From Candidatus Nanopelagicales bacterium (lineage in GTDB: Bacteria; Actinomycetota; Actinomycetes; S36-B12), in contig JAFMCP010000010.1 in the NCBI GenBank assembly GCA_017857705.1, positions 1 through 35,882 of the forward strand: 35,882 nucleotides of DNA. Reading direction: 5' to 3'. A model generated the notes under the pieces. It made no database searches, was not told the origin of the DNA, and was given only the letters and a program-made list of their open reading frames with translations. The translations under genes and the position numbers were made by a program. Below, piece after piece: positions 1 to 35,882 of this stretch. Within the stretch, counting starts at the first letter, position 1. The number at the start of each line of letters is the position of its first letter.

Positions 1-453
1 TGCAAGTGTCAATACGGAAATGTCATTCTTTGAAGTTTCAATGTCGTATTCCGGATGCACGCTGACATTTATAACCTGGACCAGTCGAATATTTGACGCA
101 TCCAAATTTCGGGTGAATCCAGCGGTGATCTCGGCTGCAGTACTTTTCTCCCCTGTTTTCTGGTTCACGACACAATGGGCGGCGGAAACCAATGTGGTCG
201 GGCTGGTGAGTGTTGCTCCACAGAACTGGGCTTGGAAGGCGCCTTTCTGCTGCAATTCCTTTGTTTCGAGTAACGCCGCGAGGAAAGGGAATTCTCCTGC
301 CTTGGAGTCAACCCCGTGAACAACCCGCGGTGACAAATCACTTGTACGGGGGGTCACACCGTGCGTGTTCGTGAGTGGAAACATTGCTAACGTGGTGGCG
401 ATGACAGCCACCAGTGCCCCATTAGCCTTGAATCTCATAGCCTTGAATCTCAC
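1..453 (-). CDS. Secreted S1 (trypsin-like) serine protease, 5' part only
   Basis: The gene runs off the left edge, so only the N-terminal 151 residues are visible. A hydrophobic segment at about residues 12-27 suggests a signal peptide. It is followed by the typical activation-site region (RVVHGVDS, about residues 43-50) and the catalytic His motif TLVSAAHC (His93). The Asp motif NDISVLTLA (Asp144) is at the very edge. The catalytic Ser would lie outside the window. Family knowledge: S1 peptidases cleave peptide bonds and are usually exported. I chose the GTG start at 453 because a TACCGT -10 box lies exactly six bases upstream. An ATG at 438 is a second possibility, since a 15-bp tandem duplication gives two near-identical starts (RFKAM then RFKAN). 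Target and physiological role are unknown. Confidence 0.85.
   Translation of the reverse strand, partial: MRFKAMRFKANGALVAVIATTLAMFPLTNTHGVTPRTSDLSPRVVHGVDSKAGEFPFLAALLETKELQQKGAFQAQFCGATLTSPTTLVSAAHCVVNQKTGEKSTAAEITAGFTRNLDASNIRLVQVINVSVHPEYDIETSKNDISVLTLA
424..453. repeat. 15-bp tandem duplication at a protease start codon
   Basis: Positions 424-438 and 439-453 are the same 15-mer with one difference in the last base. On the minus strand the two copies carry GTG and ATG respectively, so the duplication doubles both the start codon and the positively charged n-region (RFKA) of the signal peptide. Confidence 0.9.
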
Positions 454-459
454 CCCTTA

Positions 460-465
460 ACGGTA
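460..465 (-). promoter_or_regulatory. -10 box of leaderless S1 protease promoter
   Basis: TACCGT on the minus strand ends six bases before the GTG at 453. This is the same geometry seen at ten other gene starts in the window. No clear -35 box is visible. Confidence 0.6.
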
Positions 466-512
466 AGCCATGCACTCGCGTTAATCCCGCTGAGACGGTT
501 AGCCTGAGTGGT

Positions 513-941
513 CTAAGGGAAATAATTCTCGATGAATCGGGCGAATTCGGGCAAGTTCGTAAATTCTTGGATCGTGATTCCTCGAAGGTAAAGTTCTTTG
601 GGAATCGTTGACCCCGCTGGGAAATAGGCGGTGATTGGCGCTTGGGGCCAGCTGTCGGTGAATGGGGGGAGCGTTGGTTGTAAGAGCAGATAACCCAAGA
701 TCTGTTTCCCTGTTGCACGTTGAGCCATAGCTATGGCTGGGAGTTGATTGCAGGCGGTACCGGTCGCCATGATGATCAGGTTCTTGCCAGGAGTGGAGTG
801 TGCGATTCGTTGGCAGGTCCGGGCTGGGTCGGGATCAACGTGAATATCGATGCAATCAGTTATTTGGATTTTGGCTATTAGATCTGCCATCTCTGGAAGT
901 GTTTCCTCGTTCACCAGATGTACGAGCGTTGCTTCATTCAT
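513..941 (-). CDS. Hypothetical protein, possibly alpha/beta-hydrolase-like
   Basis: This is a 142-residue soluble protein with no signal peptide or membrane segment. A strand-like stretch (NLIIMATGTACNQLPAIAMA) followed by alternating hydrophobic strands is reminiscent of the nucleophile-elbow region of small serine hydrolases. The GTG/ACN context does not give a clean G-X-S-X-G motif, so I do not assign a function. The ATG at 941 is preceded by TATGCT seven bases upstream, fitting a leaderless start. An in-frame ATG at 953 would add four residues. It is divergent from pyrE, with 37 bp between starts, and lies in tandem with the upstream part of the protease gene. Confidence 0.65.
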   Translation of the reverse strand: MNEATLVHLVNEETLPEMADLIAKIQITDCIDIHVDPDPARTCQRIAHSTPGKNLIIMATGTACNQLPAIAMAQRATGKQILGYLLLQPTLPPFTDSWPQAPITAYFPAGSTIPKELYLRGITIQEFTNLPEFARFIENYFP

Positions 942-948
942 TGGGAAC

Positions 949-954
949 AGCATA
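949..954 (-). promoter_or_regulatory. Possible -10 box for the 142-residue hypothetical gene
   Basis: TATGCT on the minus strand lies seven bases before the ATG at 941. It overlaps the alternative ATG at 953, so it is compatible only with the shorter protein. Confidence 0.4.
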
Positions 955-966
955 TGGGCACGTGAT

Positions 967-972
967 TAAGAT
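967..972 (+). promoter_or_regulatory. -10 box of leaderless pyrE promoter
   Basis: TAAGAT is followed by six bases and then the pyrE ATG at 979. No Shine-Dalgarno sequence fits between them. Confidence 0.6.
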
Positions 973-978
973 TCGAGC

Positions 979-1524
979 ATGTCGCGAACCCCCGAGTGGA
1001 ATGCATTACGCCAACTGATTTTAGATAAAGCCGTGGTCCGTGGAAAGGTCATACTTTCCAGCGGTCGAGAGGCGGACTATTACGTGGACCTGCGCAGGGT
1101 GACATTGGACGCCGAAGCAGCACCCTTGGTTGGTGCCGTGATGCGACAGGTGAACAGCGGTTTTGATTACGCAGCCGTTGGCGGTCTGACCCTTGGTGCT
1201 GACCCGGTTGCAACTGCCATGATGCACGATGCCGCAGGGGGTGGCGTGCTTCTCAATTCATTCGTTGTCCGTAAAAGTGAAAAGCAGCATGGCCTGCAGC
1301 GAAGAATTGAAGGACCCGACGTCAACGGTGTTCGAGTTCTTGCAGTCGAGGACACATCAACCACCGGCTCATCTGTGTTAACAGCTGTTGAGGCTCTCTT
1401 GGCTGAAGGCGCTGTGATCGCCGGCGTCAGTGTGATTGTGGATCGTGGTGCAAAAGCAGCGGTTGAAGAACGCGGTTACGAATACACGGCGGCCTACACA
1501 CTCGCGGATCTAGGACTTGAGTAG
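979..1524 (+). CDS. pyrE: Orotate phosphoribosyltransferase
   Basis: The product is a 181-residue cytosolic enzyme that joins orotate and PRPP to give orotidine 5'-monophosphate, the fifth step of UMP synthesis. The PRPP-binding signature is clear (VRVLAVEDTSTTGSS, about residues 117-131). The flexible-loop region containing SFVVRKSEKQHG (about residues 94-105) and an N-terminal SSGREADYYVDLRR segment match the bacterial PyrE family, and the length is normal. The ATG at 979 is supported by the TAAGAT box six bases upstream. The 3' end overlaps the convergent DUF368 gene by 15 bp. No other pyr gene is in the window, so it appears to be a stand-alone pyrimidine locus. Confidence 0.95.
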   Translation: MSRTPEWNALRQLILDKAVVRGKVILSSGREADYYVDLRRVTLDAEAAPLVGAVMRQVNSGFDYAAVGGLTLGADPVATAMMHDAAGGGVLLNSFVVRKSEKQHGLQRRIEGPDVNGVRVLAVEDTSTTGSSVLTAVEALLAEGAVIAGVSVIVDRGAKAAVEERGYEYTAAYTLADLGLE

Positions 1525-2427
1525 ATCCCTTTGTTCTTCACTTTCTCCAAATTTTCTTTCAAGTAGCAGGAGAACTGCAACCAAGGTTGCGCCGCCCGCA
1601 AAGAGAATCAACGCGACTCCGACCTGATCCGTTGGTGCGAGTAGTTCACCCTCAGGCCCTTGCCACGGCCATAAAGCGCGGAGGGAACCAACCATTAATC
1701 CAGTAATAATTACCAGAGTTATTCGCGCACGGTTCTCCAACAGCCACTTCAGGAGAGACACGAAGAGCGCCAACCCAAGAATTGCACCGAGAGCGAAAAC
1801 CGCCAAGTAGGTGAGGTTGCGGTCGTTGACTGCCTCAATGGTTGGGTCGTACATGCCTACTGTCAGCAAAAGGTATGAACCCGAAACACCGGGAAGCACG
1901 AGAGCGCAAATCGCGATTGAGGCTGAGAAAAAAACCACGATCAAACTTGGATCATTCATGGTGCCTTGTGGCAGTCCGGTTAGGAAGAAAACGACGACGG
2001 CTGAGATCACAGCAATCAGAAGATAAAAAGGTGACCAGCCACCAACTTTGGTCACCATGTGAGCGGGGACGTATGTGCCGGCAATGACCAAACCGAAGAA
2101 TAGCGCCTTCATCGCAATTGGCTGTTCTTCCAAGAGGGGCTCAATAATTCCCGCACCGATAACGAGAGCAAGGACCATGCCAACTCCCACCGGGATGAGA
2201 AGTCGCCAGGGAAGTGAGGTGAAGGTTTTCGCGGCAACTCTGGTTGAAGCTTTGCCAGGGGCAAGACCTACAAGTTGGCGAACGCTGAGGATCAGGCCAG
2301 CAATCGAATTAATGAGTGTTTGATAGATACCAACAATCAGAGCAAGGGTTCCTCCGCTCACTCCCGGAACCACTTCTGCGGCGCCCATTAGGGCACCTCG
2401 ACCAAGATTGACAATGATTTTTAGCAC
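1510..2427 (-). CDS. DUF368 membrane protein, PopT-type undecaprenyl-phosphate translocase family
   Basis: This 305-residue polytopic protein has about eight hydrophobic segments. It carries the two family hallmark repeats: VPGVSGGTLALIVGIY near the N-terminus and LPGVSGSYLLLTVGMY in the middle. The two PGVSG motifs suggest an inverted or duplicated transport fold. Family knowledge: DUF368 members (PopT) recycle undecaprenyl phosphate across the cytoplasmic membrane, supporting peptidoglycan and wall polymer synthesis. The open frame extends upstream to 2583, but the extra 52 residues are low quality and overlap the divergent methyltransferase gene. A GTG at 2427 lies six bases after a TACCCT box and starts directly at the conserved region, so I use it. 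Function in this organism is inferred from the family. Confidence 0.88.
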   Translation of the reverse strand: MLKIIVNLGRGALMGAAEVVPGVSGGTLALIVGIYQTLINSIAGLILSVRQLVGLAPGKASTRVAAKTFTSLPWRLLIPVGVGMVLALVIGAGIIEPLLEEQPIAMKALFFGLVIAGTYVPAHMVTKVGGWSPFYLLIAVISAVVVFFLTGLPQGTMNDPSLIVVFFSASIAICALVLPGVSGSYLLLTVGMYDPTIEAVNDRNLTYLAVFALGAILGLALFVSLLKWLLENRARITLVIITGLMVGSLRALWPWQGPEGELLAPTDQVGVALILFAGGATLVAVLLLLERKFGESEEQRDLLKS

Positions 2428-2433
2428 CCGTGC

Positions 2434-2439
2434 AGGGTA
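2434..2439 (-). promoter_or_regulatory. -10 box of leaderless DUF368 promoter
   Basis: TACCCT on the minus strand, then six bases, then the GTG at 2427. It lies only five bases from the opposite-facing -10 box at 2445-2450. Confidence 0.65.
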
Positions 2440-2444
2440 CTGGG

Positions 2445-2450
2445 TAGGTT
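2445..2450 (+). promoter_or_regulatory. -10 box of leaderless TrmH-family gene promoter
   Basis: TAGGTT, then six bases, then the GTG at 2457. It overlaps functionally with the divergent DUF368 promoter, because RNA polymerase bound at one would cover the other. Confidence 0.65.
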
Positions 2451-2456
2451 TCGCAT

Positions 2457-3107
2457 GTGAACCAAGACGCGACCGAAGGTGACGAAGCCGAATTCGTGGA
2501 CAAGAATTTACTTGAAGTGGGCGTCGGACCTTGGGAAGGTGATACCCCGGTCGGTGCGCAGTGGGACAGCACCCTCCTTGCAAATGGTGATCGTCGCAAT
2601 GTCATCGATAAATATCGATACTGGAGCCTTGAAGCGATTGTTGCCGACCTGGATACCAAGCGGCATCCCATGCATATCGCCATTGAGAACTTGGGTCATG
2701 ACTTCAATATCGGCACGATTGTGCGTACCGCCAACGCATTCCTTGTTAATGAGGTTCACATTGTCGGAAAGAAACGGTGGAACCGCCGTGGCGCCATGGT
2801 GACTGATCGATACCAGCACGTTCACCATCATGAAAGCGCCGACGACTTTATTGCATGGGCCAAGCAACAGGTCATTCCTGTCATCGGGATCGACAACATG
2901 CAGGGATCAGTCAAGTTGGAAAGGTTCGCCTTCCCGCAGCGGTGTGTACTTGTTGTCGGCCAAGAAGGCTCCGGCTTATCTGAGCCAATGCGGGCAGGGT
3001 GTGACTCCCTTGTTGAGATTTCCCAATTCGGGTCAACTCGCTCTATCAATGTGGGTGCGGCGGCGGCCATTGCCATGCACGAATGGGTGCGGCAGTGGGC
3101 GGTGTAG
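2457..3107 (+). CDS. SpoU/TrmH-family RNA 2'-O-methyltransferase
   Basis: This 216-residue SPOUT methyltransferase has all three family motifs: motif 1 around NLGHDFNIGTIVRTANAF, motif 2 LVVGQEGSGLS, and motif 3 ISQFGSTRSINVGAAAAI. Such enzymes use S-adenosylmethionine to methylate a ribose 2'-OH in tRNA or rRNA, and the knotted fold dimerises. The N-terminal 75 residues are poorly conserved in appearance and acidic at first. The exact RNA target cannot be read from sequence, so I give no symbol. The GTG start at 2457 is fixed by the TAGGTT box six bases before it; the ATG two bases earlier is followed directly by a stop. The gene is divergent from DUF368 with 29 bp between start codons. Confidence 0.9.
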   Translation: MNQDATEGDEAEFVDKNLLEVGVGPWEGDTPVGAQWDSTLLANGDRRNVIDKYRYWSLEAIVADLDTKRHPMHIAIENLGHDFNIGTIVRTANAFLVNEVHIVGKKRWNRRGAMVTDRYQHVHHHESADDFIAWAKQQVIPVIGIDNMQGSVKLERFAFPQRCVLVVGQEGSGLSEPMRAGCDSLVEISQFGSTRSINVGAAAAIAMHEWVRQWAV

Positions 3108-3254
3108 CCGCAGTCACTTGAGATTGCCGGGTGAGATTGTGTGTACGGACGTGGGATTCCACTTGCGGTGTTATTGATTACTAATCCAGTTGGACACAGG
3201 TAGTCACATGGTGGGAAGATGGGTTTTCAGAGTCTATTTCTAAGGGGAGATCCC

Positions 3255-4277
3255 ATGCCAATTGCATCGCCAGAGGTTTACCGCGAAATGCTAGATCGGG
3301 CGAAGGCAGGCAAGTTCGCCTATCCCGCTATCAATACATCATCTTCACAAACAATTGTTGCTGCAATGCGTGGTTTTGCTGAGGCAGAAAGCGACGGGAT
3401 CGTTCAAGTCTCATGGGGCGGCGCTGAGTTTGCAACCGGCCAGGGCGTGAAAGACATGGTGACGGGCGCAGTTGCACTCGCTGAGTTTGCACATGTCATT
3501 GCGGACAAATACGACGTCAACATTGCACTTCACACCGATCACTGCCCCAAGGACAAGCTCGCTGGTTTCATGGAACCACTTGTTGTGATTTCACAGGAGC
3601 GCGTTGCGAAAGGACTTGCACCTCTTTTTCAATCTCACATGTGGGACGGCTCCGCCGTACCTCTTGCTGAGAATATGGAGATCTCCGAACGGATGCTTGA
3701 TGCTTGTGTCAAAGCAAACATTATTATGGAAATCGAGATCGGGGTCGTTGGTGGCGAGGAAGACGGAATTGAAGCCTCACACGACGCAAAACTTTTTTCA
3801 ACCGTTGAAGATGGACTTGAGACGGCCAAGAAGCTTGGTTTAGGTGAGCGCGGTCGTTACATGGTCGCAGCAACATTCGGCAATGTTCACGGTGTTTACA
3901 AGCCAGGAAATGTCGTTTTGACTCCCTCAATTCTCAAAGATATTCAAGACGCCGTTGGTAAGGAATACGGAGTTGACAAGCCATTTGACCTCGTATTCCA
4001 CGGTGGTTCAGGTTCACTCCTCAGTGAGATTCGTGAATCACTCGACTACGGTGTTGTGAAAATGAACATTGACACTGACACGCAATACGCATTCACGCGT
4101 CCGATTGCCAATCACATGTTTGTCAACTACGACGGTGTCCTCAAAATTGACGGTGAGGTTGGGAATAAGAAAATGTATGACCCACGTTCATATGGAAAAG
4201 CCGCTGAAGTTGGAATGGCTGACCGGGTCAAGCTCGCTTGTGAGGACCTACGCTCTGCAGGAACGAGGATGAAATAA
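3255..4277 (+). CDS. fbaA: Class II fructose-bisphosphate aldolase
   Basis: The 340-residue zinc-dependent enzyme reversibly cleaves fructose 1,6-bisphosphate into dihydroxyacetone phosphate and glyceraldehyde 3-phosphate in glycolysis and gluconeogenesis. The metal/catalytic motif HTDHCPKDK (His93, Asp95, His96), the later VFHGGSGS phosphate-binding loop and the NIDTDTQYAFTRPI segment are all present. The ATG at 3255 has a good ribosome site (AAGGGGAG) at proper spacing, so I prefer it to the in-frame ATG at 3219. Unlike many genes here it is not leaderless. A DUF3151 gene follows after two bases, an arrangement I recall from other actinobacteria. The 147 bp upstream hold the promoter region, but I could not pick a convincing -35/-10 pair. 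Confidence 0.96.
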   Translation: MPIASPEVYREMLDRAKAGKFAYPAINTSSSQTIVAAMRGFAEAESDGIVQVSWGGAEFATGQGVKDMVTGAVALAEFAHVIADKYDVNIALHTDHCPKDKLAGFMEPLVVISQERVAKGLAPLFQSHMWDGSAVPLAENMEISERMLDACVKANIIMEIEIGVVGGEEDGIEASHDAKLFSTVEDGLETAKKLGLGERGRYMVAATFGNVHGVYKPGNVVLTPSILKDIQDAVGKEYGVDKPFDLVFHGGSGSLLSEIRESLDYGVVKMNIDTDTQYAFTRPIANHMFVNYDGVLKIDGEVGNKKMYDPRSYGKAAEVGMADRVKLACEDLRSAGTRMK

Positions 4278-4279
4278 AT

Positions 4280-4678
4280 ATGGACTCACAGAATCTGCTG
4301 GGAGGGCCAAACCCGACACTCCTACCCATTGGAGACTCGGCTCAAGCTGCGCTAGCCGCTGGAGGGGATCCACGAGTGGTTGTTGCGCAGTACCCAACGA
4401 GTTCACTCGCATGGGCGATGCTCAGTGACCAAGCTTGGGATCAAGGCGATGTCATTGGTTCATACGCGTTTGCGCGCGTCGGTTACCACCGTGGACTTGA
4501 TTCACTTCGCAAGAATGGTTGGAAGGGCTACGGCCCCGTTCCGTGGAGCCACGAACCCAATCAAGGCTTCCTTCGTTGCTTGCAAAATCTCGGTCGTGCG
4601 GCCGGTGAAATTAATGAAAGCGATGAACAGGTTCGAATCGCCGACTTCATTGTTGAATGTGACCCAACACTTGGCTAA
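4280..4678 (+). CDS. DUF3151 family protein
   Basis: A 132-residue soluble protein typical of Actinobacteria, recognised by the segment GDVIGSYAFARVGYHRGLDSLRKNGWKGYGPVPW (roughly residues 55-90) and the C-terminal EQVRIADFIVECDPTLG. It starts two bases after the aldolase stop, so it is almost certainly co-transcribed and translationally coupled. The helical, repeat-like look (many Ala/Leu, conserved RVGYHRGLD) resembles TPR-type packing, but the molecular role is unknown. Its end overlaps the start of the next gene by about 20 bp. Confidence 0.85.
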   Translation: MDSQNLLGGPNPTLLPIGDSAQAALAAGGDPRVVVAQYPTSSLAWAMLSDQAWDQGDVIGSYAFARVGYHRGLDSLRKNGWKGYGPVPWSHEPNQGFLRCLQNLGRAAGEINESDEQVRIADFIVECDPTLG

Positions 4679-5603
4679 ATCTGTTCTCGTTGCTGGCGCA
4701 GGAATTTCAGGGGTGTCATGCGCAATTGCATTGCGTGAAAACGATGTCCCTTTTCGAATTGTGAACAAGGGTTACCGAATTGGCGGCCGGATGGCATCGC
4801 GCCCCGTCCGAGATTCCGGTACTTCATTTGATGGCAGACTCTTTGACACAGGTGCGTCCTACTTCACGGTAAGTGACCCTGATTTTGCGTCGGTTGTTTC
4901 CGAATTGGAAAGTGCCGGGGTTGTGCAGCCGTGGACGGACACATTTCATTTCGCTCACTCCGAGGGAATCGCCGGGGTCAAAATGGGACCAATGCGTTAC
5001 CGCGCCGAAGGTGGAATCCGCAGTGTCGTCGAATATTTAGCCCGTGATTTGGTGATCGAAGAAGGTGAAGTTACCGAGTTGCCCACGAGCGAACGACTGG
5101 CGCTGTGCATGCCGACGCCCCAAGCGGCTCGGGTGTTCCCGCAAGCTAGTGGACTGAGCACCGCAGTATGGGAACCGGTGATTTCTGTTTCACTGTTATT
5201 CGACCAGGTGTACTGGGCGGCCTTCGACGGAATCTTTGTCAATCAAGATGCGCAAGTCACCTGGATCGCCAACGACGGTGCCAGGCGCGGAGATCACGCA
5301 CCTGCACTCGTCGTACACATGAGCCCGATCCTCTCTGCAGGTCATTTGGTGAATCCAGACGCGGTAATTCCGATCGCTATCAGTGCGGTGAAGCGGATTA
5401 TGAACTTTGATGCCGATCCCGTCTGGACACATGCCCATCGCTGGACTTTTGCCAAGCCCCTCGAAGGAACAACATCGGGTGAAACGAACTTTGTTCTCGG
5501 GGAAATCTCACGTGCAGGTGATGAATTCAGTGACCGACCTCGGGTTGAGGCTGGTTGGCTCAGCGGACGCGATCTCGGACGGGCATTGGCTGCCCTAGCG
5601 TAA
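4659..5603 (+). CDS. Renalase-like FAD-dependent oxidoreductase
   Basis: The 314-residue protein opens with a Rossmann dinucleotide-binding motif (GAGISG, residues 13-18). This is followed by the renalase-type second glycine element (GGRMASR, about residues 43-49) and a DTGASYFTVSDPDF segment, which in this family packs against the flavin. The C-terminal VEAGWLSGRDLGRALA resembles the FAD-closing helix of amine-oxidase-fold proteins. Family knowledge: such proteins oxidise amines or aberrant NAD(P)H isomers; the substrate here is unknown. I take the GTG at 4659; a TTG at 4671 is possible. A much longer open frame starting at 4380 is a shadow of DUF3151. The 3' end overlaps the convergent photolyase-like gene by nine bases. 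Confidence 0.8.
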   Translation: MTQHLAKSVLVAGAGISGVSCAIALRENDVPFRIVNKGYRIGGRMASRPVRDSGTSFDGRLFDTGASYFTVSDPDFASVVSELESAGVVQPWTDTFHFAHSEGIAGVKMGPMRYRAEGGIRSVVEYLARDLVIEEGEVTELPTSERLALCMPTPQAARVFPQASGLSTAVWEPVISVSLLFDQVYWAAFDGIFVNQDAQVTWIANDGARRGDHAPALVVHMSPILSAGHLVNPDAVIPIAISAVKRIMNFDADPVWTHAHRWTFAKPLEGTTSGETNFVLGEISRAGDEFSDRPRVEAGWLSGRDLGRALAALA

Positions 5604-6806
5604 TTTGCCCCGCCAGGCCGAGAAGGATTTCACCGATTTCGCATGGGGCCTTTTTAACCACGGGTAGGGGTGAATCTCAGCTAGAGCAGTGAACTTTTTA
5701 AAACTGGGAACAGGTGCGTAGGTCACCGCCACCGAATTCTCACGGGCAAACTCATACGGATCGCCGAGGAAAAGGTGTACATCCCGTCGTTGCGCTAAGT
5801 CTTGCAACGTCTCCAAATAGAAAAAGATGCGTTTTGATGAAAGCTGTAATTTCCTTAGGGCCAATTCATTGAAGACGAAAACGACCGGCAGTGTCGGATT
5901 AGCAATTAGGGCGGGATCCTGATCACCCATCGATTCAATGGTGAGTAGCACAAACTGCGGAGTGCCGTTCTTCACTACAACAGATGGACCGGCAGTTGCG
6001 CCCGGATCCGGGTCTGAGGCGAGCAGTGGCTCCGTCGGGGCTTCATCGAGTTGATTTTCATCTGGGAAAAACTGAATGGGACAGTTGCTTTTCAGTGCGC
6101 ACCCACCACATAACTCTGGTGCTCGTTTTTGCACCTGCCATTGCGAAAGTCCATAAGGTCTCCCATTGCCTGAGCCAACCACCCATTGCCAGCCGGTCAG
6201 ATTTGCAGCCCGCGACCCGTCAATCAACTCTCGATACATGCGCTCCTGACCGTGCAGCCAGCCATAACCGTTGCGAACAGTCCACTGCGATGCCAGCCAC
6301 ATTCTGGTCTGGTTCACTAGCCAACCGTCACGACCCAATTCCTCAACCGCGAAATCGATACAGGCCATGCTTTCGGGGCTTTCGGGGCTCTCGGGAGCCT
6401 GGACCCAGCCGTCACCTGGTGCATCGCGCACCTGCTCGAATCGGAGGTTGTTAAATAGGCGGGCTCCCACTCGTGCATAAAGGTGTCGTGAATATTCCTG
6501 CCACAGCAACTCGTCACGGTACTTCTCTCGATCCGTGTAAGGCGCCTTTGCAACACGGCTCCACACTTTCTCTAGGGTGAGAAGATTGTGTCGAATGTAC
6601 GGTGAGAGCACCGTCGCGCCGCGTGCGGCAACTGGCAAAACCTCAGATCGTTTATTCGCGTATCCGGCAACATTCAATTCAGTTAACGCTCTGTCAGCGG
6701 CGGTTTGTCCACCGGCTATGGAACTGCGACCTCCACCGGAGTGCAAACCATTGAAATGGTCTGCGAGAAGTTTTTCAACGTCAGTCTGAATGTCTAGGCT
6801 TTTCAA
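5595..6806 (-). CDS. Photolyase/cryptochrome-like protein with FAD domain first and antenna-type domain last
   Basis: In this 403-residue protein the photolyase FAD-binding domain comes first (about residues 30-230). It shows LSPYIRHNLLT (67-77), DELLWQEYSRHL with Glu99 and Trp102 matching the CPD-pocket Glu/Trp of E. coli PhrB, NQTRM (165-169), and AANLTGWQW (Trp206 and Trp208). Trp183 and Trp206 fit two members of the electron-transfer Trp triad. A CxxCx5C motif follows (Cys233, 236, 242). After an acidic Pro/Asp/Ala linker (250-280) there is an alpha/beta domain (about 284-385; LPVVFVFN, then KRIFFYLETLQDL, then LFLGDP) resembling the N-terminal antenna domain of ordinary photolyases. This is therefore a permuted order. 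One flavin-contacting Asp of the DGD motif is Ser198. It uses a TTG start with GAGGA upstream. Light-dependent DNA repair or signalling is inferred. Confidence 0.85.
   Translation of the reverse strand: MKSLDIQTDVEKLLADHFNGLHSGGGRSSIAGGQTAADRALTELNVAGYANKRSEVLPVAARGATVLSPYIRHNLLTLEKVWSRVAKAPYTDREKYRDELLWQEYSRHLYARVGARLFNNLRFEQVRDAPGDGWVQAPESPESPESMACIDFAVEELGRDGWLVNQTRMWLASQWTVRNGYGWLHGQERMYRELIDGSRAANLTGWQWVVGSGNGRPYGLSQWQVQKRAPELCGGCALKSNCPIQFFPDENQLDEAPTEPLLASDPDPGATAGPSVVVKNGTPQFVLLTIESMGDQDPALIANPTLPVVFVFNELALRKLQLSSKRIFFYLETLQDLAQRRDVHLFLGDPYEFARENSVAVTYAPVPSFKKFTALAEIHPYPWLKRPHAKSVKSFSAWRGKLR
6370..6396. repeat. 9-bp tandem repeat (about three copies) inside the photolyase-like gene
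   Basis: Three consecutive 9-mers (6370-6378, 6379-6387, 6388-6396; the last degenerate) encode Pro-Glu-Ser three times at about residues 138-146. They lie in the variable loop between the DELLWQE and GWLVNQTRM segments. The length of this loop probably varies between strains. Confidence 0.85.
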
Positions 6807-6907
6807 GGAAATCCTCGCTTTTATGAGAGGTCAAAGAGTACCGAAATTTAATTACTCCACAACTCGCATAAACAACAGTCACTCACATGGGCTCACCTCT
6901 ACTCCGG

Positions 6908-8931
<2,024 letters not shown>

Positions 8932-8996
8932 TTGACCAGTAAGGCATCGAATCTGAGATAACCGAGCCTTTTGCCGTGGCGGCTAGTGTCTGGTTC

Positions 8997-9002
8997 TAGA
9001 GT
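8997..9002 (+). promoter_or_regulatory. -10 box of the leaderless promoter heading the pur operon
   Basis: TAGAGT, then six bases, then the aminotransferase ATG at 9009. Since the next genes follow with almost no spacing, this is the likely main promoter for the aminotransferase-purD segment. Confidence 0.6.
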
Positions 9003-9008
9003 TCTGGC

Positions 9009-10352
9009 ATGACGAATATTGATGCTGCTGAGGGTGCCCGCGTTTATGACTTAGACCGCTCCTACGTCTTTCATTCGTGGAGCGCGCAAAAGGCACTCAA
9101 GCCAATGTGCATCGCAGGGGCCGAAGGTAGTTACTTCTGGGATTACGACGGAAATAAGTTTCTCGATTTCTCCTCACAGCTCGTTAACGTCAACATTGGT
9201 CACCAACACCCCAAGGTTGTTGCTGCAATTGTGGAGCAGGCGGGGAAGCTGGCAACCGTTGCGCCTCAGCACGCTAATGACAAGCGTGGAGAGGCAGCAC
9301 AACGCATCGTTGAGTTGTCCGGCGGTAAAGCCGAAAAAGTATTCTTCACTAATGGTGGAGCTGATGCAATTGAAAATGCGATCCGGATGGCGCGCTTACA
9401 TACACACAAGCACAAGATTTTGTCCGCTTACCGCTCCTATCACGGCAACACGGGTTCCGCGATTGTGGCAACAGGTGACCCGCGCCGTTGGCCAAATGAG
9501 TACTCAGCCCAACAGGTGCACTTCTTTGGTCCCTACCTATACCGCAGCGAATTCTGGGCAACTACCCCTGAACAGGAGACCGAGCGCGCACTTACCCACC
9601 TTGAACACGTAATCCAGTTCGAAGGACCTGGAACTGTCGGCGCAGTCCTGCTTGAATCAGTCATTGGCACAGCCGGAGTTTTAGTCCCACCGCCCGGCTA
9701 CCTTGAAGGTGTTCGAGCCTTGTGTGACAAGTACGAGATCGTCATGATCCTCGACGAAACAATGTCAGGCTTCGGTCGAACAGGTAAATGGTTTGCTTAT
9801 CAAAACTGGAATGTGGAGCCGGACCTCGTAGTGTTTGCAAAGGGTTCGAACTCTGGTTATGTTCCTGTTGGAGGCGTGATCATTTCCAAGGAAATCGCGG
9901 CGACATTTGATGAACGAGTTTTTCCCGGTGGTCTTACTTACTCAGGGCACCCACTTGCCGCTGCTTCCATCGTGGGCTCGATTGACGCCATGAAGGAAGA
10001 GAAAATCATTGAAAATGCTGCCTCAATCGGTGAAAATGTTCTGGGACCGGGGCTGCGCGCACTAGCTGATAAACACCCCGTCATTGGTGAGGTTCGTGGA
10101 CTCGGAGTTTTCTGGGCACTTGACTTGGTGACCAACCGAGAGACTCGCGAACCACTTGCACCCTATGGTGGCACTTCGCAGGCCATGACTGATTTGGTTA
10201 CCGCTTGCAAGACTCGTGGCCTCATGCCATTTGTGAACTTCAACAGAATGCATGTTGTGCCACCGTGTGTTGTGACTGAAGCTGAGGCGCGTGAGGGTCT
10301 GGAAATTCTTGACCAAGCCTTTGGTGACATCGACTCCTACTACCAAGGCTGA
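9009..10352 (+). CDS. Class III PLP-dependent aminotransferase (omega-amino acid/taurine:pyruvate type)
   Basis: This 447-residue fold-type I aminotransferase has the PLP Lys at residue 278 (VVFAKGSNSGYVPVGG) and a phosphate-binding TNGGADAIENAIRMAR. The cofactor Asp lies in MILDETMSGFGRTGKW, and SYHGNTGSAI provides the ring-stacking residues. The overall pattern resembles taurine-pyruvate and beta-alanine-pyruvate aminotransferases, which move an omega-amino group to pyruvate. The precise amino donor cannot be read from sequence. It heads the purine operon: purD starts only six bases after its stop. No taurine or beta-alanine catabolic gene is adjacent, so the connection to purine synthesis (perhaps feeding Gly, Ala or amino nitrogen) is speculative. 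Confidence 0.85.
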   Translation: MTNIDAAEGARVYDLDRSYVFHSWSAQKALKPMCIAGAEGSYFWDYDGNKFLDFSSQLVNVNIGHQHPKVVAAIVEQAGKLATVAPQHANDKRGEAAQRIVELSGGKAEKVFFTNGGADAIENAIRMARLHTHKHKILSAYRSYHGNTGSAIVATGDPRRWPNEYSAQQVHFFGPYLYRSEFWATTPEQETERALTHLEHVIQFEGPGTVGAVLLESVIGTAGVLVPPPGYLEGVRALCDKYEIVMILDETMSGFGRTGKWFAYQNWNVEPDLVVFAKGSNSGYVPVGGVIISKEIAATFDERVFPGGLTYSGHPLAAASIVGSIDAMKEEKIIENAASIGENVLGPGLRALADKHPVIGEVRGLGVFWALDLVTNRETREPLAPYGGTSQAMTDLVTACKTRGLMPFVNFNRMHVVPPCVVTEAEAREGLEILDQAFGDIDSYYQG

Positions 10353-10358
10353 ATTTTC

Positions 10359-11621
10359 TTGAAACTTCTCGTTATTGGTTCGGGTGCACGCGAGCACGTT
10401 ATTGTCAGCGCACTTCTGCGTGATCCGGAAGTCGAATCTGTCGTTGTTGCTCCCGGTAATGCTGGGATAGCAGCACTTGTTCATTGCATGCCAATTGATG
10501 TAACAGATGCAAAGGCGATCGGTGAGCTGGCAACTGCACTCGAAGTTGACTTAGTCGTTGTTGGTCCAGAAGTCCCGCTAATGGCCGGTGCCGCCAATGA
10601 ATTGATTACCCGAGGGATTCCTTGTTTTGGACCGACGCGTGAAGCGGCGTTGATTGAGGGTAGTAAAGCTTTTTGCAAAGAAGTGATGGCGCAAGCGGGT
10701 ATAGCAACCGCACTAGCCCATGTCTGCACCAACGTAGCCGAGGCGGGAATCGCCCTTGACACTTTTGGTCCCCCATATGTTGTGAAAGACGACGGCTTGG
10801 CAGCGGGTAAAGGCGTTGTCGTTACTTCAGATCGAAGTGAGGCGCTCGCGCACGCGGGTAACTGTTTCGCGGTGGGGGGAACCGTTGTCATCGAGGAATT
10901 TTTAGACGGGCCGGAAGTCTCAATTTTTGGTATCTCAGATGGCACTACCGTGATCGCGTTACAACCAGCCCAGGACTTCAAGCGAGTTGGTGACAATGAC
11001 GAAGGACCCAATACCGGCGGCATGGGTGCCTATTCACCCCTTCCTTGGCTTGATGAAAGCGTTGTGGCCGAAGTCACCGAGCATGTTTTGCAGCCAATGG
11101 CTGACGAAATGAAGCGGCGAGGAACTCCATTTGTTGGGGTGCTGTACGCCGGACTCGCCATGACGGCACGTGGCATTCGGGTGATTGAGTTCAATGCCCG
11201 TTTTGGTGACCCTGAGACCCAAGTCGTGCTTTCGCGATTGGTGACACCCTTAGGACAGTTTCTTTATGCAGCTGCGACGGGTCAGTTGAAGGACTTTCTC
11301 GCACTTGAATGGCACCAGGGATATTCGGTTAACGTTGTTATCGCGGCTCAGGGTTACCCGGAAAAACCGGTGCTGGGTGCTTCAGTGTCAGGTCTGGAAC
11401 TCGCCCAGACAAATCCACTGGTTGCTGTTTTCCACGCGGGAACAGAATTGGTGGGCGGAGAATTAGTCACCTCGGGTGGGCGAGTGTTATCGGTTACCGC
11501 ACAAGCCTCCACTTTGGAGCAGGCCAGGGAGCATGCCTACGCCGGTGTTGCTCAGATCGTGATTGCCGGTTCGCATTTTCGCAGCGATATTGCCCTAAAT
11601 GCTTGCGGCACCGACTCCTGA
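10359..11621 (+). CDS. purD: Phosphoribosylamine--glycine ligase (GAR synthetase)
   Basis: This 420-residue ATP-grasp enzyme makes glycinamide ribonucleotide from phosphoribosylamine, glycine and ATP, the second step of purine synthesis. The N-terminus MKLLVIGSGAREHVI, the ATP-grasp segment DDGLAAGKGVVV and the metal-binding stretch VIEFNARFGDPETQ are diagnostic. Translation must begin at the TTG at 10359, which exactly precedes the family N-terminus six bases after the aminotransferase stop. The weak TTG start without a strong ribosome site suggests coupling to the upstream gene. Purine genes continue downstream. Confidence 0.96.
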   Translation: MKLLVIGSGAREHVIVSALLRDPEVESVVVAPGNAGIAALVHCMPIDVTDAKAIGELATALEVDLVVVGPEVPLMAGAANELITRGIPCFGPTREAALIEGSKAFCKEVMAQAGIATALAHVCTNVAEAGIALDTFGPPYVVKDDGLAAGKGVVVTSDRSEALAHAGNCFAVGGTVVIEEFLDGPEVSIFGISDGTTVIALQPAQDFKRVGDNDEGPNTGGMGAYSPLPWLDESVVAEVTEHVLQPMADEMKRRGTPFVGVLYAGLAMTARGIRVIEFNARFGDPETQVVLSRLVTPLGQFLYAAATGQLKDFLALEWHQGYSVNVVIAAQGYPEKPVLGASVSGLELAQTNPLVAVFHAGTELVGGELVTSGGRVLSVTAQASTLEQAREHAYAGVAQIVIAGSHFRSDIALNACGTDS

Positions 11622-11646
11622 ATCGGTCACATGAAAGAATGCAACC

Positions 11647-13083
11647 GTGGGAAGCCGAATGAATTCAATTGATAACGTGCTTGCCTCACGCTATGCATCA
11701 CCCTCAATGCGGGATTTGTGGGCTCCCGAGTCCAAGATTCGCCTTGAACGCCAGCTATGGATCGCGGTAATGCGCGCCCAGCAGGAATTGGGAATCCCAA
11801 TACCGATTGGAACCCCAGAAAAATATGAGGCAGTAATTGACACGATCAATCTTGAGTCCATTGCCGAGCGTGAGCGAGTTACCAAACACGATGTAAAAGC
11901 ACGAATTGAAGAGTTCAACGAGCTGGCGGGTGAGGAATACATCCATCTCGGCATGACCTCTCGAGACCTCACCGAGAACGTTGAGCAACTGCAGATTCGT
12001 TTGAGTTTGATTTTGGTTCGTGACAAGTCCATCGCGGCACTGGACCGATTGAGTGGTCTTGCTGTTGCCTACTCTGAGCTTGCCATGGCTGGTCGTTCAC
12101 ACAATGTTGCAGCGCAGATCACAACACTGGGTAAGCGCATGGCAACTTTCGCAGAAGAACTTCTTTTCGCGGTAGAAAGACTCGATGAACTGATTAACGC
12201 TTATCCACTGCGGGGAATCAAGGGGCCGGTAGGAACGGCTCAAGACATGCTGACATTGCTTGACGGGAATGCGGAAGCACTTGCGCAATTGGAAATGCGA
12301 ATAGCTAAACACCTCGGATTTGAAAATATCTTCACCAGTGTTGGTCAGATTTACCCGCGGTCACTCGATTTTGAAGTGACGTCCATGCTTGTTCAGGTGG
12401 CTTCAGGTCCCTCAAATTTTGCAACGACAGTGCGCTTGATGGCTGGGCAAGAGCTTGCAACCGAAGGTTTCTTGCCGGGTCAGGTTGGTTCCTCTGCGAT
12501 GCCGCACAAAATGAATGCTCGATCTTGTGAACGCATTAACGGTTTCCATGTGATTCTGCGTGGCTACATGAATATGTGTGCTGATCTTTCTGGCCAACAG
12601 TGGAATGAAGGCGATGTTGCCTGTTCAGTTGTCCGTCGGGTTGCACTCCCTGATTCCTTTTTTGCTATCGATGGTCTGATGGAAACATTCCTCACGGTGC
12701 TTGATGCATTTGGTGCATTCCCTGCAATGATAGACCGCGAACTTGATCGTTTCCTCCCTTTTTTGGCTACGACAAAAATCCTGATGGCTGCGGTTCAATC
12801 AGGCGTAGGGCGAGAGACGGCACATGAGGTAATCAAGGAACACGCGGTTGCAACAGCCTTGCTAATGAGGGAAACTCCCGATGCAAACAATGATCTTTTG
12901 GAAAAACTCGCTGCTGATTCCCGACTCGACTTCACGGTTGATCAGTTAAACGCGCTCCTCGCCCAGCCAATTGAATTTACCGGTGCGGCCCAACATCAGG
13001 TTCGGATTTTGGCGGACCGAATTGAAATCCTCACCGCGCGTTATCCGGATGCCGCGGGCTATCAACCAGGCGGCATTCTGTGA
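11647..13083 (+). CDS. purB: Adenylosuccinate lyase
   Basis: This 478-residue enzyme acts twice in purine synthesis, releasing fumarate from SAICAR and from adenylosuccinate. The fumarase/aspartase superfamily signature GSSAMPHKMNARSCERI (about residues 281-297) is intact, as are GRSHNVAAQITTLGKR and HLGMTSRDLTEN. The GTG at 11647 is preceded by AAGAAT at six bases, a weak match to the leaderless pattern, so an internal promoter is possible. An in-frame ATG at 11659 would drop only four residues. The stop overlaps the purC start (GTGA). Confidence 0.96.
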   Translation: MGSRMNSIDNVLASRYASPSMRDLWAPESKIRLERQLWIAVMRAQQELGIPIPIGTPEKYEAVIDTINLESIAERERVTKHDVKARIEEFNELAGEEYIHLGMTSRDLTENVEQLQIRLSLILVRDKSIAALDRLSGLAVAYSELAMAGRSHNVAAQITTLGKRMATFAEELLFAVERLDELINAYPLRGIKGPVGTAQDMLTLLDGNAEALAQLEMRIAKHLGFENIFTSVGQIYPRSLDFEVTSMLVQVASGPSNFATTVRLMAGQELATEGFLPGQVGSSAMPHKMNARSCERINGFHVILRGYMNMCADLSGQQWNEGDVACSVVRRVALPDSFFAIDGLMETFLTVLDAFGAFPAMIDRELDRFLPFLATTKILMAAVQSGVGRETAHEVIKEHAVATALLMRETPDANNDLLEKLAADSRLDFTVDQLNALLAQPIEFTGAAQHQVRILADRIEILTARYPDAAGYQPGGIL

Positions 13084-13979
13084 CCCAAGGACTTTCCCAC
13101 AATTACGATCTCCCCGAAGATTACGTGCATATTTATTCGGGCAAGGTGCGAGATATTTTTCGAACACCGCAGGATCGGCTACTCATGGTGACCAGTGATC
13201 GTATATCGGCGTACGACTGGGTACTTCAAACGGAAATCCCTGACAAAGGCCGCATTCTCAACTCAATTTCACAATGGTGGTTTGGACAACTCCAAGGTTT
13301 GGTTTTCAATCACACCACAACTTCTAAGGTTCCAAAGTCGGTCGCGGGTCGCGCGGTGGTCTGCGAACCGCTTGAAATGTTCCCGGTGGAGTGTGTTGTC
13401 CGCGGATATCTCGCCGGCAGCGGTTATTCGGATTACCTGGCAACACGAAAAATCTCAGGCAATGGTTTACCACCAGGTTTGAAAGACGGTGCGCTGTTAC
13501 CAAAACCTCTTTTTACTCCGGCAACCAAGGCACCCCTTGGTGAACATGATGTGAATATCACTTATGACGACGTCATTGTTGAGCTAGGGCAAGAAGAGGC
13601 CCAGGAACTAAAGCGGATGTCAACTGCAATTTACGAATACGCGGCTGACAGGGTGAGCCGTAAAGGTTTGATTCTGGCTGACACCAAATTTGAATTTGGA
13701 ATTGCCCTGGGCGGCAAGCACCAAGGTCAAATAATTTTGGGAGACGAGGCACTGACCCCGGATTCTTCTCGTTATTGGGAGAAGGCACTGTGGAACCCAG
13801 GTGGCGCCCAACCCTCATTTGATAAACAGTTCGTGCGTGACTGGTTGACATCACCGGAATCAGGGTGGGACAAAAATTCAGGTGAAGCACCACCACCTTT
13901 GCCCGAGGAAATAGTTGAAAAAACTCGCGCCAAATACATTGAAGCTTATGAGCGCATCACAGGCGAGACATTTCAGTGA
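13080..13979 (+). CDS. purC: Phosphoribosylaminoimidazole-succinocarboxamide (SAICAR) synthase
   Basis: The 299-residue ATP-dependent ligase joins CAIR with aspartate to form SAICAR. The N-terminal YSGKVRDIFRT and the SDRISAYDWVL motif, followed by VRGYLAGSGYSDY and LILADTKFEFG, are characteristic. The length matches the longer, actinobacterial/yeast-like form rather than the short ~240-residue enterobacterial form. The start is a GTG overlapping the purB stop by four bases, and the stop in turn overlaps the galE GTG. This implies tight translational coupling across purB-purC-galE. Confidence 0.96.
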   Translation: MTQGLSHNYDLPEDYVHIYSGKVRDIFRTPQDRLLMVTSDRISAYDWVLQTEIPDKGRILNSISQWWFGQLQGLVFNHTTTSKVPKSVAGRAVVCEPLEMFPVECVVRGYLAGSGYSDYLATRKISGNGLPPGLKDGALLPKPLFTPATKAPLGEHDVNITYDDVIVELGQEEAQELKRMSTAIYEYAADRVSRKGLILADTKFEFGIALGGKHQGQIILGDEALTPDSSRYWEKALWNPGGAQPSFDKQFVRDWLTSPESGWDKNSGEAPPPLPEEIVEKTRAKYIEAYERITGETFQ

Positions 13980-14941
13980 GCGCGTGGCTAATCACAGGGG
14001 GTGCGGGCTACATAGGCTCGCATGTTGTTCATGAACTGCAATTAGCTGGCATCCAACCGGTAGTTTTTGACAACTTCTCAGCCGGATTGGATTCACGCAT
14101 CCCTCAGGGAGTCCCCGTCGTTGAAGCTGACGTATCCGACGGTGACGCACTTCGAAACGCTATGAAGGAATTCAAAGTCACGGGCGTTGTTCACCTTGCA
14201 GCAAAGAAGGCAGCAGGAGAGTCAGTTGACGTTCCCCTGCACTACTACCAAGAGAATGTCACGGGATTGCAGAGTGTTCTTGGTGCCATGATTGACACGG
14301 GGATCAAAAATTTTGTTTATTCGTCGTCCGCCGCCGTGTACGGAACCCCAAAGTCAAACCCTGTTAGAGAGAGTGAAGCACTCAATCCGGAGTCACCCTA
14401 CGGCGAGACAAAGGTGATTGGCGAATGGTTGGCCAAGGACCTGGCGACAAGTAATGGGTTGAATTGGGTGGCACTACGGTACTTCAATGTTGCCGGTGCA
14501 GGGAGCGAGGATCTTGGAGACAACAGTGTTAATAACTTGATCCCGATGGTGTTTATGGCCCTTGAAAAAGGAATGCGACCCAAGATTTTTGGAGCGGATT
14601 ATCCAACCCCGGACGGAACGTGCATTCGCGATTACATTCATGTTGTCGACCTGGCTCTCGCACATGTCGCGGCGGTAAAAAAGTGCGAGGCGGGGAAGGT
14701 TAATCGTTCGATTAATGTGGGTCGAGGCAGTGGGGTCAGTGTCCGTGAAGTTATGAGCTCGATCTCCCTGGTAATTGGTCGCGATATTGACCCTGAGGTT
14801 GCTGCTCGTAGAGCCGGCGACCCGCCCGCCACCTTCGCAGACGTTGAACTGAGCAGAACTGAGTTGGATTGGTCCGCCAAGCGAGATCTCACGGACATGG
14901 TTTCCTCAGCGTGGAGCGCTTGGGAATTCTCGCACCGATAG
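13976..14941 (+). CDS. galE: UDP-glucose 4-epimerase (extended SDR family)
   Basis: This 321-residue short-chain dehydrogenase has an NAD-binding TGGAGYIGSHV at the N-terminus, the catalytic YxxxK as SPYGETK, and a YSSSAAVYGTP segment supplying the catalytic Ser/Thr. The GalE-type ALRYFNVAGA and GTCIRDYIHVVDLA stretches are also there. It interconverts UDP-glucose and UDP-galactose for cell-surface glycans or galactose use. It sits inside the purine operon, sharing four bases with purC and followed 47 bp later by purS. This placement is unusual because the enzyme has no known role in purine synthesis. No other sugar-nucleotide gene is nearby. Confidence 0.92.
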   Translation: MSAWLITGGAGYIGSHVVHELQLAGIQPVVFDNFSAGLDSRIPQGVPVVEADVSDGDALRNAMKEFKVTGVVHLAAKKAAGESVDVPLHYYQENVTGLQSVLGAMIDTGIKNFVYSSSAAVYGTPKSNPVRESEALNPESPYGETKVIGEWLAKDLATSNGLNWVALRYFNVAGAGSEDLGDNSVNNLIPMVFMALEKGMRPKIFGADYPTPDGTCIRDYIHVVDLALAHVAAVKKCEAGKVNRSINVGRGSGVSVREVMSSISLVIGRDIDPEVAARRAGDPPATFADVELSRTELDWSAKRDLTDMVSSAWSAWEFSHR

Positions 14942-14988
14942 GCTTTGGGTCTTCCATTGAAATCAGGAAAGCGAATTCAGGAGAGCCA

Positions 14989-15234
14989 GTGGCCCGCGTT
15001 GTCGTAAACGTTGCACTTAAACCCGAAATTCTTGACCCACAAGGTCGTGCTGTTCAGGGCGCACTTGGGCGACTTGGGCTAATTGGGGTGAGCGACGTCC
15101 GGCAGGGGAAGCAGTTCATTATTGAACTTGATGGAGCACTCGAGGGAGAAAGAGCCGAACTCCTGCACAAGTTGGCAGGCGAATTGCTAAGTAATCCAGT
15201 AATCGAAGACTTCACACTCACGGTTGAGAATTAA
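14989..15234 (+). CDS. purS: FGAM synthase subunit PurS
   Basis: The 81-residue small subunit bridges PurQ and PurL in the three-component phosphoribosylformylglycinamidine synthase. The sequence ([20 protein letters not shown] at the start, [15 protein letters not shown] in the middle, PVIEDFTL at the end) is a clear PurS match. An open frame continues upstream to 14869 but overlaps galE. The GTG at 14989 has AGGAGA at good spacing and gives the family length, so I use it. purQ follows after two bases. Confidence 0.95.
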
Positions 15235-15236
15235 TT

Positions 15237-15917
15237 GTGAGTGCACGGATTGGTGTAGTCACGTTCCCAGGCTCACTCGATGACGCAGATGCCGCCCGGG
15301 CAATTCGCATTGCCGGCGCAACCCCGGTTGCACTGTGGCATGGTGACGCAGACCTTCATAACGTTGACGCCGTTGTACTCCCCGGTGGTTTCTCCTATGG
15401 TGACTACCTTCGGTGCGGAGCGATCGCGAAGTTTGCCCCAGTTATGTCACTGATCATTGAAAAAGCACAGGTTGGCCTTCCAGTATTGGGAATCTGCAAT
15501 GGATTCCAAATTCTGTGCGAAAGTCACCTACTCCCCGGTGCACTGACCCGCAATGATCACCAGCATTTCATCTGTCGTGACCAGAAACTTCGGATTGAAA
15601 GCACCGAAACGTTGTGGACAAAGGATTTTTCACCCGGACAAGAAATTGTTATCCCATTGAAAAATGGTGAAGGTGGCTACGTTGCGAGTGAAGCGACATT
15701 AGACGAACTCTTTGCGGAGAACCGAGTGATCGCCACGTATATCGGTGGAAACCCAAACGGTAGTTACCGCGATATTGCTGGAATTTCAAACAAGGCCGGG
15801 AATGTTGTTGGTCTTATGCCGCACCCAGAGCACGCTGTTGAAGCCTTAACCGGCCCGACCACCGACGGCATCCCATTTTTTACCAGCGTTTTGAAATCAC
15901 TTGTGGGTGCCTCGTGA
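15237..15917 (+). CDS. purQ: FGAM synthase glutaminase subunit PurQ
   Basis: This 226-residue class I glutamine amidotransferase releases ammonia from glutamine for the PurL synthase subunit. The nucleophile Cys lies in [10 protein letters not shown], and the His/Glu pair is in [10 protein letters not shown] near the C-terminus. [15 protein letters not shown] is a PurQ signature. The start is a GTG two bases after the purS stop, and the end overlaps purL by four bases. The purS-purQ-purL order and coupling match the expected stoichiometric complex. Confidence 0.96.
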
Positions 15918-18199
15918 TCGACTCGGTAGAAATTGCCAAGGGAAACCCAGATACCAGTCAGCCTTGGGCTGAACTAGGACTAAAGCAGGACGAGTACGAA
16001 AGTATCAAGCAGATTTTGGGTAGGCGACCGACAAGTAGCGAACTGGCCATGTACTCGGTCATGTGGAGTGAGCATTGCTCCTACAAGTCCAGCAAGGTGC
16101 ACCTTCGACAGTTTGGTGACAAAGCACCGAAGACCGATGCATTACTCGTCGGAATCGGTGAAAACGCCGGTGTTGTTGACATCGGAGCCGGATGGGCAGT
16201 CACATTCAAAGTGGAAAGTCACAATCATCCGTCCTACGTTGAGCCCTATCAAGGTGCAGCAACCGGTGTCGGTGGAATCGTTCGAGACATCATTTCTATG
16301 GGTGCGAGGCCGATCGCGGTCATGGATCCACTCCGGTTTGGTCCCGCGGATGCCCCCGACACTCGGCGAGTGTTGCCCGGTGTGGTTGCCGGTATTGGTG
16401 GCTATGGGAATTGCTTGGGTTTGCCAAATATTGGAGGGGAACTTGTTTTTGACGAAAGTTACGCGGGCAACCCATTGGTTAATGCACTCTGCATAGGATC
16501 AATGAAACATGAAGACATTCACCTGGCCAGTGCAAAAGGTGTCGGGAACCTGGTGGTTCTTTACGGTGCCCGGACCGGTGGTGATGGAATCGGTGGAGTT
16601 TCGGTGCTGGCTTCCGAGACATTTGACGCTGATGGCCCAGCCAAACGACCCAGTGTTCAAGTGGGTGACCCATTCATGGAAAAACTCTTGATAGAAGCAA
16701 CTCTGGAGGTACTTCATGCCGGGCTAGTCGAAGGTATTCAAGATCTTGGCGGAGCCGGAATTTCTTGCGCGACGAGTGAACTTGCATCAAATGGTGAAGG
16801 CGGGATGCACGTCTATCTGGATCGCGTTCTTTTGCGTGACGCGTCACTCTCGCCGGAGGAAATCTTGATGAGTGAGTCACAGGAACGCATGTGCGCGGTG
16901 GTGACTCCAGAAAAGATTGACGACTTTATGGCACTGTGCAAGAAGTGGGATGTCGAAGCTGTTGTTATCGGTGAAGTGACTGGCACTGGGCGCCTAGTAA
17001 TTGAATGGCACGGGGAAATGATTGTTGACGTTCCACCTCGCTCGGTGGCCCATGACGGTCCGGTATACGAGCGCCCATTCCACCGTCCAAGTTGGCAGGA
17101 CGCATTGCAGGCGGATGCTCCTACGGCGCAGCGTCTTGTGCGCCCGTCAACGCCTGAGGAACTAAAGCAAACCTTGCTTGATCTGATTTCCTCGCCCAAT
17201 TTGGCGTCAAAGAGTTGGGTTACTTCGCAGTACGATCGATACGTAATGGGTAACACGATTTTGGCCCAACCAGAAGATGCAGGAATGATTCGCGTTGACG
17301 AAGAAAGCGGATTGGGTGTCGCGATCTCAACCGACTGTAATTCACGCTTTGCCAAACTTGATCCCTATGCGGGTGCACAGTTGGCTCTGGTGGAGTCCTA
17401 CCGAAACATTAGTGTTGCTGGAGCGAAACCACTTGCGGTTACCAACTGTTTGAACTTTGGCTCACCAGAGGACCCTGAAGTCATGTGGCAATTCGCCCAA
17501 GCAACCACCGGTTTGGCCGATGCCTGTCTCGAACTGGGTATTCCGGTGACGGGAGGGAATGTTTCCTTCTACAACCAAACGGGTGATTCCGCGATCAACC
17601 CAACCCCGGTCGTCGGAGTTCTCGGCGTAATCGACGACGTCGATCGCCGGACCCCGATGGCATGGGGGGACGACGGCGACTTGATTTACATTCTGGGCGA
17701 TTCATTTGATGAATTTGCAGGTAGTGAGTGGGCATACCTTCAGGGTCACCTTGGCGGACTACCACCCAAAGTCAACTTTGCTCAGGAAAGATTGCTCAGT
17801 GAGATTATGGTTGCAGCTTCCCGAGACGGCATGATCACCGCGGCCCATGACGTCTCTGACGGCGGAGTTGGGGTTGCGATCACCGAGATGGCACTCCGTG
17901 CAAATACGGGTGCCCGCTTTTGGATCCCTGACAATATTGACCCATTTGTTTTCCTGTTCTCCGAAAGTACTGCTCGAGCAATTGCAGTGATTGCACGAAC
18001 CGAGGAACTCCGTTTCACTGAAATGTGTGCTGCACGAGGAATGAGTGCAACCCGGTTTGGTGTGGTGGATTCAGGTCTTGGTATTGACAGCGGCTATCCC
18101 GGTGAGCAGGTAATTGTCATTGATTCACTGTTTACTTTTAGGGTTGAGGAATTACGCGAAGCGCATGAAGCAACGCTTCCCGCACTTTTCGGGGGCTAG
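15914..18199 (+). CDS. purL: FGAM synthase large subunit PurL (small type)
   Basis: This 761-residue enzyme forms formylglycinamidine ribonucleotide from FGAR, ATP and ammonia. The length is that of the short PurL that needs separate PurS and PurQ, rather than the ~1300-residue fused enterobacterial form. [12 protein letters not shown] near the N-terminus, [23 protein letters not shown] (residues split by short gaps in other families) and [13 protein letters not shown] in the second half are diagnostic of the two AIRS-like halves. The start is a GTG overlapping purQ. A small SCP2-like gene follows after two bases. Confidence 0.97.
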
Positions 18200-18201
18200 A
18201 A

Positions 18202-18549
18202 ATGCTCAGTCCTGTTGAACGAGAACTGCTGGAATTGATTGCGGTTCACCATGATCAGGTCGACAAAGAGGACACCAGATCCGCGGTCAAGGCGATTTTT
18301 CGTGAACTCAACGAGATTGCCCCGGGTCGCAGTGTTGAATTGCGTGTCCCCCCTTTCGCTGCCACCCAAATCGTGGAGGGTCACACGCACCGGAGGGGAA
18401 CCCCGGCAGCGGTCGTTGAACTCAATGCCGTGACCCTGTGCCAACTCGCAATAGGTCAGCATTCTTGGGCCGAATTGGTCAATCAAGGAGTGATCCTGGC
18501 GAGTGGTGAACGCTCAGATTTGAGCCCTTTGTTCCCCCTGACTCTCTGA
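18202..18549 (+). CDS. Sterol-carrier-like (SCP-2 superfamily) small protein
   Basis: This 115-residue protein has the look of the bacterial sterol carrier family: SVELRVPPFAATQIVEG, a HTHRRGTPAAVVELNAVTLCQLAIG core and a helical SWAELVNQGVILASGERSDLSPLFPL end. I recall this gene lying between purL and purF in many actinobacteria, and it does so here, two bases after purL. The SCP-2 fold binds hydrophobic ligands in a pocket, but no ligand is known for this group. Its conserved position suggests a link with purine synthesis or simply operon retention. Confidence 0.8.
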   Translation: MLSPVERELLELIAVHHDQVDKEDTRSAVKAIFRELNEIAPGRSVELRVPPFAATQIVEGHTHRRGTPAAVVELNAVTLCQLAIGQHSWAELVNQGVILASGERSDLSPLFPLTL

Positions 18550-18627
18550 TGCTACCGGGTCCCTCCAACGAATAATTGGTGGCAAAAACACCCTTGACCG
18601 CGGAGGATACGAAACCAGTCATGTGCG

Positions 18628-18633
18628 TAGACT
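18628..18633 (+). promoter_or_regulatory. -10 box of leaderless purF promoter
   Basis: TAGACT, then six bases, then the purF GTG at 18640. It marks a second promoter within the purine cluster, in the 90-bp gap after the SCP2-like gene. Confidence 0.6.
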
Positions 18634-18639
18634 GACGCT

Positions 18640-20178
18640 GTGCCCCGCGGTGATGGTCTTCTCAACCACAACCTCCTTTCCGAGGACGTCGGGCCCCAAG
18701 ACGCTTGCGGTGTTTTCGGTGTGTGGGCGCCCGGTGAAGAAGTATCGAAACTTACGTACTTTGGACTTTATGCTCTGCAACACCGTGGCCAAGAATCGGC
18801 GGGAATCGCTGTCAGCGACGGGTCCCGGATTGTAGTCTTCAAAGACATGGGTTTGGTTTCTCAGGTTTTCAATGAAGGAGCCCTTGAGTCGCTACAAGGT
18901 CATTTGGCGATCGGGCATACGCGCTACTCCACGACGGGTGCGAGTATTTGGGAGAATGCACAACCGACTTTTCGGACTACGGCTACCGGCCACTTGGCAT
19001 TGGGTCATAACGGTAATCTGACAAACACAGCTGAGTTGCGAAAGCGCATTGCAGAATTGCACAGTGGATCGGGAGAGTTGCCCTTCAATGCCGGAATGGC
19101 CGCAACCACCGACACTGAAATTTTGACAGCACTACTTGCCGCCCACCCTGACCTTTCCTTAGAAGAAGCAGCGGTTAAAGAGCTCCCTTTAGTTAAGGGA
19201 GCTTTTTCTTTAGTGTTCATGGACGACAATGCCCTCTACGCCGCTCGGGATCCGCAAGGAATCAGGCCGTTAGTACTGGGTCGACTTGAAAACGGCTGGG
19301 TTGTCGCCAGTGAATCGGCGGCACTCGACATTGTCGGAGCCTCGATTGTCCGTGAGGTTGAGCCCGGAGAACTTATTGTCATGGATTCGCAGGGATTGCG
19401 TACCCATCGATTTGCACCCGCCGTACCCAAAGGCTGTGTCTTTGAATACGTTTATTTGGCCCGCCCCGACACTTCAATTGCCCAGCGTTCCGTACAGGCC
19501 ACACGAGTTGACACCGGACGTCGCCTTGCTCGAGAACACCCCGTTGATGCGGATCTCGTTATCCCGGTTCCCGAGTCCGGTCGATACGCCGCTATTGGTT
19601 ACGCCCAGGAATCCGGGATCCCATTTGCTGAAGGCCTTGTTAAGAATTCGTACGTCGGTAGAACTTTTATTCAACCATCGCAAACAATTCGCCAATTAGG
19701 TATCCGACTTAAATTGAATCCACTAAAGGAAGTAATCGCGGGGCAACGACTCATTGTTGTTGACGACTCAATTGTCCGCGGAAACACGCAACGAGCATTA
19801 GTGCGCATGCTGCGGGAAGCAGGAGCGCTTGAGGTCCATGTTCGAATCTCAAGCCCGCCCGTTAAGTGGCCGTGTTTCTATGGAATTGATTTTGCGACGC
19901 GAGCAGAACTCATTGCCAATGGACTTAGTGTGGATGAAATTTGTGCCTCAATTGGAGCTGATTCACTTGCATTTGTCGAACTCGACGCACTAATCGAGGC
20001 AACACGTGTTCCGAAAGACAATTTGTGTCGGGCTTGCTTCGACGGTGTGTATCCCGTTGAACTTTCCGAAGAGCACAAAGTGAACCTTGAAATATTTGAA
20101 GGAATTGAACGCAGGGTCTCCGAATCCGAGCACCTCCTCGTTGATCCACTCGCCCTTGACGCACTTAATCGTCCATGA
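18640..20178 (+). CDS. purF: Amidophosphoribosyltransferase
   Basis: This 512-residue enzyme makes phosphoribosylamine from PRPP and glutamine, the first and feedback-controlled step of purine synthesis. The N-terminal nucleophile is Cys23 in DACGVFG, after a 22-residue propeptide that must be removed. The PRPP motif is LIVVDDSIVRGNT. Four Cys match the [4Fe-4S] ligands of the Bacillus-type enzyme: one in KGCVFEYVY, one in WPCFYGID, and two in NLCRACFDG. The protein is therefore expected to be oxygen-sensitive and processed. The GTG at 18640 is set by the TAGACT box. It overlaps purM through ATGA. Confidence 0.97.
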   Translation: MPRGDGLLNHNLLSEDVGPQDACGVFGVWAPGEEVSKLTYFGLYALQHRGQESAGIAVSDGSRIVVFKDMGLVSQVFNEGALESLQGHLAIGHTRYSTTGASIWENAQPTFRTTATGHLALGHNGNLTNTAELRKRIAELHSGSGELPFNAGMAATTDTEILTALLAAHPDLSLEEAAVKELPLVKGAFSLVFMDDNALYAARDPQGIRPLVLGRLENGWVVASESAALDIVGASIVREVEPGELIVMDSQGLRTHRFAPAVPKGCVFEYVYLARPDTSIAQRSVQATRVDTGRRLAREHPVDADLVIPVPESGRYAAIGYAQESGIPFAEGLVKNSYVGRTFIQPSQTIRQLGIRLKLNPLKEVIAGQRLIVVDDSIVRGNTQRALVRMLREAGALEVHVRISSPPVKWPCFYGIDFATRAELIANGLSVDEICASIGADSLAFVELDALIEATRVPKDNLCRACFDGVYPVELSEEHKVNLEIFEGIERRVSESEHLLVDPLALDALNRP

Positions 20179-21272
20179 CGGACTTGGGCGCAACGTACGC
20201 GCAAGCGGGTGTCGATGTCGAGTCCGGTGAGCGTGCCGTTGAGTTAATGCGCGCATCCATACTGGCAAGTACCAGGCCAGAAGTTGTTGGCGACTTCGGA
20301 GGTTTCGCCGGGCTTTTTGACATCTCGGCGGCAAAGAAAATGCGCAAACCACTTCTGGCAACGTCAACGGATGGTGTCGGAACCAAGATCGCAGTTGCAC
20401 GCGCACTCGACATTCACCACACCGTTGGGTTGGACTTGGTAGCAATGGTGGTTGACGACTTGGTTGTTTGTGGCGCCGAACCACTGTTTATGACCGATTA
20501 CATCGCGGTTGGTTCGGTTAACCCTGAACGCGTTGCCAGCATCGTGGCTGGAATAGCTCGCGGTTGTGAGCTAGCAGGTTGTTCGCTCGTGGGTGGGGAG
20601 ACTGCCGAACACCCAGGGTTAATGGCCCCCGATGAATACGACATTGCGGGAGCAGGAACTGGAATTGTTGACGCAGAGAATCTTCTAGGGCCTGAGAAAG
20701 TGAGAGTGGGTGACGTTGTCATTGCCATGAAGTCTTCCGGGTTGCATTCCAACGGTTACTCGCTTGCTCGGCACGTACTCCTAGGTGAAGGAAGACTGGG
20801 GCTGGACGCATACATCGACGTACTCGGTCGGACGGTAGGTGAAGAACTGTTAGAGCCCACGCAGATCTACGCCCTCGATGCACTCGCTTTGATTAGGGAA
20901 TCGCGGGTTCATGCCTTTAGTCATGTCACAGGGGGTGGTATCGCAGCGAATTTGGCCCGGGTGTTGCCCAAAAATCTTGCAGCTGATGTCTACCGCCAAA
21001 CTTGGGCGCCCGCGGAAATATTCAACTTAATTTGTAGTGAAGGAAATGTTTCGAAGGGTGACGCTGAAAAAACATTCAATATGGGAATCGGCATGTTTGC
21101 CATTGTTCCTGAGGCATATGTTGATTCAAGTCTTGAAATTTTAGGAAGCCGTGAAATTGATGCATGGGTGTGCGGCTCGATCCGCGATCGAAATGTCGGC
21201 GAAACAGGCGATTCACCGGCTAAAGGTGGCGGTGGGGGATCAGTGAGTCTTGTGGGGACCTACGACACGTAG
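20175..21272 (+). CDS. purM: Phosphoribosylformylglycinamidine cyclo-ligase (AIR synthetase)
   Basis: This 365-residue ATP-dependent enzyme closes FGAM to aminoimidazole ribonucleotide. Diagnostic stretches are LLATSTDGVGTKIAVA, DDLVVCGAEPLFMTDYIA, LVGGETAEHPG and MKSSGLHSNGYSLAR, all in the family order, followed by HVTGGGIAANLARVLP. The ATG overlaps the purF stop by four bases. The protein ends with a Gly-rich tail (GGGGGSVSLVG). It closes the purine cluster; DUF3073 follows on the opposite strand after nine bases. Confidence 0.97.
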   Translation: MTDLGATYAQAGVDVESGERAVELMRASILASTRPEVVGDFGGFAGLFDISAAKKMRKPLLATSTDGVGTKIAVARALDIHHTVGLDLVAMVVDDLVVCGAEPLFMTDYIAVGSVNPERVASIVAGIARGCELAGCSLVGGETAEHPGLMAPDEYDIAGAGTGIVDAENLLGPEKVRVGDVVIAMKSSGLHSNGYSLARHVLLGEGRLGLDAYIDVLGRTVGEELLEPTQIYALDALALIRESRVHAFSHVTGGGIAANLARVLPKNLAADVYRQTWAPAEIFNLICSEGNVSKGDAEKTFNMGIGMFAIVPEAYVDSSLEILGSREIDAWVCGSIRDRNVGETGDSPAKGGGGGSVSLVGTYDT

Positions 21273-21281
21273 GACTCACAA

Positions 21282-21491
21282 TTAATTAGCGGCTTCGTCT
21301 TCACTGTCTTCGTAGTATTTGGCGTAAGGGTCCGCGTCGGGATCCTCTTCGGTGACTACCTCTTCAACGTACACAGTTGCGGGTTGTCCGCTCAGTTCAG
21401 CCTGCAACCGATCAAAGTCGGTCTGAGGCCCGCCGTATTTGAGTTCGCGCGCAACTTTTGTTTGCTTGGCTTTCGCTCGGCCGCGTCCCAT
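21282..21491 (-). CDS. DUF3073 family protein
   Basis: A 69-residue, highly charged protein with the family hallmark MGRGRAKAKQTKVARELKY at the N-terminus and an acidic C-terminus (DPDADPYAKYYEDSEDE). This family is, to my knowledge, restricted to Actinobacteria and has no known function. A basic head and acidic tail suggest nucleic acid or ribosome contact, but that is only an inference. Position next to purM, on the opposite strand, is common in actinobacteria in my recollection. A purine-rich ribosome site (AGAGGGGG) lies about 11 bases before the ATG. Confidence 0.9.
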   Translation of the reverse strand: MGRGRAKAKQTKVARELKYGGPQTDFDRLQAELSGQPATVYVEEVVTEEDPDADPYAKYYEDSEDEAAN

Positions 21492-21617
21492 GACTCGACC
21501 CCCTCTTCCAGTAAATACCGGTAGCTAGTGGACTAATAGTATCGATGGGGGCACTCTCACCCGCCACCTGAGCAATACTACCTTCCACCTTCAGGGTGTG
21601 TGGATGCACCAATGGAA

Positions 21618-22688
21618 CTATGCGGAGATCCGCTCCCACGCCTTAGCTTCAGCTGCTGCCACGGGGGTAATTTGGGTATTTTTTGCAGATTCGAGGACCT
21701 CAAGGGTGGTCTGGTAAACCTTCATTACCTGCTCGCGAGCTCTTTCAACATCTGCCCCAACCAACTCTTCTGCCACTTGAATCACACCCCCGCAATTGAC
21801 CATGAAGTCTGGGGCGTACAAAATCCCTGCGGCTGCAAGGAGATCCCCAACGTGGGGGTCGGCCAATTGGTTATTGGCCCCGCCGCAGATCAAAGTTACC
21901 CCGGCAGTGGTTAAATCGGGAATCAACTCTGAGGTAATGAATCCCCCCATGGCGTTCGGGGAAATAATCGATGGTCGGGCAGCCAACATTTCTTCGATGG
22001 AGTCAACGAATTCAACATCGGGGTATTTCGCCAAGATTTCGGAACGAGCATTTGCGATCGGGTCCATAGCGATTACTTTGGCACCGCCGGATTCGATCAG
22101 GTGTGAAATGAGTCGTCCCCCAACTTTGCCGGCCCCAACCACGCCAACGACCGACTGTGACAGGTCATTGCGTCCGCTCAAAAACTCAACAGAGGCCTGA
22201 ATCCCCTGCCAGATTCCTAGAGCGGTCAGGATCCCTGAGTCACCAACGCCACCGTTTTCCGGTGACCTACCGGTGACATATTGACTGGTTTCGCCCAATA
22301 TATCCATGTCGGCAACCTGCATTCCTACATCACCCGCAGTGACATATTTCCCTCCCAATGACTCAATTAGGAGTCCATAGTTAAGCAATTCCTGGCGCGA
22401 CTTGTTCGCCGGATCAGCGATCAGAACGGCCTTACCGCCCCCGTGATTGAGTCCGGCGAGCGCATTTTTTAATGTCATTGCGCGAGAAAGTCGAAGAGCA
22501 TCCGAATAGGCCGCAGCGTAAGGACTCGGGTGCTCCGAATAAAGGGCCATCCGGGTACCACCTAAAGCTGGCCCTAATTTGGTGGAGTGAATTGCAATGA
22601 CGGCGCGTAAACCGGTATCGGGGTCTTGGCTAATCACCACCTCTTCGTGGTCGGAAAACTCGGCCCATGGATCGGTGGTGGTTGCCAT
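21618..22688 (-). CDS. Glu/Leu/Phe/Val dehydrogenase family protein (valine/leucine dehydrogenase type)
   Basis: This 356-residue NAD-dependent amino acid dehydrogenase has the substrate-binding/catalytic segment AGLNHGGGKAVLIAD (catalytic Lys), preceded by LGGTRMALY. Its Rossmann dinucleotide site is VGVVGAGKVGGRL, and VNCGGVIQVAEELVG lies near the C-terminus. The short length and GGTRM motif match the valine/leucine/phenylalanine group rather than the ~450-residue glutamate enzymes. It probably deaminates branched-chain amino acids to 2-oxo acids, feeding catabolism or branched fatty acid primers. The ATG at 22688 is six bases after TACCCT, a leaderless start. The exact substrate is unresolved. 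Confidence 0.9.
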   Translation of the reverse strand: MATTTDPWAEFSDHEEVVISQDPDTGLRAVIAIHSTKLGPALGGTRMALYSEHPSPYAAAYSDALRLSRAMTLKNALAGLNHGGGKAVLIADPANKSRQELLNYGLLIESLGGKYVTAGDVGMQVADMDILGETSQYVTGRSPENGGVGDSGILTALGIWQGIQASVEFLSGRNDLSQSVVGVVGAGKVGGRLISHLIESGGAKVIAMDPIANARSEILAKYPDVEFVDSIEEMLAARPSIISPNAMGGFITSELIPDLTTAGVTLICGGANNQLADPHVGDLLAAAGILYAPDFMVNCGGVIQVAEELVGADVERAREQVMKVYQTTLEVLESAKNTQITPVAAAEAKAWERISA

Positions 22689-22694
22689 GCATGC

Positions 22695-22700
22695 AGGGTA
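22695..22700 (-). promoter_or_regulatory. -10 box of leaderless amino acid dehydrogenase promoter
   Basis: TACCCT on the minus strand, then six bases, then the ATG at 22688. It uses the same hexamer as the DUF368 promoter. Confidence 0.6.
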
Positions 22701-22768
22701 GTCCCCCTAGTTTTGGCAAGGGGTGACATGGGGAACTCGTTTAGGCTTGCATATTCAGCGAAGAGGGC

Positions 22769-22774
22769 TACCGT
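22769..22774 (+). promoter_or_regulatory. -10 box upstream of bldC leader ORF
   Basis: TACCGT lies seven bases before the ATG at 22782. TTGCAT (22747-22752) is a passable -35 box with a 16-bp spacer. Confidence 0.5.
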
Positions 22775-22781
22775 TATCATC

Positions 22782-22823
22782 ATGCGCGGGGGTGTTCAAT
22801 TTTTACCCCGATTTACGTCATGA
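22782..22823 (+). CDS. Possible 13-residue leader peptide coupled to bldC
   Basis: A short frame (MRGGVQFLPRFTS) starts seven bases after a -10 box and stops at TGA, overlapping the bldC ATG (ATGA at 22820-22823). The leader also contains GGGGT and ACCCC arms that could pair as a hairpin. It may be the first translated element of a leaderless bldC message. Equally, it may be an accident of a short 5' region. Coding cannot be shown from so few codons. Confidence 0.35.
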   Translation: MRGGVQFLPRFTS

Positions 22824-23143
22824 ATACGACGAGGGGAGTTGTAACAAGAGTGAACTCGCTTAACCCACGACCATTCGGCAGTTCTGCTCAGCAGCCTGTT
22901 TCGAGTGCGCTAACCAATAATGCCCAAGCTGCCCGCGTAAATCAGATTCCTGAAACGGAACACTTGATGACGCCCGGCGAGGTCGCGTCCCTTTTCCGAG
23001 TGGACCCCAAGACCGTTACCCGCTGGGCAAAAGCCGGAAAGTTGACCAGCATTCGCACCCTCGGAGGCCATCGCCGCTACCGATCCTCTGAAGTGCGTCT
23101 ACTGCTGGAAAAGAATGGTGCTCGCATCGGAGACGGTATTTAG
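22820..23143 (+). CDS. bldC: BldC-family MerR-like DNA-binding regulator
   Basis: A 107-residue protein whose C-terminal half is almost identical in pattern to actinobacterial BldC: LMTPGEVASLFRVDP, then TVTRWAKAGKLTSIRTLGGHRRYR. This is a winged helix-turn-helix of the MerR type without an effector domain. In Streptomyces BldC binds direct repeats cooperatively and delays development; in a simple unicell it is probably a general regulator. The first ~48 residues are a low-complexity polar extension not present in the 68-residue Streptomyces protein, so the true start could be later. No alternative start with a better signal was found. Confidence 0.9.
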   Translation: MNTTRGVVTRVNSLNPRPFGSSAQQPVSSALTNNAQAARVNQIPETEHLMTPGEVASLFRVDPKTVTRWAKAGKLTSIRTLGGHRRYRSSEVRLLLEKNGARIGDGI

Positions 23144-23159
23144 TCCTTCGACTGTCGTT

Positions 23160-23206
23160 TTTGTTTGAGGGCAGGTTTGTTTGAGGGCAGGTTTGCTTGG
23201 GGGAGG
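23160..23206. repeat. 16-bp tandem repeat, three copies, abutting the plsC -10 box
   Basis: Perfect 16-mers TTTGTTTGAGGGCAGG at 23160-23175 and 23176-23191 are followed by a degenerate third copy at 23192-23206. The array ends immediately before TAGTGT, so it forms the whole upstream promoter region of plsC, including the -35 position. Confidence 0.9.
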
Positions 23207-23212
23207 TAGTGT
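23207..23212 (+). promoter_or_regulatory. -10 box of leaderless plsC promoter
   Basis: TAGTGT, then six bases, then the plsC GTG at 23219. The GGGGGAGG just upstream resembles a ribosome site. It would be too far from the GTG, and it is part of the tandem repeat. Confidence 0.6.
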
Positions 23213-23218
23213 TGGGAC

Positions 23219-23971
23219 GTGGCCGAACCGTTCTATCAATCAATAGTTCTGATAGCCAAAGGCGCTTTTGCCGGGCTGGGTCTCAAGATCGATATTGTTG
23301 GTGAGGAAAACATTCCCACCTCCGGTGGTGTGCTGCTCGCAATCAACCACACAAGCTACTTGGATTTTGCCCTAGGTGGAATTCCCGCTCACATGCGTGG
23401 ACGCAGGCTGGTTCGTTTTATGGCGAAGGATTCTATTTTCAAACACAAAATTGCTGGCCCGCTCATGCGTGGCATGAAACACATTCCCGTGGATCGTGAT
23501 GCTGGTTCCCAAGCGTTTCGCGATGCGGTTGCTGACTTAAAAAAAGGTGAAATTGTGGGGGTATTCCCCGAGGCCACAATGAGCAGATCTTTGGATATTA
23601 AAGATGTCAAGAGCGGGACGATTCGAATGGCGCGAGTGGCCAAAGTGCCTGTGCTACCCATGATAATTTTTGGGGGACACCGCGTGCTCTCCTATGCGGG
23701 TAAAGACTTAACTCGTGGACGTCCAATTGTGATTATGGTGGGAAAACCACTTGACATCTCCGGTGACGCAGAAGTTGCTAATGACCGATTGCGTGAATCA
23801 CTACGAGACTTATTAGCTCAAGCGATTGAACGGTACCCCGATAAAGCGGAAGGCGCCCCGTGGATCCCGGCTCGTTTTGGTGGAGGCGCACCCACGCTTG
23901 AAGAGGCTGAGGAAATCGAAGTCAAAGTGCGAACAGAACGCGCTGCAAAAAAGGCACAAAGAAAAAAGTAG
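23219..23971 (+). CDS. plsC: 1-acyl-sn-glycerol-3-phosphate acyltransferase family protein
   Basis: This 250-residue membrane-associated acyltransferase has the catalytic HxxxxD motif as NHTSYLDFA (about residues 43-51) and the substrate-binding FPEATMSRS (about 117-125; the usual EGT/EGGR element appears as PEATMS). An N-terminal hydrophobic stretch is also present. It should acylate lysophosphatidic acid to phosphatidic acid for phospholipid synthesis. The C-terminal tail is charged and Lys-rich (KKAQRKK). Its stop abuts the stop of the convergent nuclease gene with no intergenic base. Confidence 0.9.
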   Translation: MAEPFYQSIVLIAKGAFAGLGLKIDIVGEENIPTSGGVLLAINHTSYLDFALGGIPAHMRGRRLVRFMAKDSIFKHKIAGPLMRGMKHIPVDRDAGSQAFRDAVADLKKGEIVGVFPEATMSRSLDIKDVKSGTIRMARVAKVPVLPMIIFGGHRVLSYAGKDLTRGRPIVIMVGKPLDISGDAEVANDRLRESLRDLLAQAIERYPDKAEGAPWIPARFGGGAPTLEEAEEIEVKVRTERAAKKAQRKK

Positions 23972-25336
23972 TTAATAGTCTCCCCAAGCCTTTGCAGTAA
24001 TCGTCACATTTCGATTGGACATGAGAGCAACTCGGTCCCCTTTATCGCGCAATAGCGTTGAATCTCTACCCCAATACTGTGTAGAACGAGTTGGAGTTCC
24101 TTTTCCAATTCGAACAGTGAGAATCTTGCCGGGTTTGATTACCGAGTTAACCAGGAACGGGTAAGTGGAGACACCCCGCCGGAGGTAGTAGCCATCAAGC
24201 AAAACAGGATCAAGGCCATCATTTTTGATTCTTATATATTCCTGATTCGCACGCGCGGCCATTGACTTTGCAGTGGAGACCGCATTGACTTTTGTTATCC
24301 GCAACACGCCCTGCAAGGGATCTGAACAATCAAGGACGCACGGATACTCGTAGTAATTTCGCATTGCAGTGTTGCGATCCAACAAGTAGGCGCCATCTCC
24401 AAGGAATAATTTAGGTGCAATGTTGGGGAATAGCGCTGTTTCGGAGTTCATGTAGAGGTCACGTGGTTTAGGTGTGCCATTAACGCCAACACCGGCATGC
24501 ACCACTCGAAAGTCATTTGGTGCCAGCACCGATCCACCGGGAAAGTAAAACCAAGATGTCAAACTTGAGTCCCGTAGTAACCATCCTGTGAGGTCAACGT
24601 CTTGATCACCAATATTGCGAACAGTAATGAATTCCCCATTGATGTTTTCATTATCATTTCCTGGGGCATCCCAATTGACGATCACGCTGATATTGGCATC
24701 CGGTTGTTCAAGTGGCCCGCAATATTTTGGATTCCAAATCCCTCGATTTTCGAGTTGGGTTTGCGCGATCATGACACGATACTGGTAAGACAGTGAGGAC
24801 TCATTCTTGACGGTGAACCACATGGCCAGGCCGGACTGGGCAATGATCGCTTGGACATCAATGTCGTACTGTTCAGTGAGCGGATTCCAGGCAAATGCGT
24901 AACGTTGGATCCGGCCGCGATTCTCTGACTCCTTACTGAGTGAACGCAACTGCACTCGAGAGCCAGGCCGCAAAACAGACTTCAAGACCTCGGTTGCCTC
25001 TGCGCCTCCACACATATCGGCATCCCGGTGCACATTATTAAACCCACGAATTTCGGGAGTGTTAACTCCTAAAAGCCGAACAGTCACAAAATCTGATGTT
25101 CCATCTTCAATAAAACGAAATGTGTCGCCGTCGGCCACAACATCTACAACCCCGGTTTCTTGAATGGGAATATCGAGATAGCGTGTTTGAAATGAATTAG
25201 GGGGAGCAGCCTGAGCCGCCGGCACTCCCATGGGCACTGCCGTGGGCACTGCCGTGGACACTGCCGTGGACACTGCCATGGGCACTGAGGCAGCCAGCAC
25301 GAGTAGAACAGTCGCAACGCTTGCTACAAATTTCAT
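23972..25336 (-). CDS. Secreted thermonuclease-like protein with lamin-tail domains
   Basis: This is a 454-residue exported protein. A signal peptide (about residues 1-44, ending AAQAA) contains a repetitive Ala/Val/Thr/Pro stretch. Next is a staphylococcal-nuclease-like domain (about 60-195) with VVADGDTFRFI (Asp69, Asp71), VRLLGVNTPE (Arg87, Glu95) and a GRIQRYAFAW Arg. One Ca-binding Asp of the classical enzyme appears as Asn92. A lamin-tail domain follows (about 220-320; EFITVRNIGDQDVDLTGWLL), then a second, weaker one at the C-terminus (EYIRIKNDGLDPVLLDGYYL). Extracellular DNA/RNA degradation for nutrients is the likely role. The open frame extends to 25489, but the ATG at 25336 starts directly at the signal peptide. 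Confidence 0.88.
   Translation of the reverse strand: MKFVASVATVLLVLAASVPMAVSTAVSTAVPTAVPMGVPAAQAAPPNSFQTRYLDIPIQETGVVDVVADGDTFRFIEDGTSDFVTVRLLGVNTPEIRGFNNVHRDADMCGGAEATEVLKSVLRPGSRVQLRSLSKESENRGRIQRYAFAWNPLTEQYDIDVQAIIAQSGLAMWFTVKNESSLSYQYRVMIAQTQLENRGIWNPKYCGPLEQPDANISVIVNWDAPGNDNENINGEFITVRNIGDQDVDLTGWLLRDSSLTSWFYFPGGSVLAPNDFRVVHAGVGVNGTPKPRDLYMNSETALFPNIAPKLFLGDGAYLLDRNTAMRNYYEYPCVLDCSDPLQGVLRITKVNAVSTAKSMAARANQEYIRIKNDGLDPVLLDGYYLRRGVSTYPFLVNSVIKPGKILTVRIGKGTPTRSTQYWGRDSTLLRDKGDRVALMSNRNVTITAKAWGDY
25221..25291. repeat. 12-bp tandem repeat in the nuclease signal peptide
   Basis: Near-identical 12-mers (for example GGGCACTGCCGT at 25232-25243 and 25244-25255) follow one another to 25291, with a degenerate copy before them. 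They encode repeated four-residue Ala-Val-Ser/Pro-Thr blocks immediately after the hydrophobic core of the signal peptide. Confidence 0.9.
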
Positions 25337-25441
25337 GACGGTAACACCATAACCCGGATCAGAATTGGAGCCGGACACCCCTGAACTGAAAACCCCGACG
25401 CGGTTAAGCGACGCGGTAATGAGTCGATAAAAGGAATCCAC

Positions 25442-25470
25442 TTGGCAAATTATACCCCTGGGGGTATGAT
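25442..25470 (+). promoter_or_regulatory. Sigma70-type promoter with embedded CsoR-like operator
   Basis: TTGGCA (25442-25447) and TATGAT (25465-25470) are separated by exactly 17 bases. Inside the spacer is a perfect inverted repeat, ATACCCC-TG-GGGGTAT (25452-25467), the form bound by CsoR/CstR-type Cu(I) or persulfide sensors (family knowledge). It drives the Cys-rich gene at 25509, which has an AAAGG ribosome site. A bound repressor here would block RNA polymerase directly. No csoR gene lies in the window. Confidence 0.75.
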
Positions 25471-25508
25471 CACGATTCGAGCTGGTCAACCCGAAAGGTA
25501 ATTTCTCA

Positions 25509-25685
25509 ATGTGTCGTCAAGTGAGCTGCAAAACCTGCAAGAAGGCAACCTGGGCTGGTTGCGGAAACCATAAGAATGAAGTGCTTCGCGGCATCCCTAA
25601 GAATCAACGATGCGCATGCACGGCGGCGGACAAAGCGGCTGCACGCGCGAACAAGGGATTCTTTGCCAAAATTTTCGGTGGCTGA
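25509..25685 (+). CDS. Small Cys-rich protein, candidate metal- or thiol-responsive
   Basis: This 58-residue cytosolic protein has six Cys at positions 2, 7, 10, 18, 35 and 37, and His21. The pattern is MCRxVxCKxCxKxTWxGCGxH, then VxxxIPxxQRCxC. The CxxC at 7-10 and CxC at 35-37 could form a Zn or Cu(I) site. I recall small proteins of this pattern in other bacteria and fungi, without any known function. The basic, Ala-rich C-terminus (residues 40-58) looks helical. The gene is divergent from the nuclease and has a ribosome site (GAAAGG). Its promoter carries a CsoR-type operator, suggesting induction by copper or reactive sulfur. Its size explains why it is easily missed. Confidence 0.8.
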   Translation: MCRQVSCKTCKKATWAGCGNHKNEVLRGIPKNQRCACTAADKAAARANKGFFAKIFGG

Positions 25686-25691
25686 ACTTGA

Positions 25692-26243
25692 TTAACTTGC
25701 CGGATCAATTCTCCAACGAAGCATCTGGTGTGAACCCTGTTCACGGGGGGCTGTGAACTCTTCCACCAAGACACCCCCATTGTTGGAAATGACTTTTTGG
25801 GAAGCAAGGTTGTCCAAAGTGGTCGTAAGTTCAACAAAAGGCAAGCCCACATCCCAAGCAAGTGGCAGCGTCTGCGCAAGCGCAGATGTTGCATATCCCC
25901 GACCCTGACGATCAGACACAACCCCGTACCCGATGTGCCCAAGGACGTAGGTTGGGAGTTCTATCGTGTTATTTTGCCAGCGCACATTGATACTGCCAGC
26001 AAATTCGCCGTCCCACATCCAACGCATGACAGAGGGCAATCGTGGCACCGGATCACCGCTGGGAAGGGTCACTGTCCTTGGGGTGTCCCCATTCATAGTC
26101 TGCACCAAAATATCGGGTGAATTCCTCGCAAGATGGAAAGCGTTCTCAACACCTCCAGCAAAAAAGGCATCAAACGTCCATCCAGATTCGAGCGAGCGCA
26201 AATATGAAGGGACATATTCGACACTGGGCACAATCATTTCCAC
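25692..26243 (-). CDS. GNAT-family N-acetyltransferase
   Basis: This 183-residue acetyltransferase has an acetyl-CoA pyrophosphate-binding motif, LGHIGYGVVSDRQGRGYATSAL (about residues 100-121, with Q/RxxGxG/A as RQGRGYA). It is followed by LTTTLDNLASQKVISNNGG, the usual Asn-containing helix. Substrate is unknown; the family modifies antibiotics, polyamines and protein amino termini. The GTG at 26243 lies six bases after a TAGTCT box, so the mRNA is probably leaderless. It converges on the Cys-rich gene with a six-base gap. Confidence 0.87.
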   Translation of the reverse strand: MEMIVPSVEYVPSYLRSLESGWTFDAFFAGGVENAFHLARNSPDILVQTMNGDTPRTVTLPSGDPVPRLPSVMRWMWDGEFAGSINVRWQNNTIELPTYVLGHIGYGVVSDRQGRGYATSALAQTLPLAWDVGLPFVELTTTLDNLASQKVISNNGGVLVEEFTAPREQGSHQMLRWRIDPAS

Positions 26244-26249
26244 CGCCCA

Positions 26250-26255
26250 AGACTA
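26250..26255 (-). promoter_or_regulatory. -10 box of leaderless acetyltransferase promoter
   Basis: TAGTCT on the minus strand, then six bases, then the GTG at 26243. Confidence 0.6.
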
Positions 26256-26360
26256 ATCGGAAAGGTTGAGGCTAAAGGTGTCCTATATTTTGTGAACTCT
26301 ATTTCTAATTTGACCAACCCTCAGTGGCAACGCAACCCAACGGCATGGCAAGGTTAGGGA

Positions 26361-26663
26361 ATGGCTGAAGCTACGGGGGAGAACCCCACACACTTGAATA
26401 ATCACCACCTAGACACCCTCTCGGTTATCTACTCCCACCCAGTGAGCCACAACATTCGCTGGGCTGACGTGCTTCACCTCCTAGAGGCAGCAGGAACCGT
26501 CGAAGAGAAGCACGACGGAAAGTTCACCGTCACTCTCGGTGAGGAAACCGAAGTTTTTGACCGTCCGCATGGCAAGGACATCGATACCCAAATGGTTGTT
26601 GACCTTCGCCGGATGCTCAAAAATGCAGGCTTTAATCCTCGCCCCAAGGGTCAGGAGATTTAA
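26361..26663 (+). CDS. HicA-like small protein
   Basis: A 100-residue soluble protein with SHPVSHNIRWADVLHLLEAA, then HDGKFTVTLGEETEVFDRP, then TQMVVDLRRMLKNAGF. The beta-hairpin followed by a C-terminal helix ending in LRRMLKNAGF recalls the HicA mRNA-interferase/dsRBD-like fold. The usual GSH catalytic motif is not clear: only His at the HDGKF position and several N-terminal His are present. No HicB antitoxin is adjacent, so a classical toxin role is doubtful. It ends one base before the next gene, with which it forms a two-gene unit. The start is an ATG preceded by AAGG. Confidence 0.65.
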   Translation: MAEATGENPTHLNNHHLDTLSVIYSHPVSHNIRWADVLHLLEAAGTVEEKHDGKFTVTLGEETEVFDRPHGKDIDTQMVVDLRRMLKNAGFNPRPKGQEI

Positions 26664-26664
26664 C

Positions 26665-27129
26665 ATGGAAAACAAAACGGATGTGGTCATCCTTCGTGGC
26701 AAGATAGCCATTGCTGTAATCGATTTTCACCACACGAGAATCTTTGCACTCGATCAGGATTCACACGATCGACCAGAGACGGTAACAGCGGAAGATCCAA
26801 AAAATTATTATCACAACGTGTACCACCGTGCAGGCAACCCAGATGGCACCTATGAAGCCGATAATGATGCGTATTGGAAATTATTGTGTGAATCCCTGCA
26901 TGAGGCAAATGGAATTATTTTGCTGACCAATGGGACCGGTAAAGCAAATGCAGGACACCATTTCGCAGCTTATGCCGAAAAACACTTCTCTGATGTAGCC
27001 GCAAATATTCTTGGTGAAGTGCGCTGTGACATCAGCGACCTCACCGATCCACAACTCCTACGGATCGGTCAAGATTTTGTGGGAATGCACCCGAAACGTG
27101 ATCACGGAGACTCACGTAGGGGCGCCTAG
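26665..27129 (+). CDS. baeRF-like (bacterial eRF1-domain-related) 'translational machinery' protein
   Basis: A 154-residue protein, read from the ATG at 26665 with AGGAG upstream (a longer frame reaches back to 26539 but overlaps the previous gene). The order of elements is AIAVIDFHHTRIFALDQ, then YHRAGNPDG, then ILLTNGTGKANAGHHFAAYAEKH, then LTDPQLLRIGQDFVG. This matches small proteins often annotated as translational machinery proteins. It also resembles the eRF1 domain 3-type fold found in baeRF families, which I expect to act at ribosomes. The start follows the HicA-like stop by one base, so the two should be made together. Function is inferred. Confidence 0.65.
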   Translation: MENKTDVVILRGKIAIAVIDFHHTRIFALDQDSHDRPETVTAEDPKNYYHNVYHRAGNPDGTYEADNDAYWKLLCESLHEANGIILLTNGTGKANAGHHFAAYAEKHFSDVAANILGEVRCDISDLTDPQLLRIGQDFVGMHPKRDHGDSRRGA

Positions 27130-27180
27130 AACTTCACGGTCGGCTGCTGGCTCGGCGCATTTCTGGCTTTTGTGGGTTTC

Positions 27181-28056
27181 TTAGCGAGCGTGAACCTTAA
27201 ATCGCTGAACCAAGTTTGGATCACCATTGGGATCCTGAAGGAAGTTACCGCCGATTCTCACTTCACTCAGAATTGCACGGGCAGGCACCTTTGGCAGGCA
27301 CAAATCATGCATGTTGTCATCCATCGCGGTGGTGCTGTGATCAGCTAGGTCGGCTACGGCAAGTGGGCGAACATTAATCACTTTGCCATTAGGCAGTGTG
27401 AACAGCGCGCGATAAGAGTTTACGGCTGCCTCCCCGATTTCGGTACCACCTGGATAGCCGGTCATGCCGTTGGACCAGACAACGCGAATGAAGGTGCTAC
27501 CAACAGTGCAGGCATTCTTATCCCCTTGAAGCATGGAAGGCTTCAACCGCCAAGCGTCAGAGATTTCCGGGCCTGCTTCAATCTGCACGATAGTTTTGGT
27601 AAGTCCCGGGGTTATTGGTTGCCAGGTCGAGGTACGCGGTGGCCGACCTTGGAGTTCACCCACAACCGTGACTGTCTGCGGTCGAACAGCAGCCGGGTCG
27701 CCAAAGTTGCCAATTAAGTTCACAGTTTGGATTTCATTTGGCTCATTGGGCGGGTACTGAAGTGCACATGTGGGGTTGACCGTGGTGCCATCGGTTCGGG
27801 TGATAACAAAATCGGTAACGGCGATTGTGGCCGGATTGATAAACCAATTAAATGTCACGGGAATGTTGTCCAAACCTTTTTCACCGGTTGGACACGCATT
27901 GGCATTGTTCAAGCCCCAATCGGCACTAAGAATTTTGGGGGAACTAATTGAGGGTGCAGCGACTGCCAACGTGGTGACTGCCAACGTGGTGACTGTCAAT
28001 GTTGATGCAGCCGCGATGAAAAGTGCTGTCAGTGAAGTGATGCTGCGCCGTGACAT
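27181..28056 (-). CDS. Secreted protein of unknown function
   Basis: This 291-residue exported protein has a signal peptide (MSRRSITSLTALFIAAAST, then repeats of TLAV, cleaved around AVAAPS). The mature part is rich in Thr, Pro and Asn, with four Cys (in NACPTGEKG, PTCALQYP, NACTVGS and HDLCLP) that could form two disulfides. Beta-strand-like segments suggest an immunoglobulin-like or beta-sandwich fold, but I recognise no family. The ATG at 28056 has an AGAGAGG ribosome site; an upstream ATG at 28107 would add residues before the signal peptide. The gene is not leaderless. Confidence 0.75.
   Translation of the reverse strand: MSRRSITSLTALFIAAASTLTVTTLAVTTLAVAAPSISSPKILSADWGLNNANACPTGEKGLDNIPVTFNWFINPATIAVTDFVITRTDGTTVNPTCALQYPPNEPNEIQTVNLIGNFGDPAAVRPQTVTVVGELQGRPPRTSTWQPITPGLTKTIVQIEAGPEISDAWRLKPSMLQGDKNACTVGSTFIRVVWSNGMTGYPGGTEIGEAAVNSYRALFTLPNGKVINVRPLAVADLADHSTTAMDDNMHDLCLPKVPARAILSEVRIGGNFLQDPNGDPNLVQRFKVHAR
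27961..28005. repeat. 15-bp tandem repeat in a signal peptide
   Basis: GACTGCCAACGTGGT is present at 27961-27975 and 27976-27990, with a degenerate third copy to 28005. On the minus strand it encodes repeated TLAVT blocks in the signal peptide h-region. Confidence 0.9.
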
Positions 28057-28149
28057 GTTTGACCTCTCTTGGTGAGAAGTGTGAATCACATCTGACCGTA
28101 CTGGCACTATTGCACGACCCCTAAACCCAAAGGGACTCGGCCTGGCCCC

Positions 28150-29349
28150 TTACTTTCTCGATCGAGGTCGCTGATCCCACCACCAGCCAACCGGTTCGGC
28201 GTAACGTGCCAAGATCGGAGCTATGCCCGCCGTGATCAATACATAGGCGGCGACAAATGCTTGAAACTCCCCGGGGAGAATTGTGGATACAGCAGCAATT
28301 CCTGCGATTACAACACTGAATTCACCGCGGGCACTGAGTAGCGCCCCCGCCCGAAGCTTGGAGATCGTGCCTCCGTCAACCGTATTGCTCGCGTACCATC
28401 CGGTAACAAACTTTGTAGCAATAGTGATGATCGCCAACACAAGCGCGGGCAGGATTACTGCAGGTAAATCCGCTGGGTTCGTTGACAAGCCAAAGTAGGC
28501 AAAGAAAACGGCAGCAAGTAATTCACGCAAGGGGTCAAGTCTTCGGCGAGCGACTTCGGCAACTTCGCCGGTGAGTAGTAACCCGACGAGGAAGGCGGCT
28601 ACTGCGGGCGAAAACGAAACTAAACCTGCCAGCCCCGCAGCGGCAACTGCGGCACCGAATACCACGAGAAGCACGCCCACCGGGTCAGAGGATTTTATGA
28701 ACCGTTGAGTGTGACCCTCGCGACGGACTGCGATCAGAATTACGACAGCCACAACGGTCAATGCAACTCCCGTTGAAACCAGCCCACTTACCAACCCTGC
28801 ACCAGTCAAAACAACCGTGAGGATAGGCAGATAGGGAGCCATAACTAAGTCTTCAAGTACAAGAATACTGACCACGGGGCGTGTTTCTGGGTTACGTCGC
28901 CACCGTAAATCACGGACAACTTGCGAGACGATTCCCGAGGAGGAAATGTAGGTAACGCCGCCTAATGCCAGTGCTCCGGCAGGTCCCCAGCCAAGGATTA
29001 GTGCCATGGCAACACCGGGAGTTGCATTCAAAACTAAGTCAATAACGCCCGAACGCGATTGCCTCCGCGCTGTTTCAACAAGTTGTGTTCCCGAGTATTC
29101 GAGCCCGAGTAAAAGTAGTAGGAGTACGACACCAAGTTCCGCCAAGGTTGGAACTAAAATCCCTCGAGGGTCAATTCCATAAAATCCACCATCACCCATG
29201 AGTAGGCCTGCGAGTAGGTAGAACGGGACGGCAGAAAAGCCAAAGCGTTGAGCCAATCGTGCAATGATCCCCAAACCAACCAGTAGCAAACCAAACTCAA
29301 GGAATAGCTGGGGCAAGGACGGATCCACGAATGACGTAACGACCCTCAT
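28150..29349 (-). CDS. CPA2-family cation:proton antiporter (KefB-like membrane domain)
   Basis: A ~399-residue polytopic membrane protein with about 12 hydrophobic segments. The core has LGVVLLLLLLGLEYSG, ISSSGIVSQVVRDL (transport-site region), a VLEDLVMAPYLPIL segment with an ED pair, and LLSARGEFSVVIAGIA. These are typical of Na+/H+ or K+/H+ exchangers of the CPA2 group. No C-terminal TrkA-N domain is present. It should use the proton gradient to move Na+ or K+ across the inner membrane. I start at the ATG at 29349 because a CATGAT box lies six bases upstream; a GTG at 29355 is the alternative. It is divergent from the CaCA exchanger. Confidence 0.88.
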   Translation of the reverse strand: MRVVTSFVDPSLPQLFLEFGLLLVGLGIIARLAQRFGFSAVPFYLLAGLLMGDGGFYGIDPRGILVPTLAELGVVLLLLLLGLEYSGTQLVETARRQSRSGVIDLVLNATPGVAMALILGWGPAGALALGGVTYISSSGIVSQVVRDLRWRRNPETRPVVSILVLEDLVMAPYLPILTVVLTGAGLVSGLVSTGVALTVVAVVILIAVRREGHTQRFIKSSDPVGVLLVVFGAAVAAAGLAGLVSFSPAVAAFLVGLLLTGEVAEVARRRLDPLRELLAAVFFAYFGLSTNPADLPAVILPALVLAIITIATKFVTGWYASNTVDGGTISKLRAGALLSARGEFSVVIAGIAAVSTILPGEFQAFVAAYVLITAGIAPILARYAEPVGWWWDQRPRSRK

Positions 29350-29451
29350 CGCCACATCATGTCACCTAGGGCACCACGAAGTCGAACGTGGAAATGAATC
29401 TTTCAACGAAGGACGAATCGGACCGAGAAAACAGAGATTCAAAAATTTAAG

Positions 29452-29457
29452 TAGAAT
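29452..29457 (+). promoter_or_regulatory. -10 box of leaderless CaCA exchanger promoter
   Basis: TAGAAT, then six bases, then the GTG at 29464. It is the closest match to the TATAAT consensus among the leaderless set. Confidence 0.65.
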
Positions 29458-29463
29458 TCGGCA

Positions 29464-30570
29464 GTGAGCGTTGTTGACATTCTCTTCGTCGTTGCGGGCC
29501 TCGTACTTCTTGTCGGCGGTGGTGAAGCACTTGTGCGCGGTGCCTCCACCCTTGCGGTTCGTGTGGGAATTTCACCCCTAGTAATTGGCCTTGTTGTCGT
29601 TTCGGCTGCGACATCCGCTCCGGAGTTGGCAGTGACCATTGGTTCGGTCCTTGGTGGAGTACCAGATCTTGCGGTGGGCAATGTGGTGGGCAGCAATATC
29701 GCCAATATTCTGCTGATTCTGGGGATTTCGGCATTGATTAGCCCACTTGTGATCAAAAGGCAACTGGTCCGAGTCGACATCCCTGTGATGGTTGGCTTGT
29801 CTGTCGCCCTCCTCGTTGTGAGTCTTGACGGACAAATCAGCCTTTTTGATGGAATCCTGCTTTTGACTGTTCTCGTGGTTCACACAGTGATCAGCATTGT
29901 GGTGGGACGAAAAGAAGAAATCGATCCGGCAGTACAACTTGACGCGCTGCCACTCAACGCCAAACCCGTCCCACTGTGGCTAGCTGCTTTGCTGCTCCTT
30001 GTAGGTATTGGTTTACTCGTAGGAGGTGCGCAACTTCTCGTGACAGGTGCTGCCAGCATCGCCACAGCTTTCGGTGTTAGTAGCTTGGTGATTGGACTCA
30101 CCGTTGTGGCAATTGGCACTTCGTTGCCAGAATTAGCAACCTCACTCATCGCATTGCGCAAGGGTGAAACAGACATGGCCGTGGGAAATATTGTTGGAAG
30201 TAATATTTTCAATATCGGAATGGTTCTTGGAATACCCGCGATTATTTTCGGTGATGGAATTCCGGTTCCAGAAGCAGCAATCGCAATAGACATTCCACTC
30301 ATGCTTGCCGCTGCCGTTGCCTTGTTGCCTATCGCTTTTACAGGATTCATTGTTGCCCGTTGGGAAGGTGCACTGTTTGTGGGCCTTTATATCGCTTACA
30401 CTCTTTTCCTTGTTCTCAATTCAACACAGCATGACGCCGCAGGTGGTTTCACTAATGTGATGCTCTGGTTCGTACTGCCTCTGGTTGCAATCACATTGAT
30501 TGCATTGTCTTCATACGAAGTAGGAGTAATTCGCGGGCGTGGGTCCAAGCAGCCCAGCCAGTCACATTAA
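29464..30570 (+). CDS. CaCA-family Na+/Ca2+ exchanger-like protein (YrbG type)
   Basis: This 368-residue membrane protein is made of two homologous halves, each with an alpha-repeat. The first is VVSAATSAPELAVTIGSVLG with VGNVVGSNIANI. The second is VVAIGTSLPELATSLIALRKG with VGNIVGSNIFNIGMVLG. The acidic Glu residues in the two PEL motifs are the expected Ca2+/Na+ ligands. The family exchanges Ca2+ for Na+ or H+ across the cell membrane. Cation specificity is not determined by sequence alone. The GTG at 29464 is preceded by a TAGAAT -10 box at six bases. Confidence 0.93.
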   Translation: MSVVDILFVVAGLVLLVGGGEALVRGASTLAVRVGISPLVIGLVVVSAATSAPELAVTIGSVLGGVPDLAVGNVVGSNIANILLILGISALISPLVIKRQLVRVDIPVMVGLSVALLVVSLDGQISLFDGILLLTVLVVHTVISIVVGRKEEIDPAVQLDALPLNAKPVPLWLAALLLLVGIGLLVGGAQLLVTGAASIATAFGVSSLVIGLTVVAIGTSLPELATSLIALRKGETDMAVGNIVGSNIFNIGMVLGIPAIIFGDGIPVPEAAIAIDIPLMLAAAVALLPIAFTGFIVARWEGALFVGLYIAYTLFLVLNSTQHDAAGGFTNVMLWFVLPLVAITLIALSSYEVGVIRGRGSKQPSQSH

Positions 30571-30612
30571 TCGCAGACCTGTTACATAAACAGGACTCAA
30601 TGGAGGTTTACC

Positions 30613-31068
30613 ATGTTTCGAAAAGCAATAACCACTGCATTTGTTTGCATGATGCTGACGTCTGGAGTAACAGCGCATGCCTCACCCTTGCGAAACTCCC
30701 CACCTGATCTCGGCGGTCAATGGAAAACCTTGTCACTCACCCAAAACCGAATCGGATATGAAATGAATCTTAAGAAGGCCGGTGTTGGCAACAATGCCTA
30801 TCAGGGCACATTGAAGTTTCGGCATCGCGATGGTCGCAAGACCAAGTCGGTCAAGGTTGGACTGGCGCTCGGAGCTCAATCAAAGGGCAGTTATCGGGTC
30901 ACCATCGTTATGCCGGGGGGCGCGTTAGCGACTGGCAAAGGGACAGTGAGTGGCCGACTTTCAAAAACTGACGGATCGATGTACTTCCCGAAGTGCTCGC
31001 AAATATGGCCACTAGCCATGAAAGGGGAAGAAGACACCGACTGTCTCTTCCGCGAGATGCCGAACTAG
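30613..31068 (+). CDS. Small secreted protein of unknown function
   Basis: A 151-residue exported protein with a signal peptide (MFRKAITTAFVCMMLTSGVTAHA, about residues 1-23) and a beta-rich mature part. GGQWKTLSLTQNRIGYEMNL and QGTLKFRHRDGRKTKSVKVGL look like antiparallel strands of a lipocalin-like or beta-barrel fold. Two Cys near the C-terminus (PKCSQIW and TDCLF) may pair. I recognise no family. It has a good ribosome site (TGGAGG) eight bases before the ATG. It lies 42 bp after the CaCA gene in the same direction, so shared transcription is possible. Confidence 0.75.
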   Translation: MFRKAITTAFVCMMLTSGVTAHASPLRNSPPDLGGQWKTLSLTQNRIGYEMNLKKAGVGNNAYQGTLKFRHRDGRKTKSVKVGLALGAQSKGSYRVTIVMPGGALATGKGTVSGRLSKTDGSMYFPKCSQIWPLAMKGEEDTDCLFREMPN

Positions 31069-31277
31069 TCTGCTTGCCTCCGCTTGCTCGTTGTTCACAC
31101 TCATGCAAAGTCTTTGTTTCCTCACAGTTCACCACTCAATGTAACTCTCAAGAATTTTTCTTTGTACGGTGTCAAACAGAGATAAATGGATCTTGACTAT
31201 CTGAATGGCCTTAGCGGGCTTCGTACTGTAGGCGTGTTCCTTGCGATTTAGTACCGCAACTACGCCCCGAAAAACCC
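31069..31277. other. Intergenic region without recognisable feature
   Basis: These 209 bp lie between the stop codons of a plus-strand secreted protein gene and the minus-strand histidine kinase gene. I found no convincing terminator hairpin, gene or RNA there. One would expect transcription termination signals for both sides. Confidence 0.5.
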
Positions 31278-32663
31278 TTAAACATTCTGTTGCGGAACTT
31301 GGATCCGAATTTGTAATCCTCCACAAGGGCTCTCGCCTAGTTCAATTAATCCAAAGTGTGCATCAACGACTGCTTTGACAATACTCATGCCGAGGCCAAA
31401 GCCACCGGATTGCGTTGATCGTGATGGATCCAATCGGGAAAAACGGGAAAACACTTCGGTTCTTTTTTCCACAGGTATCCCTGGCCCACAATCATTGACC
31501 ACAAACTCAACCCAGTTTTGGTTATTAACATGGATGGACCGAAGTTCGACACCGACCTCTGATTGTGCCGGTGTGTAACGACTGATGTTCTGAACAATGT
31601 TTCTTAGGAGTTGCTCCCACGCACTTGGATCACCCTCAATTGTTAGCTCTTCGAGTTGGTAGGTGATCGGTCTGGGGGAAATTGATTCCAAATCGGCGAA
31701 ATGAAGTGCAATGAGTTCATCGAGCCTAAATGTCGTTTGCATAATCGAACTAGATTGCTGTGTATCAAGTTCTAACAAACTAGTGACGAGACGCTCGAGG
31801 CGTTGTGATTCAGAATCTATTCGCCCGATAGCGCGGATATCCCGCTCTGAGGCACCACTACTCTCTGCTCTCAAAATCTCGATATAACCACGGATAACAG
31901 TGAGCGGCGTTCGAATTTCGTGTGATGCATCAGAGATGAAGTTGCGCAAAGTCTGTTCTGAAGTCTCAACACGAGTGATGGATTCGGTTAACGAGTTGAT
32001 CATGGTATTCAGGGAGACCGAAAGGTCACCGAGTTCTGTTCCGGCCGGGGCATTTGGCACTCTTTGGGAAATATCACCTTGGGCAATTGCGCTCGCTGAT
32101 GCAATCATGGATTCCACTGGCGCAAAAAACTTGCGAACGATTAGCCAGGAAGCCAAGGCACCGAGAATCGTTACTCCAAGGACAAACAAGATGGTACTGA
32201 ACAAAATCTGGTTCATGGTCGTGCGAAAGTCAGCAAGTGATGTGACTGCAATGACAAGGAAATCACGACCAGCCGGTCGAGCTAGCAACCGATAAGACTC
32301 ACCTGTTGATACATCCGTGAAGGAAATTGCTTGGTTGGAGTCAGACTGAATTTCTTCCACGGGCAGGGTGGGGAATTCTTCTGGGTTTCCTTGGGTTCCT
32401 GCTGGACGCAGTACGGCTACGGTTCCTGCGGAGTCAATAACTCCAATAGCAACGGCTGAATAAAAGTCGTTGGGGTTGCCTCCTCGCGGCAACGCTCGTT
32501 CGAGAACGCGCTTTGGATTGGATCCAAGTGAGTTCTGAAGACTTGAGTCGATTGAGGTCATCTGTGCTTGAGAGACGTTCAGGTAACTGGCCAATCCGAT
32601 CACTGAGGACGCAATTGCAATCATGACAGCGGTAAGAATGGTTATACGCCAACGCAGTGTCAT
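31278..32663 (-). CDS. Sensor histidine kinase
   Basis: The 461-residue membrane kinase has TM1 at about residues 8-28, an extracytoplasmic sensing region to about 150, TM2 at about 152-174 and a HAMP linker to about 228. Next come the HisKA domain with FISDASHEIRTPL (His248) and the ATPase domain with LLRNIVQNISRY (N box), DCGPGIP and GGFGLGMSIVKAVV (G boxes). All catalytic elements are intact. It should phosphorylate the response regulator encoded immediately upstream, with which it overlaps by four bases (ATGA). The signal is unknown. An in-frame ATG at 32798 lies within the regulator gene and is not used. Confidence 0.94.
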   Translation of the reverse strand: MTLRWRITILTAVMIAIASSVIGLASYLNVSQAQMTSIDSSLQNSLGSNPKRVLERALPRGGNPNDFYSAVAIGVIDSAGTVAVLRPAGTQGNPEEFPTLPVEEIQSDSNQAISFTDVSTGESYRLLARPAGRDFLVIAVTSLADFRTTMNQILFSTILFVLGVTILGALASWLIVRKFFAPVESMIASASAIAQGDISQRVPNAPAGTELGDLSVSLNTMINSLTESITRVETSEQTLRNFISDASHEIRTPLTVIRGYIEILRAESSGASERDIRAIGRIDSESQRLERLVTSLLELDTQQSSSIMQTTFRLDELIALHFADLESISPRPITYQLEELTIEGDPSAWEQLLRNIVQNISRYTPAQSEVGVELRSIHVNNQNWVEFVVNDCGPGIPVEKRTEVFSRFSRLDPSRSTQSGGFGLGMSIVKAVVDAHFGLIELGESPCGGLQIRIQVPQQNV

Positions 32664-33355
32664 GGAATAACCTGCTCGGTGAGTTGATAACCAACCCCTC
32701 TTACCGTGCGAAGTGGCAGACCGGTTCCAAACTTCTTGCGCAAATACGAAACGTAAGTTTCCACAACATTTGGATCCGCGTAGTTGTCGACGCCCCACAC
32801 TTGAGCGAGAAGTTGATCTTTACTCATGACGCGACCTGGGTTATCGAGGAAAACCTGGAGGAGTCTGAATTCAGTTGGAGACACATCAATGGAGGTATTT
32901 CCTAAGGAAACTTCATGGCGTTCAACATCCATTGTGATCTCACCAGATCTCATTAAGGAATCGATGGGTGCTTGGCCCTTGAAACGTCGAAGAACAGCTT
33001 GGACCCGAAGGGTGAGTTCCTCAATTCCAAACGGCTTTCGAACGAAGTCATCTGCCCCCAATTCGAATGCGCGCTTGGTGTCTTCTCGATCCATCCGGGC
33101 GGTAAGAACGATGACCGGCAGAGTAATTCCGGAATCACGCATTTTCTGTAGAACTTCATAGCCATCCATGATTGGCATGTTGATGTCCAGAATAACGAGG
33201 TCGATTGATTCATTTCTAATCTTGACCATGGCTTCCATCCCGTGGGTTGCCGTGATGCTTGAAATAGATGCCAGACTTAAAGCGTCAACAATTAAATCGC
33301 GCACGCCCGCTTCATCGTCGACAACTAAAATGCGGGGTGCTTCCATGTTTATCAT
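32660..33355 (-). CDS. OmpR-family response regulator
   Basis: This 231-residue regulator has a receiver domain with acidic VVDDE, phosphoacceptor Asp57 (VILDINMP), a Thr in VIVLTAR and Lys in VRKPFG. A winged-helix DNA-binding domain follows, with SPTEFRLLQVFLDNPGRVMSKDQLLAQVWG and VETYVSYLRKKFG. It should control nearby genes on phosphorylation by the partner kinase. The ATG at 33355 is taken; an ATG at 33346 would drop three residues. A terminator separates it from the upstream secreted repeat-protein gene on the same strand. Confidence 0.95.
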   Translation of the reverse strand: MINMEAPRILVVDDEAGVRDLIVDALSLASISSITATHGMEAMVKIRNESIDLVILDINMPIMDGYEVLQKMRDSGITLPVIVLTARMDREDTKRAFELGADDFVRKPFGIEELTLRVQAVLRRFKGQAPIDSLMRSGEITMDVERHEVSLGNTSIDVSPTEFRLLQVFLDNPGRVMSKDQLLAQVWGVDNYADPNVVETYVSYLRKKFGTGLPLRTVRGVGYQLTEQVIP

Positions 33356-33398
33356 TTCCCTATCTGGTTATCTCGCGAACTTCACGCTCGCGGTTCAA

Positions 33399-33441
33399 CA
33401 ATAAGACAAATGCGGAGTGAACCGTGATGGCTCACTCCGCA
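33399..33441 (-). terminator. Rho-independent terminator after the secreted repeat-protein gene
   Basis: A 10-bp perfect stem (TGCGGAGTGA at 33411-33420 with TCACTCCGCA at 33432-33441) lies 18 bp after the stop at 33459. On the minus strand the stem is followed by a T-rich stretch (TTTGTCTTATTGTTG). It would end the message of the 33459-34010 gene before the response-regulator gene. Confidence 0.8.
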
Positions 33442-33458
33442 CTGTATCGCTGAAATAA

Positions 33459-34010
33459 TCAGGCGTTGCGACCTTGGCCCTTCATGCCCTTGCCACCGTG
33501 GCCTTTCATACCTGGACCACCTTGAGCTTTGGCTGCTGCAATGGCATCAGATTGGCTTTGGGTGAGGGTGCCGTTTGCAACTAACTCTTCAAGAATTTCA
33601 GTCTTAGTGACCTCTTGGGTTGCTTGCATTGCCTCGCGTAGGGCTTGCAATTGATCTCGAGTTACGGTGCCGTCTGCGATAAGTGCGCCTTTGCCACCCT
33701 TTGATTCAACAGCCGCTACAGCATCTGCCTGAGCTTGAGTAAAGGTTCCGTCCTGAACAAGTTGGGCGAGTGCGGCAGTTTCAGCAGCTTCATGTGCTTC
33801 TTTCATGGCTGTTCGTACAGCATCTGCCTGTGCTTGAGTGATAGTTCCTTCAGCAATGAGGGAACTTTGTGGCCCGCCTCGCTTGCCTTCACCCTGCGAC
33901 GACTCTCCCGAGGCGTTGTGCGCCTGCGCAACTCCAACGGATCCAAGGATGAGGGCGAGTGAACCCGCGCCAAGTGCTGCACCGGTGATCCATTTAGATG
34001 ACTTTTTCAT
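33459..34010 (-). CDS. Secreted four-repeat protein next to a two-component system
   Basis: A 183-residue exported protein with a classical signal peptide (residues 1-30, ending VAQA). Four copies of a helical motif, L-[IV]-x-x-G-T-[IFVL]-T-x-x-Q/Q-x-D/A-A, begin at residues 51, 84, 110 and 143. The 59-residue spacing between copies 1/3 and 2/4 shows that a two-motif unit was duplicated. The pattern GTITQAQADAV resembles DUF2680-like repeats. The tail (about 164-183) is rich in Gly, Lys, Met and His (GMKGHGGKGMKGQG) and might bind metal. It has an excellent ribosome site (AAGGAG) and its own terminator. Function is unknown; it may be a target of the neighbouring regulator. Confidence 0.8.
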   Translation of the reverse strand: MKKSSKWITGAALGAGSLALILGSVGVAQAHNASGESSQGEGKRGGPQSSLIAEGTITQAQADAVRTAMKEAHEAAETAALAQLVQDGTFTQAQADAVAAVESKGGKGALIADGTVTRDQLQALREAMQATQEVTKTEILEELVANGTLTQSQSDAIAAAKAQGGPGMKGHGGKGMKGQGRNA

Positions 34011-34078
34011 GATGACTCCTTGTGTTTATGAAATTAATTGAATGATCTCTTGGAATAGAGCATGCCAACCTTGATTGG

Positions 34079-34106
34079 GAATTCACTGGGTTAATCCTGT
34101 GAATTC
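34079..34106. promoter_or_regulatory. 28-bp near-perfect palindrome upstream of the secreted repeat-protein gene
   Basis: Arms GAATTCAC (34079-34086) and GTGAATTC (34099-34106) are perfect, and the inner 12 bases also have a GG-N-TTAA-N-CC core. In all 24 of 28 positions are symmetric. It lies 69 bp before the ATG at 34010 (minus strand) and 133 bp before the histidine-phosphatase ATG. It may be a regulator-binding site or an RNA hairpin in the 5' region. Confidence 0.55.
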
Positions 34107-34239
34107 GCTGTGAGTTATTGGGTGAGGATTTTCCGGCGTCACAAGGTTTTTTTGGTGAAATGGACTTGAGCCAGCATCTCACAAATCTGTGAACACACGT
34201 CCACTCGACAAATAGCCAACGCGCTGGTACGAAAGGGCT

Positions 34240-34818
34240 ATGAAGTGGTTGATCGCGGTCGTGGTGGCAGCACTCTTCGGGCTGGGTGGGCCATTCATTG
34301 GTTCTGCCAATGCCCAGAGTCTCTGGTCGCAACTACGTGAGGACCCTGGCTTAGTGGTCTTGATGCGACATGCGATTGCACCGGGTGGCGGCGATCCACC
34401 AGGCTTCACGTTGGGAAAATGCAGTACTCAGCGAAATCTTTCTGCAGAAGGTCGGTCACAGGCTCGCTCAATCGGTCGGGAGTTCCGGGGGCAGGGGGTG
34501 CCCATTGCAGCGGTGTTATCAAGTCGATGGTGTCGGGCGGTTGACACCGCGAAACTTCTCGGACTTGGGACCGCGCGTTCAAACTCAGCCCTTGATTCGG
34601 TCTTCACTGCTTCACAACAAATAGTAGATCGCAAAAAGCGACAGACAGAGCGAATTATTCGCAATCACCGGGGGAAGTCGGGTGTTCTAGTCTTGGTTGG
34701 GCACCAAGCCAACATCATTGACCTGACCAGGATTGCTCCCAGTTCAGGAGGTGCGGTGATTGTCCGCGCCGACAAAAACGGCAACATAAAAGTGGTCGGT
34801 CAAATTCCGCCGCCCTGA
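34240..34818 (+). CDS. Secreted histidine-phosphatase-superfamily protein (SixA/PGM-like)
   Basis: This 192-residue protein has a signal peptide (about residues 1-26, ending SANAQ), so it acts outside the membrane. The RHG-type catalytic motif appears as VVLMRHAIAPGG (Arg43, His44). The second Arg is in SSRWCRA (Arg96), and the second catalytic His is in VLVGHQANI (His155). Such enzymes remove phosphate from small molecules or proteins through a phosphohistidine. The substrate is unknown. TACGAA lies six bases before the ATG and nearly fits the leaderless pattern. The stop overlaps the convergent PH-domain gene by 19 bp. Confidence 0.88.
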   Translation: MKWLIAVVVAALFGLGGPFIGSANAQSLWSQLREDPGLVVLMRHAIAPGGGDPPGFTLGKCSTQRNLSAEGRSQARSIGREFRGQGVPIAAVLSSRWCRAVDTAKLLGLGTARSNSALDSVFTASQQIVDRKKRQTERIIRNHRGKSGVLVLVGHQANIIDLTRIAPSSGGAVIVRADKNGNIKVVGQIPPP

Positions 34819-35882
34819 TGAACGCGACCGACTTGACCGTATAACGCTTCACGTACTTCATCAACGTCGAGATGCAGGGCAACCACACTCACTGGACCGG
34901 GCGTGGTGTCGACATGAAGTGAGGCGAGTTTTAGTGCTCGTTCCCACGGTCCCTGAGTCATGTGAACCGATTGCGTACGAGCATGTGGAATGACCATGAG
35001 GTGTCGGGTAATTCTTCCGCGGCGGGCCGCAAATGAGTTTGCAGACCACCCCATTGCCAGATTGCTCCATTGAATTGGTGAGCGTTTCACAGCGCGACGG
35101 GGAGCAACCTTCCATTCAATCTCTGCGATATCAATTTTTGGGAGTACCCGAGCCACAATTGCTTCCGCTGCGGAGCGGGTGGCAACGGGCAGTAACAATG
35201 TTTCCTTGTTTTTTCCTGAGGATCCTTGGGAAGTAGAGCCGACGCCGGCAATATTGATGGTGACTCGCGTCCAGGAATGACTCCGCCACAACCACGGTTC
35301 GATGAAGTCAATCGCCTGAACCCTACCCTCGGGAACAGTTCTGTTTTCAGTCTTCAGAAGTCCATAACGCAGTCGTAGACCGTCGGGGGAATCATAAACA
35401 GTGAATCCGTAGTAGGTAATGAACTCAACGATCACGATCAGAAAGGGAACACCACCGGTCACGAGAGCGAATGTGATTCCGGCCCAGCCCTCCGAGAGAT
35501 AACTGAAGATCAGGATAGAGATTGTTACCGTGAACAGCAATACGGTTGATGTACGCAGGAGAAGGCCAAGGGCTAAGTCGCGACCGGGTAGTCGAAAAAG
35601 AATTGGTGAATCGGTTTCCGCAGACTCAGCTTCTGCTCCGGCCGCCAGATTGAGAAGTGTTTGACGAATTTCCGTTGCATCGGTGAGTGAAAGAAATCGG
35701 AATGTAACCCGTGAATCTTTTTGCCCTGCTACTTCAACAACGAGAACTGCCATTGAAAAAATTCGGGCTATGAGTGGTTGAACCACATCCACAGCCTGAA
35801 TGCGGGAGAGTTGAACACGCCGTTCATTGCGGATCAAGACACCTGAGCGAACCCGCAGGTCTCCATCTTGATCAATCCAAAA
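34800..35882 (-). CDS. Membrane protein with bacterial PH domains (YdbT-like), 5' end missing
   Basis: The frame stays open to the right edge, so the N-terminus lies outside the window. At the visible start, DGDLRVRSGVLIRNERRVQLSRIQAVDVVQPL is a bacterial PH (bPH2) domain. Two hydrophobic segments (around ALGLLLRTSTVLLFTVTISI and GGVPFLIVIVEFITYYG) follow. A second bPH2 copy has YGLLKTENRTVPEGRVQAIDFIEPWLWR, and a third, more diverged, has RRGRITRHLMVIPHARTQSVHMTQGPW. The triple-repeat layout is that of YdbT. The function of the family is poorly known; a partner YdbS-like gene may sit upstream. A TTG at 35837 is not needed as a start. Confidence 0.85.
   Translation of the reverse strand, partial: FWIDQDGDLRVRSGVLIRNERRVQLSRIQAVDVVQPLIARIFSMAVLVVEVAGQKDSRVTFRFLSLTDATEIRQTLLNLAAGAEAESAETDSPILFRLPGRDLALGLLLRTSTVLLFTVTISILIFSYLSEGWAGITFALVTGGVPFLIVIVEFITYYGFTVYDSPDGLRLRYGLLKTENRTVPEGRVQAIDFIEPWLWRSHSWTRVTINIAGVGSTSQGSSGKNKETLLLPVATRSAAEAIVARVLPKIDIAEIEWKVAPRRAVKRSPIQWSNLAMGWSANSFAARRGRITRHLMVIPHARTQSVHMTQGPWERALKLASLHVDTTPGPVSVVALHLDVDEVREALYGQVGRVHQGGGI

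Follow-up and report, generated by a model that had tools for sequence, protein, structure and literature searches.

Which sensor controls a 58-residue, cysteine-rich protein whose gene stands behind an operator-bearing promoter, and what does the protein do? The question is raised by a 35,882-nucleotide stretch of the genome of a Candidatus Nanopelagicales bacterium (assembly GCA_017857705.1, contig JAFMCP010000010.1, positions 1 to 35,882), hereafter called the window. An initial annotation attributed the operator to the CsoR family of repressors and proposed that the protein responds to metal or reactive sulfur, perhaps as a Cu(I) chaperone or sponge.

A palindromic operator overlaps the promoter of a small cysteine-rich gene

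The palindrome, the promoter and the cysteine-rich open reading frame (ORF) that the initial annotation had described were all found where it had placed them, using an exact match, a promoter scan and the ORF itself. On the forward strand, a -35 hexamer TTGGCA (25442-25447) and a -10 hexamer TATGAT (25465-25470) are separated by a 17-bp spacer and score 10/12; shuffled versions of the 461-bp region are expected to contain 0.3 such sites. The palindrome ATACCCCTGGGGGTAT (25452-25467, forward strand), in which half-sites ATACCCC and GGGGTAT flank a central TG, has zero mismatches and is the sole such site within the window. It had been described as lying inside the spacer, which is correct for most of its length; its final three bases, TAT, also open the -10 box. 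A probable ribosome binding site GAAAGG (25493-25498, forward strand), read directly from the sequence, precedes by 10 nt the ATG of the 58-codon ORF (25509-25685, forward strand).

Across the 2.0-Mb source genome (161 contigs, 94% complete), just eight ATACCC-N2..6-GGGTAT sites are found, compared to none for a reversed-pattern control. A perfect ATACCC/GGGTAT dodecamer is likewise located no more than 150 bp upstream of 63/103 homologues but of 0/515 mononucleotide-shuffled upstream regions. Taken together, these two comparisons place the operator above chance.

Two other features of the window were observed near this locus. The signal-peptide region (25224-25280, reverse strand) of the divergent nuclease/lamin-tail protein (23972-25357, reverse strand) is built of short repeats (STAVSTAVPTAVP), and a 100-aa ORF at 26361-26663 (forward strand) weakly resembles HicA toxins (E 0.003, which does not reach the curated cut-off).

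Operator length separates copper and persulfide regulators

Members of the CsoR family can be divided into CsoR proper, with the copper ligands Cys-His-Cys (C-H-C), and CstR-like regulators, which have two Cys and lack the ligand His. Among CsoR genes that have a perfect site no more than 400 bp away, the operator is 17 bp long in 23/23, whereas CstR-like genes with a 16- or 17-bp site have the 16-bp form in 25/25. Over these 48 actinobacterial loci the association gives a Fisher p-value of 3e-14, which is optimistic because the loci share descent. One additional CstR-like gene, from Agromyces, has a 15-bp operator.

The difference agrees with published Streptomyces sites: the sulfane-sulfur repressor of S. 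coelicolor binds the 16-bp ATACCn6GGTAT (PMC7533328), and the copper CsoR consensus of S. lividans, ATATACCCCTNAGGGGTATAT, has an N5 spacer (PMC3902906). The window site has the 16-bp form ATACC-N6-GGTAT at the promoter, overlapping the -10 box, with N4 between ATACCC and GGGTAT as in the operators of CstR-like genes. The attribution to the CsoR family was therefore right, and by its sequence the window operator belongs to the 16-bp, CstR-type class.

Genes sharing the operator in the source genome

Seven of the eight sites in the source genome are 16 bp long and one is 17 bp long. The 17-bp site precedes csoR-copZ-copA (contig C67, locus L011). The 16-bp sites precede a rhodanese followed by a metallo-beta-lactamase (MBL)-rhodanese fusion (C13, L006), a second, lipoprotein-like rhodanese (C23, L007), a thioredoxin (C24, L008), a membrane protein with a CPVCN motif (C40, L009), a DCC1-like thiol oxidoreductase (C49, L010), the 58-aa gene, and a 38-aa paralogue of it (C137, L012). 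The rhodanese, MBL-rhodanese, thioredoxin and DCC1-like proteins act on reactive sulfur or thiols. The CPVCN membrane protein (L009:3205-3720, reverse strand) has no Pfam family, and in L228, L247 and L260 its relatives occur close to the small protein; it is a further unnamed member of the regulon.

The initial annotation had suggested looking for a CsoR-family gene elsewhere in the genome, and one is present, of the copper type: the single PF02583 protein of the assembly is a CsoR with Cys-His-Cys ligands in the csoR-copZ-copA locus. The same PF02583 search of the source assembly yielded no CstR-like gene. Five congeners (G005, G034, G043, G095 and G138) carry a CstR-like gene, either in addition to CsoR or in its place. 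In G005 the regulator (L263:8295-8555) lies two genes past argF, which is followed there by a PEP-carboxykinase-like gene and then the regulator. Source contig C24 (L268) is collinear with this region at 86% and ends immediately after argF; the 5.1-kb block that holds the regulator has no counterpart anywhere in the source assembly. The simplest reading of this arrangement is that the CstR-like gene of the source organism was probably lost in an assembly gap. Control of all eight sites by the single CsoR was also considered; the congeners with two regulators, together with the contig break, weaken this reading.

The operator is conserved upstream of homologues

The operator is kept upstream of orthologues, as the 63/103 homologues with a perfect site show, and a second sample agrees with this result. 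Among 80 named actinobacterial loci (Microbacterium, Agromyces, Cryobacterium, Arthrobacter, Corynebacterium, Rhodococcus and others), a site directly upstream is 16 bp long in 44, 15 bp in 3 and 17 bp in none, and most of the loci without a direct site are within operons that have a 16-bp site farther up. The sixth place of a -10 box starting inside the operator (TATnnT, operator position +18) is a T in 94/114 homologous promoters, which would make occlusion of RNA polymerase the natural mode of repression. By sequence comparison, the family of the 58-aa protein as a whole preserves the operator along with the geometry of the promoter. In several deep-branching members (L053, L063 and L071) the operator ends in the start codon (ATACCCTAGGGGGT followed directly by ATG). 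Transcripts of these genes would lack a leader, and a bound repressor would cover the point where translation begins. An operator running into the start codon was also seen in L050 and L072.

Departures from the 16-bp length are found in two side lineages. Agromyces has 15-bp sites at cstR/FAD-reductase operons (L195, L207 and L213) and at the small-protein gene (L186, L197 and L201). In genus g2, which belongs to the window's family, three genomes in which no CstR-like gene was detected (G087, G111 and G024) have 17-bp sites at the small-protein gene and at SQR-like or FAD-reductase genes; their sister species G014, with a CstR-like gene, has retained 16 bp. In the g2 species whose sulfur genes have 17-bp operators (L270, L271, L279 and L280), the only regulator found is of the C-H-C type, with Gln replacing Tyr before the first Cys, and it adjoins a type-2 NADH-dehydrogenase-like gene. 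A change of sensor in genus g2 is possible. Because it is SQR-like and FAD-reductase genes that follow the other 17-bp sites there, we read the change as a shift of the sulfur regulon, and in both lineages the predicted operator of the small protein follows the sulfur genes.

Homologues are found in persulfide clusters

On plasmids and chromosomes alike, the gene sits in persulfide clusters with a CstR-like regulator, rhodanese, DsrE, TauE/SafE, thioredoxin, MBL hydrolase and FAD-dependent reductase. Within 6 kb in the 80 named loci, a CstR-like gene is present in 46, a rhodanese in 48, an MBL protein in 21 and CopZ in 0; copA matches occur in 8/80, at the 26-35% identity of general P-type ATPases. 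Within 4 kb in the order, a CstR-like gene lies near the homologue in 27/103, and the corresponding count for CsoR is 0/44. Co-occurrence across the order gives p 2e-7 with CstR-like regulators and p 0.40 with CsoR. In this comparison and in the 4-kb counts, the regulator classes were set by profile score and residue-checked on a subset. No CsoR-family gene at all was found in 22/113 protein-bearing genomes, which are mostly small or fragmented. The window gene itself is a regulon member standing on its own, as had been proposed.

The gene is also carried on actinobacterial plasmids (78 records, mainly from Rhodococcus and Clavibacter) together with CstR-rhodanese clusters (L113-L118); most plasmid rows shown have no listed gene for it. 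The sole match in a viral collection (L269) stops at a contig edge beside phage-like genes and may be host flank.

A conserved small protein with putative metal ligands

The 58-aa protein has Cys at positions 2, 7, 10, 18, 35 and 37 and a single His at 21. Among congeners, pN of about 0.01-0.06 against pS of 0.26-1.0 points to strong purifying selection on the ORF, and this identifies 25509-25685 as a real gene. Using tblastn, homologues were found in 113/148 genomes of the order and in 42/296 genomes sampled over the phylum; in genus g42 (7-10 Mb genomes) the protein is missing from all eight sampled class members. Comparison with Pfam, NCBIfam, PHROGs and PDB sequences produced no convincing match, and no description of the small protein was found in the literature. 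The expectation of a conserved but uncharacterised family, of which this protein is the long form, is thus confirmed by its spread in the order and by the lack of a Pfam or NCBIfam model.

Residues C2, C7, C10, G17, C18, G19, H21 and C35 are fixed in 214 distinct sequences, which were picked partly by this conserved pattern; C35 and the C37/H38 positions were outside the selection pattern, and the pattern recovered a member in nearly every locus chosen by tblastn (104 members from 100 loci). At position 37, 117 sequences have Cys and 97 have Gly. A CxC motif alone is found in 111 sequences and a CxxH motif alone, mostly CxGH, in 96, while 6 have both and 1 has neither; exactly one of the two is thus present in 207/214. 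Cys outside the conserved positions is practically absent. Of the six Cys whose invariance the initial annotation had proposed to test, five are invariant, and in roughly half of the members C37 is replaced by a His at 38. Such an exchange would be typical of metal ligands.

We therefore delimit a conserved core at residues 1-38 (25509-25622, forward strand) with putative metal ligands C2, C7, C10, C18, H21, C35 and C37, based on the invariant columns, the C37/H38 alternation and the predicted structure. In the AlphaFold2 model (mean pLDDT 81, about 87-91 for residues 1-40) the core forms a hairpin and short helices, with the CxxC in the hairpin. Residue pattern and model are compatible with two paired Cys/His knuckles on a beta-hairpin scaffold, with zero profile or fold matches. 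A PDB fold search gave no match, so that the reading as a zinc domain draws on the residue pattern and the predicted model. Zinc-ribbon and treble-clef mini domains share with the protein a CxxC on a hairpin turn, a later CxC or CxxH pair and the Cys/His swap; they differ in that no significant fold or profile match links them, and the 58-aa protein has the additional invariant C2, C18 and H21.

Beyond the core, an FFxRLFG-like tail is present in 157/177 long forms; in the window protein it is a hydrophobic/basic C-terminal FFAKIFGG (25659-25682, forward strand; pLDDT <70). The tail is absent from the 38-aa paralogue MCSPAPCRSCNKITWSGCGEHVAEVMANVPAAQQCTCR (C137, L012:2365-2481), which is 44% identical and has its own 16-bp operator at L012:2306-2321. 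Long and short forms often coexist in one genome, sometimes as divergent neighbours (L084, L096 and L106).

A proposed role in the persulfide response

We are highly confident that the 58-aa gene is under CstR-type regulation. That the protein in addition has a sulfur-handling metal-thiolate function, as its residue pattern and model suggest, is the reading we favour with somewhat better than even confidence. Regulation is well supported, and the biochemistry is inferred.

By analogy with relatives that have been characterised, the operator would be occupied by a CstR-like repressor that has two reactive Cys and would block RNA polymerase. As persulfide builds up, the repressor Cys would become persulfidated and the repressor would leave the DNA, so that the gene would be expressed together with the rhodanese, the MBL-rhodanese (persulfide dioxygenase type), the thioredoxin and the DCC-type thiol oxidoreductase. 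The protein may fold as a tiny metal-thiolate domain, the metal probably being zinc, through C2, C7xxC10, C18, H21, C35 and C37 or H38. Its thiolates could take up sulfane sulfur, and the protein would then act as an acceptor, carrier or buffer that passes sulfur to the rhodanese, dioxygenase or reductase machinery. In the long form, the FFxRLFG tail may provide a means of docking to a partner or the membrane.

The closest described system is the sulfane-sulfur circuit of S. coelicolor (ScCsoR/SCO0620, persulfide dioxygenase, rhodanese and TauE; PMC7533328), with which the source genome shares the 16-bp ATACCn6GGTAT, rhodanese and persulfide dioxygenase targets and, in the family at large, a two-Cys CsoR-family repressor. 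It differs in that none of its four described genes encodes a small Cys-rich protein, and the targets in the source genome are scattered. CstR of S. aureus is described as the persulfide sensor of the cst operon (Luebke 2014, as cited in PMC7533328). This system shares the regulator subfamily (a Cys pair, no ligand His) and the kind of targets, but the 58-aa protein is not a TusA, rhodanese or dioxygenase. To our knowledge, the cst operon contains no such small Cys-rich protein.

Alternative explanations

The strongest alternative, to which we give about one chance in four, keeps the protein in the sulfur response as a structural zinc mini-domain that docks a rhodanese, an FAD reductase or, via its tail, the membrane, with no sulfur handling of its own. 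The Cys/His ligand alternation, the CxxC hairpin of the model, the conserved tail and the shared operons with rhodanese, FAD-reductase and CstR genes would all suit such an adaptor. The six Cys/His and the seventh position nevertheless exceed the need of one Zn(Cys/His)4 site, and the short paralogue shares the operator without having the tail.

Considerably less probable is the Cu(I) chaperone or sponge, in which the Cys would bind Cu(I) and copper would remove CsoR from the operator. Small Cys-rich proteins such as MymT of M. tuberculosis act as Cu(I) binders. A true CsoR (C-H-C) is, moreover, the only CsoR-family gene in the assembly, and in genus g2 a 17-bp operator at the small-protein gene goes with a C-H-C type regulator. 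A take-over by copper in that genus was rejected since SQR-like and FAD-reductase genes, and no copper genes, follow its other 17-bp sites, and its regulator stands beside the NADH-dehydrogenase-like gene. The copper chaperone is rejected on operator length (16 and not 17 bp), on neighbours (csoR 0/44, copZ 0/80, and clusters of persulfide detoxification) and on the CsoR co-occurrence. The csoR-copZ-copA regulon of S. lividans (PMC3902906) shares the repressor family and near-identical half-sites with the window locus but differs in its N5 spacer (17 bp, compared to N4 and 16 bp) and its copper genes, and it is unlinked to the 58-aa protein. MymT and CopZ resemble the protein in size, Cys content and control by a CsoR-family repressor; no sequence relation to them was found, the protein has no Pfam or NCBIfam metallothionein match at the curated cut-off, and Cys spacing and regulon differ. 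The Pfam search with the window protein returned no match and thus no HMA fold with MxCxxC, and weak HMA matches were seen in just 7/71 members (best E 0.097). Of the two options in the initial annotation, the copper one therefore falls and the reactive-sulfur one stands, on the 16-bp site and the persulfide-detoxification clusters of the homologues.

It is very improbable that the ORF is a Cys-rich leader of a functionless peptide that senses cysteine supply by translation, an attenuator of the polycysteine kind described in mycobacteria: its shortness, its Cys content and the operator that sometimes overlaps the start codon of a leaderless mRNA would fit, but the pN/pS values reject it, the Cys, His and Gly are spaced and invariant, and the gene is often alone or last in its operon. 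A chance palindrome beside a spurious ORF is the least credible explanation of all, given the operators conserved against the shuffles and the selection on the protein.

Implications for the actinobacterial persulfide response

In the actinobacterial persulfide response, the 58-aa protein is a component that is very common and has had no name, and the proposal of a copper function should be abandoned. The gene is often without annotation because it is so short. In these genomes, the 16/17-bp rule allows the sites of copper CsoR and persulfide CstR to be distinguished by eye, so that their regulons can be separated from sequence alone.

We tentatively hypothesize, at less than even confidence, that these undescribed and widespread metal-thiolate proteins, 38-60 aa long, form a family with a core effector function in this response, as a dedicated sulfane-sulfur carrier or sink whose long (tailed) and short forms are made together. 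If true, it would take a carrier or sink role that has so far been given to TusA, DsrE and rhodanese domains. Because the regulator is known, the role of the small protein is directly testable. The actinobacterial defence against sulfane sulfur has so far consisted of repressor, dioxygenase, rhodanese and exporter; the small protein would be a fifth, very common and as yet unnamed component.
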